Assembly (NCBI GenBank): GCA_017479265.1
Contig: JAFVCK010000068.1
Span: forward strand, 1 to 50,141
Length of the DNA stretch: 50,141 nucleotides
Direction of reading: 5' to 3'
From: Bacteroidales bacterium
GTDB lineage: Bacteria > Bacteroidota > Bacteroidia > Bacteroidales > UBA932
The position numbers were made by a program, and so were the translations under genes. The notes under the pieces were generated by a model, which saw only the letters and a list, made by a program, of their open reading frames with translations, did no database searches and had not been told where the DNA came from. Of this stretch, positions 1 through 50,141 are shown piece by piece; the stretch's first letter is position 1, and each line of letters begins with the position of its first letter.

Positions 1-19
1 ATTAGCCGACAAAGTTACA

Positions 20-58
20 AAAAAAAACTGTCGGTTATGCCCTAACCGACAGTTTTTT
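20..58 (-). terminator. gdhA terminator hairpin (possibly bidirectional)
   Basis: A 16-bp perfect stem (22-37 with 43-58) has a 5-base loop and is flanked by A/T runs on both sides. Read on the minus strand it follows the gdhA stop by about 16 bases and ends in a run of U, as an intrinsic terminator does. The symmetric T run at 53-58 means it could also end a transcript arriving on the plus strand from outside the window. Confidence 0.85.
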
Positions 59-73
59 AACATTGCTAAAGCA

Positions 74-1417
74 TTAGACTATACCCTGCTCCAGCATTGC
101 AGTTGCAACCTTCATGAAGCCGGCGATATTCGCGCCCTTCACATAGTCCACGTGACCGTCGGGCTGGGTACCGAACTTGACGCACTGCTCGTGAATGCTC
201 TTCATGATGAAGTGGAGCTTGTCATCGACTTCCTGTGCATCCCAGGAGATATGCTCGGCGTTCTGGGTCATTTCGAGGCCTGATGTTGCCACGCCGCCTG
301 CATTGACAGCCTTTCCGGGAGCGAAGAGTATGCCGTTGTTCTGGAAGAAGTGGATGGCTCCGGGCTGGCAGCCCATGTTGGAAACCTCGCAGCAGCACCA
401 GCAGCCGTTTGCCTTCAGCTCCTTGGCATCATCCTCGCTGAGTTCGTTCTGGAAAGCGCAAGGGAGCGCGATGTCGCAAGGGATGCTCCAGGCCTTCTTG
501 CCGGGAGTGAAAACAGCCTTTCCGGGGAACTTGACAGCCATATCCTCAACCTTGTTGCGGTTGGAAGCACGCATAACAAGCATGTAGTCAATCATTTCCT
601 TGGTGATGCCATCAAGGATATGGCATACGCCGTCGGGACCGGAGATGGCCACGACCTTGGCACCAAGCTGGGTAGCCTTTGTGGCCGCACCCCATGCCAC
701 GTTGCCGAATCCTGAGAGAGCAACCTTCTTACCCTCTATGGTCTTGCCGGCCTTGTCGAGAAGATGCTGGGTAAAATACAGAGCGCCGAAACCGGTTGCT
801 TCGGGACGGAGTATGGAACCACCCCAGGTGCCGCCCTTTCCGGTCAAAACACCGGTGTTGTACTCGCGTGCGAGTTTCTTATACATTCCATAAAGGAAGC
901 CTATTTCGCGGCCGCCCACGCCAACGTCACCGGCAGGAATATCCTGGTCGGGACCTATGCACTGCCAGAGTTCAAGCATGAAAGCCTGGCAGAAACGCAT
1001 GATTTCAGCATCGGACTTACCCACGGGGTCGAAGTCGGAACCACCCTTGGCACCACCCATAGGAAGGGTTGTAAGGGCATTCTTGAAAGTCTGCTCGAAA
1101 CCGAGGAACTTCAGCATGGAAGGGGTCACTGCCTTGTGGAAACGGAGACCGCCCTTGTAGGGACCGATGGCACTGTTGAACTGGATACGGTAACCGGTGT
1201 TGGTCTGAACCTCGCCACGGTCGTCAATCCAGGTAACCCTGAAGGTAAAAATGCGGTCGGGCTCCACGATACGCTCGACAATCTTTGCAGCCTCGAACTC
1301 GGGATGCTGGTTATAGACATCCTCGATGGATTCCAGAACTTCCTGTACAGCCTGGAGATACTCTTTCTCCAGAGGGTACTTGGCCTGGAGCTTCGCCATT
1401 ATAGCTTCTGTTTTCAT
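74..1417 (-). CDS. gdhA: NADP-type glutamate dehydrogenase
   Basis: Catalyses the reversible reductive amination of 2-oxoglutarate with ammonia to glutamate, the main ammonia entry route in many gut Bacteroidales. The 447-residue protein is the normal length of the hexameric small GDH class. Visible family marks are the glycine-rich substrate region GPYKGGLRFH near residue 87 with its lysines, PMGGAKGG near residue 119, and the dinucleotide-binding stretch SGFGNVAWG near residue 235. The gene is alone: it has its own promoter-like box upstream and a strong hairpin downstream, and the ompH gene before it ends in a separate terminator. Isoleucine codons are mostly ATC/ATT, unlike most genes in the window, which suggests high expression. 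Whether the cofactor is NADPH or NADH is inferred from family resemblance. Confidence 0.96.
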   Translation of the reverse strand: MKTEAIMAKLQAKYPLEKEYLQAVQEVLESIEDVYNQHPEFEAAKIVERIVEPDRIFTFRVTWIDDRGEVQTNTGYRIQFNSAIGPYKGGLRFHKAVTPSMLKFLGFEQTFKNALTTLPMGGAKGGSDFDPVGKSDAEIMRFCQAFMLELWQCIGPDQDIPAGDVGVGGREIGFLYGMYKKLAREYNTGVLTGKGGTWGGSILRPEATGFGALYFTQHLLDKAGKTIEGKKVALSGFGNVAWGAATKATQLGAKVVAISGPDGVCHILDGITKEMIDYMLVMRASNRNKVEDMAVKFPGKAVFTPGKKAWSIPCDIALPCAFQNELSEDDAKELKANGCWCCCEVSNMGCQPGAIHFFQNNGILFAPGKAVNAGGVATSGLEMTQNAEHISWDAQEVDDKLHFIMKSIHEQCVKFGTQPDGHVDYVKGANIAGFMKVATAMLEQGIV

Positions 1418-1457
1418 AGAATGATTATAAATTTTTAGTGTTTTTCCAAAAACTCTG

Positions 1458-1488
1458 CAAATCTAATAATAAAAACGATAAAAACAAC
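1458..1488 (-). promoter_or_regulatory. gdhA promoter, Bacteroidetes type
   Basis: On the minus strand a TAGATTTG box (1458-1465) matches the -7 consensus TAnnTTTG. A GTTG at 1485-1488 lies 19 bases upstream, where the TTTG -33 box is expected. The leader to the gdhA ATG is about 30-40 A/T-rich bases. Confidence 0.5.
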
Positions 1489-1501
1489 GAAAAATCAAAA
1501 G

Positions 1502-1531
1502 AAAAAAAAGCAGACGAGGACGCCTGCTTTT
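1502..1531 (-). terminator. Terminator after the nadK-uppS-bamA-ompH operon
   Basis: An 11-bp stem including one G-U pair (arms 1506-1516 and 1521-1531, loop AGGA on the plus strand) is followed on the minus strand by an eight-U run (1509 down to 1502). It starts about 20 bases after the ompH stop and separates the operon from gdhA. Confidence 0.85.
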
Positions 1532-1550
1532 CAAAAATGTTTTCCTTGGG

Positions 1551-2132
1551 CTACTGCTGCTGAGCCTGAGCCTGTGCCTGGAGTTCAGCCTGGAGAGATT
1601 CGAGGGTACGTCCGTCAGGAATGTTCAGGGCCTTGCGGGCGGCAGGAGTGAGGTCCACGCTCTGGGTTTCGTTGATGTACAGAAGCTGGGCACGCTCGAA
1701 CACATAGATGTATCCGCCGTCCTTGGCAAGCTTCTCGACAGCCTTCATTGCCTTCTCCTGAATCGGGGCCATAAGCTGGGTCTGCTGCTGCTGAAGTTCA
1801 GCCTGGATATTCTGCTGGAATTCCTGAATTCTGTTCTGGATATCGGCAAGTTCCTTCTCCTTGGCATCCTTTATTGCAGCCGTCCAGGTAGATGACTTCT
1901 GCTGATACTGGGAATACTTGTTCTGGAACTCCTCGACCATGCTGTCATAGGTCTCGCCAGCCTCCTTGGAGGACGCGGCAAGGGCTGCACGGGCCTCGTC
2001 GGCCTCGGGCATGAGCTGCACAAGCTCGGAGAAATTGACATGGGCGAACTTCAGTGTCTGGGCCGATGCGGTCAGAGTCATAAGTGCCGCTGCGGCAAAT
2101 GCAAAAAACTTTTTCATATTAATTTGATTCAT
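1551..2132 (-). CDS. skp: OmpH/Skp family periplasmic chaperone (copy 1)
   Basis: Skp-like proteins hold unfolded outer-membrane proteins in the periplasm on their way to the Bam machine. The 193-residue product has a signal peptide (hydrophobic stretch ending in TASAQ), then the OmpH start motif with AHVNFSELVQLMPEADEA, a long glutamine- and glutamate-rich coiled coil (about residues 55-130), and a return strand with YIYVFE. Two ATGs are possible: at 2132, or at 2117, where the protein would begin MKKFFAF. The second gives a more usual signal peptide. The gene follows bamA after about 14 bases and is the last gene of nadK-uppS-bamA-ompH. A second copy lies at 8815-9438. The C-terminus is unusually rich in Gln-Ala. 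Confidence 0.9.
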   Translation of the reverse strand: MNQINMKKFFAFAAAALMTLTASAQTLKFAHVNFSELVQLMPEADEARAALAASSKEAGETYDSMVEEFQNKYSQYQQKSSTWTAAIKDAKEKELADIQNRIQEFQQNIQAELQQQQTQLMAPIQEKAMKAVEKLAKDGGYIYVFERAQLLYINETQSVDLTPAARKALNIPDGRTLESLQAELQAQAQAQQQ

Positions 2133-2146
2133 TGATTATCATTTGT

Positions 2147-4756
2147 TTAGAATTCCTGTCCTATCATGAAGTGGAACTGGCTCTTGCCGTTGACGGGGTC
2201 GTCGAAGCCATATCCCCAATCGACTCCCAGAAGTCCTACGACAGGCAGGAACACCCTAACGCCGACACCTGCGGACCTCTTGATCTGGAAGGGGTTGAAA
2301 TCCCTTATGTCAGACCAGCAGTTACCACCCTCGAGGAAGACAAGCGCGAATATGGTGGACTGAGGCTGCATGATTATAGGATAACGCAGCTCCACGGTAA
2401 ATTTGTCATAGACGTTGCCGTTATATGCCGTACCCGAAGATGCGTAAGGCGAAATGGTCTGAGGAGTCAGGGAGTAGTTGGAATAACCCCTCAGGGAAAT
2501 CACCTCCGTTCCGTAAGTATTGTATCCGGTCATACCGTCGCCGCCGACCCAGAAGCCTTCGAAAGGAGAATAGCCCCAATTGCGGTTGTAGTAACCAAGA
2601 TATCCGAACTGCATGCGGGTACGCAGCACAAGGTCGCCTATAATCTTCTGGTAGAAGTTGGCCTTGAAGGACCACTTGTGGTATTCTATCCAGCGGTAGC
2701 GCTGCTGGGCGGACCATATCATGTGGGGAGTGCCGGAAGCGTCGTACCAGTACTCGTTGTAGTTCACGTCACGCCAGCTGGCCACCGGTATCTTGTTCCC
2801 GTCCTTGTCCAGGGTATATTTGCGGAAGAGGGAATAAGGAGGGGTGAAGGACACGGAGAAGGATATGTCCTGGCCGCGGCGGGGGAATATCTGCTGGTCC
2901 GTGGAATTCCTCGACAGGCTGAGGGTATAGCTGAAGTTGTGGGCTATGCCGTCGTCGAAGATAAAATAGTTCTGGTACCAGTTGGTAAGCCTGTATGTCT
3001 GCCAGCTGAGCTGGTTGTACAGAACGAAATAGTTGTCAGGCCACTTGAGGCGGTTGCCCAGTCCGGCGGAGAATCCGAACACTTCCATTTCCCTGTCATG
3101 GGAAAGGATGTTCCATGCCAGGTAGGAGTTGGTCTGACGGGTGTAATATGCAGACAGACTCAGGGCAGTAGGCTTCTTGCCGAAGAGCCAGGGCTCGGAG
3201 AAACTGGCCGACAGGGCCGTGTAGTAGGTACCGGAAGTCTGGAAACGGAGGGACAGGTTCTGCGCGTCTCCCAGAGGCACAGGCCTCCATGCGCCCTTCT
3301 CGAACATCCTGCGGGTGGAGAAGTTGTTGAAACTAACGCCGGCGGTAGCAACGAAGGTGTTGCCGCCCCATCCTCCGGAAAGTTCCAGCTGGCTGGAAGG
3401 CTTCTCGGTGACATTATATACTATATCGACAGTATTGTTGCTCTGGTCGGGAAGAATGCTGTATCCGCCCTCGCCCATTATGGACTCGGGGTCGAACTGG
3501 CCCAGGGAAGCGATTTCCCTTATGGAACGCTCGAAGTCGCTCTGGCTGAAAAGATATCCCGGACGGGTATATACCTGACGGCGCACCACCCTCTCGTTGG
3601 TAAGGTCGTTGCCGTTGATTATTATGTTGTTGAGGGTAGCCTGCTTGCCTTCGACTATGCGCATCTCGACATCTACGGAGTCGCCCTGTATGTTGACCTC
3701 CACAGGCATGACGCTGAAGAAAAGGTAGCCGTTGTCCCTATAGACCTTGGACACGTCTGTCTCGTTCTGCTTGCCTCCGCCGGTGAGCCTCTTCTGCATG
3801 GTGACCATGTCATAGACATCGCCCTTCTTGACCTGCAGGATTTCGTTGAGCACATCGGAAGAATATACGGAGTTGCCGGTCCAGTTTATATTCCTGAAAT
3901 AGTACTTGCGGCCGGGGTCGGTCTGGAGGTCTATGCCAAGGCGGTTCTCCTCGACATAGTAAATGGAATCCCTCAGCAGCCTCGCGTCGCGGTAACCCGC
4001 CTCGTTGTAGGCGCTTATGAGGCTCTTCTTGTCGTTGGGATATTCCTTCTCGGAGAACTTCTTGCTGGAGAAGAAGTTATAGATCTTGTTGGACTTGGTC
4101 TTCTTCATGGAACGGGCCAGTTTGAACTCGCTTATGTCGCTTGGACGGCCTATGAAGTTGATGGTCTTCACCTTGACCTTCTTGCCCTTGTCAACAGCGA
4201 AATTCACCCTGATGGCATTCTTGATTATGCTGTCCTTCTTGACCTGGGGAGTAACCTTCACATTGAGAAAACCCTTCTCCTTGTAGTAACGGCTGATTAT
4301 GTCGCAGGATGTCTTGGACACATATTCCGAGAACTCGCCTCCCCTCTTGAGGGTAAGCCTCTCCTGAAGGTCCTTGCGTTCGCCGCTCTTGACTCCGCTG
4401 AATGTCCATGCGGACATCCTGGGGCGTTCCTGTATGGTAATCCTGAAAAATGCGCTGTCGCGGGCGGCGGATAGGGAGTCTATGGAAACGGCCACGTCCT
4501 GGAAATACTTCTGCATCCACAGGCGGTTTACAATGGCAGACACCTGGTCGCCGGGAACGGTGACCTCCATGCCCTTGTGCAAGCCGGAGAGCTGAATAAT
4601 CTGGTTGTCATCAAGATAGGTATTGCCTTCGACCTTCACCCCGCCCACTATGTATTTGCGGGGAGAAGACCAATCCACCTTCACATTCTGTGCACGGACG
4701 GCCGCCCCTGCAAGGAGCAGCAGCATCAACGCACAACATTTCAGCTTTCCTGTCAT
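2147..4756 (-). CDS. bamA: BamA, outer-membrane protein assembly factor
   Basis: Core beta-barrel insertase of the outer membrane. After a signal peptide (CCALMLLLLAGAAVRAQ) come about five POTRA domains (roughly residues 35-455), each starting with a typical strand such as GGVKVEGNTYLDD or NIIINGNDLTNERVV. A barrel of some 400 residues follows, and the protein ends in phenylalanine, as barrel proteins do. The conserved loop-6 motif VRGF/Y appears as LRGY in EVISLRGYSNY. An in-frame TTG at 4774 could extend it by six residues, but the ATG at 4756 is the better start, giving 869 residues. It sits between uppS and ompH, the usual Bacteroidetes order. A TATATTTG box just upstream may give it a private promoter. 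Confidence 0.95.
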   Translation of the reverse strand: MTGKLKCCALMLLLLAGAAVRAQNVKVDWSSPRKYIVGGVKVEGNTYLDDNQIIQLSGLHKGMEVTVPGDQVSAIVNRLWMQKYFQDVAVSIDSLSAARDSAFFRITIQERPRMSAWTFSGVKSGERKDLQERLTLKRGGEFSEYVSKTSCDIISRYYKEKGFLNVKVTPQVKKDSIIKNAIRVNFAVDKGKKVKVKTINFIGRPSDISEFKLARSMKKTKSNKIYNFFSSKKFSEKEYPNDKKSLISAYNEAGYRDARLLRDSIYYVEENRLGIDLQTDPGRKYYFRNINWTGNSVYSSDVLNEILQVKKGDVYDMVTMQKRLTGGGKQNETDVSKVYRDNGYLFFSVMPVEVNIQGDSVDVEMRIVEGKQATLNNIIINGNDLTNERVVRRQVYTRPGYLFSQSDFERSIREIASLGQFDPESIMGEGGYSILPDQSNNTVDIVYNVTEKPSSQLELSGGWGGNTFVATAGVSFNNFSTRRMFEKGAWRPVPLGDAQNLSLRFQTSGTYYTALSASFSEPWLFGKKPTALSLSAYYTRQTNSYLAWNILSHDREMEVFGFSAGLGNRLKWPDNYFVLYNQLSWQTYRLTNWYQNYFIFDDGIAHNFSYTLSLSRNSTDQQIFPRRGQDISFSVSFTPPYSLFRKYTLDKDGNKIPVASWRDVNYNEYWYDASGTPHMIWSAQQRYRWIEYHKWSFKANFYQKIIGDLVLRTRMQFGYLGYYNRNWGYSPFEGFWVGGDGMTGYNTYGTEVISLRGYSNYSLTPQTISPYASSGTAYNGNVYDKFTVELRYPIIMQPQSTIFALVFLEGGNCWSDIRDFNPFQIKRSAGVGVRVFLPVVGLLGVDWGYGFDDPVNGKSQFHFMIGQEF

Positions 4757-4778
4757 CTCAATCGGTACAATCAATCTG

Positions 4779-4786
4779 CAAATATA
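4779..4786 (-). promoter_or_regulatory. Possible internal promoter before bamA
   Basis: TATATTTG on the minus strand lies in the short uppS-bamA gap and matches the -7 consensus TAnnTTTG, but I see no TTTG box 19-21 bases upstream. It could let bamA-ompH be expressed apart from nadK-uppS. Confidence 0.35.
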
Positions 4787-4792
4787 ATCATT

Positions 4793-5491
4793 TTATTTGA
4801 CTTTTCCGTATCTGCGGTCCCGTTCCATATAAGCCTTTATAGCCTGGCGGAACTCCGGCTTGCGGAAATCTGGCCACATCACTGGAGTAAAATAGAACTC
4901 CGAATAAGCACCCTGCCAGAGCAGGTAGTTGCTTATCCTCTGCTCCCCCGAAGTCCTGATGATAAGGTCGGGATCAGGAATGCCGGCTGTAACCAGAAAA
5001 CGGTCGAAACCGCTGATATCCAGCTCTTCTATCTCCTCGGCGGACAGGCTGGCGGCCATTTTCTTGGCAGCCTGGAGTATGTCCCACTTGCCGCTGTAGC
5101 TGAGGAAGACTATCATGGTGAGTTTGTCATTGGAGGCCGTAGTCTCCTCAATGTGCGCGAGGGTGTCGTTCAGCATGGGATCCAGCCTGGAACGGTTGCC
5201 CAGCACCATAAGGCGGATTCTGTTGCGCACCATGTTCTCGAATTCATCGGAAATGGCCTTTCCCATAAGCTGCATGAGGGTATTGACCTCTTCCTTGGGC
5301 CTGTTCCAGTTCTCCTCGGAAAAGGCGTACAGGGAAAGGTAGCGGATACCGTCCTCCACGCAGGCTTCGGTCACGGCGCGTACGCTCAGCACGCCGTTGC
5401 GGTGGCCGAAAACGCGTTCCTGCCCCCGGGCCTTCGCCCAGCGGCCGTTACCGTCCATGATAATGGACACATGTTGCGGCAGTCTGTCCAT
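4793..5491 (-). CDS. uppS: Undecaprenyl diphosphate synthase (cis-prenyltransferase)
   Basis: Condenses isopentenyl diphosphate onto farnesyl diphosphate to make the C55 lipid carrier for peptidoglycan and surface polysaccharides. The 232-residue protein opens with the catalytic segment HVSIIMDGNGRWA, whose Asp binds Mg-diphosphate. It carries the C-terminal family signature RTSGEQRISNYLLWQGAYSE followed by FTP..WPDF. The ATG at 5491 overlaps the nadK stop by one base (TGATG), so translation is probably coupled. A TTG one codon earlier is less likely. Second gene of nadK-uppS-bamA-ompH. Confidence 0.96.
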   Translation of the reverse strand: MDRLPQHVSIIMDGNGRWAKARGQERVFGHRNGVLSVRAVTEACVEDGIRYLSLYAFSEENWNRPKEEVNTLMQLMGKAISDEFENMVRNRIRLMVLGNRSRLDPMLNDTLAHIEETTASNDKLTMIVFLSYSGKWDILQAAKKMAASLSAEEIEELDISGFDRFLVTAGIPDPDLIIRTSGEQRISNYLLWQGAYSEFYFTPVMWPDFRKPEFRQAIKAYMERDRRYGKVK

Positions 5492-6318
5492 CAATAGTAA
5501 TTGTTTCTGATATCCTCTCCCCAGAACAACTTGCCGGTGAGAGCCCTCACGAAATTGGATTTCGCGAGCCGTATCCTTTTTAGCGAAAACTGTGCCATAG
5601 AAATATGGACGGACCAGTCGGGTTCTATCTCGACGGTCTTGTTGTCCATGGACATGGTGACCTTCTCGTCACGGCACAGCAGAGATATGTCTATCTTGGC
5701 CGTATCGGGCACAACGAGGGGCCTCACATTGAGGTTGTGGGGAGAAATGGGGGCTATGATGAGCACCTTGGTATCAGGCATGCATATAGGCCCTCCCACG
5801 CTGAGTGAATATGCGGTAGACCCTGAACTGGTAGCCACCAGAAGGCCGTCGGCCCAGTATGTGGGAAGGAGTTCCCCGTCTATGGACACATTGATGCCGA
5901 GCACCGCTCCGCCGCTGCGGTGGAGGGACACTTCGTTGACTGCGTAAGGCAGCAGGCCTATGTCCTTGCGGGCATTCTTGCCCTTGAGGGTAGCATTGAG
6001 CATGGTCCTGTATTCGACGGAGAAATCGCCTTCCAGAAGTGCGGGAAGCACTTCTTCGGGGCTGTTGTCGGACAGGAAGCCCAGACGGCCGAAATTGACT
6101 CCCAGTATGGGCAGGCCGATATCCGACACGGTCTGCGCGGCGGTAAGGAAAGTACCGTCGCCGCCTATGCTCAACACCAGGTCCGTCTCGGGCCTTATAT
6201 CAGACTTCGAGCGTATCCGGTACAGGGTGTATCCGGCATCCTCGAGCTGTTTTTTCATTCCAAGGAACTTGCCGTCCTTGAGCAGTTCCTCGTTTCGTAT
6301 TACCGTTCCTATCAGCAT
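5491..6318 (-). CDS. nadK: NAD kinase
   Basis: Phosphorylates NAD to NADP in the cytosol. The 275-residue product shows the diagnostic GGDGTF motif (residues 52-57), then VNFGRLGFL, and the substrate loop with SSGSTAYSLSVGGP. These are the three hallmarks of the ATP-NAD kinase family. It is the first gene of the nadK-uppS-bamA-ompH run and is divergent from pdxJ across an 86-base spacer, an arrangement common in Bacteroidales. Confidence 0.96.
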   Translation of the reverse strand: MLIGTVIRNEELLKDGKFLGMKKQLEDAGYTLYRIRSKSDIRPETDLVLSIGGDGTFLTAAQTVSDIGLPILGVNFGRLGFLSDNSPEEVLPALLEGDFSVEYRTMLNATLKGKNARKDIGLLPYAVNEVSLHRSGGAVLGINVSIDGELLPTYWADGLLVATSSGSTAYSLSVGGPICMPDTKVLIIAPISPHNLNVRPLVVPDTAKIDISLLCRDEKVTMSMDNKTVEIEPDWSVHISMAQFSLKRIRLAKSNFVRALTGKLFWGEDIRNNYY

Positions 6319-6336
6319 ATTCTACAAACAATCCGT

Positions 6337-6344
6337 CAAAATTA
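6337..6344 (-). promoter_or_regulatory. nadK operon -7 box
   Basis: TAATTTTG on the minus strand matches TAnnTTTG. A TTTC lies 20 bases upstream (6365-6368) as a weak -33 box. The same TAATTTTG octamer occurs in the opposite direction at 6377-6384 for pdxJ. Confidence 0.45.
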
Positions 6345-6376
6345 GCACAAAATTCATAATTAATGAAACATTTTAC

Positions 6377-6384
6377 TAATTTTG
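6377..6384 (+). promoter_or_regulatory. pdxJ -7 box
   Basis: TAATTTTG on the plus strand lies 20 bases before the pdxJ ATG and would give a very short leader of about 14 bases. No clear -33 box is seen. Confidence 0.4.
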
Positions 6385-6404
6385 CGTAAAATATTGGTAT
6401 TGCA

Positions 6405-7136
6405 ATGGCACATTTGAGCGTTAACATAAACAAGATAGCAACCATACGCAACGCCCGCGGGGGCAATCTTCCCGACGTGCTGAAGGCGGCGATGGACATA
6501 GAATCTTTCGGGGCTGAAGGAATCACGGTTCACCCCCGCCCCGACGAAAGGCACATCCGCTATGCGGACGTGAGGGACCTGCGGCCCCTGGTGAAGACCG
6601 AATTCAACATAGAAGGCAATCCCATACCTTCGTTCAGGACCCTCGTGCTCGAGGTCAGGCCCGACCAGGTGACGCTCGTGCCGGATGCCTCCGATGCGAT
6701 TACATCAAATGCCGGCTGGGACACCATAGCCAACAAGGATTTCCTTACGGACATGTGCAAGGAGTTCAAGGCCAGGGGGATACGCACTTCCATTTTCATT
6801 GGTCCCGACCCAAGGCAGGCCGAAGGCGCGGCCGCTTGCGGAGCCGACAGGGTGGAGCTTTACACAGCCGCCTATGCAGCCCTCTTCAAGGACGGTCCCG
6901 AGGCTGCCATAGCCCCTTATCTCGCCGCTGCCAAGGCTGCCCGCGAATGCGGACTTGGCCTTAACGCCGGGCACGACCTCAGCCTTGAGAACCTGGCCTA
7001 TTTCATCCGGACCATTCCATGGACGGACGAGGTCTCCATAGGCCACGCCCTTATCTGCGATGCCCTGTACATGGGCCTCGAACGCACGGTAAGCCTTTAT
7101 CTGAAAGCCTCGAAGGGAGAAAAAGTGGTTATCTGA
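6405..7136 (+). CDS. pdxJ: Pyridoxine 5'-phosphate synthase
   Basis: Last step of the DXP-dependent vitamin B6 route: joins 3-amino-2-oxopropyl phosphate and deoxyxylulose 5-phosphate to pyridoxine 5'-phosphate. The 243-residue TIM barrel begins with [16 protein letters not shown], the family's typical opening strand. It contains [13 protein letters not shown] (phosphate and His site), the FNIEGNP segment, SIFIGPDP and the late LNAGHDL with EVSIGHAL. It is divergent from nadK and overlaps the LysM gene tail to tail by eight bases, so no terminator fits between them. Confidence 0.96.
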
Positions 7137-8811
7137 GCAGGCTTATCCTGTACTGAGGGGTATATACTACTCTGCGGACGGCAGTGTTTACAAGGCCTCC
7201 ATCCTCTACGGCTGACATGAGGAAATCGGCCTGGAGTCCCCTGTAAGGCTCCACAACCGTCATGCGCTCAACCCAGCGGGGACCTCCCTCATGACAGGAT
7301 TTGACGAAGAACGAGGCTATGTCGTATCCCGAGAACGAGAACTGGGTGGGCTCGGCATTGTAAAGGGCCCTGTAGGCCATTATGAAATCCCTGACACGGG
7401 AATCGTCGTAGTCTATATGGTACGACATCACCGCATGGAGATTGAGCTTATGCAGGGATTCGACTTCTATGGTACTGAAAGAGCGTATCTTGGAAACTCC
7501 GTAGAGCACCACTTCCTTCTTGCGGATTTTCATCAGGTTGAGATTCCTCACGACATCATGTACGAAGGCCTCGCTGTCCGAGGTGATGATTACCCTGGAA
7601 GTACCCTCGGCGGCCATGCGCAGCAGGTCGTCAGCCACGCGGCGGCCTTCGAGTATGCTGTAGGAGAAGGACTCGCGGGCCATGCCCCTTTGGGCGAGAA
7701 GGGAATCCACGAGGGCCGACACATCGGCGTTGCGTCCTCCCTTTTCATTGATTACCAGCACTTTGTCTCCTGCGACAAAATCCTCGCTCATCCACTTGAC
7801 CGCCTCCTCATACTGGGCATCCGACGAGGAGGGAGCGTGAACCAGGCAAGGGTTGTCCGCAACAAGGGCCGAAGCGCGGGGGTCCAGAGGAGACACGACA
7901 GGCACGTTGCCATCATCCACGGAAAGGACTTTCCTTATATGGTCGGGAGACATGGGGCCTATGACCATGTCGCTTGAAGAAACCTTTTCAGAAGTCACGG
8001 GCAGGGAACCGTCGGCCATGTCATAGACACTGAGGTCCAGGTTCACACCCTCGCGGCCAAGGTCCCTCGCTGCAAGCAGGAAGCCGCAGTAGAAGTCCAT
8101 TACATTCTCCGAGGGGGTGGCATTGGCTCCGAAAGGCATTACCAGAAGGGCCCGCACCTGCTCTTTCTTCTTGAATATGGACAGCAGTTCCTCAAGACGG
8201 CTTGTCTTGGAAGAAACGGTGTCCGCAGCCACGGCGGCTACAGTATCCTGGGGAGCCTGAATCTGCCCGTCCTGCTCCTGCCCGGCGGCCACTTCCTCGG
8301 GATTGCGGGGAATCCTGAGCTTCATCCTGGTCTTGAGCTTGCGGGAAGTAAGGCCGTTGTATGAGAGAATGGTCTCGGCAGGGATACCGTACTTTCGGGA
8401 TATGTCATCTATATCCTCGAACCACCTGACTATATGTATGAAATACTCTCCCTCGGAGACATCTTCCGAAGGCCCAACGGGGTCCTCGGAGGATTCAGCC
8501 GCGGGAGGCAGTTCGGAGGAGGAAGAGGATACCGGGACCAGCAGTATGGCATTGGTCTTGGGCCCCTCTTCCTTAAGTTTCATGTCCGGATTGGCTGCAC
8601 ATATCTCGTCCACGGTCACGCCGTATGCACGGGCAATCGAGAACAGGGTCTGCTTTTCCTTCACCACATGGGACCAGTACACCTTGCCGCCGGAGCGCAC
8701 CTTCTCGGTGGAATGCTCCACGGGCGCGGGGGTGTAGGCCTGGGCACCCATGCGCGGGGCAAGGGCCAGGCAGCAAAGCGAAAGCAGCAATATGGCAATC
8801 CGTGAACGCAT
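7129..8811 (-). CDS. LysM protein with periplasmic-binding-protein type I fold
   Basis: Secreted or periplasmic protein of 560 residues. After a signal peptide (residues 1-25) come two LysM peptidoglycan-binding repeats: about 47-94 with [20 protein letters not shown], and about 122-168 with [21 protein letters not shown]. An Ala/Gln-rich linker follows (170-205), then a domain from about 219 to the end that resembles amino-acid ABC transporter substrate-binding proteins or lipoprotein regulators of the LppC/LpoA type ([45 protein letters not shown]). No permease or ATPase genes are near, so a structural or regulatory role at the cell wall is as likely as transport. It follows ompH copy 2 after three bases and is probably co-transcribed with it. 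Confidence 0.8.
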
Positions 8812-8814
8812 GAA

Positions 8815-9438
8815 CTACTTCTCGGCTGTCTTAGTCTTGATGTACTCGTCGTTGAGTCCGGCGAGAAGGTCGTCGGTGATATCGAGGGCGGGGTCGGCGG
8901 TCACTATGGGAGCGGGAAGAACGTCACCCTGGGTGGCCACTATCATGGCGTATCCGTGGGTCTCATTGTACTTGTCCACGAACTTCTTTATTGCATCACC
9001 GATCTGGTTCATCATAACCTGCTGCTCCTCAGCGACTTCCTGCTCCTTCTGGGCGGCATAGTTCTGGAACTGCTGCTGCTGTTCGAGAAGTTTCTGCTGC
9101 TGTACCTCGGCCACGCTGCGGGTGATGAGGCCCTTGTTGATTTTCTCCTGGAAGTCATTCGCATCTTTCTGGAGCCTGTTGCTCCTGCGGGTCACCTCCT
9201 GCTGTATGCTCTGGACCTTGGACTCGACCGTGGTACGGAGGTCGTTGGCCATGTCGTACTCGTTAAGCACCCTGTCGAGGCTGAAATATACGATTGCACC
9301 GGCGTGTGCGGCGGTTTCGGTCTGCTCGCCTTCTGCTACGGGAGCGGCCTGGCCTTTATTGCAAACAAGCTGGCAGATACCAAGGGCTACAACGCCAAGG
9401 AGGGCGATGATACTGAGAATAAGGGGTGTGTTTTTCAT
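8815..9438 (-). CDS. OmpH/Skp-like protein (copy 2), membrane-anchored
   Basis: 207 residues with one hydrophobic N-terminal segment (LILSIIALLGVVALGICQLVC) that lacks a clear cleavage site or a good lipobox, so it may stay anchored in the inner membrane. Next come an acidic spacer, the OmpH motif IVYFSLDRVLNEYDMA, a long Gln/Glu-rich coiled coil (about residues 75-150) and the closing GYAMIVATQGDVLPA strand. The normal OmpH pair of Bacteroidetes is usually tandem behind bamA; here copy 2 is 6.7 kb away and paired with a LysM protein. It could be a wall-spanning tether or chaperone rather than a Skp substitute. Confidence 0.82.
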   Translation of the reverse strand: MKNTPLILSIIALLGVVALGICQLVCNKGQAAPVAEGEQTETAAHAGAIVYFSLDRVLNEYDMANDLRTTVESKVQSIQQEVTRRSNRLQKDANDFQEKINKGLITRSVAEVQQQKLLEQQQQFQNYAAQKEQEVAEEQQVMMNQIGDAIKKFVDKYNETHGYAMIVATQGDVLPAPIVTADPALDITDDLLAGLNDEYIKTKTAEK

Positions 9439-9481
9439 TTTATTGTTGTTTATTTGTTATCTTTTCAATGCACATAAAGTG

Positions 9482-9489
9482 CAAATATA
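9482..9489 (-). promoter_or_regulatory. -7 box for ompH copy 2 and the LysM gene
   Basis: TATATTTG on the minus strand, about 45 bases before the start codon, matches TAnnTTTG exactly. The nearest TTTG upstream is at 14 bases, not the usual 19-21, so the -33 element is uncertain. Confidence 0.45.
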
Positions 9490-9536
9490 CATATTTTTTC
9501 CGACAAACCTGCTCGTGGCGCAAATAATGTTGCTCA

Positions 9537-11204
9537 TCATAAGGCGGCCTTGCCCAGAAGCACCCTGGCGTTTTCCATAGCCTGAGGAGTGATGTCGGAA
9601 CCCGAAAGCATGCGGGCTATTTCCTCGACCCTGCGCTCCCCTTCTATGCGGGATATTTCCGTCACTGCACGGCCTTCCTCCAAGGACTTGCTCACCAGAA
9701 AATGAGAATGTCCCTTGGCCGCTACCTGGGGCAGATGGGTAATCGCGAACACCTGCATGTCCTCTCCCATGCGGCAGATCATGGAGCCCATGCTGTCGGC
9801 CGCGCTTCCTGAAACTCCCGTGTCTATCTCGTCGAACACCATGGAAGGCATGGCTGTATATCTGGCCATCATAGCCTTGAGGCTCAGCATGATACGCGAG
9901 AGTTCGCCTCCAGAGGCGCATCTGGCCACCTCAACGGGAGCGGCTCCGGAAGAGGAGAAAAGGAAGGTGACTGCATCCTCTCCCGTAGCATTCTGCTGCA
10001 CCTTTGAAACGGCCACGTCGAATACGGAGTGTTCCAGTTCCAAAGAGCGTAGGGACTCCTGTATCGCGGCCGCAAAACCTGAAGCCGCCCCCGTGCGGGA
10101 CTCGTGCAGCTTGAGGGCAAGGGCACCGAGTTCCTTCTCCAACCGGGCCTTCCTGGCCTCGGCCTTGTTCTTTTCAGCCTCCAGCGCGTCCGAATCGTAA
10201 AGCAGTTCCGAGAGCGAATCCCGCACCGCCATGAGTTCCGCAACCGTGCTGCAGGCGTGCTTTTTAAGAAGGCCATAGAGAAGGGACATGCGCTCTTCCA
10301 CCTGCGAGAGCCTCTCCGCCGAGACATCTATGCCGTCGCCGAGGGTCTGAGTTTCCGAGAGTATGTCTTCCGTTTCGAGCCTGACCGATTCCAGCCTTGA
10401 AGCCAGCGCCGAGGCCTCGGGGACATAGCGCCCTACCCTCTCAAGGGAGCGGACCGATTCTTTCAGCAGAGAATCAGTCGAAGCGCCTTCCTCGGGGGCG
10501 AGCATGGAGGAAACGGCATACAGCCCTTCCTTTATCTGCCCGGCATTGGCAAGCATTTTCTGCTCAGCCTCCAGGGCCTCCAGTTCGCCTTCTTGCAAGC
10601 GGGCCTGGTCCAGCTGGGTGAACTGGGCCTCGTTGTAGTCCTTTTCAAGGGCCATCTTGCGAAGGGTGGCCCCCAACTCCTGCAGACGGGCGTTGATGCT
10701 CTGGAGCTCCTTCCACGCAAGAGTGTAGGAAGATAGCAGGGAGCCGTTGCCGGCATAATGGTCCAGCAGGGACAGCTGGAAAGCCTTGTCCTTGAGTATC
10801 AGGGTCTGATGCTGGGAATGTATGTCTATGAGGCGGGAGGAAAGCTCCGTCAGCACGGACATGTTTACAGGCTCGTCATTGACGAAGGCCCTTGAGCGCC
10901 CCGAGGCGGAAAGCACCCTGCGAATGGTCAGGACACCGCCGTTCCAGTCCAGCCCGGCCTTTTCCACCATGTCCTCCAAAATGGAATCGGAAGCGGAATC
11001 GAACTCGGCCTCCACCACGCAGTTGCCCCCTGCGGAGCCCAGCATGGAACTGTCGGCCTTGCCGCCCAGCAACATTGACAGGGCGCCGAGCAAAATGGAC
11101 TTTCCCGCGCCCGTAGGGCCGGTAATAATGACCAGACCCGCCGGAAATTCAATATCCAGCGAGTCTATCAGAACATAGTTTCGGACCTGAAGGGACCTGA
11201 GCAC
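9537..11204 (-). CDS. recN: DNA repair protein RecN
   Basis: SMC-like ATPase that acts early in recombinational repair of double-strand breaks. The 555-residue protein has Walker A GPTGAGKS (residues 29-36), a long central coiled coil, the ABC signature CASGGELSR, and Walker B MVFDEIDTGVSG followed by the H-loop AITHLPQVAA. The start is a GTG at 11204, two bases after the rpoZ stop, so it is likely translated together with rpoZ. Last gene of trxB-bamD-rpoZ-recN. Confidence 0.96.
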   Translation of the reverse strand: MLRSLQVRNYVLIDSLDIEFPAGLVIITGPTGAGKSILLGALSMLLGGKADSSMLGSAGGNCVVEAEFDSASDSILEDMVEKAGLDWNGGVLTIRRVLSASGRSRAFVNDEPVNMSVLTELSSRLIDIHSQHQTLILKDKAFQLSLLDHYAGNGSLLSSYTLAWKELQSINARLQELGATLRKMALEKDYNEAQFTQLDQARLQEGELEALEAEQKMLANAGQIKEGLYAVSSMLAPEEGASTDSLLKESVRSLERVGRYVPEASALASRLESVRLETEDILSETQTLGDGIDVSAERLSQVEERMSLLYGLLKKHACSTVAELMAVRDSLSELLYDSDALEAEKNKAEARKARLEKELGALALKLHESRTGAASGFAAAIQESLRSLELEHSVFDVAVSKVQQNATGEDAVTFLFSSSGAAPVEVARCASGGELSRIMLSLKAMMARYTAMPSMVFDEIDTGVSGSAADSMGSMICRMGEDMQVFAITHLPQVAAKGHSHFLVSKSLEEGRAVTEISRIEGERRVEEIARMLSGSDITPQAMENARVLLGKAAL

Positions 11205-11206
11205 GG

Positions 11207-11539
11207 CTACTGGGCGGGAGCGTCTTCGTCGTGCTTTGCCATCCTGTATTCGAGGTCACCTTCCTCGAATTCCTCTATGGCAACGAGAGCGGGCTTGGGC
11301 TGCCTCTCATAGAACTTGGAGATTTCTATCTGCTCCCTGTTCTCGAACTGCTCCTCAAGGGTGTCACGCTCGTTCTTGAAGTCCTCGAGCTTCTTGGTAA
11401 GCTCCTTCTTCTCGGCTGCCGCTATCTGGTTGGCCCTCTTGTAGAGGATAACTACAGACTCATAAATGTTGCCCGTAGGGGCTGCAAGGTTCTTTACATC
11501 GCGGGTAATCGTATTTCCCGGCACTTTTTTCTTATCCAT
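11207..11539 (-). CDS. rpoZ: RNA polymerase omega subunit, Bacteroidetes type
   Basis: Small subunit that helps assemble and stabilise RNA polymerase. The 110-residue product contains the family core NIYESVVILYKRANQIAAAEKKELTKKLEDF, which in Rpb6/omega proteins clamps the beta-prime C-terminus, followed by a Glu-rich tail. It lies between bamD and recN, a location seen widely in Bacteroidetes. It is 59 bases after bamD and directly before recN. Confidence 0.85.
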   Translation of the reverse strand: MDKKKVPGNTITRDVKNLAAPTGNIYESVVILYKRANQIAAAEKKELTKKLEDFKNERDTLEEQFENREQIEISKFYERQPKPALVAIEEFEEGDLEYRMAKHDEDAPAQ

Positions 11540-11598
11540 CGTTTTTACATAATTTCAATAATAGTTACGAAAGGCCGCTGCAAAAAGTTTCAAAAATT

Positions 11599-12471
11599 TC
11601 ATTTTCTGGAAGCGGCTTTCCTCTCGCGGGCAAAATCCCTCTCCTTGGTCTCGACCAGCTCGTCGGTACCGGAATACCTGCCCAGGGCCCTCTGGGCACG
11701 GGCATAGAGGGCATCCAGCTCCTTGCGGTAGGGAGACTCGGGAATCTCGCCTATGAAGTTCAGATAGTCATCCACGAAGGTCATGTACCTTTCCTTCTGC
11801 TTGGAAGGGACGCTGAGCAGGGCGTACTTGTAGGAAGACATGGCTATGTAATAGAGAATGTCCTCCCTGTACACGTTGTCGGCATTGCTCTTGAGCACGT
11901 TGCGAAGGGCCACGCGCGAAGCCAGGTAGTCTTCCATCTTGTAATAGAGCTTCGCGCCCTCGTAGGCCTTGGTGTCAAGCCTCCTATTGAGGTCGGAGAG
12001 CATGGCCATGCAATCGCTCGTATAGTCGTTGGAAGGATAGTCCTTCAGATACTCGTTTATGGCGCTGATAGCCTCGTAGGTAGGCTTCTGGTCCAGTTCG
12101 TAGCGGAGGGTGGAACGGTACAGGCAGTCTATGCGCAGGAACCTCGCCTCGGGAGCGAAGGGGCTGTTGGGATAGACCTGTATGAACTTCGCGAAATTGG
12201 ACTCCGCGGTATAATAGTCCTTGTAACGGTAGTTGCTGAGTCCCCAGTAGAACTGAACCGTATCCGCCCGCGCCGAGCGGTCGGTCAGTATGGACATGGA
12301 CTCGAAAAGGGTGGCGGCCTTCTGGTAGCGTCCTTTGCCGAAATACTCGAAGGCGGCCTTGTACTTGGCATCCACATCGTTGCTGGCCAGGAGGGCGTCA
12401 TACTGGGATTTGCATGACTGTCCGGCCGCCAGGGCGAAGAGCGCCAACACTGCAATTGTCAATCTGCGCAT
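11599..12471 (-). CDS. bamD: BamD, outer-membrane assembly lipoprotein
   Basis: Lipoprotein of the Bam complex, built from tetratricopeptide repeats that contact BamA POTRA5. From the ATG at 12471 (four bases after the trxB stop) the protein has 290 residues. It has a signal peptide ending AAGQSC, then the typical mature start SQYDALLASND..AKYKAAFEYFGKGRYQKAATLFE and further TPR helices such as YYTAESNFAKFIQVYPNSPFAPEA. An upstream in-frame ATG at 12507 would overlap trxB and spoil the signal peptide. The lipobox (GQSC) is loose but of a kind common in this phylum. BamA lies about 7 kb away. Confidence 0.9.
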   Translation of the reverse strand: MRRLTIAVLALFALAAGQSCKSQYDALLASNDVDAKYKAAFEYFGKGRYQKAATLFESMSILTDRSARADTVQFYWGLSNYRYKDYYTAESNFAKFIQVYPNSPFAPEARFLRIDCLYRSTLRYELDQKPTYEAISAINEYLKDYPSNDYTSDCMAMLSDLNRRLDTKAYEGAKLYYKMEDYLASRVALRNVLKSNADNVYREDILYYIAMSSYKYALLSVPSKQKERYMTFVDDYLNFIGEIPESPYRKELDALYARAQRALGRYSGTDELVETKERDFARERKAASRK

Positions 12472-12475
12472 ATGC

Positions 12476-13402
12476 TCACTTGTTTTCAAGCAGGAACTTT
12501 TCAGCATCCAGGGCGGCCCGGCAGCCTGAAGCGGCGGCGGTCACGGCCTGACGGTAGGAAGGGTCCTGCACATCACCTGCTGCAAATACTCCGGGGACAT
12601 TGGTCCTGGAAGTCTTGCCTTCGGTGAGAATATATCCGTTTTCATCGGTGGCTATCCATTCCTTGAACAGCTCTGAATTGGGATGATGGCCGATAGCAAG
12701 GAAGAAGCCGTCCACCTTGATATCAAAAACCTCGCCATCCTTGCGGAGCAGCCTGGCTCCGGTGACTCCGCTCCGGTCTCCGAGCACCTCCCGGGTGTTG
12801 CAGTTCCACAGGATCTCTATGTTGGGCATGGAGAAAACCCTCTCCTGCATGGCCTTGGAAGCCCTGAACACGTCGCGGCGCACTATCATATAGACCTTGC
12901 GGCAAAGATTGGCAAGATAGGTGGCCTCCTCGCAGGCGGTGTCTCCCCCGCCCACCACGGCCACGTCCTTCTTCCTGTAGAGGAAGCCGTCGCAGGTGGC
13001 GCAGGCCGACACTCCGAGTCCCTTGAAAGCTGTCTCTGAAGGCAGTCCGAGGTACTTGGCGGTAGCTCCGGTAGCTATTATCACGGAAGCGGCCTCTATT
13101 TCCACTCCGCCGTCGGTCTTGGCCTTGAAAGGCCTGGAGGACAGGTCTATGGAAACTATGCGGCCCCTGCGGATATCCGCTCCGAAACGAGCGGCCTGGG
13201 CCTTCATGTCATTCATGAGGGTGAAAGCGTCCACTCCCCGGGCAAAGCCGGGATAGTTCTCCACCATGGTGGTAGTCGTGAGCTGTCCGCCCGGCTCCGG
13301 TCCTTCGTAAAGCACAGGAGAAAGGGATGCGCGTGAAGCGTATATCGCCGCCGTGTAGCCGGCAGGGCCCGAGCCTATTATGAGAATATTAACCTTATCC
13401 AT
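12476..13402 (-). CDS. trxB: Thioredoxin reductase
   Basis: NADPH-dependent flavoenzyme that reduces thioredoxin. The 308-residue protein shows the FAD-binding GSGPAG (10-15), the redox-active CATC (134-137), the NADPH-binding GGGDTA (about 151-156), and the C-terminal FAD segment GVFAAGDVQDP. This is the normal length of low-molecular-weight TrxB. It is the first gene of trxB-bamD-rpoZ-recN and divergent from the fur-like gene. Confidence 0.96.
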   Translation of the reverse strand: MDKVNILIIGSGPAGYTAAIYASRASLSPVLYEGPEPGGQLTTTTMVENYPGFARGVDAFTLMNDMKAQAARFGADIRRGRIVSIDLSSRPFKAKTDGGVEIEAASVIIATGATAKYLGLPSETAFKGLGVSACATCDGFLYRKKDVAVVGGGDTACEEATYLANLCRKVYMIVRRDVFRASKAMQERVFSMPNIEILWNCNTREVLGDRSGVTGARLLRKDGEVFDIKVDGFFLAIGHHPNSELFKEWIATDENGYILTEGKTSRTNVPGVFAAGDVQDPSYRQAVTAAASGCRAALDAEKFLLENK

Positions 13403-13425
13403 AAATCATAATCCTTTCAATCCTG

Positions 13426-13457
13426 CAAAGTTCCAAAAAATATTCTATATTTGCAAA
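13426..13457 (-). promoter_or_regulatory. Possible trxB promoter
   Basis: On the minus strand TTTG (13454-13457) is followed after 20 bases by GAACTTTG (13426-13433), which matches TAnnTTTG except for the first base. The pair overlaps the opposing box for the fur-like gene. Confidence 0.4.
13446..13453 (+). promoter_or_regulatory. -7 box for the fur-like gene
   Basis: TATATTTG on the plus strand, 20 bases before the ATG, matches TAnnTTTG exactly. No clear TTTG lies 19-21 bases upstream. It overlaps the proposed trxB promoter, so a regulator bound here could affect both directions. Confidence 0.45.
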
Positions 13458-13473
13458 GATATTGGCCTGAACA

Positions 13474-13935
13474 ATGATTCAAAAGTCCGCTTCACCTCCT
13501 CCTGATGCCATGGAATTCAGGAATTTGCTGAGAAGGCACTCCCTTAAAGTGACTCCCCAGAGGGTCGCCGTACATCAGGCCATGCTGAAGATAGGCCATG
13601 GCAGCGCCGAGCAGGTATGCGAGGAAATCGCCGCTGCAGGCAGGGTGAAAGTAACGACCGCCACCGTTTACAACATACTCTCCCAGATGGCACTGCTGGG
13701 CATATATTCCCACCGTCTCAGCATAGGAAACAAGATGGTGTTCGATGTCACCACCGGCACGCATCTGCACCTTTATGACACATATTCCGGCACTTACAAG
13801 GACATAGAGGATGCCTATCTCACCTCCCTTGTGCTCGCCCGCCTGGGCAGAAGGAAATTCAGGGGCTACAGGGTGGACGGGATAGACATCTCCATACTCT
13901 GCCACCCCAGCAACATAAAGAAAAAACGCAAATGA
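13474..13935 (+). CDS. Fur-family regulator without CxxC zinc motifs
   Basis: A 153-residue protein with the Fur winged-helix domain (about residues 24-90: LKVTPQRVAVHQAML, then TATVYNILSQMALLGI, the recognition-helix region). In Fur, PerR and Zur a His-rich strand HHHLxCxxC follows. Here it is THLHLYDTYSGTYKDIED, with two histidines but no CxxC, and no second CxxC near the C-terminus; the only cysteines are C49 and C143. The tail is basic. It is therefore an unusual Fur relative whose metal sensing may be altered or limited to a non-cysteine site. It overlaps the next gene by four bases (ATGA), so the two are made together. Confidence 0.8.
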   Translation: MIQKSASPPPDAMEFRNLLRRHSLKVTPQRVAVHQAMLKIGHGSAEQVCEEIAAAGRVKVTTATVYNILSQMALLGIYSHRLSIGNKMVFDVTTGTHLHLYDTYSGTYKDIEDAYLTSLVLARLGRRKFRGYRVDGIDISILCHPSNIKKKRK

Positions 13936-14633
13936 AAAAATACCTCTTCATAGCTGCGCTCGCGCTGCTGTCAGGATGCAGCAAGAACTACCCTGTAATC
14001 ACCAATGCCCGTGCTTTCGGCACCATATCGGGTACCTCCTTCATACTGGACGGCGGGCAGGAACTCTCCATTGTCGACAACCAGGCCGAAGAGGAATATC
14101 CCCAGGGCAGGGTCTTCATGTACTACGACATAATGACCATCAAGGATAATGGCCAGGACATCAGGGTGCGCAGCTGGTCCAAGGCCCTTGATAAGGATGC
14201 CGTCAAAAGCAGCGACTATCAGGACCTCTCCGAGCTCGGAGATGCCCCTATAAAGGTCACAAGCGGCCTTATATCAAGAAAATACGTCAATCTGGAAATC
14301 AGCCTCACGGCCAAGAAAGAATCAGGGACAAAGCATGTTGTCAACCTCGTATGGGACGATACCGCCGCCGACCAGGCCGACACCCTCCGTCTCTATCTGA
14401 AGCACGACTCCGGAGGAGAATCCGTAACTGCCGGCATGCTTAACGACGGCACCGACACATCGGAATATGTCGCGGCCACGACCTTCGCCTGCTTCCCCAT
14501 GTCCAGCCTCCCGGAGGTCGATAACGGCGTGACCCTGCCGGTCAAAATCAGTTTCGACTGGTACGAGCAGGACGACAGCGGCAAATGGACCCCCGTAACT
14601 CAGAAAATCATAGGGTACATAGTCAAGGATTGA
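13932..14633 (+). CDS. NigD-like lipoprotein
   Basis: A 233-residue secreted lipoprotein with lipobox LLSGC (Cys 16). The body resembles the NigD family of Bacteroidales: an N-terminal OB-like part with GTISGTSFILDGGQELSIV and GRVFMYYDIMTIKDNGQDIRV, then a beta-sandwich part with KYVNLEISLTA, HVVNLVWDD and PVKISFDWYEQ. NigD-like proteins are of uncertain function; some were first noted near bacteriocin genes. It starts inside the stop of the fur-like gene and ends overlapping the DUF4249 gene tail to tail by 11 bases. Its coupling to a Fur-family gene hints at regulated envelope function, but that is inference. Confidence 0.7.
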   Translation: MKKYLFIAALALLSGCSKNYPVITNARAFGTISGTSFILDGGQELSIVDNQAEEEYPQGRVFMYYDIMTIKDNGQDIRVRSWSKALDKDAVKSSDYQDLSELGDAPIKVTSGLISRKYVNLEISLTAKKESGTKHVVNLVWDDTAADQADTLRLYLKHDSGGESVTAGMLNDGTDTSEYVAATTFACFPMSSLPEVDNGVTLPVKISFDWYEQDDSGKWTPVTQKIIGYIVKD

Positions 14634-15471
14634 CCTGCTCCCCTATCACGACCTTGCGCTCGGACACACCGTATCCGGCCCAATAGCCCAGCGCTCCATG
14701 GACATTGACTTCCATGTCGGTGTCGAACCACCATGAGCCGTTGGCATTGGTAGCAAGCATCACTTCGTAATTTGACCAGAAATTGAAGGTGGCCTTGTCC
14801 ATGGTGCAGAACTTCACCCAGACCTCGTCACCTTGCTTGAAATCAAGCATGTACAGCGGCTCCAGAAGCCTCTGCGTGCTGAACAGTATCATTTCGGCAC
14901 TGCCGTCGAACACTTCGTCCGAAGCGTATGCAGCCATAGAAGGCTGGTAACGGCCGTCCTTACCGATGGTTTTGGTGAAAGCACGGTAGTAATTGCCCTT
15001 TTCCGGAGGGTCTGTAAAACGCACCACAACGGTGTAGGTCGTGTCCCCGAGGGCCCTGCAGTACACTTCGTCGGGCTCCACGGGCTTGGGAATGGTGGTG
15101 GTCGCAGTGGCCACATAATCCTTGTATTCCGCCCTGAGGGTGTAGGTCTTGCCGGGCTCACCGACAATCTTGGAAGTTGTGAACACGTATGGAGGAAAAT
15201 AACGGCTGTCCGCTCCGCCGGTGAGCACTTCCGTCCTCTCCCCGTCGCTGACAGTGACCTTGGCCCATTTCGCAATGCCGGAAATGAGTTCCTCGCGGGT
15301 AATCTCTCCGTAGCGGAGAGGCACGGTCTCGGAAAGCAGCACCATAGGATGGCCTCCGCTGTCAATCCACCCTTCCAGGACAAGCTGCGACTCCGCCTCG
15401 GGGTAGTCATCGACACCCTTGCAAGAGGACGCTAAAAGCAGCAGAAGCAATATGCGGAAGAATCTTTTCAT
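14623..15471 (-). CDS. DUF4249-family lipoprotein, receptor partner
   Basis: A 282-residue lipoprotein (LLLLASSC, Cys 17) whose mature start ESQLVLEGWIDSGGHPMVLLSETVP is typical of DUF4249 proteins, which are encoded next to TonB-dependent receptors in Bacteroidetes. Other family-like parts are the GKTYTLRAEYKDYVATATTTIP segment and the aromatic ASDEVFDGS region. It starts two bases after the receptor gene ends, so the two are surely one transcript. Likely a surface lipoprotein working with the receptor, as SusD does with SusC; the ligand is unknown. Confidence 0.8.
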   Translation of the reverse strand: MKRFFRILLLLLLASSCKGVDDYPEAESQLVLEGWIDSGGHPMVLLSETVPLRYGEITREELISGIAKWAKVTVSDGERTEVLTGGADSRYFPPYVFTTSKIVGEPGKTYTLRAEYKDYVATATTTIPKPVEPDEVYCRALGDTTYTVVVRFTDPPEKGNYYRAFTKTIGKDGRYQPSMAAYASDEVFDGSAEMILFSTQRLLEPLYMLDFKQGDEVWVKFCTMDKATFNFWSNYEVMLATNANGSWWFDTDMEVNVHGALGYWAGYGVSERKVVIGEQVNP

Positions 15472-15473
15472 CG

Positions 15474-17525
15474 TCAGAATTTATGGAAATAGGCCACGGA
15501 AGGCATAAACTTGATTGCGAACGCCGTCGGCTTGAAAACATAGGTACCGTCCTTGGGTCTGGCATGAACGCCATAACCGACGGCATTCTCCCGGCACAGG
15601 ACATTGTAAATGGAGAAGTTCAGGCCGTTCTTGCGTCCGTCCTTATGGCGGCGGAAGTACCAGTTGGCCGAAAGGTCGAGGCGGACGTAGGCCGGCAGCC
15701 TGGCCCCGTTCCTTTCCCCGTAGTTGCAAATCAGCCTGTCCCCTATCACGTAGAATGACTCCGGACGGGTGTATGGCGTGCCCGAAGCCGCCATGAAGGT
15801 GCCTCCCACATCGACGCGGCCGAAATCGTAGGTAGCCACCACGTTGACTTCATGAAGCCTCTCGTGGTCGGAAGGATAGATTTTTCCGTCGAAGAGCGGG
15901 CCGTCGAAGGTGCGCAGCGAACGCCCGAAAGCGTAGCCTACCCATCCGGTGAGCTTGCCCTGCTGCTTCTGCACCATGACATTTGCCCCATAGGCATAGC
16001 CATTGCCCTTTAGCAGGGACTTGGAAACGGAATAATCCGAATTCAGTATCTCCATTATGGTACCCTGATATTCGACCTGGTTGTAGAGCCGCTTGAAATA
16101 GAGTTCAGCCGAGAAGGCCCACATCCCGTTACGAGTTTCAGCATTGTAGGCGAGAGCGACATTGTGGGACCACTGGGGGTCGGAGAGGTCGCCGGCGAGG
16201 AACCAGAATTCAATTGGCAGTCCCACGTTGGTAATGCCTGTCTGGAAGAGGTTCTGGCGGTGTATTCCGTAGCGAAGGTTTATCTTGCCGGCATCCATCA
16301 GGTTGAATATAAGGTCGGCCTGCGGGGTAAGTCCCCAGTACGAACGCCTCTCCGGACTGAGATACCAGCTGCCTCCGAGGCCCGCCTTGTACTGGAACCA
16401 GTATCCTATGGAACCTGAATAGACAGCGGAAAGTTTGGTCTCCACTCCCGTCTGCAGCACTTCCGAAGAAGTATTGGTCGTGTTGTAATGGCCTTCTGCC
16501 ACGGGATTCTGCGGCTGCACCCTGTGATATGCGGCATCGGCAGAGAATTCCCAGCCACCAAGGCCAAGCACTGCCCTGTAGCCGTAACTTTGTATGTATG
16601 AAGGCATTTGACCCTTTGCGTACTTCACGTCCACCTTGGCATTCAGCCCGTTCAGGGTGGCGTATGCAGTCTGCTTCAGGACTGTTCCGCCCTCCCAGTA
16701 ATGGTTCCAATGGACAGAGCCGAGGGCGTTGTACCATGAGCCTTCTATGGAAGAGGAGGCCGTGGAATACTCGAAGGAGGCCTTGTCCCTGTCGGCGAAA
16801 AGGTTGATCCACACCCTGTCGCGGGGCGAGGCCTTCCAGTACCAGGTGATGTTGCCGTCGGTAAAGCCGTAGTGTATGGGCTGGCCGGCAAATTTCAGGA
16901 AACGGCCGTAGAGGAGGTTGATGTATGAACGTCTGGCCGATACCGTCATTGCGGAATTCCTGCCTGTCGGGAACTGGAGAGTACCCTGGGCTGAAATCAG
17001 TCCGGCCGAAACATCGCCGCAAATCTTCCTCGGAAGGGTGTCCTGCAAATGCATGTCAATGATTCCGCCCAGCCTGGCACGCTGCCCTGCCGTAGTGGAA
17101 TAGGTCATTGATTTGTAATGCGTTGAATTGAACACAGAGAACAGGCCCAGCAGATGCGAGCCTCCATACACCGGCACGCCCTCCATTGAGACCAGGGTGT
17201 GCGAATAGTCGCTTCCCTGCATGTATATGCCCGCGTCGTTCTCGGCATTGAGCTGTATGGCAGGCAGCAGCCTGGCAAAGCGTACCGGGTCGGAATTGCC
17301 AAGAAACGAGGGGATAGCCTGTATTTTCTCTACGTTCACAGTACCGCTTATGCCCTCGAGAGTCTCTATCATGGGCCTTCTCAGACGCTCGGTGACCACG
17401 GCTTTGTCGAGTGTGAGGTGCGCGACGGTGTCATAGCCTTGGAAATACACCGTATCTGCCTGCTGCGCCCTTGCCACAAGAGAGCAGAGAAGCATCAACG
17501 CGGCGATACAAGGCTTAATCTTCAT
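15474..17525 (-). CDS. TonB-dependent outer-membrane receptor
   Basis: A 683-residue outer-membrane barrel protein with a signal peptide (LMLLCSLVARAQ). It has a plug domain (about residues 55-165, with SDPVRFARLLPAIQLNAENDAGIYMQGSDYSHTLV split over conserved plug strands, and MEGVPVYGGSHLLG). The C-terminal barrel has typical phrases such as LDLSANWYFRRHKDGRKNGLNFSIYN and a terminal F. It is short and lacks the N-terminal carboxypeptidase-like beta-sandwich that most DUF4249-linked receptors carry, with only about 50 residues between signal peptide and plug. It overlaps the upstream lipoprotein gene by 11 bases and is followed by DUF4249. The transported ligand cannot be told from sequence. 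Confidence 0.9.
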   Translation of the reverse strand: MKIKPCIAALMLLCSLVARAQQADTVYFQGYDTVAHLTLDKAVVTERLRRPMIETLEGISGTVNVEKIQAIPSFLGNSDPVRFARLLPAIQLNAENDAGIYMQGSDYSHTLVSMEGVPVYGGSHLLGLFSVFNSTHYKSMTYSTTAGQRARLGGIIDMHLQDTLPRKICGDVSAGLISAQGTLQFPTGRNSAMTVSARRSYINLLYGRFLKFAGQPIHYGFTDGNITWYWKASPRDRVWINLFADRDKASFEYSTASSSIEGSWYNALGSVHWNHYWEGGTVLKQTAYATLNGLNAKVDVKYAKGQMPSYIQSYGYRAVLGLGGWEFSADAAYHRVQPQNPVAEGHYNTTNTSSEVLQTGVETKLSAVYSGSIGYWFQYKAGLGGSWYLSPERRSYWGLTPQADLIFNLMDAGKINLRYGIHRQNLFQTGITNVGLPIEFWFLAGDLSDPQWSHNVALAYNAETRNGMWAFSAELYFKRLYNQVEYQGTIMEILNSDYSVSKSLLKGNGYAYGANVMVQKQQGKLTGWVGYAFGRSLRTFDGPLFDGKIYPSDHERLHEVNVVATYDFGRVDVGGTFMAASGTPYTRPESFYVIGDRLICNYGERNGARLPAYVRLDLSANWYFRRHKDGRKNGLNFSIYNVLCRENAVGYGVHARPKDGTYVFKPTAFAIKFMPSVAYFHKF

Positions 17526-18183
17526 TGCTCAGGAACCGTTCTATCAGTGCATCGTTGAGAAGCAAGGTTGTGAAGAGGTACGAGGTCCCGTCGCTGAAAC
17601 GGAACACGGGTATGGGATACCATTTGTCTTCACCGGACTCGGAGCTGTGCCAGCTTTCGAATCCGAGGTCCGCGAGACGGGTGCCGTCGGTGTCGCAGAC
17701 ATAGAGGTTGGAGGCTGCGTCAAGGACATCGGCCGAGCAGCGGTAAACATCTATGAAATAATCCTTTATGGAGTCATATTCAAGGGAAGGCTTAGGCAGG
17801 GACCCAAAAAGTGCCGAGGGGTCTATGTCACCTTTTACGGTCATTCCGCCATAAAGGGTGCCATCTACGAGGATTACCTTTTTACCGAGTCTGAGAGAAA
17901 TGATGACTATGTTTTTGTCCGAGGCGCGGAGGGCGTAAGTCAGGGATCGGTTGAGAAGGGAAATGCTGAAGGAGCTGTTCTTCTTGATATACTCCTTCAG
18001 TTCATCCTGGCTGCCCAGGTCAAGTTCTTCGAGCAGGGCGAGGGAGAGGCTGTCAAGCCGGGCCTTGGTCTGCTCGTCTTTGGTGAGTTCGTGTTTGGGA
18101 ACGGAAGCGCTTTCTTTGCGGCATGAAGCGAAAGCAATAGGGCAAAGAAGCAGGACCGCCAGTATAATCTTTTTCATAACCAT
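17515..18183 (-). CDS. Lipoprotein of unknown function, receptor operon
   Basis: A 222-residue lipoprotein with a clear lipobox AFASC (Cys 21). I do not recognise the family. After a helical, charged N-terminus (KHELTKDEQTKARLDSLSLALLEELD) it becomes strand-rich, with IVIISLRLGKKVILVDGTLYGG and IPVFRFSDGTSYLFTTLLL. It has two ATGs (18183 and 18177). Its 11-base overlap with the receptor gene makes it the first gene of a lipoprotein-receptor-DUF4249 set. A role in binding or handling the receptor's ligand is plausible but only by position. Confidence 0.75.
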   Translation of the reverse strand: MVMKKIILAVLLLCPIAFASCRKESASVPKHELTKDEQTKARLDSLSLALLEELDLGSQDELKEYIKKNSSFSISLLNRSLTYALRASDKNIVIISLRLGKKVILVDGTLYGGMTVKGDIDPSALFGSLPKPSLEYDSIKDYFIDVYRCSADVLDAASNLYVCDTDGTRLADLGFESWHSSESGEDKWYPIPVFRFSDGTSYLFTTLLLNDALIERFLSNED

Positions 18184-18227
18184 CTGTTTAATCTTTTGAA
18201 TGTCAGCGATGCCGGTCTATATAAAGC

Positions 18228-18257
18228 AAAAAAAATGCCAGCATCCGGGCTGACATT
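18228..18257 (-). terminator. tRNA-Val terminator
   Basis: A 9-bp stem (arms 18234-18242 and 18249-18257, one G-U pair, 6-base loop) is followed on the minus strand by a run of eight U. It lies just beyond the 3' end of the tRNA, so the tRNA is a separate unit and the lipoprotein-receptor operon needs its own start or read-through. Confidence 0.85.
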
Positions 18258-18260
18258 TCG

Positions 18261-18335
18261 TGGGCGCAGACGGATTCGAACCGCCGACCCCCTGCTTGTA
18301 AGGCAGGTGCTCTGAACCAGCTGAGCTATGCGCCC
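18261..18335 (-). tRNA. tRNA-Val (anticodon TAC)
   Basis: 75 bases fold into a full cloverleaf on the minus strand: acceptor stem GGGCGCA/TGCGCCC, D arm GCTC..GAGC, anticodon stem CCTGC/GCAGG with loop CTTACAA (anticodon at 18298-18300), and T arm with TTCGAAT. The discriminator base is A and no CCA is encoded. A consensus promoter precedes it and a hairpin with a U run follows. Confidence 0.97.
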
Positions 18336-18348
18336 TCAAACGGGACTG

Positions 18349-18379
18349 CAAATTTACGCAAAAATTCCAAGCCAGCAAA
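18349..18379 (-). promoter_or_regulatory. tRNA-Val promoter
   Basis: On the minus strand TTTG (18376-18379), 19 bases, then TAAATTTG (18349-18356): a complete match to the Bacteroidetes housekeeping promoter. The expected start point is only a few bases before the mature tRNA 5' end. Confidence 0.75.
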
Positions 18380-18411
18380 TTTTTTCGCAACTTTTTGCAC
18401 TCCCAGTGATA

Positions 18412-21400
18412 TTATTCCGTAGCAAGAGGCTTCGTAAAGCCGGCATTAGCGCGGTAATGCGGTGCATACAGCGACTCTATCTCCACGACAGGTGCCGTGA
18501 ACACGCCGTTCTGCGTGACGAAGAATTCCTCGGTAATGGTGGTATTCTCCTCCGGATAGGAGTCGAACCAGTACTCCGTCCTGTCATTCTTCACGTCCCT
18601 GTAGCCCTGGGGCGAGAAACTGTAGCGCCCGACCCACAGCGGAGTCCTCCACCATCCATAATGTCCGGAAAGCTGGTCCACCGGTCTGAGCGTGGCCTCG
18701 CGGAATGCATTCAGGCGCACGAAACTGCGGTTCTCCTGGTTCCAGATCACATAGCGGGCAATAATCTTTTCGCCGCGGCGGACCTTCATTCCGGGAGTTA
18801 TCTCCTCCAGACGGCTGACCTGACGGTTCTTCTCCTCCGTCCTGTCGTTGTACTTCTCCTCTACGGTCACCTCACGGAAGAATCGCCTCTCTATGGTGAA
18901 TCCGTTGCCGGCCGCCTTGACCTTGGAGAAGGGAGCCGTGTAGTCCGCCTTGAGCACCAGAACCTTGGTGGAAAGCAGGTCGGAATCCCCGTCCATTATG
19001 GAAGTTATCGCATCCAGATATGCAGGGTCGTCCTCCCATTTCTGGGTCTCCTTCTGAAGCATCAGCCAGAGTCGTATGCCGTCCGCTATCTTCTTCTGTC
19101 CGACCGCTGACATAAGGTCACAAAGGGTGGAATGGGCATAGGCTTCGGATTCCATGAGCCCCCTCCACGGCATCACGGCGTTGGGATAGTACCAGCCGCC
19201 GTCACGATGCTCGACGGCGTATTCTGAAAGGGACTCTATGTCGGCAAGCATGGAAGAGCGTAGCTTTTCGAGAGTGCCGCGCCTGATACCCCATTTTTCA
19301 GCCAAGTCCACGCCGCCCTCGGCGAAGGAAAGTACATGCAAGGTCTTGAGCCTGCGGGCCTTGGCGAGTATCTGCCCCTGGAGGCCGCGCCCGTCTTTCT
19401 CCGAAGGAACGAGGTATCCCACCGCATATTCCTTGAATTCCTTCATCCTCTCCTTGTCGCCCTTGACATCGAATGGGACATCGCAGTACATGGAACGCAC
19501 ATACATGTACTGGGCATCCGAAACCCAGCCGCACCAATATGGCAGTTCTTCACCGAACTGCGTGTTGTCCAGATATTTGACCGTGGAGGACATATCGGGC
19601 ACATCGAAGCCGCGTGCGGCAAGCTTGGCCATACGCTCCAGCATCACGGCCGTAATCATACGGGAAGACTTCATGCCTTCGAACCAGCCGAATCCGCCGT
19701 CGGCGTTGCGGCATGCAAGTATCTTGGGAAGCAGTTCCGAAGGGTCGGCTCCGCTGCCGTCAAGCCTTCTCGCGAGCATCCTCACATACCAGGCCTCCGA
19801 GAGGGACAGAACGTCCTTTCCGGCAGGCATTTTCTTGGCGGGAATGGCATCGCGCACCATGTCCAACACGGAAATCTCTGAATACCCGGCCTTGGCTCCG
19901 CTTACATTCTTGAAACGGGAGCGAAGCTGCTTTATAAGTTTGGCCTCGTCCATGCCGGCGCGAAGCACGGCCGAATGGGTCTCGGTGAGGCTCTGTAGGG
20001 CCTCGTTCACAGGCACGCTTTCGTACATGGCATCAGAGAATCCCTCGGTCACGAACACTGCCTTGAATCCGGCATAGCCCTTCTGCCTCGCGCTCATGAC
20101 AAAGTCAGCCGCAGCGCTTCCGCCCGCAGGCACGCTGAGGGGAACATAGCGCACGGAAACAGGCTTGAGGGAAGCATCCAATCCGGGAGTATCCTGCTGA
20201 TATACATAAAGATACAGCTTACCGGAAACATCTTCGGAGGAATTGTTGGAAACCGTAACCCCGGGCCTCAGCTCATCCCCTTCATACAGGTAGCCGGGCA
20301 GTAACATGGACACCTTGACGGGCACGGAAACCACAATCTCTTCGGAGGTGAAGGCATTGCGCATGCCCTTGTCATGTGCGTATGCGTATATGTAATAGGT
20401 GGAAAGCTTTTCCGAAGTCTCGAACTCGAAACTCACCTGCCCGTTGTCGCCGGTGCGAAGCATAGGCTCGAAGGCAAGGGCCGTCTCGAAGTTCTCCCGG
20501 ACCGTAACATTGTCAGCCACAGCTATTTCCGCATCTGACGCAACCCCTCCTACAGACTCCTCGGAGGCACTTGCATCGGCAAGAGCCATTGTTTCCGCCG
20601 AATTTTCCCTCATCAGCATGGGCGCGGCAAGGACCTTCCCGCCTTTTGCCGCAGACTTGTACAACACCATATCCCGGTCGGAATCGTCTTTCAACAATAA
20701 CTCGGTGCCGTCTTCCGCATTGCGGCCCGTGATGATTCCGCAGGCATCACTCGTATATATATTGTCGGCAGTCACGCCGTTAAGCCTTACCAGGTTCCAT
20801 ACATTAGGGGATATGGCATCCAGGCTCTTGTCGAACACGGAGGCAAGCAGTTCAGTACCGGGCTCGGAAGACAGGGTAACGGAATATTTAGTGGAAGGAA
20901 GGGCCTTATCCGTAAAGGAAGATATGGAAAGAGGCAGCTCCAGCTTGGTGTTCCTGCGATGGAATTCCTTGTCGTATGATATGCTATGGCCATACTTGAA
21001 CCAGAAAATCACCATGCGTACGGCATCCGGATAACTGTCCTTGTATTCGAATGAAGCCCTTGTCATCGAAGAAGTCTCTCCACGCACTCCGTCAAGGCTC
21101 ACCATGCGGCTCTCAAGCAGGTCCTTCTTCTGCCCGTAGAGGCAGACCACGGCCCACAGAGGACCGTCTGCGCATCCGAAATCAACCTTGATTTCGCCAC
21201 CGGGCCCGACGGTTTCATCTCCTTCTATAAATACCCTGCGCACGGGTGCGTCGAGAATTCCATTTCTTACCCTCAGAATCTTGCTCACATATTCGGAGCG
21301 GATATCCTTGCCCTCCACCTCGGAGAAGGAGCGCATGTAGTAGAGGCCGGAAGGCAGAGCGGAAAGGCTGATATCCACAGTATTCCCGGACTGCACTTCA

Positions 21401-23772
21401 CCGCCAAGAAGAGGCTCCACGGCGGCATTCTTGTCCTTCTGCAACTCTTTCCAGGAGTTCTCGTCGTATATCTTATAGGAAACCGTGCCGGGGACCACGT
21501 TGCCGCTCGCATCGCGCACTTCCATCTTGAACGAAACGGTGTCACCGGAGGCCAGGACATGGCCCTCGGTATATTCAGGATACCTGCGTCCGACGGGCCT
21601 GGAGGGATAAACTATGGACTCTTCGCCTTTGAGAACGAACGAGCCGCCGGCCTCGCTGAGGCACTGCACACCTACCTTTATGGAATTGCTTATATAGAGC
21701 CAGTGCCTGAACTCCAGGGTCTCGCCCGTGGCATCGGCGACTATAGCCTCAATCTCGAAGGCTCCGCTGTAAGATGCAGGGAACCAAACGGCGAAAGTAC
21801 CGTCCCCTTCGGGCTTGGTCACAGTCTCATAAACAACTTCGTCATAGCGTTTTACCTTGAGATTTATCTCCGCCTCCCCAAGGCTGTGGCCGGAGTATGT
21901 GCTGACCTTTCCGGACACCTTGGCCCTCTCGCCGGGGAGATACAGCCTGTCCTGGGAATCGAACTCAAGGGAGAATGAAGGAAGCACGAACTCGTCCACC
22001 CTGAAATAATCGGAGGCCACCTGGCGCGAGCCATTGTAAACTGCCAGATGGAAATATCCGTTCCTCTGTCCCACGGGCAGGGTAAACTCCCCAGCCGCCG
22101 AGCCGAAGTCTCCCGTATGCAGTTTCTTGCGCTCAACCTCCTTGGATTCGGCATTGACAAGGACCACCTCTATGTCGGTATCCGCAAGAACGGCCATGTC
22201 GTCAAGGAAATTGCCCTTGAACAGCACCACCTTGAACTTCAGCACATCGCCGGGATTGTATGCTCCCCTGTCCTTGAAAATGCGTCCTTCCTCCCTGGTC
22301 CTGTTCCTGTACATGTTGTAGGAACCCTCCCAGGGGCGGCTGACGGCAATCTCCTCGCTTCTGCGCATCTTTCCGTTTTCATCCCTGAGCTGCACATATA
22401 TGGTCTTGTAGATTTCTTCATCCTTGTCTATGCGGGAGGCTATCTTCTCGGGTACGGGAGTAAAGCCGTCAAATGCCATGCTCGAAGAAAGCACTTTCTT
22501 CTCCCCTGCGGTCAGCGCGAGAGTAGCCTTTTCGACGGGCTTTCCGCTGTCGTACCATGCGGCATACACCTTGTGCCCGTCATAGTCGCAGCGGTGCGCC
22601 AGGGAAATGGTGTAATGCCTGTAGGCAGTCGTGGAAGAGTATTTTCCGGAAACGGCCTCCAGTATATAGGCTCCGTCGTCCACATCGGGCAGTTCAATCT
22701 CCTCAAAATCCTGCACATAGAAGCTGCCTGTGCTGTTCTTGACCTTCCAAGTCTTTATCTTTGAGCCTTTTACGTCATTTTCAAAAGAATACATCGTGAC
22801 AGTGGCCTTGCCAAGGTTGCGGAAAGCCACGCGGGCTCCCTTGCCTCCTGCCGTAATGTTTATGGAGGACGATTCGAGCGTCCTTATCAAAGAAGCGGGA
22901 TAGGTGCAGGGCTTGGCTATGGCAGCCTCGTCCCCCTTCAGCGCGGCACGGTCCGACTCGTATGCGCGGGCCTTTTCGCGAATGGCCTTGTACCGGTCGG
23001 AAGTTGAGCCGGAATTCTTCTCAAGGTCCCTGAATTCTATTTCCAGCACCCTGGAACGGGGATAGAAGGAAACGGCGCGGCCGCGGGTGGAGAGTTCTTC
23101 CATAATGACCTTCTTGCTCACATCGTCGTACCTCTTGTCCGCCACCATGTAGTCAAGATAATCCCCAAGGGGATACTGGCAGGAAAGATATTCCTTCATC
23201 CGGGCATAAACCTCGTCCTTTTCCGGTTTCAGAGGGTCTATCTGACGGCTGCTGAAAAGGTCCCACAACACGAACTCATAGTCGTCGGCGAGATACTTCT
23301 TCAGTTCGCCTCCCATATACGAAACGCTGCCCCAAAGGGAGGAATTGTGCTTCCCTTTGAAGCGGTCCGCGTTATCGTTCAGATACTTGAAAAGGCTGTC
23401 GGAGGAATGGTACCCGTAGTTGCGCATCCACTTGTAAGTAACTATGGGACAGTCGAATTCCTGCACGAGAGCCTTGAACTCCGCCAGTGCCGTATCCCTC
23501 TGCTTCCAGTCCCTGCGCTGCACAGCTTCGACATACAGCACGGAAGACTCGTAGAAATCCCAGGCCGCTCCCCTTTCCATGGCCTTGCCGCGGATATCCT
23601 TCAGTATCTCCATGCATGTGAGCGGCTTGTCAGACTTGTATGCGCTCTGGTACTCTTCCCATCGGGATTGCAGGGAAGCATCTTTTCCGTCTTTTATTTC
23701 CTGGTTCTGGTTCATAGGGTCAAAGTTTGTGGTCAGCCCCGCTATCAGGGACAGAAGCATCAACAGTTTCAT
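18412..23772 (-). CDS. Alpha-2-macroglobulin-like giant envelope protein, thioester-less
   Basis: A 1786-residue protein of the bacterial alpha-2-macroglobulin superfamily (YfaS/MG2 type). It starts with a short hydrophobic signal (MKLLMLLSLIAGL) and a helical N-terminal third. A series of macroglobulin beta-domains follows, including RIFKDRGAYNPGDVLKFKV (MG2-like) and GQVSFEFETSEKLSTYYIYAYAHDKGM, which marks the A2M core. The last part is an alpha/alpha toroid with NADGGFGWFEGMKSSRM and CEQ-free flanks. The CxEQ thioester of trap-type family members is absent: the matching place reads DVLSLSEAWYVRML. Family members are thought to protect the envelope from proteases. The ATG at 23772 lies inside folC (53-base overlap); a TTG two codons earlier is also in frame. 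Co-transcribed with folC. Confidence 0.88.
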   Translation of the reverse strand: MKLLMLLSLIAGLTTNFDPMNQNQEIKDGKDASLQSRWEEYQSAYKSDKPLTCMEILKDIRGKAMERGAAWDFYESSVLYVEAVQRRDWKQRDTALAEFKALVQEFDCPIVTYKWMRNYGYHSSDSLFKYLNDNADRFKGKHNSSLWGSVSYMGGELKKYLADDYEFVLWDLFSSRQIDPLKPEKDEVYARMKEYLSCQYPLGDYLDYMVADKRYDDVSKKVIMEELSTRGRAVSFYPRSRVLEIEFRDLEKNSGSTSDRYKAIREKARAYESDRAALKGDEAAIAKPCTYPASLIRTLESSSINITAGGKGARVAFRNLGKATVTMYSFENDVKGSKIKTWKVKNSTGSFYVQDFEEIELPDVDDGAYILEAVSGKYSSTTAYRHYTISLAHRCDYDGHKVYAAWYDSGKPVEKATLALTAGEKKVLSSSMAFDGFTPVPEKIASRIDKDEEIYKTIYVQLRDENGKMRRSEEIAVSRPWEGSYNMYRNRTREEGRIFKDRGAYNPGDVLKFKVVLFKGNFLDDMAVLADTDIEVVLVNAESKEVERKKLHTGDFGSAAGEFTLPVGQRNGYFHLAVYNGSRQVASDYFRVDEFVLPSFSLEFDSQDRLYLPGERAKVSGKVSTYSGHSLGEAEINLKVKRYDEVVYETVTKPEGDGTFAVWFPASYSGAFEIEAIVADATGETLEFRHWLYISNSIKVGVQCLSEAGGSFVLKGEESIVYPSRPVGRRYPEYTEGHVLASGDTVSFKMEVRDASGNVVPGTVSYKIYDENSWKELQKDKNAAVEPLLGGEVQSGNTVDISLSALPSGLYYMRSFSEVEGKDIRSEYVSKILRVRNGILDAPVRRVFIEGDETVGPGGEIKVDFGCADGPLWAVVCLYGQKKDLLESRMVSLDGVRGETSSMTRASFEYKDSYPDAVRMVIFWFKYGHSISYDKEFHRRNTKLELPLSISSFTDKALPSTKYSVTLSSEPGTELLASVFDKSLDAISPNVWNLVRLNGVTADNIYTSDACGIITGRNAEDGTELLLKDDSDRDMVLYKSAAKGGKVLAAPMLMRENSAETMALADASASEESVGGVASDAEIAVADNVTVRENFETALAFEPMLRTGDNGQVSFEFETSEKLSTYYIYAYAHDKGMRNAFTSEEIVVSVPVKVSMLLPGYLYEGDELRPGVTVSNNSSEDVSGKLYLYVYQQDTPGLDASLKPVSVRYVPLSVPAGGSAAADFVMSARQKGYAGFKAVFVTEGFSDAMYESVPVNEALQSLTETHSAVLRAGMDEAKLIKQLRSRFKNVSGAKAGYSEISVLDMVRDAIPAKKMPAGKDVLSLSEAWYVRMLARRLDGSGADPSELLPKILACRNADGGFGWFEGMKSSRMITAVMLERMAKLAARGFDVPDMSSTVKYLDNTQFGEELPYWCGWVSDAQYMYVRSMYCDVPFDVKGDKERMKEFKEYAVGYLVPSEKDGRGLQGQILAKARRLKTLHVLSFAEGGVDLAEKWGIRRGTLEKLRSSMLADIESLSEYAVEHRDGGWYYPNAVMPWRGLMESEAYAHSTLCDLMSAVGQKKIADGIRLWLMLQKETQKWEDDPAYLDAITSIMDGDSDLLSTKVLVLKADYTAPFSKVKAAGNGFTIERRFFREVTVEEKYNDRTEEKNRQVSRLEEITPGMKVRRGEKIIARYVIWNQENRSFVRLNAFREATLRPVDQLSGHYGWWRTPLWVGRYSFSPQGYRDVKNDRTEYWFDSYPEENTTITEEFFVTQNGVFTAPVVEIESLYAPHYRANAGFTKPLATE

Positions 23773-25021
23773 ATCCAAAGTATTTTAACGCATCGGCCAC
23801 TGCAAAAGTGCTGCCACTGATATAAATCAAATCATCTTTTCCGGCAAGGGACAGGGCCCGCTCCACGCCGGAGGCCGTGTCGGGGTATGCCTCCAGTCCT
23901 TCGGAAGAGCCCCTGAAGGCGGCAACGGCATTCAATATGTCCTCCGATGGAAGGGCCCTGGGGGTGGAAGGCGTGACGAACAGATACTTCGCCCGCCGGG
24001 GCATCAAGGGCATTATGGAGTCCAGGTCCTTGTCGGCCATTACTGCATAGACTATTATGGGAATGCGGCCTGCGGCTTCATTTTCCAGCTGGGCGAAATT
24101 GCGGCTCAGTGCATGGGCGTTGTGGCCTATGTCGCAGATGATGCGGGGATGCTCCCCGAGCATTTCCCAGCGGCCGTGAAGACCCGTGCGCGAGGCGGCA
24201 TTCTCCAGGGCTGAGCAATCGGGCTCCAGGCCCAGCACCCAAAGGGCGGTCAGGACAGTGCGGAGATTGGCCTCCTGGTACTCTCCCCTAAGGTCCATGC
24301 GGCTGAGTATCAGGTCCTTGTCCTCCCATCCCGGAGGATTGCAATCCTCGGCGAAATACAAGGGTCCTTTTGCCACGGACCTGAAAACAGGCTCGGTAAC
24401 GGGATTCTTCTCCCCTACTAGGGCAGGCACTCCTTCCTTGAAGATGCCGGCCTTTTCGCCTGCTATAGCCTCCAGCGTATCGCCAAGATACGCAGTATGG
24501 TCAAGCCCTATGGAGGTCACTATAGAAAGCCTCGGCATTATGACATTGGTGCTGTCCAGACGGCCTCCGAGGCCTACTTCCACCACAGCAATGTCGCAGC
24601 CGCAGGAGGCGAAGAACTCGAAGGCCATGCCGGTGGTTATCTCGAAGAAAGAGAGCGAGAGCCTCTCGAAATCCGGCTTCCATTTCTGCAGGAAATCATA
24701 GACCCATTCCTTGGAAGGAATCTTCCCGTCCACCTTCATCCTCTCTCGGAAATCAAGCAGGTGAGGAGAGGTGTAAAGTCCTGTCCTGTAGCCTTTTGCC
24801 ATAAGGGAAGAGGCCAGCAGGCTGCTCACGGAACCCTTGCCGTTGGTGCCGGCCACATGTATGCTTTCAAACCTGCGCTCCGGATGGCCCAGAAGGGTGC
24901 AGAACTGCTCCATACGCTCCAATCCCGGCTTGTATGCGTCCCCGAAAGGGACGTTCTGGACCGAAGGAAACCTGCGGAACAAGGCTTCAACTTCGGAATT
25001 GTATTTATCGATAACCACCAT
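23720..25021 (-). CDS. folC: Folylpolyglutamate synthase / dihydrofolate synthase
   Basis: Adds glutamate to dihydropteroate and folates. The 433-residue Mur-ligase-type ATPase shows the P-loop GTNGKGS (58-64), the TSPHLLDFRERM segment, the omega-loop region with the DSTN motif (GGRLDSTN), and HGRWEML before the C-terminal domain. The C-terminal tail (from about residue 415) runs in another frame through the start of the macroglobulin gene. First gene of a two-gene unit; its start is 68 bases from the divergent PurL-like gene. Confidence 0.95.
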   Translation of the reverse strand: MVVIDKYNSEVEALFRRFPSVQNVPFGDAYKPGLERMEQFCTLLGHPERRFESIHVAGTNGKGSVSSLLASSLMAKGYRTGLYTSPHLLDFRERMKVDGKIPSKEWVYDFLQKWKPDFERLSLSFFEITTGMAFEFFASCGCDIAVVEVGLGGRLDSTNVIMPRLSIVTSIGLDHTAYLGDTLEAIAGEKAGIFKEGVPALVGEKNPVTEPVFRSVAKGPLYFAEDCNPPGWEDKDLILSRMDLRGEYQEANLRTVLTALWVLGLEPDCSALENAASRTGLHGRWEMLGEHPRIICDIGHNAHALSRNFAQLENEAAGRIPIIVYAVMADKDLDSIMPLMPRRAKYLFVTPSTPRALPSEDILNAVAAFRGSSEGLEAYPDTASGVERALSLAGKDDLIYISGSTFAVADALKYFGYETVDASVPDSGADHKL

Positions 25022-25026
25022 AAAAT

Positions 25027-25057
25027 TTTGAACTCACCCCAAAAATACGTATTTTTG
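25027..25057 (+). promoter_or_regulatory. Promoter of the PurL-like gene, phoH and FAD lipoprotein
   Basis: TTTG (25027-25030), 19 bases, TATTTTTG (25050-25057): an exact TTTG-N19-TAnnTTTG promoter on the plus strand, about 30 bases before the start codon. The -33 box lies only about six bases from the start of folC. Confidence 0.7.
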
Positions 25058-25058
25058 G
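25039..25058. promoter_or_regulatory. 20-bp perfect palindrome joining two divergent -7 boxes
   Basis: CCAAAAATAC followed directly by its reverse complement GTATTTTTGG. The left half read on the minus strand gives the -7 box TATTTTTG for folC (25040-25047); the right half gives the same octamer for the PurL-like gene. The palindrome could bind a dimeric regulator, or it may simply be two promoters placed head to head. Confidence 0.6.
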
Positions 25059-25088
25059 CGAGAGAAAAAACGGGATAACTGAAAATTG

Positions 25089-26195
25089 ATGAAAGATTAT
25101 CTTAAATCTCCCTACATCATCGACGGTATCCGCATGGATGCCACCCCGATGGAGATGATTCATTCTGCCGGAGGAGCCGACTCCGGGCAAGACGGCGCAT
25201 CCTACGAGCCCATAGTGGACGAGACCCTGGACGCGAGCGTATCCCCGGGCACTTTCAGCGCTGAGAAAATCGCTGATTATCTGGACCTTATGAAGGATGT
25301 CCAAAGACGTTTGCCTCTGGCCCACTGCGGGTCCTACAGCAAGGCCTGCATAGCCAGGGCCCTGTGCGATACCCTCTGGCTATCAGGCAGTTTCTCCTTC
25401 GAGGACCTGGCGCTGAGCCTCGGCTGGAAATGGGACATGTCAGGAGTAGGCGGACCTTCCTCGTTCTACGATTCCGTGGAAGCCTCCTGCGACTATCTGG
25501 ACAGCCTGGGCCTCAAGCTAAAGGAATGCGGCTTTGCCGAGGCGCGGACCTCCAGTTTCTGGGCAAAGGCGTCGCTTGACAAGTCCCAGATAGAGGAAGA
25601 GGAAGAGACCGCGGACTTCTCCGTCCGCAAGGGCATGCCCCGGCTTGGCCGCAAACGCCGCGTCGGAGAGCGAAGCGTCGGGAACAGGCAGGACTGGATA
25701 ATATTCGTGCCCTTCGATACCTGCGCCTTCCGCCTCGGAGGTTCGCTGCTCGGGCAGGTGGCCGGGGAAGCCGGAGGCTCGGCTCCGCAAATACTTGACC
25801 CCGACTACTTTATAGATTGTTTCGAGGTGGTGAGGGAGTTGGTCGAGGACGGCATAGTCACAGCCGGGGTCACGGTAGGAGACGGAGGCATTTTGAAGGC
25901 CCTGTCCGCCATGATGGAAGACCGCGGCATGGATGTGGACCTCGGAGGAATGAGCAGGTCTTACGGCGAGAAGGACCTGGTGCGCCTGCTGTTTGCCGAA
26001 GTGCCAGGGGTCATCATAGAAATCAAGGACTCCGATTACGATTACATAGATGCGGAATTCCTCCTTCAGGACGTTGCCTACTACCCTCTCGGTCATCCGG
26101 GAGAAGGCGGCCTGAGGGTCCACTGCAGCGACTCTTCGGAAATCACAGGCATACTCCAGTCCCTGCTGGACGATGCCACGGAAGGAGAAGACTGA
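25089..26195 (+). CDS. Degenerate PurL C-half protein (AIRS-like pseudoenzyme)
   Basis: 368 residues from the ATG at 25089 (a TTG at 25086 is also in frame). Residues 78-145 resemble the second AIRS-N domain of FGAM synthase (PurL): GSYSKACIARALCDTLW, then LSLGWKW and SFYDSVEASCDYLDSLGL match the PurL pattern of LSANWMW...LYEAV..CSDFA..LG. Residues 205-335 resemble its following AIRS-C domain: FRLGGSLLGQV, DYFIDCFEVVRELVEDG, VGDGGIL, and GEKDLVRLLFAEVPGVII. The IPTGKDSLSM loop is missing after LGL, and the GHDxxxGG motif reads GVTVGDGG. The join is a charged linker (160-200). The first half of PurL and its glutaminase domain are absent. So it is probably not a working synthase. It is followed after 22 bases by phoH. 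The homology is my reading of motifs and needs a profile search. Confidence 0.6.
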   Translation: MKDYLKSPYIIDGIRMDATPMEMIHSAGGADSGQDGASYEPIVDETLDASVSPGTFSAEKIADYLDLMKDVQRRLPLAHCGSYSKACIARALCDTLWLSGSFSFEDLALSLGWKWDMSGVGGPSSFYDSVEASCDYLDSLGLKLKECGFAEARTSSFWAKASLDKSQIEEEEETADFSVRKGMPRLGRKRRVGERSVGNRQDWIIFVPFDTCAFRLGGSLLGQVAGEAGGSAPQILDPDYFIDCFEVVRELVEDGIVTAGVTVGDGGILKALSAMMEDRGMDVDLGGMSRSYGEKDLVRLLFAEVPGVIIEIKDSDYDYIDAEFLLQDVAYYPLGHPGEGGLRVHCSDSSEITGILQSLLDDATEGED

Positions 26196-26217
26196 TATTT
26201 TATAATTATCTGACACA

Positions 26218-27585
26218 ATGAGTTACGCAAACGCCAAGGACAAGAAGAAAGGCGGCAAAGCAAAAATCTTCGTGCTGGACACCAACATCATCCTGCACGA
26301 TTTCAAGAGCATACGCAATTTCCAGGACAACGACGTGGTCATTCCCATCGCCGTCCTCGAGGAACTGGACAAATTCAAGAAAGGCAACGATGCCCTAAGT
26401 TTCAACGCCAGAGGCTTCATGCGCGAAATAGACCTCCTCAGCGAAGGCCGAATGTTCGGCAAGACGGGAGTGCCCATAGGAAAGGGCCGCGGCAATATCA
26501 AGATAGAGCCCAACCACCCCTTCCCGGAGAATCTGGCGGCACTGTTCCTGGACGACACCCAGGACCACCGCATACTGGCCACGGCAATTTGGGTGAGGGA
26601 CAACAATCCCGGCCGCTTTACCGCTCTGGTAACCAAGGACATAAACCTCAGGATGAAGGCCAAGGCGGCCGGAATGGAAGCCCAGGACTACCTGACAGAC
26701 AGGGTGGAGGAAGAGAAGATAGCGAACAGCCAGAAGGAACTCCAGGAGATTGACGACGCTCCCGCCGAGGTGCTCCAGAAACTCGCCTACGGAGCCGATA
26801 CTGCCGTGGACTGGAAGCAGCTTGTCAAGGAGAAGCCGGCCCCCAATACCCTCTTCAAGTTCGGCTGGAGCAACGAGACCGTGACCGCCAGGTTCGAGCC
26901 TGCCAGCGAGAGGATAATCCTTGTAAATAAAAAGGAAGCATACGGCATACGCCCCCGCAACATAGAGCAGAAATTCGCCTTGGATGCCTGCCTCAACCCC
27001 AAGATTCCCCTTGTGTCTCTCACCGGAGGTGCTGGAACGGGCAAGACCCTGATAGCCCTGGCATCGGCCCTGGAGCAGGAGCACGAATATGACCAGATTA
27101 TTCTCTCGCGTCCGGCCATCACCCTCGGCAACCAGGACATAGGCTTCCTGCCCGGCGACCAGAAAAGCAAGATGGCCCCTTATCTTCAGCCTCTGATGGA
27201 CAACCTGGCCGTTATCAAGTCGCAGTTCCGTCCTTCGAGCAAGGAATCTCTCAGGATAGATGCCCTTCTGAACAGCGAAAAGTTGCTGATTACCCCTCTG
27301 GCGTATATCAGGGGCCGTTCCCTGGGGAAGGTGTTCTTCATCGTGGACGAGGCGCAGAACCTCACTCCGCACGAAATCAAGACCATAATCACAAGGGCCG
27401 GAGAAGGCACCAAGATGGTGTTTACCGGAGACATATTCCAGATTGACCAGCCCTTCCTCGACCAGTGGTCCAACGGACTTACCCACCTGGGCGAAAAAAT
27501 GGCGGGGCAGGCCCTGTTCCAGCATGTATTCCTCCGCAAAGGCGAACGAAGCGAAATATCCGAACTCGCCGCAAAATTATTGTAA
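26218..27585 (+). CDS. phoH: PhoH-family protein with N-terminal PIN domain
   Basis: 455 residues with two domains. A PIN nuclease domain (about 15-150) has acidic residues at LDTNIIL (Asp 21), VLEELDKF and LDDTQDHRILATA. A PhoH ATPase (about 245-455) has Walker A GGAGTGKT (270-277), Walker B VFFIVDEAQNLTPHEIKTIITR and the later GTKMVFTGDIFQID. PIN-PhoH proteins (PhoH2 type) unwind and cut RNA in other bacteria; here that is inferred. It follows the PurL-like gene by 22 bases, and its stop codon directly abuts the ATG of the FAD lipoprotein gene. Confidence 0.92.
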   Translation: MSYANAKDKKKGGKAKIFVLDTNIILHDFKSIRNFQDNDVVIPIAVLEELDKFKKGNDALSFNARGFMREIDLLSEGRMFGKTGVPIGKGRGNIKIEPNHPFPENLAALFLDDTQDHRILATAIWVRDNNPGRFTALVTKDINLRMKAKAAGMEAQDYLTDRVEEEKIANSQKELQEIDDAPAEVLQKLAYGADTAVDWKQLVKEKPAPNTLFKFGWSNETVTARFEPASERIILVNKKEAYGIRPRNIEQKFALDACLNPKIPLVSLTGGAGTGKTLIALASALEQEHEYDQIILSRPAITLGNQDIGFLPGDQKSKMAPYLQPLMDNLAVIKSQFRPSSKESLRIDALLNSEKLLITPLAYIRGRSLGKVFFIVDEAQNLTPHEIKTIITRAGEGTKMVFTGDIFQIDQPFLDQWSNGLTHLGEKMAGQALFQHVFLRKGERSEISELAAKLL

Positions 27586-29568
27586 ATGAGAAAGTTATAT
27601 ATACTGCTAGCGGCGATGGTGATTGCCTCTTGTACGCCGGTAAAGGAAATCCCTCAGTGGAATCCGTCGGAGATTCCTTCCGAAGAGCCTTCTGCCGAAC
27701 CGTCCGAAGAGCCGTCTGCGGAGCCCTCGGTGGAGCCTTCCGAGGAGCCGTCAACAGAGCCGTCTGAAGAACCTTCTACAGAGCCGTCCGAGGAGCCTTC
27801 CGAAGAGCCCCAACCCACCGGAACGGGCACCATCCTGGTCATAGGAGGAGGCTCAAGCGGCATGAGCGCAGCCCTGCAGGCCGCAAGGATGGGCATCCCG
27901 ACGACCGTGGTGGAAGAAACCCCCTGGCTTGGCGGCATGCTCACCAGCGCGGGAGTCAGCGCCACAGACGGCAACCACAAGATGAGGCAGGGCATTTTCG
28001 GCGAATTCATTTCAGCCCTCGCATCCCACTACGGAAGCCTGTCGGCCCTCAAGACAGGCTGGGTGAGCAACACCCTGTATGAGCCCCGCGTCGGAGAAAA
28101 GGTTTTCGAAGACTGGGCCGCCGCCGAGAGCAATCTCACGGTAATAAAGGAAGCCGTTTTCGAGAGCATAAGCAAGGATGCAAGCGGCTGGACTGCAAGT
28201 TTTTCTTCTGAAAAAGGGAACTTCACCATCAGCGCCGACAGGGTGATAGACTGCACGGAACTGGGCGACGTGGCCAAGGCCGCCGGAGTAAAGTATCATG
28301 TCGGAATGGACTCCCCTTCCTATACGGGCGAAAGCCAGGCAATCGGGCCCAACGACGTAGTCCAGGACATCACCATGTGCATGACCCTCAAGAACTTCGG
28401 CAAGGATGTCACCATAGCCAAGCCTGAAGGATATGACGAGAGCCTATACTACAACTGCTGCGAGAATCCCCTGAACGTCAATGTCAGCGGCGGAAAGGAC
28501 GCGGTCACGGGACAGACCATCTGGCCTGCCTCCCAGATGCTGAGCTACGGCCTGCTGCCCGGAGGGGAATACATGATAAACTGGCCCATACACGGCAACG
28601 ACTACTATGTCAACCTCATTGACATGTCCCGCGAAGAAAGGGCCGAGGCCATACGCAAGGCGAAACTCCATTCCCTGGGCTTCCTTTACTTCATGCAGAC
28701 AAAACTGGGATACAACTACCTCGGACTCTCCGACAATGAATATCCCTCTGAAGACCGCATGCCCTTCATTCCATATCACAGGGAATCCAGGCGCATAGAG
28801 GGAGAGTATCTGTTCACGGTGACGGAAGCTTCCTCCCCCTTCGATTTCGACGGATTCAGAAGCGGAATAGCCGTTGGCGACTATCCCGTGGACCATCACC
28901 ACTACCAGTATACCCGCTGGATGGACATAAGCATCAACTTCCCGTCCATAGTGCCCTTCACCCTGCCCCTCGGAGTCCTGATTCCCAAGGAAAAGGACGA
29001 CCTCCTGGTCGCCGAGAAGTCCATATCGGTCAGCAACATTGTGAACGGCACCACCCGTTTGCAGCCAATCACCATGGAACTGGGCCAGGCGGCAGGCGCT
29101 CTGGCGGCGCTCAGCATACTCTACGAAAAGGACCTTCGCCATACGGGCGTGCGCAGGGTGCTGAAAGCCTTGCTTGAAAGCGGGGCCCGCCTGCAGCCAT
29201 ACCTTGACCTGGATGCTTCGAACGCTGATTTCCAGGTACTTCAGAGGATAGGCTCGACAGGTATCATGCGCGGCCGAGGCCAGACCGTCGGCTGGTCCAA
29301 CGAAATGAGGTTCAGGAATTCGGACAAGCTGCTCTGGAATGAACTGTATCTGGAAGAATATTACGACATCCCCTACAATTCATCTTCCGCAGCGGTGACC
29401 GGCGACGAACTCATATCCCTGATAGAGAAGATTTGCGGGCACGGCATAGAGAGCAACCTCAAGGGCGTTTCCGCAGTATCGCGCCTGCAGGCGGCCAAAC
29501 TAATAGACAAGGAACTGGACCCCTTCAATTCCTTCGAGATAGGACTGGACGGAAAGGTCATCCGTTAA
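27586..29568 (+). CDS. FAD-dependent oxidoreductase lipoprotein with PSEEP-repeat linker
   Basis: 660 residues. A lipoprotein signal ends in VIASC (Cys 16). A Pro/Ser/Glu repeat stalk (31-75) leads to a dinucleotide fold [29 protein letters not shown] (split here by its glycine motif GGGSSG at 87-92) of the FAD_oxidored (PF12831-like) type. Further marks are [18 protein letters not shown], the [15 protein letters not shown] segment, and the late [16 protein letters not shown]. Family members are common in Bacteroidetes, often secreted, with unknown substrates. The stalk implies it is held away from the membrane, probably at the cell surface. It starts immediately after the phoH stop (TAAATG) and overlaps the RNA methyltransferase gene tail to tail by 11 bases. 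Confidence 0.88.
27676..27810 (+). repeat. In-gene tandem repeat coding PSEEPSxEP units
   Basis: About 135 bases made of 15-base units (Pro-Ser/Thr-Glu-Glu and Pro-Ser-x-Glu alternately), giving a 45-residue acidic Pro-rich stalk. Units differ at the third codon position (CCT/CCG, TCC/TCT/TCG, GAA/GAG), so the repeat is old or under coding selection rather than freshly slipped. Copy number may vary between strains. Confidence 0.85.
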
Positions 29569-30097
29569 GCCTGGCAAGCACGAAATGCCACAGGACGACC
29601 CCGACGCAAACCGATACGTTCAGCGAATGTTTCGTACCCCATTGGGGCACCTCGAGGGACATGTCGGATGCGTCCACCACGTCCTGCCTCACGCCGTCCA
29701 CCTCGTTCCCGAACACCAGGGCATAGCGTCCGCCCTTCCCGGGGACGAACTTGTCCATCTTGACCGAATGAAGGGTCTGTTCGACGCTGACGACGGTGTA
29801 ACCTTCCGACTGCAAGGCCTTTATCACCTGGGCCGTATCATCCCTGTGCTCCCACTCCACGCTGTCCTCGGCACCGAGGGCGGACTTGTGGATTTCGGCG
29901 GAAGGCGGAACGGCCGTGATTCCGCACAGCCAGACCTTGTCCACCTTGAAGGAATCGGCGGTGCGCAGAACGGACCCCACGTTATGAGAGGAGCGTATGT
30001 TGTCCAGCACCACTACCAGCCCCGACTCGGGGAGAGACTTGTATTTTTCGGGGCTTATACGACCCAATTCTATGTTCAAGAGTTTCCTGTCTCGCAT
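29558..30097 (-). CDS. SpoU/TrmH-family RNA 2'-O-methyltransferase
   Basis: A 179-residue SPOUT enzyme using SAM to methylate a ribose in tRNA or rRNA. The three family motifs are present: NVGSVLRT (39-46), [10 protein letters not shown] and [14 protein letters not shown], which forms the trefoil knot. It lacks the N-terminal substrate-binding domain of RlmB-type members, so it is closest to TrmH/TrmL-sized proteins; the target base is unknown. The ATG at 30097 is better than a TTG at 30112 in the same frame. Divergent from glyA. Confidence 0.9.
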
Positions 30098-30128
30098 TCT
30101 AAGAAGCTTCAATGATTTTTTAACGCCG

Positions 30129-30136
30129 CAAAGTTA
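30129..30136 (-). promoter_or_regulatory. -7 box for the SpoU methyltransferase
   Basis: TAACTTTG on the minus strand about 30 bases before the ATG fits TAnnTTTG. No convincing TTTG at 19-21 bases upstream. Confidence 0.4.
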
Positions 30137-30157
30137 GCAAAATTCCAAGTTTAGTAT

Positions 30158-30165
30158 TATCTTTG
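30158..30165 (+). promoter_or_regulatory. glyA -7 box
   Basis: TATCTTTG on the plus strand, 37 bases before the glyA ATG, fits TAnnTTTG. A TTAG 20 bases upstream is a poor -33 box. The leader is too short for a glycine riboswitch. Confidence 0.5.
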
Positions 30166-30202
30166 TGAGCGGCTAAAGCCACATAATTTATCAAAGAACA
30201 AT

Positions 30203-31546
30203 ATGCGACAGGATTTACAGGTATTCGACCTAATCAAGAAAGAGAGAGAAAGACAGTCATCAGGGCTTGAACTGATAGCCTCCGAAAACTATGTCTCCCA
30301 GCAGGTTATGGATGCAATGGGCTCCATCTGCACCAACAAGTACGCCGAAGGCTACCCCGGCAAGAGATATTACGGCGGTTGCGAGGTCGTCGATGAAATT
30401 GAGCAGCTGGCCATTGACAGGCTCTGCAAGATTTACGACGCGGAGTATGCCAACGTGCAGCCCCATTCCGGCGCACAGGCCAACATGGCCGTCACCATGG
30501 CCTGCCTCAAGCCCGGCGACACCTTCATGGGACTGGACCTCTCGCAGGGCGGCCACCTTACCCACGGCTCCCCCGTCAATGCCTCCGGCATACTCTACCA
30601 CGCCGTCGCCTACGGACTGGACCCCGAGACCGGCATGGTCGATTACGACAAGATGGAGAAGACGGCACTCGAGTGCAAGCCCAAGCTCATAATCGGAGGC
30701 GCCTCGGCCTATTCCCGCGAATGGGACTACGAGCGCATGCGTGAAATCGCCGACAAGGTGGGAGCCATACTCTGGATAGACATGGCCCACACTGCCGGAC
30801 TCATTGCCGCAGGTCTCCTCAAGAATCCTGTCAAATATGCACATATAGTGACTTCCACCACCCACAAGACCCTTCGCGGCCCTCGCGGAGGCATCATCCT
30901 GATGGGCAAGGATTTCGACAATCCCTGGGGCCTCACGACTCCCAAGGGCGAGGTCAAGAAAATGAGCGCGATTCTCAATTCCAGCGTATTCCCCGGCGTT
31001 CAGGGCGGTCCTCTGGAGCATGTCATAGCAGCCAAGGCAGTGGCATTCTACGAGGCCATGCAGCCCGAATACATAGAGTACCAGAAGCAGGTCGTGGCCA
31101 ACGCAAAGGTCATGTCCCAGACCTTCATGGGCAAGGGATACAAGATCATTTCCGGCGGCACTGACAACCACCTGATGCTCATAGACCTGCGCACCAAGTT
31201 CCCCGACCTGAGCGGTCGTCTGGCGGAGAAGGAGCTCGGCAAGGCCGACATCACCGTCAACAAGAACATGGTGCCCTTCGATTCACGTTCCGCCTTCCAG
31301 ACCAGCGGCCTGCGCATAGGCACTCCCGCAGTGACCTCCCGCGGATTCGTGGAGAAGGACATGACAGACATAGTCGAGCTTATCGATGCAGTCCTCGCTT
31401 CCGCTTCCCTGCACGCAGAGGCTCTTGCCTCCAAGGCCCCCACGGCGGCCCAGCAGGTGGAGCTCGAAGACCATGAAGGCGTTTTGGCGAAGGTGCGCCG
31501 CCAGGTCCACATGATGACTTCAGGCCGTCCCCTCAACCGCTACTAG
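30203..31546 (+). CDS. glyA: Serine hydroxymethyltransferase
   Basis: PLP enzyme converting serine and tetrahydrofolate to glycine and methylene-tetrahydrofolate. The 447-residue protein has [14 protein letters not shown] and [23 protein letters not shown] near the N-terminus, the PHSGAQAN substrate region, and the cofactor lysine in [14 protein letters not shown] (Lys 222). It has a C-terminal extension of about 20 residues over the usual length, as in other Bacteroidales. It stands alone, convergent with ppdK across a hairpin. Confidence 0.97.
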
Positions 31547-31574
31547 TCTATAACTCACATATATACTATATACG

Positions 31575-31604
31575 AAATATGCCGGCCCGAAGGTCGGCAT
31601 ATTT
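31575..31604. terminator. Bidirectional hairpin between glyA and ppdK
   Basis: A 13-bp stem with one G-T pair (31575-31587 and 31592-31604) and a CGAA tetraloop lies between the converging genes. The outer three pairs are A/T on both sides, so a short U run follows in either direction. Confidence 0.8.
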
Positions 31605-31621
31605 CATTGACATCCAACAGA

Positions 31622-34345
31622 TTACTTCTGCTCGATTGCACTCTGGGCCGCCGCAAGCCTCGCGATAGGAACGCGGAAAGGAGAGCAGCTGACGTAGTCG
31701 ATGCCGATACGGTTGAAGAACTTGATGGACTCGGGATCGCCGCCATGCTCGCCGCAGACACCGCACTTGAGGTTGGGCCTGCGTGAACGGCCGGAAGTGA
31801 TACCGTACTCGACGAGCTTGCCGACACCCTTCTGGTCTATGGTCTGGAAAGGATCGGTGTCGAGAATCTTGTTGCCGAGATAGTCGCCCATGAAGGTGCC
31901 GATATCGTCACGTGAGAATCCGAAGGTCATCTGGGTGAGGTCGTTGGTACCGAATGAGAAGAACTCGGCGGCGCGGGCCATGCGGTCACCGGTAAGGGCG
32001 GCACGAGGAATCTCGATCATGGTACCGAACTGGTAGGTGATGTTCTCCATGGTACGGCCTTCGACTTCAGCCTTGACGCGGTCGCAGATTGCCTTCTGGA
32101 AACTGAGCTCACGGGCGGAAATGGTAACAGGAATCATGATTTCGGGCATGGGATGCAGACCTTCCTTCTGGAGCTCTGCGGTAGCCTCGAAGATAGCCTT
32201 GTACTGGGTCTCGGCGATAAGAGGGAAGCTCACATGCAGACGAACTCCGCGGTGACCCATCATAGGGTTGACCTCGTGGAGGGATTCGCCTCTCTTCTCA
32301 ACCTCCTCGACGCTGATGCCGAGTTCCTTGGCGATTTCCTTCTTCTTCTCCTCTGTCTTGGGAACGAACTCATGCAGAGGCGGGTCGAGCAGACGGAACA
32401 CGACGGGCTTGCCGTCCATGATCTTCAGGGTGCTCTTGACAGCGGCCTTGATGTAAGGCTCGAGGTCTGCCAGGGCGGCCTTGCGCTCCTCGTCGGTGTC
32501 GCAGAGAATCATCTTGCGCATCTTTGCCAGAGGGGTCTCGCTGTTCTTGCCGTAGAACATGTGCTCAATACGGAAGAGGCCTATTCCCTCGGCACCGAAC
32601 TTGAGGGCCTTTGCAGCATCCTCGGGAGTATCGGCGTTGGTGCGGATACCGAGCTTGCGGAACTTGTCAACTATGCCCATGAACTTCACGAAGAGAGGAT
32701 TCTCGGAAGCGTCCATCGTGTCTATGCGGACAGGATAGACAAGGCCCTTGGAGCCGTTGAGGCTGAGCCAGTCGCCTTCGCGGTAAACCTTGGGATCGTC
32801 GCCGAAGGTCACGCTCCGGTCCTCGAAGTTGATTTTCATGGAGTCGCAGCCTACGATGCAGCACTTGCCCCAGCCACGGGCCACGAGGGCTGCATGGGAG
32901 GTCATGCCGCCACGTACGGTCAGGATACCTGCGGAAGCACGCATGCCCTCGATGTCCTCGGGAGAGGTTTCCTCACGGATGAGGATGACCTTGCGGCCTT
33001 CTGCAAGAGCCTGCATTGCAGCCTCGGAGGTGAACACTATGGTACCGACAGCTCCACCGGGAGATGCGGGAAGTCCCTGTGCCACGGCCTTGGCCTTCTT
33101 CTCGGATGCGGGGTCAAGAACAGGATGGAGAATCTCGTCGAGCTGGGCGGGAGAAACCCTCATGACAGCGGTCTTCTCGTCGATCATGCCCTCTTCGAGC
33201 ATATCCATAGCCATCTGGAGAGCTGCCAGACCGGTACGCTTGCCGATACGGCACTGGAGCATCCAGAGCTTGCCTTCCTGAATGGTGAATTCTATATCCT
33301 GCATGTCGTGGAAGTGCTCCTCGAGATGCTTGCGGATTTCATCGAGCTCCGCATAGACCTCGGGCATAGCTTTCTCCAGGGAGTCGAGATTCTTGTTCTT
33401 CTCGCTCTTGGTAGCCTCGTTCAGAGGGTTGGGGGTACGGATACCTGCAACCACATCCTCGCCCTGGGCGTTTATGAGCCACTCGCCGTAGAACTTGTTG
33501 TCGCCGTTGGCCGGGTTGCGGGAGAATGCCACGCCGGTAGCGGAAGTATTGCCCATGTTTCCGAACACCATGGACTGCACGTTCACTGCAGTGCCCCAGT
33601 CATCGGGAATCTTCTCGATGCGGCGGTATGCAATGGCCCTCTTGCCGTTCCAGGACTTGAAAACGCCGCCGATGGAACCCCAGAGCTGTGCCTCTGCGGT
33701 GTCGGGGAATTCAACTCCGAGGACTTCCTTGATACGCACCTTGAAGGCCTCTGCAAGGTCGCGGAGTTCCTCTGCGGTGATGTCGGTATCGGAGGTATAG
33801 CCCTTCTTGTCCTTGAGTTCCTGCATCATGCGGTCAAGCTGCTGGCGTATGCCCTGTCCGTCGGCGGGCTCTATGCCCTCGGCCTTCTCCATGACGACAT
33901 CGGAGTACATCATTATGAGACGACGGTATGCGTCATAGACGAAACGGGGGTTGCCGGTCTTCTTGATCATGCCGGGGAGGGTGGCGGAGCAAAGTCCGAT
34001 GTTCAGGATGGTATCCATCATGCCGGGCATGGAACTGCGCGCACCGCTGCGGCAGCTGACGAGGAGCGGGTCTTCGGTGTCGCCGAACTTCTTGCCCATT
34101 ATCTTTTCGGTAGCGGCAAGAGCTTCTGCAACTTCCTTCTTAAGTTCTTCGGTATAACCTCCGCCGAGAGCGTAGTACTCTGCGCAGCATTCTGTTGTAA
34201 TGGTGAAACCTGCGGGAACAGGCATGCCGAGGAGATTCATTTCGGCCAGATTGGCTCCCTTTCCTCCGAGGAGCTCGCGCATCTTGCCGTTGCCTTCAGC
34301 GGTCTTGCCGCCGAAACGGTAAACTCTTTTCTTGTTTTCGAACAT
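31622..34345 (-). CDS. ppdK: Pyruvate, phosphate dikinase
   Basis: Interconverts pyruvate + ATP + phosphate and PEP + AMP + diphosphate; in anaerobes it often runs toward pyruvate, saving energy. The 907-residue protein begins MFENKKRVYRFGG, and the ATG at 34345 is clear although the frame stays open upstream. It has the nucleotide-binding domain with GGKGANLAEM, the swivelling phosphohistidine domain with GGMTSHAALVARGWGK (catalytic His 484), and the PEP-binding barrel ending in the CGEHGGDPESI motif. Isoleucines are almost all ATC, fitting a highly expressed gene. It has its own promoter after dapF. Confidence 0.97.
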   Translation of the reverse strand: MFENKKRVYRFGGKTAEGNGKMRELLGGKGANLAEMNLLGMPVPAGFTITTECCAEYYALGGGYTEELKKEVAEALAATEKIMGKKFGDTEDPLLVSCRSGARSSMPGMMDTILNIGLCSATLPGMIKKTGNPRFVYDAYRRLIMMYSDVVMEKAEGIEPADGQGIRQQLDRMMQELKDKKGYTSDTDITAEELRDLAEAFKVRIKEVLGVEFPDTAEAQLWGSIGGVFKSWNGKRAIAYRRIEKIPDDWGTAVNVQSMVFGNMGNTSATGVAFSRNPANGDNKFYGEWLINAQGEDVVAGIRTPNPLNEATKSEKNKNLDSLEKAMPEVYAELDEIRKHLEEHFHDMQDIEFTIQEGKLWMLQCRIGKRTGLAALQMAMDMLEEGMIDEKTAVMRVSPAQLDEILHPVLDPASEKKAKAVAQGLPASPGGAVGTIVFTSEAAMQALAEGRKVILIREETSPEDIEGMRASAGILTVRGGMTSHAALVARGWGKCCIVGCDSMKINFEDRSVTFGDDPKVYREGDWLSLNGSKGLVYPVRIDTMDASENPLFVKFMGIVDKFRKLGIRTNADTPEDAAKALKFGAEGIGLFRIEHMFYGKNSETPLAKMRKMILCDTDEERKAALADLEPYIKAAVKSTLKIMDGKPVVFRLLDPPLHEFVPKTEEKKKEIAKELGISVEEVEKRGESLHEVNPMMGHRGVRLHVSFPLIAETQYKAIFEATAELQKEGLHPMPEIMIPVTISARELSFQKAICDRVKAEVEGRTMENITYQFGTMIEIPRAALTGDRMARAAEFFSFGTNDLTQMTFGFSRDDIGTFMGDYLGNKILDTDPFQTIDQKGVGKLVEYGITSGRSRRPNLKCGVCGEHGGDPESIKFFNRIGIDYVSCSPFRVPIARLAAAQSAIEQK

Positions 34346-34382
34346 TTTTATAACGATTTGTAATATTTTCTCATTAATCGGG

Positions 34383-34414
34383 CAAATATAACAATTTTGG
34401 GCCAATAAAGCAAA
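34383..34414 (-). promoter_or_regulatory. ppdK promoter
   Basis: On the minus strand TTTG (34411-34414), 20 bases, TATATTTG (34383-34390): a full match to the Bacteroidetes promoter. It starts just beyond the dapF stop and gives a leader of about 30 bases. Confidence 0.7.
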
Positions 34415-34421
34415 AAAAACG

Positions 34422-35222
34422 TTATCTGGCCAGGCATGTTCCCACAAAAGCGGCCGGACCGACAAGGCGTATGTCGGTGAACAGGTCTTCCGAAGGGGTG
34501 CAGAATTCAACGGTGAAGGTCGCCAGGGCGGTGTTCAGGCCATAGGAATGGCGATATCCGTCGGAGACTATGGGACGCTCCCCGTGCAGATATGCTGCTA
34601 TGGCGGAGGCCACTATGCCTGTGCCGCAGGCAAGGGTCAGGTTCTCCACGCCCTTCTCGAAGGTGCTCACCTGAAGGTATCCGAAATACTCCTGCACGAA
34701 GTTGACGTTGGTCCCGACCGGGGCGAAACGCCTGTCCATGCGGAGCCTGAGGCCTTCCTTGAAAACGTCCACGCCGGAGAGGTTGTCAACGAACTTCACA
34801 AGATGCCTCGTACCCGTGTCAAGGAAGAACATGTGCCTGGAGAGGCCGCGCACCCCGCTGACATCCTTCATGGACAGGGAAACGTTGCAGGACCCGTCCG
34901 CATTGTCGCTGAGGAAAGACACGGAATGCATGCCGTCGGCGGCCTCGAAAAAGCCGCATTCCACCCCGAGGCTGCGGGCGAAAGCCGCTATGCAGCGACC
35001 GCCGTTCCCGCACATCATGCCCGTGGAACCATCAGGATTGTAGAATTCCATGAAGAAAGGGGCCTTGTCCGAGGGCGACAGCAGTATGATGCCGTCGGCT
35101 CCGAATCCGGTGTGGCGGTCGCACAGGGCCTGTATCTTTTCAGGGCTCAGCTCGATGGAAGAATCCCTGTTGTCGGCTATCAGGAAATCGTTTCCCGCGC
35201 CATGCCACTTCTCGAAAGTCAT
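34422..35222 (-). CDS. dapF: Diaminopimelate epimerase (variant motif)
   Basis: Converts LL- to meso-diaminopimelate for lysine and peptidoglycan. The 266-residue protein has GAGNDF (9-13), the catalytic cysteine pair in CGNGGRC (Cys 71) and LACGTG (Cys 199), and normal length. The segment before the second cysteine normally reads YERGxxxET; here it reads FEKGVENLT, so the conserved Arg is Lys 190 and the usual Glu is Leu 195. Both are close to the substrate in known structures, so the change may matter. Last gene of the operon, overlapping dapD by four bases (ATGA). Confidence 0.92.
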   Translation of the reverse strand: MTFEKWHGAGNDFLIADNRDSSIELSPEKIQALCDRHTGFGADGIILLSPSDKAPFFMEFYNPDGSTGMMCGNGGRCIAAFARSLGVECGFFEAADGMHSVSFLSDNADGSCNVSLSMKDVSGVRGLSRHMFFLDTGTRHLVKFVDNLSGVDVFKEGLRLRMDRRFAPVGTNVNFVQEYFGYLQVSTFEKGVENLTLACGTGIVASAIAAYLHGERPIVSDGYRHSYGLNTALATFTVEFCTPSEDLFTDIRLVGPAAFVGTCLAR

Positions 35223-35980
35223 CTGAGGTAATCTCCAAGCGCTACGGATGCGGAAGTCTTTGCATCACGGTATTTTACAATGACCGGACAGTAGAGCTGC
35301 ACTCCCGCGGCGGCTCCCTTTTCGAAAGAGCGGCTGCCGGACACCACGACGGCTCCCTCGGGCACGACCATGCGGCCGTCCACGGGGCGTATGAACCCGC
35401 CCGTCGTAGCATCGAAAATGGGAGTCGAGCCGGTAATTATCACACCGGAGGCCACCACGCACCCTTTCTTGAGTATGGTGCCTTCGTATATGCCGCAGTT
35501 GCCTCCTACAAAGCAGTCATCCTCCACTATGGTCGGCAGCGCTCCGACAGGCTCCAACACCCCGCCAATCTGGGTTGCGGCGGAGACGTGCACCCTTTTT
35601 CCAATCTGGGCGCAGGACCCTATGGTAACATGGGAATCAACCATGCTGCCTTCATCCACGTATGCTCCTATATTTACGTACGCAGGGGGCATCACTATGA
35701 CCGAAGGGGCAAGGTATGCGCCTCGGCGTACGGAACTGCCACCAGGCACTATTCGTACTCCGTCCGAGGCCGAGAATTTGCGCGGAGGAACGGTGTTCTT
35801 GTCGAAGAAAGAGAACTGTCCCTGGGACATATCGGTCAGGGCACCCAGACGGAACCCGCTGAGTATCACTTCCTTGACCCAGGTGTTAACCTGCCATCCT
35901 CCGTCAGAGGGCTGTGCGACGCGAAGTTCTCCGCTCTCAAGCCGGGCCAAAACGTCATAGAATTTTTCCAGTTCTGTCAT
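35219..35980 (-). CDS. dapD: Tetrahydrodipicolinate N-succinyltransferase
   Basis: Transfers succinyl from succinyl-CoA to tetrahydrodipicolinate, the committed step of the succinylase branch to diaminopimelate. The 253-residue protein (ATG at 35980) has an N-terminal helical domain (MTELEKFYDVLARLESG) and a left-handed beta helix (about 76-215) with the active-site stretch DEGSMVDSHVTIGSCAQIG and PVGALPTIVEDDCFVGGNCGIYEG. The frame is open for 27 codons upstream, but the ATG at 35980 overlaps the dapA stop as ATGA, like the other joins of this operon. Many Bacteroides use the DapL aminotransferase shortcut instead, so this branch is of note. Confidence 0.94.
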   Translation of the reverse strand: MTELEKFYDVLARLESGELRVAQPSDGGWQVNTWVKEVILSGFRLGALTDMSQGQFSFFDKNTVPPRKFSASDGVRIVPGGSSVRRGAYLAPSVIVMPPAYVNIGAYVDEGSMVDSHVTIGSCAQIGKRVHVSAATQIGGVLEPVGALPTIVEDDCFVGGNCGIYEGTILKKGCVVASGVIITGSTPIFDATTGGFIRPVDGRMVVPEGAVVVSGSRSFEKGAAAGVQLYCPVIVKYRDAKTSASVALGDYLR

Positions 35981-36849
35981 AAAGCATCTATTATGGGTTT
36001 GAGTGTTTGGAATGTCGAATCTACGGCCGTCGTGAGCGGAAGCCTCATCTGAGGGGTGCAAAGGCCCATCATGGAAAGGCCGGCCTTGACAGGTATGGGA
36101 TTGCTCTCCACAAAACAGCCGTCATACAGTGGCCTCAGGCTCTTGTCCAGAGAGGCGGCCCTGTCAAAATCGCCGCCGAGCGCGGCACGGGTCATCCCGG
36201 CAACGGCTGAAGGCGCGATGTTGGAAGCAACGCTTATTACTCCTTCAGCGCCCAGACGCATAAGCTCGAGGGTCTGGTCGTCATTGCCGCTCAGAACGGA
36301 AAAGCCTTCGGGGCGTCCTTCCAGAATCTCCCGAATCTGGGCTATGTTGCCGGAAGCCTCCTTGATGGCCACTATATTCGGAATCTCCGCAAGGCGGAGC
36401 ACAGTCCGGGGCAGTATGTTAGACCCGGTCCGGCCAGGCACGTTATAGAGCACCAGGGGCTTGTCCGTATAAGCAGCTATCTCCTTGAAATACAGATACA
36501 TACCTTCCTGCGTAGGCTTATTGTAATATGGCACTACCACAAGATAGGCATCGGCTTTACAGAGGGAATCCACCACGGAAATATTGCGAAGCGTAGCCTT
36601 TAATGAGTTGGTCCCGACGCCCACCAGCAAAGGAAGCCGTCCTCCAACGCAGGAACAAATCTCCTCCAGTATTCTTATTTTCTCTCCATCCTCAAGGCAT
36701 GGAGTCTCGGCGGTGGAGCCAAGGGGTACAAGGAAATCCACCCCGGCATCTATCTGGCGGCGAACCAAGCCGCCAAGCGCGGCATAATCAACCTCCCCTT
36801 CCCTGAAAGGAGTCACGAGGGCGGTTCCGCAACCTTTAAAGCGTATCAT
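35977..36849 (-). CDS. dapA: 4-Hydroxy-tetrahydrodipicolinate synthase
   Basis: Condenses pyruvate with aspartate semialdehyde. The 290-residue TIM barrel shows GSTAETPCL (the pyruvate-binding loop, normally GTTGES), Tyr 135 in VLYNVPGRTG, and the Schiff-base lysine Lys 163 in NIVAIKEASGN. It overlaps dapB and dapD by four bases each. Confidence 0.96.
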   Translation of the reverse strand: MIRFKGCGTALVTPFREGEVDYAALGGLVRRQIDAGVDFLVPLGSTAETPCLEDGEKIRILEEICSCVGGRLPLLVGVGTNSLKATLRNISVVDSLCKADAYLVVVPYYNKPTQEGMYLYFKEIAAYTDKPLVLYNVPGRTGSNILPRTVLRLAEIPNIVAIKEASGNIAQIREILEGRPEGFSVLSGNDDQTLELMRLGAEGVISVASNIAPSAVAGMTRAALGGDFDRAASLDKSLRPLYDGCFVESNPIPVKAGLSMMGLCTPQMRLPLTTAVDSTFQTLKPIIDAL

Positions 36850-37520
36850 AGGCCAAAAAGCAATTCTTTGAATTCATGCACTCCCTCAAGACCCTCTGTC
36901 ATGGTAGCGGCCAGCACTGCACCCTCAGCCAGAGCCTTGCGGTTGAAGGCCTCGTGCTCTATGGTAATGCGGTCGTTGGCACCTTCGAACCCGACAGTGT
37001 GCGTACCGGCGAGTTCCCCGGCCCTGACAGAGGCTATGTCCACCTTTCCGGGCATATATTTTCGCACGTCACCAGCGAGGGTAAGAGCGGTCCCGGAGGG
37101 AGCGTCCAGTTTATGAATATGGTGTTTTTCAACTATATACGGAGCATAACCTCCGGCCTTTGCGAGTCTCTCGGAAATAAGTTCAACAGCAGCTGAAAGC
37201 ACATTGATTCCTACAGAGAAGTTGGATGCCCAGACAAGCGGAGTGCCGCATTTGCGGAAATACTCCAGCACCTCGTCCTTTATGTCATACCAGCCGGTGG
37301 TGCCTACAACTACGGCCTTGAAATTCTCTGCCAGAGTCTTGTAGTTGGCCCTGAAAGCCTCGGGAACGGTAAAGTCTATGCAGACGCACTCCGCAGCCAC
37401 GGTCTTGTCGAAAGAGGCTATGTCCTCGCTCCAGCCCTCGCAGGGAATACCCTTGGCGGCCAGAGCGGCTTCTACCATGTGTCCCATCCGGCCATAGCCG
37501 GAAATCACTGCTTTTATCAT
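36846..37520 (-). CDS. dapB: 4-Hydroxy-tetrahydrodipicolinate reductase (short form)
   Basis: NAD(P)H-dependent reductase after DapA. At 224 residues it is shorter than the 240-270 of most DapB proteins. The cofactor loop is GYGRMG (8-13) and the catalytic region EKHHIHKLDAPSGTA (131-145) has both histidines and Lys 137. The deletion lies mainly between the first Rossmann strand and the IDFTVPEA segment. It overlaps lysC and dapA by four bases each. Confidence 0.95.
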   Translation of the reverse strand: MIKAVISGYGRMGHMVEAALAAKGIPCEGWSEDIASFDKTVAAECVCIDFTVPEAFRANYKTLAENFKAVVVGTTGWYDIKDEVLEYFRKCGTPLVWASNFSVGINVLSAAVELISERLAKAGGYAPYIVEKHHIHKLDAPSGTALTLAGDVRKYMPGKVDIASVRAGELAGTHTVGFEGANDRITIEHEAFNRKALAEGAVLAATMTEGLEGVHEFKELLFGL

Positions 37521-38614
37521 CCGAAAATCTTTTTATGTATCTGATTTGCAATTTCTCCGGCTTTCGAGGCACTGACAGTTACGCTTATACTGAGAGGCTC
37601 TACGGCAGCCTCGCAGAGGGCTGTTTCTTCCACTGCAAGCCTATGCATGTCGGACATGTTGCGTCCGATGAGCGACACGAGCGCCCGGCCTTCACTCTCG
37701 CCGGCAAGGGCCTTGGAACCTATCTCACGGCTGTCCTGCAGGGTAAGCAGGGCAACGCTCTTGGGCCCGTCGGGAATGTCCTCGTTGCGCACCACGCGGG
37801 AGCCTTCGCAGGAAGGATTGCCGGTGTTGAGCACAATAATGGGAATGTTCTTGGTGCGGGCCGGATATATGGTCATGGGATGCAGCACCCTGGCTCCGAG
37901 ACGGGCCATCTCGGCAGCCTCGTCGTATGATATCTCAGGGATGCGGCAAGTATCGGATACAAGCCTCGGGTCCGCGGTACGTATCCCGTCCACATCCGTC
38001 CAGATCTCGACGCTGTCGGCATCCAGGGCCATTCCGAATATAGCCGCGGAATAGTCCGAGCCTTCGAATCCCAGCACCGCCGAGCGGCCCTCTGCCGTGC
38101 GGGCGATAAATCCCTGGGTGACAGTCAGTCCATGGCCGCCAAGAGCATTCCTGACGGCCTCCTCCGTTTTTACGAAATCGGGTCTGCCGCCCATCCTGTC
38201 TCCGCCTACGCAGACCATTTCCCTGGCATCTGCCCAGCCGCAGGGTATCCCGGCGGCATTGAAGGCGGCGGCAACTATGGTAGAGGAAAGCAGTTCCCCT
38301 ACGGAAATCACCTCGGGCTGGTCGTGGCAGCCCAGAATGCCGCGGCAAAGCGATTCCACACGCGCTTTCGTATCAGAAAGCAACTGACCTTCAAGCAGTT
38401 GGTCACAGGCCTCAAGATGCCTTACCAGCAAGGCCTCTACAAGAGGACGCTGGTCGGCGGCGGAAGTTATTTCAACAAGCGAACGGGTGACCCTCGCCAT
38501 GGCGGACACCACCACGAGGGGGCTTTGGGACAGCCTCCCCTTCACTATCTCTATTACCCTTTTTATGGCGGCTGCATCCTGGACGGACGTACCGCCGAAC
38601 TTCATGACTATCAT
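37517..38614 (-). CDS. lysC: Aspartokinase with a reduced ACT region
   Basis: Phosphorylates aspartate, the first step to lysine, threonine and methionine. 365 residues against about 400-450 in the usual monofunctional enzyme. The kinase part is complete: KFGGTS (5-10), the region with GFEGSDYSAAIFGMALDADSVEIWTDVDGI, and RVLHPMTIYPA. Only about 81 residues follow (from 285). One ACT-like unit is seen (ALVSLIGRNM ... EPLSISVTVSASKAGEIANQIHKKIF); the first ACT domain, which holds the lysine/threonine effector site, looks nearly gone. Feedback control may therefore be weak or different. Overlaps GH20 and dapB by four bases each. Confidence 0.93.
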   Translation of the reverse strand: MIVMKFGGTSVQDAAAIKRVIEIVKGRLSQSPLVVVSAMARVTRSLVEITSAADQRPLVEALLVRHLEACDQLLEGQLLSDTKARVESLCRGILGCHDQPEVISVGELLSSTIVAAAFNAAGIPCGWADAREMVCVGGDRMGGRPDFVKTEEAVRNALGGHGLTVTQGFIARTAEGRSAVLGFEGSDYSAAIFGMALDADSVEIWTDVDGIRTADPRLVSDTCRIPEISYDEAAEMARLGARVLHPMTIYPARTKNIPIIVLNTGNPSCEGSRVVRNEDIPDGPKSVALLTLQDSREIGSKALAGESEGRALVSLIGRNMSDMHRLAVEETALCEAAVEPLSISVTVSASKAGEIANQIHKKIFG

Positions 38615-40569
38615 AACACTATAACTTCATCAAGGAACATGAGCTTGCACTCGGGAAGATCCCGACGCAGGGCCTTGAAACGCACGTACCTTCCCTTGTC
38701 CACAAGCGGAACGGTCAGTTCCACCACCATTATGTCCTTGGCGGCATCGGGAATCTCGCGGATACGGTAACCTGCAAGGTGCCAGTCGTTTCCGTCGTCC
38801 GAAAGCCACACCTCCACCTTCTCCGGAGGGCATATCGCTTCGGGGGCGTGCGCCCAGAAAGAGCCGCCCACATAATGGAGGTCCTTCACCTCGCCGAGGT
38901 CTATAGTGACATCCACCCCGTCCCTGAATCCGAGCCACCTGTCGTCGGGGAACTCCCAGCTGCCGAAAAGACCGTCGTTCAGAGTCACGTCCCAGGAGCC
39001 GTGGTATCCCTTGTCGTATGGCTTGTTGAAGGTCAGCGGACGGCCCTTTGCCAGATGGTCCAGGCGCTTGTACATCTCGTCCCTGTTACCCTTCTCGGCA
39101 GAAAGGTCGAAGGCGTTGTAACCATGTGATTTTATGACTTCTATATAATCTATAGCCCTGGGCCTGAATTCTTTCCAGTCACGCACTTCCTGAGGAGACC
39201 AGCCAATTTCAGCAATTGCAAAGGCCCGCGGATAGAGCATGTATTCAGCCTTGGCAACTGTCGGTATGAACTCGCACCAAAGGTTCCCCTGCAAGCCCAG
39301 CACGTGGTGAATGTCCTGCTCGGAGAAATCCCTGCCGGGGTCGTAACTATATACCCTTTCGCAAGGCAGGTAGGCCGAGCCTATGGCCTCGGGCTCGAAT
39401 ACAGGAGCATCCTGATAATAGTCAAGATAGCAGCGGGAAGTGGGCACCATGATTACGTCGTGGTCCATGGCGACGGCCTGCTTGCCCCCTGCCGTCCCTC
39501 TCCAGGACATCACAGTGGCATTGGGAGCCAGACCGCCTTCAAGTATTTCGTCCCAGCCTATTATGCTGCGGCCCTTGGAGTTGACATAGCGCTCCATTCT
39601 CTGCACGAGGTAACTCTGGAGGCCGTTCACGTCCTTGATTCCCTTCTCTTCCATCCTGCGGCGGCAGGCAGGGCAGTTGCGCCAGGCCGACTTGTTGCAT
39701 TCGTCGCCGCCTATGTGTATGTATTTGCCGGGGAATATGTCCACGACTTCGTCAATTACGGCCTGGAAGAGTTCGAAGGTAGCCTCGGAGCCGGGACAGA
39801 CAGAATGGTTCATCACCCTGGAGCCGTCGGGAGCCAGGCAGGCGGTCTCGGGATAGGTCTTGACCACCTCTATGCTGTGGCCGGGCATTTCTATCTCCGG
39901 AACCACGGTAATATAGCGCTCGGAGGCATATTTCACGATTTCCCTCAGGTCATCCTTGGTGAAATACCCGCCGTAGCTGTATCCGTCGCCTTCGCATCCG
40001 AAATTGTAGCCGTAATACTCCCATTGCTTGTAGGTGTCCCCTATCCTCCAGCCTCCACGGGTGGCGAGCAGAGGATACTTTTCGGTCTGGAAACGCCATC
40101 CCGCCCCGTCGGTGAAATGAAGGTGAAGGACGCTCATCTTGAGCTTTGACATCTGGTCGAGTTCCTTGAGTATATAGTCCTTGCCCCTGAAATGGCGGCT
40201 TTCATCCAGCAGCAGGCCCCTGTGGGCGAACCTCGGCCAGTCCAGTATGCTGCAGCAGCGGAGGGTGTCGCCGTATTCGAGCATCATATCAAGGGAAGTG
40301 CGGCCACGGAACAGGCCTTTGTCCGTCAACGCATTGATAGTCACCCCTTTGGGAGTGACTTCAAGGGCATAGGCCTCATCCCTTGCAAAATCGGGAATGC
40401 CGAGTTTGTCCACCTGACGGGCAAAACTGCGGGAAGCCTTGACCTCCTTGACCTTGCCGTCATAAACGAATGTCTTTTCTCCCGTCCGGTAGGAAGCCGG
40501 ACGGGGTATTATCTTTTCGGGGCCCGAAACCAGGGCGCAGATTATTGCGGCGACTAACAGTCCATGCAT
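38611..40569 (-). CDS. GH20 beta-N-acetylhexosaminidase
   Basis: Exported glycosidase that removes terminal GlcNAc or GalNAc. The 652-residue protein has a weak signal peptide (MHGLLVAAIICALVSG), a GH20b N-terminal domain (about 20-125), the catalytic barrel (about 128-480) with HIGGDECNKSAW, whose Asp 289-Glu 290 pair gives the substrate-assisted mechanism, and a C-terminal F5/8-like beta-sandwich (about 520-652, with GSWEFPDDRWLGFRDGVDV). Unusually it lies in the lysine operon, overlapping the M20 gene by 16 bases and lysC by four. Host glycans or its own peptidoglycan are possible substrates. Confidence 0.92.
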   Translation of the reverse strand: MHGLLVAAIICALVSGPEKIIPRPASYRTGEKTFVYDGKVKEVKASRSFARQVDKLGIPDFARDEAYALEVTPKGVTINALTDKGLFRGRTSLDMMLEYGDTLRCCSILDWPRFAHRGLLLDESRHFRGKDYILKELDQMSKLKMSVLHLHFTDGAGWRFQTEKYPLLATRGGWRIGDTYKQWEYYGYNFGCEGDGYSYGGYFTKDDLREIVKYASERYITVVPEIEMPGHSIEVVKTYPETACLAPDGSRVMNHSVCPGSEATFELFQAVIDEVVDIFPGKYIHIGGDECNKSAWRNCPACRRRMEEKGIKDVNGLQSYLVQRMERYVNSKGRSIIGWDEILEGGLAPNATVMSWRGTAGGKQAVAMDHDVIMVPTSRCYLDYYQDAPVFEPEAIGSAYLPCERVYSYDPGRDFSEQDIHHVLGLQGNLWCEFIPTVAKAEYMLYPRAFAIAEIGWSPQEVRDWKEFRPRAIDYIEVIKSHGYNAFDLSAEKGNRDEMYKRLDHLAKGRPLTFNKPYDKGYHGSWDVTLNDGLFGSWEFPDDRWLGFRDGVDVTIDLGEVKDLHYVGGSFWAHAPEAICPPEKVEVWLSDDGNDWHLAGYRIREIPDAAKDIMVVELTVPLVDKGRYVRFKALRRDLPECKLMFLDEVIVL

Positions 40570-41597
40570 AAGTGAAAAATCTTAACGTATTGGGAGACTG
40601 CCTTTTCAATATCCGAAAGCAGTATATATTCCTTATCGGTGTGGGCCACGGCTATGGAGCCGGGACCGCAGAGAGCCCTGCGGGAGAAGCGCTCCAGGCG
40701 GGGTGCGTCGCTGCCGAAAGAGACCGTAGTCACAGGCAGTCCCTCCACGATGAAATACTCCATGGGGGTGTCTCCGCCGAAGGGTGTTATCTCCACATCC
40801 TCCCGCGCCATTTTTTCCATAAGAGAGCAGACCAGCTCATCGGAGGCGAAGGTGGTGCGGAAATATAGGCGGAAACCAACCTCGGGACTAAGTATGTTCT
40901 GGGGATTGTCGCTGCGCAGAAGACCTATGTTCCAGGTGGTCGGGCCAAGCACAGGATCCTCGGGGAAGTCAATGGCTTTGAGGCAGTTGCAGAAGTCAAC
41001 GAACTTTTCCACGGCGCTTTCGCCAAGGTGGGGATAGCCCGAGTGGCAGGGGCGGCCCTTGATTTTCACGCCGAAGGACTTGGTGCCCTTGGAGGCGCGG
41101 ACCATCTTCCCGTCCGTGGGCTCTCCCACTATCACGGTTTCGGCCCCGGGACAGTCGCGGGTGTAAGCCTTGGCACCGAAGGAGCCTGTTTCCTCGCCGG
41201 CGAGAACCAGCAGTCCGAAGTCCCTGCATCCCTCTGCCTCAAGCATCTTGCAGGCTTCGAACATGGAGAATATCTGTCCTTTGGCATCGCAGGTCCCTCG
41301 TCCTGTTATGAGGGTATCGTTACAGGCGGCGGTCCCGCCGCCGGGCAGAGAAGCACCGGCGGATATATCCTCAAAAGCCGGCGGGATATACGGGGGAACT
41401 GTGTCGCAGTGCGTACAAAAGACAAAGCGGGGCTCGCCCCACTTTGCAAAAACGTTCAGCGTTCCGTCGCCGACCTCGTATGTTTCAACCTTGTTGGCGG
41501 GAGTTGACAGAAACCCTGCCAGACACTCTCCCATTTCCCTCTCCCTGCCGGAGGAGGAATCAATACTGAGGATGCGCCTGAACCAGTTGATATCCAT
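40554..41597 (-). CDS. M20-family metallopeptidase (ArgE/DapE type)
   Basis: 347 residues from the ATG at 41597, five bases after the lolA stop. The frame extends upstream, but that part overlaps lolA. Metal ligands and catalytic residues of the M20 family are seen: THCDTVPP, GRGTCDAKG, AGEETGSFG, VGEPTDG and the dimer-domain HSGYPHLGESAVE. The GEPT motif is usual in acetylornithine deacetylase-like members. Position at the head of a dapA-dapB-dapD-dapF operon makes succinyl-diaminopimelate desuccinylase (DapE) attractive, because DapD products need one; this is a guess from context. An acetylornithine or dipeptide substrate is the alternative. Confidence 0.88.
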   Translation of the reverse strand: MDINWFRRILSIDSSSGREREMGECLAGFLSTPANKVETYEVGDGTLNVFAKWGEPRFVFCTHCDTVPPYIPPAFEDISAGASLPGGGTAACNDTLITGRGTCDAKGQIFSMFEACKMLEAEGCRDFGLLVLAGEETGSFGAKAYTRDCPGAETVIVGEPTDGKMVRASKGTKSFGVKIKGRPCHSGYPHLGESAVEKFVDFCNCLKAIDFPEDPVLGPTTWNIGLLRSDNPQNILSPEVGFRLYFRTTFASDELVCSLMEKMAREDVEITPFGGDTPMEYFIVEGLPVTTVSFGSDAPRLERFSRRALCGPGSIAVAHTDKEYILLSDIEKAVSQYVKIFHLCMDC

Positions 41598-41601
41598 ATA
41601 G

Positions 41602-42222
41602 TTATCTCTTTTGAATCTTGAAAATTTCAGGCCCTGCCACGGCCTTTGCGTCATAGTCGTCCGACATGGTGTACACCTCCGATACGCCGGAGAATTCCAC
41701 CGTCTCCATCCTCACCATGTAACCGTCTTTCTTGCGGTAGGACAGGGATATGCGGGAGAAGCCTGCCGCAGCGTTTCCCTTGGCCTTGAGGGTGACATGC
41801 CAGTAATCCGCCACTTCCTTGACCGAGACATCGGCATTGTTGTCTTCGGCCACCTGCCGCACCTTGCCGCGAATGCAGTTGAGCAGCATGTTGCGAAGGC
41901 TGCGCATGAGGGCGTTCTTGTCCGTATCGAAGGTGGAGCCCTTGCCCAGACGCTTCATGTACAAGGTCTTGCCGTCGATTATGAGGCTTTCCTTGTCGGT
42001 GTCATATTGCATGCTGAGTTTGTCGGGAGAAACGAAATAGAGTACGCCGTCATGTTTTATGACCTTGCCCGTGGCGGGAAGGGTGCGGGTCCTGGAGAAG
42101 GAACATTTGACCTTTTCCAGTCCTGCATTGGCTTTTTCTATCTTGTCAAGGGTGGCATTCTGCGCTGCCGCCGTGCTGAGAGCGAGAATAATTCCCGCCA
42201 TTATTGCTACAATTCTTTTCAT
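41602..42222 (-). CDS. lolA: LolA-like outer-membrane lipoprotein carrier
   Basis: Periplasmic protein of 206 residues that ferries lipoproteins from the inner to the outer membrane. A signal peptide (AGIILALSTAAAQ) is followed by the LolA strands KVKCSFSRTRTLPATGKVIKHDGVLYFVSPDKLSMQYD, interrupted here between conserved beta-strands, and by LYMKRLGKGST. The typical C-terminal hook is weak, as usual in this phylum. It is the first gene of the lolA-M20-GH20-lysC-dapB-dapA-dapD-dapF run and has a clear promoter. Confidence 0.85.
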   Translation of the reverse strand: MKRIVAIMAGIILALSTAAAQNATLDKIEKANAGLEKVKCSFSRTRTLPATGKVIKHDGVLYFVSPDKLSMQYDTDKESLIIDGKTLYMKRLGKGSTFDTDKNALMRSLRNMLLNCIRGKVRQVAEDNNADVSVKEVADYWHVTLKAKGNAAAGFSRISLSYRKKDGYMVRMETVEFSGVSEVYTMSDDYDAKAVAGPEIFKIQKR

Positions 42223-42239
42223 AATACTCCTTTACCTTA

Positions 42240-42271
42240 CAAATTTACTTCCAAACCGAGAGAAAAACAAA
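42240..42271 (-). promoter_or_regulatory. Promoter of the lolA-dap operon
   Basis: On the minus strand TTTG (42268-42271), 20 bases, TAAATTTG (42240-42247): full consensus. The leader to the lolA ATG is under 20 bases, so no lysine riboswitch is present. Confidence 0.7.
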
Positions 42272-42289
42272 TAAATGGAGATATTTTCT

Positions 42290-42297
42290 TATCTTTG
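42290..42297 (+). promoter_or_regulatory. Promoter -7 box for the barrel-tamB-rsmI-mtaB operon
   Basis: TATCTTTG on the plus strand, 27 bases before the first ATG, fits TAnnTTTG. I see no TTTG at the right distance upstream. Confidence 0.5.
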
Positions 42298-42324
42298 TAT
42301 TTTGTACATGACAATAAGAAGAAC

Positions 42325-43188
42325 ATGAAACGCATACTGCTCACCACCCTGATGCTTGCGCTTTTCACGCAGGCCCACGCCCAGAAAGTCGTAGACTATT
42401 TTCTGAACCGTTTTGCCGACCCTGACCGTCCCCGGACGGCCTTCCTCCAAAAAGGCGGGCACGGAATAGGAATCAAAGGCTCATACCGCCAGTTCAGCGT
42501 CACCGGAGACAACATAGGAGACGGATACGCAATTCTCTCCCTGCTGAACATAGGTCAGGGAAGAGTCAACATCTGGAGCGCCTCCCCAAGCTTTACATGG
42601 TTCATTGCCGACGACGTCTCCCTGGGAGTCCGTCTGGACTACAGCGGCTATGCCGTCGATACCAACCTCAATATCGATATCCGCGAAATGCTGGGGGCCG
42701 ATGTCTCCGATCCTGACTCGGACAAGCTGAACATGACCCTGTCCAACAGGCACATGATGCATCACAAAGGCGGACTATCCCTTACCGCCCGCCGTTATCT
42801 TTCCTTCTTCGGAAGCAGGACTTTCGGAGTATTCGGAGAAGGCCGCCTGTTCGGCAACTATGGATTCACATCTTCCAACCCTGTTCCGGAAGCGGGAGCC
42901 GCTATCAACAAGCTGCGCGTCACCAACTCTTTCGACCTTGGGCTTGACATCGCCGGCGGACTTGCCGTCAAATTCGGGAACAATATCTTCACGGCCAGCA
43001 TACCCCTTATAGGCATGGCATGGCAGCACAGCCACCAGAACAGGTACTGGACCGTCGAAGACGAGGCCGGAGGCAAGGCTACCGGCGGCGGAGCCAGACT
43101 GAACCAGTTCAAAATTGCCAGAAATATCGAAATGCTTGGTCTCCAGATAGGTTACATCAAGTATGTAGGTCCAAAAAAGAAAAAATAA
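42325..43188 (+). CDS. Unknown small outer-membrane barrel protein
   Basis: 287 residues with a standard signal peptide (MLALFTQAHA, cleavage before Gln 20). I do not recognise a named family. The body is alternating-strand rich with aromatic girdles (GIGIKGSYRQFSV, SPSFTWFIADDVSLGVRLDYSG, RTFGVFGEGRLFGNYGF, FDLGLDIAGGLAVKFGNNIF), which fits an outer-membrane beta-barrel of about 10-12 strands. It ends in four lysines rather than a terminal aromatic residue, which is odd for a Bam substrate. The frame is open upstream but is antisense to lolA there. It is seven bases before tamB, so co-expressed. Confidence 0.8.
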   Translation: MKRILLTTLMLALFTQAHAQKVVDYFLNRFADPDRPRTAFLQKGGHGIGIKGSYRQFSVTGDNIGDGYAILSLLNIGQGRVNIWSASPSFTWFIADDVSLGVRLDYSGYAVDTNLNIDIREMLGADVSDPDSDKLNMTLSNRHMMHHKGGLSLTARRYLSFFGSRTFGVFGEGRLFGNYGFTSSNPVPEAGAAINKLRVTNSFDLGLDIAGGLAVKFGNNIFTASIPLIGMAWQHSHQNRYWTVEDEAGGKATGGGARLNQFKIARNIEMLGLQIGYIKYVGPKKKK

Positions 43189-43194
43189 ACGAGG

Positions 43195-46100
43195 GTGCTG
43201 AAGAAGATTCTCAAAACAGTGCTATGGCTTGTCGCCTTCATAGTCGTGCTGCTGGTCGGCGCGGCCATAGCATTGCAATCTCCTTTGGTACAGACTTATG
43301 CGGCCAAAAAGCTCATAGCCGCGCTGGAAGACAGCATAGACGGCACGATACACATAGAGAAGGTCCATTTCCGCCCCTTCAACGCCATAGTGATCAAGAA
43401 CTTCGAGATTATAGACGACAATCCCTACACCGCGGAGGCGGACACCTTCGCCAGGGCCGGAATAATAACGGCGAATTTCAAACTGACCTCCCTGCTCGAA
43501 GGTAAAGGCGTGCAAATCAGCAAAGCCTACGTCAAGGACGGATATATGCTGCTGACCATCGAACCGGGCAGCACCGACACCACTTCCACCACCAACCTCG
43601 GGAGGATATTCAGGCTGCCCGAAGAAGAAGAAGAAGAAGAGGAAGTATCCGAAGAGCCTTCGCAGACCCAGTATTTCGAGATAGCCAACGCCGTGGTGGA
43701 GAACTTCAGATATAAGATGCTGGGCTTCACCATGGACAGCGATTACCCCGAAGATGCCATCAACTGGGCCGACCTGGACATATGCAACATCAACGTCAAG
43801 GCCAGGAAACTGGGAATGAAAGGTATAGTGATGTATGGAATTTGCGACGACCTCTCCTTCAAAGAGAAGAGCGGGTTCACAATGCTGCACGGCTCCGGCG
43901 ACGTTCGGGTGGGAGAAGGCAAGACAATAATCAAGGACCTGAGAATCAACGACGGACTCTCCGACATCAGTCTTTCCGAATTCAGGATGACATATTCCGG
44001 AATTGAAGCGTTCGAAAATTACATAGAGGAAGTCAGGATGGATGCGGAGATACTGCCTTCGCGCGTGGACATGCACACCATCGGCTACTTCGCCCCTTCC
44101 ATAATGTTCATGACAGCCAACGCCAACCTCTACGGAGGCGGCTTCCACGGCACCGTGGACGACTTCACCCTTGACAAGATAAGGCTGAAGACCATAGACA
44201 GCGGCTTCGGGGCCACCCTGACGGGCAGGATGACAGGCGTACCGGACGACATGGCGATAGACGCACGCATCTACAACTCCTCGTTCACCTTCGCCCAGCT
44301 CGGAGGCTTCCTCAGCAGCATATCCCCCGTCGATATCGACTTCGGCAGCCTCGGCGGAGGCGAGACCTACAGCCTTGACGCAACGGCAAAAGGCTCCCTA
44401 GACGCATTCAGGGTCAAGGCCTCGGCCACCCCTTCGTCAGGCAAGGTCACGGCCGACATGATGATAAAGAACGTGCTCGGGGACGACCCCATAGTGATAG
44501 AGGGCCAGGCAGCGGCGGACAGGCTGAACATAGGACGGCTGGCCGGCATATCGGCCCTGGGAGAAGGCAGCCTGCGGACCAACCTGACCCTGAGGCTGCC
44601 GGAGGCAGGCATGGAAATGTACCTGGACTCCCTGCATATCAACAAGCTCACTGCCCTCGGATATCCCTATTCTGACATATCGGGAAACCTCTCCTGGACC
44701 CCGGGAGGACTGAAAGCCGACCTGTTCGGCGACGACCCCAACCTGGTGTTCACCGCCGACGCATCCTCCGTGGGCAGCCATTACAAGGCTGACATAGACG
44801 TGGGCTTCGCCGACCTGCAGCTCATGGGGCTGGACAAAAGAGGCACTTCCATGGTCAGTTTCGAAGCCATAGCCGATTTCGACCTGATATCGGGCAGTGA
44901 CTTCAGCGGAGACGTAAGGCTGGACCAGGTGCTGCTGGAGACCGCCGACGGCCTGTTCAACGTGGGCGACATACTGGTCAAGACCCGCAGCAAGGACAGC
45001 GACAACATGCTCACGGTGACCGCCCCCTTCGCCGACATAAGCTACTCGGGCTCGGCATATCTGGGCACCTTCCTGGATGATATAAAGGGTCTTACGGTTG
45101 ATTCCAAACTCCCCGCCCTTACGGGTAAGAGCATGCAGGAGTATTCCGGCAACGAATACCGTCTGCAGGGCAGGCTCCACGACAGCCGAGACCTGCTCGC
45201 CTTCGTGATGCCTGAGCTGTTCATAGCGGACAACACCGCCCTCGACCTTGACATAGACAAGGGCGGCAATCTCGGAGGACGCATCACTTCCAAACGCCTT
45301 GCATATTCGGGCAAATACCTGAAAAACATAGACTTGAAGCTGGACAACTCCTCCAGCGCCATCAACGGCAACATGGACATAGAGGAAATCAGCCTCGGAG
45401 GACTGCTGCTCAAGGCCAATTCCCTCCAGGCATACGCCGCGGACAACACCTTCGGACTGGGATACCGCTACGACAACGACACTCCCCTGGCCAACAAGGG
45501 CGAGGTGTTCATGACGGCCAAGCTCGAAAGGGACGAGAACGACTCCCTGCTGGTACACGGCTCCATACTGCCCTCCGGGATATATCTCAATTCAGACGCA
45601 TGGAGCATAGGCTCCACGGCCGTGGAATACGGAAAGGGCCGAATCAGAGTGGACAGCCTGAGAATCACCAATTCCGAGCAGTTCGTGCTGCTTGACGGAG
45701 GCTATTCCTCCACCCTGGCCGACACCTTGAGGCTGCAGCTCACTTCCTTCGACCTCGGCATGCTGAACAACCTCACTTCCTCCGACTTGGGCATCAAGGG
45801 ACTCGCCACCGGAGACGCATTCCTGACCTCACCCACTTCGGAGAAACTGGGCCTGCTGCTCAACATAGCCGTCGATTCCACCGAGGTGGCGGGGCAAAAG
45901 CTCGGCCTGCTGAAGGCCCAGTCCCTGTGGGACCAGGAGCAGAACGGATTCAGCCTGTCGCTCTACAACGAGCTGGACGGGCAGAGAAACATAGGCGCTG
46001 AAGGCTTCTACAGGCCTTCTGACAGCGGAATACAGATGATGGCCTACCTGGACAAGTTCAACGCCGGGGTCGCCCAGCCCTTCCTCGAGAGCGTGTTCAG

Positions 46101-47715
46101 CCAGATGGAAGGCACCATTTCGGGCACAGTCGGAATAGGCGGCACCTTGGACAGGCTCGACCTTTCATCCTGGAACCTGGCTATAGACGATGCTCTGCTG
46201 AGAGTGGACTACACCAATGTGCCATATAGGGTCAAAGGTCCCGTACATATTGACAATCAAGGAGTTTGGTTTGACAATGTAAGCCTGTCCGATGATTACG
46301 AAGGCCGGGGTATGGTAAGGGGAAGCATAGGCTGGGACAGGCTGCGCGACATGAGCTTCGACATACGCATTCCTTTCAGGGAAATGGAGGTGCTCAGGGT
46401 GCCCGAGGGCACGAACGACGTATTCTACGGCAATGCTTTCGGAACCGGCCACATAGACATCACCGGTCCCATGAGCAGGATAGAACTGGACGTGGACGCG
46501 GCCACGGCAAAGACGGGAGACTTCCACATTCCCCTGTCGGGCTCTGACATAGCCGGCACTTCCAACCTGCTGACTTTCAAGGAGCCTGAGCCGGATGAGG
46601 AGATAGACCCTTACGAGGAAATACAGAAAATGCTCGCCGAGGAGGAAGAGTCTTCCGTGGACCTGGCCATAAAACTGAAAGTGAATGTCAACAGGGACAC
46701 TGAAGCATTCATAGAGGTGGACAAAGCCAGCGGCAACATACTCTCAGGAAGGGGCAGCGGAGTCATAGAGGTGGACGTGGAGCCCGGCAAGGACATATTT
46801 ACCCTGGGCGGCAACTACAACATTTCCTCAGGAAAATACCATCTTGACGTGCTGAGTCTGGCAAGCAAGGACTTCCTTATAAACGACGGCAGTTCCATCA
46901 AGTTCAACGGCGATATAATGGACAGCGAACTGAACATAGACGCCACATATAAGTTGAAGGCTTCCATCGGAACTCTGATTTCAGACTCCACGGCTACGGC
47001 ACGGCGCACGGTGGAATGCGGGCTCAACATAACGGACCGCCTTTCAAGCCCGAGAATACAGTTCTCCATAAACGTACCCGACCTGGACCCGAGCACGCAG
47101 GTACTTGTGCAGGAGGCCCTCAGCGCTGACGACAAGGTGCAGAAGCAGTTCCTCAGCCTGCTGATTGCAGGCAGTTTCCTGCCTGACGAAAGAAGCGGAA
47201 TCGTGGACAACTCCACCCTGCTGAGCACCACCGTATCGGAAATAATGTCCGGGCGTCTGAACAGCATAATGCAGAAACTCGACCTGCCTCTGGACATAGG
47301 GCTCGGCCTGCAATCCAACAGCGCCGGGCAAACGTTGTACGATGTAGCCGTGTCCACCCAGCTGTTCAACAACAGGGTGGTCGTAAACGGCAACATAGGC
47401 AACAGACGGTATGCCAGCGGGAATGTCACCTCCAACGAGGTGGTGGGCGACCTGGATATAGAAATCAAGATTGACAAGAGCGGAGCATTGAGAGTCAGCC
47501 TGTTCTCACATTCCGCCGACCAATACAGCAGTTTCCTCGACAATTCGCAGAGAAACGGCCTGGGCCTTACCTACCAGAAGGAATTCGACAGTTTCGCCGA
47601 CCTGTTCAGGAGCATGTTCATGCCCAAGGCGGCAAGGGAGCAGGAAAGGATAAGGCAGCGGCAGAGCATGACCGGCGAGGACAGGCAGCATATACATATA
47701 GAAAAAGATGAATAA
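43195..47715 (+). CDS. tamB: TamB (translocation and assembly module), DUF490
   Basis: A 1506-residue AsmA/TamB-type envelope-spanning protein thought to bring lipids and help barrel insertion between the membranes. It has an N-terminal membrane anchor (WLVAFIVVLLVGAAIAL), then a very long beta-taco of strand repeats, and the C-terminal TamB (DUF490) domain with GLGLQSNSAGQTLYDVAVSTQLFNNRVVVNGN split across its conserved strands. The start is a GTG at 43195 seven bases after the previous gene; no ATG fits. A run of eight Glu with further acids (about residues 143-155) is a notable acidic insert. It overlaps the next gene by eight bases. Confidence 0.93.
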   Translation: MLKKILKTVLWLVAFIVVLLVGAAIALQSPLVQTYAAKKLIAALEDSIDGTIHIEKVHFRPFNAIVIKNFEIIDDNPYTAEADTFARAGIITANFKLTSLLEGKGVQISKAYVKDGYMLLTIEPGSTDTTSTTNLGRIFRLPEEEEEEEEVSEEPSQTQYFEIANAVVENFRYKMLGFTMDSDYPEDAINWADLDICNINVKARKLGMKGIVMYGICDDLSFKEKSGFTMLHGSGDVRVGEGKTIIKDLRINDGLSDISLSEFRMTYSGIEAFENYIEEVRMDAEILPSRVDMHTIGYFAPSIMFMTANANLYGGGFHGTVDDFTLDKIRLKTIDSGFGATLTGRMTGVPDDMAIDARIYNSSFTFAQLGGFLSSISPVDIDFGSLGGGETYSLDATAKGSLDAFRVKASATPSSGKVTADMMIKNVLGDDPIVIEGQAAADRLNIGRLAGISALGEGSLRTNLTLRLPEAGMEMYLDSLHINKLTALGYPYSDISGNLSWTPGGLKADLFGDDPNLVFTADASSVGSHYKADIDVGFADLQLMGLDKRGTSMVSFEAIADFDLISGSDFSGDVRLDQVLLETADGLFNVGDILVKTRSKDSDNMLTVTAPFADISYSGSAYLGTFLDDIKGLTVDSKLPALTGKSMQEYSGNEYRLQGRLHDSRDLLAFVMPELFIADNTALDLDIDKGGNLGGRITSKRLAYSGKYLKNIDLKLDNSSSAINGNMDIEEISLGGLLLKANSLQAYAADNTFGLGYRYDNDTPLANKGEVFMTAKLERDENDSLLVHGSILPSGIYLNSDAWSIGSTAVEYGKGRIRVDSLRITNSEQFVLLDGGYSSTLADTLRLQLTSFDLGMLNNLTSSDLGIKGLATGDAFLTSPTSEKLGLLLNIAVDSTEVAGQKLGLLKAQSLWDQEQNGFSLSLYNELDGQRNIGAEGFYRPSDSGIQMMAYLDKFNAGVAQPFLESVFSQMEGTISGTVGIGGTLDRLDLSSWNLAIDDALLRVDYTNVPYRVKGPVHIDNQGVWFDNVSLSDDYEGRGMVRGSIGWDRLRDMSFDIRIPFREMEVLRVPEGTNDVFYGNAFGTGHIDITGPMSRIELDVDAATAKTGDFHIPLSGSDIAGTSNLLTFKEPEPDEEIDPYEEIQKMLAEEEESSVDLAIKLKVNVNRDTEAFIEVDKASGNILSGRGSGVIEVDVEPGKDIFTLGGNYNISSGKYHLDVLSLASKDFLINDGSSIKFNGDIMDSELNIDATYKLKASIGTLISDSTATARRTVECGLNITDRLSSPRIQFSINVPDLDPSTQVLVQEALSADDKVQKQFLSLLIAGSFLPDERSGIVDNSTLLSTTVSEIMSGRLNSIMQKLDLPLDIGLGLQSNSAGQTLYDVAVSTQLFNNRVVVNGNIGNRRYASGNVTSNEVVGDLDIEIKIDKSGALRVSLFSHSADQYSSFLDNSQRNGLGLTYQKEFDSFADLFRSMFMPKAAREQERIRQRQSMTGEDRQHIHIEKDE

Positions 47716-48403
47716 AGGAAAACTATATCTGATACCGACCCCGCTGGGCGAAATAGAGCCGCAGGCAGTGCTTCCCGCCCCGGTGCTGGAGTTGCTGCCC
47801 CGGATACGGACCTTCGTCGTGGAGGAGACCAGGACGGCAAGGCGCTTTCTGTCCGCAGCCGGGCTCAAAGGCCACATAGGAGAGCTGGAATTCCACGAAC
47901 TCAACGAGCATACTGACCCCTCTTCGGTGAAATGCCTGGGGGCCCTGTTCGAGAACGGGAACGACGTGGGGCTGATTTCAGAGGCCGGACTTCCCGCCGT
48001 GGCTGACCCCGGAGCCCTTCTGGTGGCCCTCTGCCATGAGCTTGACATAGAGGTAGTTCCTTTCACTGGGCCTTCTTCACTCATGCTGGCCCTTATGGCA
48101 TCCGGCCTCAACGGGCAGAATTTCACATTCAACGGATACCTCCCCGCCAAGACAGAAGAGAGAAGAAGCGCGTTGCGTAATTTGGAGAAAAGACCTGGCG
48201 CACAGCTGTTTATAGAGACTCCCTACCGCAATGACGCAATGCTCGCGGACATATTGGCGGTGTGCAAGGGCACAACGAGGCTCTGCCTCGCAGCGGACAT
48301 CACCCTGCCCGACGCATTCATAAAGACACAGACCGTTTCGCAGTGGAAGAAGGCCGTCCCGGCCATAGGCAAGAGACCCTGCGTATTCATAATACAAGGC
48401 TGA
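47708..48403 (+). CDS. RsmI-like SAM-dependent methyltransferase (short paralog)
   Basis: 231 residues of the tetrapyrrole-methylase fold. GKLYLIPTPLGEIEPQAVLP replaces the usual LYVVPTPIGNLEDIT opening, and FVVEETRTARRFL and ISEAGLPAVADPG (the GAPAISDPG-like loop) are present, with VVPFTGPSSLMLALMASG. It lacks the C-terminal domain of full RsmI (about 280 residues), as does a second Bacteroidetes paralog. The target may be 16S rRNA C1402, but this shorter group may have another substrate. It starts in the tamB end and shares TGATG with mtaB. Confidence 0.85.
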   Translation: MNKGKLYLIPTPLGEIEPQAVLPAPVLELLPRIRTFVVEETRTARRFLSAAGLKGHIGELEFHELNEHTDPSSVKCLGALFENGNDVGLISEAGLPAVADPGALLVALCHELDIEVVPFTGPSSLMLALMASGLNGQNFTFNGYLPAKTEERRSALRNLEKRPGAQLFIETPYRNDAMLADILAVCKGTTRLCLAADITLPDAFIKTQTVSQWKKAVPAIGKRPCVFIIQG

Positions 48404-49653
48404 TGAAGATAGCATTCCTGACACTCGGCTGCAAGCTCAACTACGCCGAGACCTCCACATACGAACGCGGGTTCAAGGCCTGCGGAATGGAGGTCGTGCC
48501 TGCAACCCACGTGGCCGACGCATATCTCGTGAACACCTGCGCCGTGACAGGCCATTCGGAGAGCAAATGCCGCCACATGATTTCGAAATGCCACCGCCTC
48601 GCTCCCGATGCCGCTATCATAGTCACCGGCTGCTATGCGCAGCTAAGGCGTGATGAAGTGGCCGCCCTGCCGGGGGTCTTTTTGGTGTTCGGAGCCAAGG
48701 AAAAGGGCAGCGTAGTGTCCTCCAGCATGGAATTTCTGAGCGGAAAGCCGGCCTCGGAGTACAAGGCTACGGACACTCTGCCGGCCTATTCTTCGGGCGA
48801 ACGTACCCGCTCCTTCCTGAAGGTGCAGGACGGCTGCAACAACTACTGCGCATACTGCACGGTGCCCTTCGCCAGAGGCAATTCCCGCAACATACCCGTT
48901 TGCGAAGTGGTCCGCCAGGCAGAAGAAATAGCCTCCAAGGGGGTCAAGGAGATAGTGCTGACCGGGGTAAATACCGGAGACTTCGGGCGCAGCAGCGGAG
49001 AATCCTTCCTGGACCTGCTGAAGGCCCTGGACAAGGTGGAAGGCATAGAGCGCTACCGCATATCTTCCATAGAGCCCAACCTGATTACTGAGGAAATAAT
49101 AGACTGGATAGCCACAGGGACAAAGTTCCAGCCGCACTTCCATATTCCCCTGCAGGTGGGCTGCGACGAACTGCTGCGCAAGGTCGGAAGGCGCTATGAC
49201 ACAGATCTTTTCGCCTCACGCATAGACTATATCCGAAAGGTCCTGGGACAGAGGGTGTTCTTCGGCATAGACGTAATCGTGGGGCTGCCGGGAGAGACCG
49301 ACAAGATGTTCGAGCAGACCTACGTCTTCCTCCGCGACAGGATAAAGCCCGCCTTCATACATATCTTCCCCTATTCCAAGCGCCCCGGGACCCGTGCGGC
49401 GGTGATGCCCGGCCAGGTGCAGGAAAGCGTAAAGACAGCCCGCGTGAGCCGTCTCGGAGAGCTGTGCGAGGCTCTGCACATGGACTTCGTAACGCAGAAC
49501 AAAGGCCTCCCGGAGAAAGTGCTGTGGGAGTCCTCCAAACACAAAACTCCTGATGGAGAGATACTTATGGAGGGCTACACAGGCAATTACATCCGCGTCT
49601 CCGCTCCCTGGGATGCCTCGCTCATAGGAACAATCCGGGACATTGTCATATAG
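48403..49653 (+). CDS. mtaB: tRNA methylthiotransferase MtaB (ms2t6A37)
   Basis: Radical-SAM enzyme that adds methylthio to t6A37 in tRNAs reading ANN codons. From the ATG at 48403 it has 416 residues. The first cluster cysteines are C10, C46 and C77 in the UPF0004 domain; the radical-SAM CxxxCxxC is C145, C149, C152 in DGCNNYCAYC. A TRAM-like tail (ILMEGYTGNYIRV) ends it. MtaB differs from MiaB by the short opening MKIAFLTLGCKLNYAE. The start overlaps the stop of the previous gene (TGATG), and the operon ends at a hairpin. Confidence 0.93.
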   Translation: MKIAFLTLGCKLNYAETSTYERGFKACGMEVVPATHVADAYLVNTCAVTGHSESKCRHMISKCHRLAPDAAIIVTGCYAQLRRDEVAALPGVFLVFGAKEKGSVVSSSMEFLSGKPASEYKATDTLPAYSSGERTRSFLKVQDGCNNYCAYCTVPFARGNSRNIPVCEVVRQAEEIASKGVKEIVLTGVNTGDFGRSSGESFLDLLKALDKVEGIERYRISSIEPNLITEEIIDWIATGTKFQPHFHIPLQVGCDELLRKVGRRYDTDLFASRIDYIRKVLGQRVFFGIDVIVGLPGETDKMFEQTYVFLRDRIKPAFIHIFPYSKRPGTRAAVMPGQVQESVKTARVSRLGELCEALHMDFVTQNKGLPEKVLWESSKHKTPDGEILMEGYTGNYIRVSAPWDASLIGTIRDIVI

Positions 49654-49657
49654 CATT

Positions 49658-49692
49658 AAAAACCGGCCTTGCTGCAAATGCAACAAGGCCGG
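49658..49692. terminator. Hairpin between mtaB and pckA
   Basis: A strong GC-rich hairpin (arms about 49663-49675 and 49680-49692) with a tetraloop. In the minus-strand transcript one pair is G-U and a five-U run follows, so it ends pckA best; on the plus strand there is one mismatch and only a short T run, so it may be a weaker terminator for mtaB. Confidence 0.8.
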
Positions 49693-49715
49693 CTTTCATA
49701 ATATCGCCAAGTGGC

Positions 49716-50141
49716 CTAGAGCTTCGGGCCAGCCTTTACGAGGGCCTTTCCGGCGCGGTTGGACTCGTACTTGTGGAAGTTCTTGATGAACCTTCCTGCG
49801 AGGTCCTTTGCCTTCTCCTCCCACTCTGCGGCATTCTTGTAGGTGTCGCGAGGATCGAGGATACCGGTGTCAACTCCTTCGAGTTTGGTAGGAACCACGA
49901 AGTCGAAGTAAGGGATGGTCTTGGTAGGAGCGGCATCGATGCTGTGGTTGAGGATGGCATCGATGATACCACGGGTGTCGCGGATGGAGATGCGCTTGCC
50001 TGTACCGTTCCAGCCGGTGTTCACGAGGTAAGCCTTGGCACCGCTCTTCTTCATCTTCTTTACGAGCTCCTCTGCGTACTTGGTCGGGTGGAGCTCAAGG
50101 AAGGCCTGGCCGAAGCAGGCGGAGAAGGTCGGGGTAGGTTC
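49716..50141 (-). CDS. pckA: Phosphoenolpyruvate carboxykinase (ATP), 3' part
   Basis: The last 141 codons of the ATP-type PEP carboxykinase; the 5' end lies beyond the right edge. The reading frame stays open to the edge and begins [14 protein letters not shown], then [15 protein letters not shown] (the adenine-binding region) and the [15 protein letters not shown] end segment, all typical. In this anaerobe it probably carboxylates PEP to oxaloacetate on the route to succinate. It is expressed on the minus strand and ends at the shared hairpin. Confidence 0.95.

Follow-up and report, generated by a model that had tools for sequence, protein, structure and literature searches.

The window, a stretch of 50,141 nucleotides that makes up an entire contig of a metagenome-assembled genome (MAG; 2.04 Mb, 89% complete), carries at positions 25089–26195 of the forward strand an open reading frame with an ATG start and a TGA stop that encodes a protein of 368 residues. 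Its neighbors are those that an earlier note on this DNA had named: folC on the reverse strand (23720–25021), a divergent neighbor that marks a locus common to the full-length purL of related genera, and a co-directional gene for a PIN-PhoH protein (PIN_4 and PhoH domains; 26218–27585, forward strand) 22 nt downstream. A promoter-like site, TTTG-N19-TAnnTTTG, which we take to be the Bacteroidetes-type promoter consensus, lies at 25027–25057 on the forward strand, 31 nt ahead of the start codon. Five TTTG/TAnnTTTG sites were observed in the window as compared with 0.12 expected, and a similar site (N17–21) occurs within 200 nt upstream at 22 of 97 family loci as compared with 3 of 1940 shuffles. 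The four further sites (TTTG-N18-20-TAnnTTTG) are on the reverse strand at 13454–13483, 18349–18379, 34383–34414 and 42240–42271. Positions 27586–29568, after phoH, hold a gene that we named by eye as FAD-oxidoreductase-like, and the same is seen at L042–L044, unlike many loci of the genus, where ppdk occupies this position.

The short protein is homologous to PurL (FGAM synthase) over the A2 and B2 domains, and the AIRS-N/AIRS-C sequence blocks cited in the earlier note, which had read it as an orphan, dead remnant of the second PurL half, are present. Residues 104–327 align with residues 727–943 of 1290 in the NCBIfam PurL model PRK05297 (E 4.9e-17), the solved PurL 9n9w is matched at E 6.6e-10, and the profile of the short family, whose alignment has 101 rows, matches solved PurLs at E 2.1e-20. 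The score for the whole protein is 60.7 bits, below the curated PurL cut-off of 783. Pfam scanning at E up to 1 returned only AIRS_C, a weak match of 20.3 bits against a cut-off of 23.1, and no glutaminase.

Aligned to 11 native PurLs, the large form of related Bacteroidales, the short profile resolves into three collinear pieces, and homology stops near residue 925 of about 1,236. Piece 1 (25101–25199, forward strand, ends approximate; residues about 5–37) resembles the start of the first AIRS-N domain, including the FxIDG segment (native PurL about 172–204). Piece 2 (25218–25319, forward strand, ends approximate; residues about 44–77) resembles the start of the second half (about 570–603), and piece 3 (25329–26123, forward strand, ends approximate) corresponds to the rest of A2 plus B2 (about 655–925). 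Piece 3 was found in all 11 native PurLs with domain E values of 9.8e-31 to 1.8e-46. The first two pieces are weak: piece 1, found in 11, exceeds the best of 1100 shuffles (3.7) in 10, although one unrelated protein scored 7.6, and piece 2, found in 10, exceeds the best of 1100 shuffles (3.5) in seven. The short profile also weakly matches the repeated first-half domain of native PurLs. The glutaminase is gone, as had been claimed, and so is the greater part of the first half, though not all of it, piece 1 resembling the first AIRS start. The charged linker described as joining the two blocks is present here but not essential, being much shorter in L176–L181, where the short proteins have 335–363 residues, the genomes are of 1.4–2.0 Mb and PIN-PhoH does not adjoin.

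The catalytic motifs are gone. In 112 short proteins compared with 11 native ones, the PTGKDSLSM (GKDS) loop is not conserved, so that its absence here, pointed out previously, extends across the family. The former GHDxSxGG metal/nucleotide motif reads GVTVGDGG in the window (25866–25889, forward strand), and its degeneracy is likewise general: the native histidine (H831) is H in none of the 112 short proteins, and the aspartate (D832) is D in one and T in 98. Nearby positions have changed as well, native E665 being E in four, N669 being N in two and D in 91, and S834 being S in 13 and G in 81. E665, N669, D832 and S834 are the equivalents of E718, N722, D884 and S886 in Salmonella numbering, which we take to be ADP/Mg ligands of the PurL structural site. 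Scaffold residues such as W113, W115, G217, S219, G266 and G267 are retained. We regard it as very probable that the short protein is a dead enzyme; the earlier reading of the gene, as a descendant of the second half of PurL that has lost its activity, is supported, the catalytic loop, the GHD motif and the glutaminase all being absent.

In its own genome the short gene stands by itself. No second AIRS_C match, no clostridial-type PurL (TIGR01857), no purM and no purH were found in this 89% complete MAG, and the search for a full-length purL elsewhere, which the earlier note had proposed, came back empty; the genomes are MAGs, in which absences may reflect assembly gaps. The term orphan holds for this genome but not for the genus, where the gene is nearly universal at an apparent ancestral purL locus: it is present, usually before PIN-PhoH, in 288 of 300 genus genomes (E 1e-10 or better) and in 117 of the 118 good ones. 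The sole good genome without a match, G087, also lacks a detectable PIN-PhoH, and the locus may therefore be missing from that assembly. Among 36 other genomes of the same genus 35 match, with best segments 38–54% identical.

Outside the genus, the gene is also carried by genus g41. Across 249 genomes of the family, short frames among the matches listed were confined to g1 and three g41 genomes, and in other genera the frames among the matches listed were of at least 637 residues, some at contig ends. Within the order but beyond this family, 16 of 24 genomes match, in frames of 1020–1266 residues. A class-wide search (396 genomes, completeness of at least 90 asked for; 93 matched) brought up no other conspicuous short form standing alone; apart from that of our own genome, the frames listed spanned 1126–1312 residues, with five of 741–755 and two near contig ends (509 residues in G684 and 186 in G928). 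A relative is encoded by 406 stretches of the named collection, of which 80 were kept, and the titles of such loci include Candidatus Cryptobacteroides faecavium, faecihippi and onthequi. A different arrangement is seen in g33, where purL looks divided close to the point at which its halves meet: frames of 662–717 residues carry the second half (G132, G171, G187, G211, G221 and G262), and G132 has the first half in a separate 584-residue frame on a different contig.

The short gene is under purifying selection. Among 86 pairs above 80% identity, the 56 with dS between 0.05 and 1.5 gave a median dN/dS of 0.096 and a maximum of 0.155. We conclude that the gene almost certainly encodes a functional protein, and the scaffold or other new role that had been suggested fits both this selection and the conservation.

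Comparison of gene order points to an origin in place. Six loci from related genera (L152, L153, L154, L155, L166 and L168) have a full-length purL of 1227–1289 residues between divergent folC and PIN-PhoH, followed by ppdk (on the opposite strand in L154), and the genus locus L159 has the short gene in that very slot. Two loci (L156 and L167) have purL beside folC with no PIN-PhoH after it, and three (L161, L163 and L165) have folC and PIN-PhoH as divergent neighbors with no purL between them. In a tree of 17 of the 112 short proteins and 11 native PurLs, the short proteins form one clade (100/100) on a long stem of 1.89 changes per column; the tree singles out no sister to this clade, and PurLs from pur operons, with 39–56 aligned residues, were excluded. 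Judged from these sequence comparisons, the short gene very likely arose in place from native purL.

The PurL found elsewhere in the genus is of a different type. L158 contains a pur gene cluster with purM, purH and other genes whose pur names we assume, and its PurL matches TIGR01857 at 1724.6 bits, whereas the native PurL of L152 matches PRK05297 at 1417 bits. TIGR01857 is above cut-off in eight of 48 genomes, comprising four from the genus, three from g41 and G158 (g40); the clostridial-type PurL was found in 4/4 PurL-bearing genus genomes tried and in 3/3 g41 genomes. From this distribution we infer that the pur operon was acquired by transfer. Derivation of the short gene by duplication of the genus operon PurL was rejected, as the short profile scores at most 17.9 bits in 11 operon PurLs as compared with 108–162 bits in 11 native PurLs. 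A phage or defense origin was also rejected, the short protein matching neither a PHROGs nor a PADLOC family at E up to 0.01. G158 gave no short-profile match and thus showed neither native PurL nor short gene, while G215, G274 and G337 of g40 have matches in long native-type frames. The finding is larger than first stated: a lineage-wide pseudoenzyme that looks like the product of in-place purL reduction.

Retention of the short gene does not track purine synthesis. A long PurL frame (962–1356 residues), purM and purH occur in 37 of 47 good genomes; purM is over cut-off in 35 of them and purH also in 35, with purH in pieces in G023 and G117 and interrupted by a stop in the latter. The other ten (G005, G019, G061, G078, G081, G094, G100, G105, G106 and G113) have no full-length PurL, purM or purH, the purH match in G105 being a 20-bit hit in a 1474-residue frame, and all ten retain the short gene. 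G100 and G113 also lack PIN-PhoH. It appears that the gene is kept even in species seemingly without purine synthesis, and the earlier suggestion of a purine-linked regulator is weakened because of these genomes. The proposed link to folC has lost ground as well, since folC is not the divergent neighbor in L054, L060, L073, L092 and L096, where the order is ppdk, short gene, phoH, folC on one strand.

Two conserved acidic segments characterize the short proteins: D237–D254 (DxDYFxDCxExxRExxED; 25797–25850, forward strand) and D314–D328 (26028–26072, forward strand). D243, E246, E250 and D254 are fixed in 112/112 short proteins; in the 11 native PurLs, the same positions are D in two, E in two, E in four and K in eight, respectively. 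The median pI is 4.41 (111 proteins), and the median net charge of B2 is -16 in the 94 rows with PIN-PhoH, -14 in the 17 without and -11 in native PurL. As native PurL is itself acidic in 10/11 cases, the gain in acidity is moderate.

PIN-PhoH lies downstream of the short gene in 94 of 111 distinct family rows, with a median gap of 12 nt and eight overlapping stop/start pairs in 84 readable loci. In the 17 rows where it is not downstream, the acidic core is nearly as conserved. For 11 of these PIN-PhoH was not found genome-wide, many being incomplete MAGs; for L053, L058, L074, L177, L180 and L181 its absence was judged from the flank only. PIN-PhoH was matched (E 1e-60) in 60 of 65 good genomes, and four of the remaining five, G032, G100, G113 and G342, retain the short gene. 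If the short protein acts by binding, it must have another partner as well, since its gene persists in genomes that lack PIN-PhoH.

The C-terminal EGED tail (26181–26192, forward strand) is shared by 103 of 111 genus members, with synonymously varying codons. It is lost in six of 17 rows without PIN-PhoH as compared with two of 94 with it (p 1.3e-4). However, four of those six belong to the hand-picked rows (L172–L181), and when the PIN-PhoH tests were repeated without these the loss was 2/11 versus 2/90 (p 0.058). The tree needs eight PIN-PhoH changes and five tail changes, and on it the association is not significant (median p 1 for five independent pairs taken from starred branches). In g41, PIN-PhoH follows the short gene, yet there is no EGED. 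A Shine-Dalgarno origin of the tail was rejected: the distance to phoH varies, the codons vary and the tail persists in 11 rows that have no PIN-PhoH downstream. Where PIN-PhoH is missing, divergence of the short protein is modestly higher, with p 4e-4 relative to folC and 1e-7 relative to ppdk for all rows and p 0.009 and 1e-5, respectively, without the hand-picked rows, all uncorrected for kinship. PIN-PhoH appears to be the likeliest, though not the sole, partner, the link being weak without the hand-picked rows; that it is a partner at all we hold to be less likely than not.

Several lines of evidence suggest that the short protein is an exapted acidic pseudoenzyme that acts by binding, with PIN-PhoH as the likeliest but not the only partner, a reading to which we assign a probability of about 0.5. 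In an ancestor of the genus, folC and PIN-PhoH would have flanked native purL. Synthesis may then have passed to a pur operon whose PurL is clostridial in type, and native purL, of about 1,230 codons, would have shrunk at its locus to about 370, less than one third. The N-terminal domain, the bulk of the first half, part of A2 and the glutaminase would have been deleted, and the residues for catalysis and for metal/nucleotide contacts would have gone with them. This order and direction of events is the one that we infer. The remnant may have been exapted to bind another macromolecule, probably through D237–D254 and D314–D328. The PIN-PhoH RNase-helicase would be the most probable regular partner, linked above all to the EGED tail, and a second partner would serve where PIN-PhoH is gone. 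One review mentions a proposal that gives a lead on binding functions for this fold (PMC10912719).

The same pairing could instead mean that the short gene, upstream in one operon with PIN-PhoH, encodes an antitoxin like PhoAT or an inhibitor dedicated to PIN-PhoH. The layout equals that of the bicistronic PhoAT-PhoH2 operon (PMC4826407), and the faster divergence of the short protein where PIN-PhoH is missing would also fit. However, the 17 rows without PIN-PhoH downstream keep the gene with its core intact, in the four good genomes above PIN-PhoH was not found at all, and L161, L163 and L165 have PIN-PhoH with no short gene between it and folC; we consider this role unlikely. A more specific version of binding, in which the acidic segments and EGED would form an RNA-like decoy for PIN-PhoH and so regulate RNA turnover, with a second RNA-handling partner accounting for survival of the gene where PIN-PhoH has been lost, strikes us as improbable. 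If it were true, an enzyme displaced by an acquired equivalent would have been trimmed in place, rather than lost, into a regulator of RNA turnover.

Sensing is a further alternative, raised in the earlier note: the retained half would bind ADP or a purine at the old site and signal purine status. In its favor, that half is A2/B2, which, according to one report, houses an ADP site of unknown function with Asp679 at its phosphate (PMC3815217). By alignment, however, the segment with the D679 equivalent lies in a deletion of the short protein. A nucleotide sensor at the old site is unlikely because the ADP/Mg ligands have been lost by deletion or exchanged in most of the 112 proteins, and the ten good genomes without full-length PurL, purM and purH that keep the gene also speak against a signal of purine status; although another pocket might serve for sensing, we hold this explanation, too, to be improbable. 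That the frame persists only as a leader for translational coupling of PIN-PhoH to the former purL would suit the tight spacing here and in relatives with full-length purL (L152, L154, L155 and L166), but is largely contradicted by purifying selection at the protein level and by retention in good genomes without PIN-PhoH, and is very improbable. A decaying pseudogene, despite the large deletions, the long stem branch and a stop inside the match of G100, can be practically dismissed given the median dN/dS of 0.096, the presence of the gene in 117 of the 118 good genomes and the lack of a stop within any match listed in two genus surveys (36 and 300 genomes).

Pseudoenzymes are common, but here hundreds of species allow an ancestral enzyme and its locus to be compared with both the replacement and the trimmed product. 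A displaced core enzyme seems to have left behind a protein that outlived its source pathway, which makes the gain of new roles by dead enzymes testable and points to a function that almost all members of an uncultured gut genus share. Among the matches listed in open-licence literature on PurL, FGARAT, PhoH2 and Cryptobacteroides, titles and abstract starts do not report the protein.

Its closest known relative is the large PurL of Bacteroidales (NF003672/PRK05297, TIGR01735), with which it shares A2/B2 homology and, in related genera, the locus; the short protein has about 370 residues as compared with about 1,230, and is without the loop, the GHD motif, most of the first half and the glutaminase. 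The clostridial-type PurL of the genus (TIGR01857) belongs by family to the same step as the ancestor of the short gene but to another PurL clade. The vFGARATs of gammaherpesviruses are much longer and have a glutaminase-like domain. The short protein scores 36.6 bits against TIGR01739, below the cut-off of 716.1. These viral tegument proteins, such as ORF75c, are also PurL relatives in other roles (PMC2464709). PhoAT-PhoH2 is described as a type II toxin-antitoxin operon in which the PhoAT gene lies upstream of and co-directional with PhoH2 (PMC4826407). The short gene has the same position relative to PIN-PhoH in 94/111 rows, whereas its pairing with PIN-PhoH is not obligate, 17/111 rows being without it.
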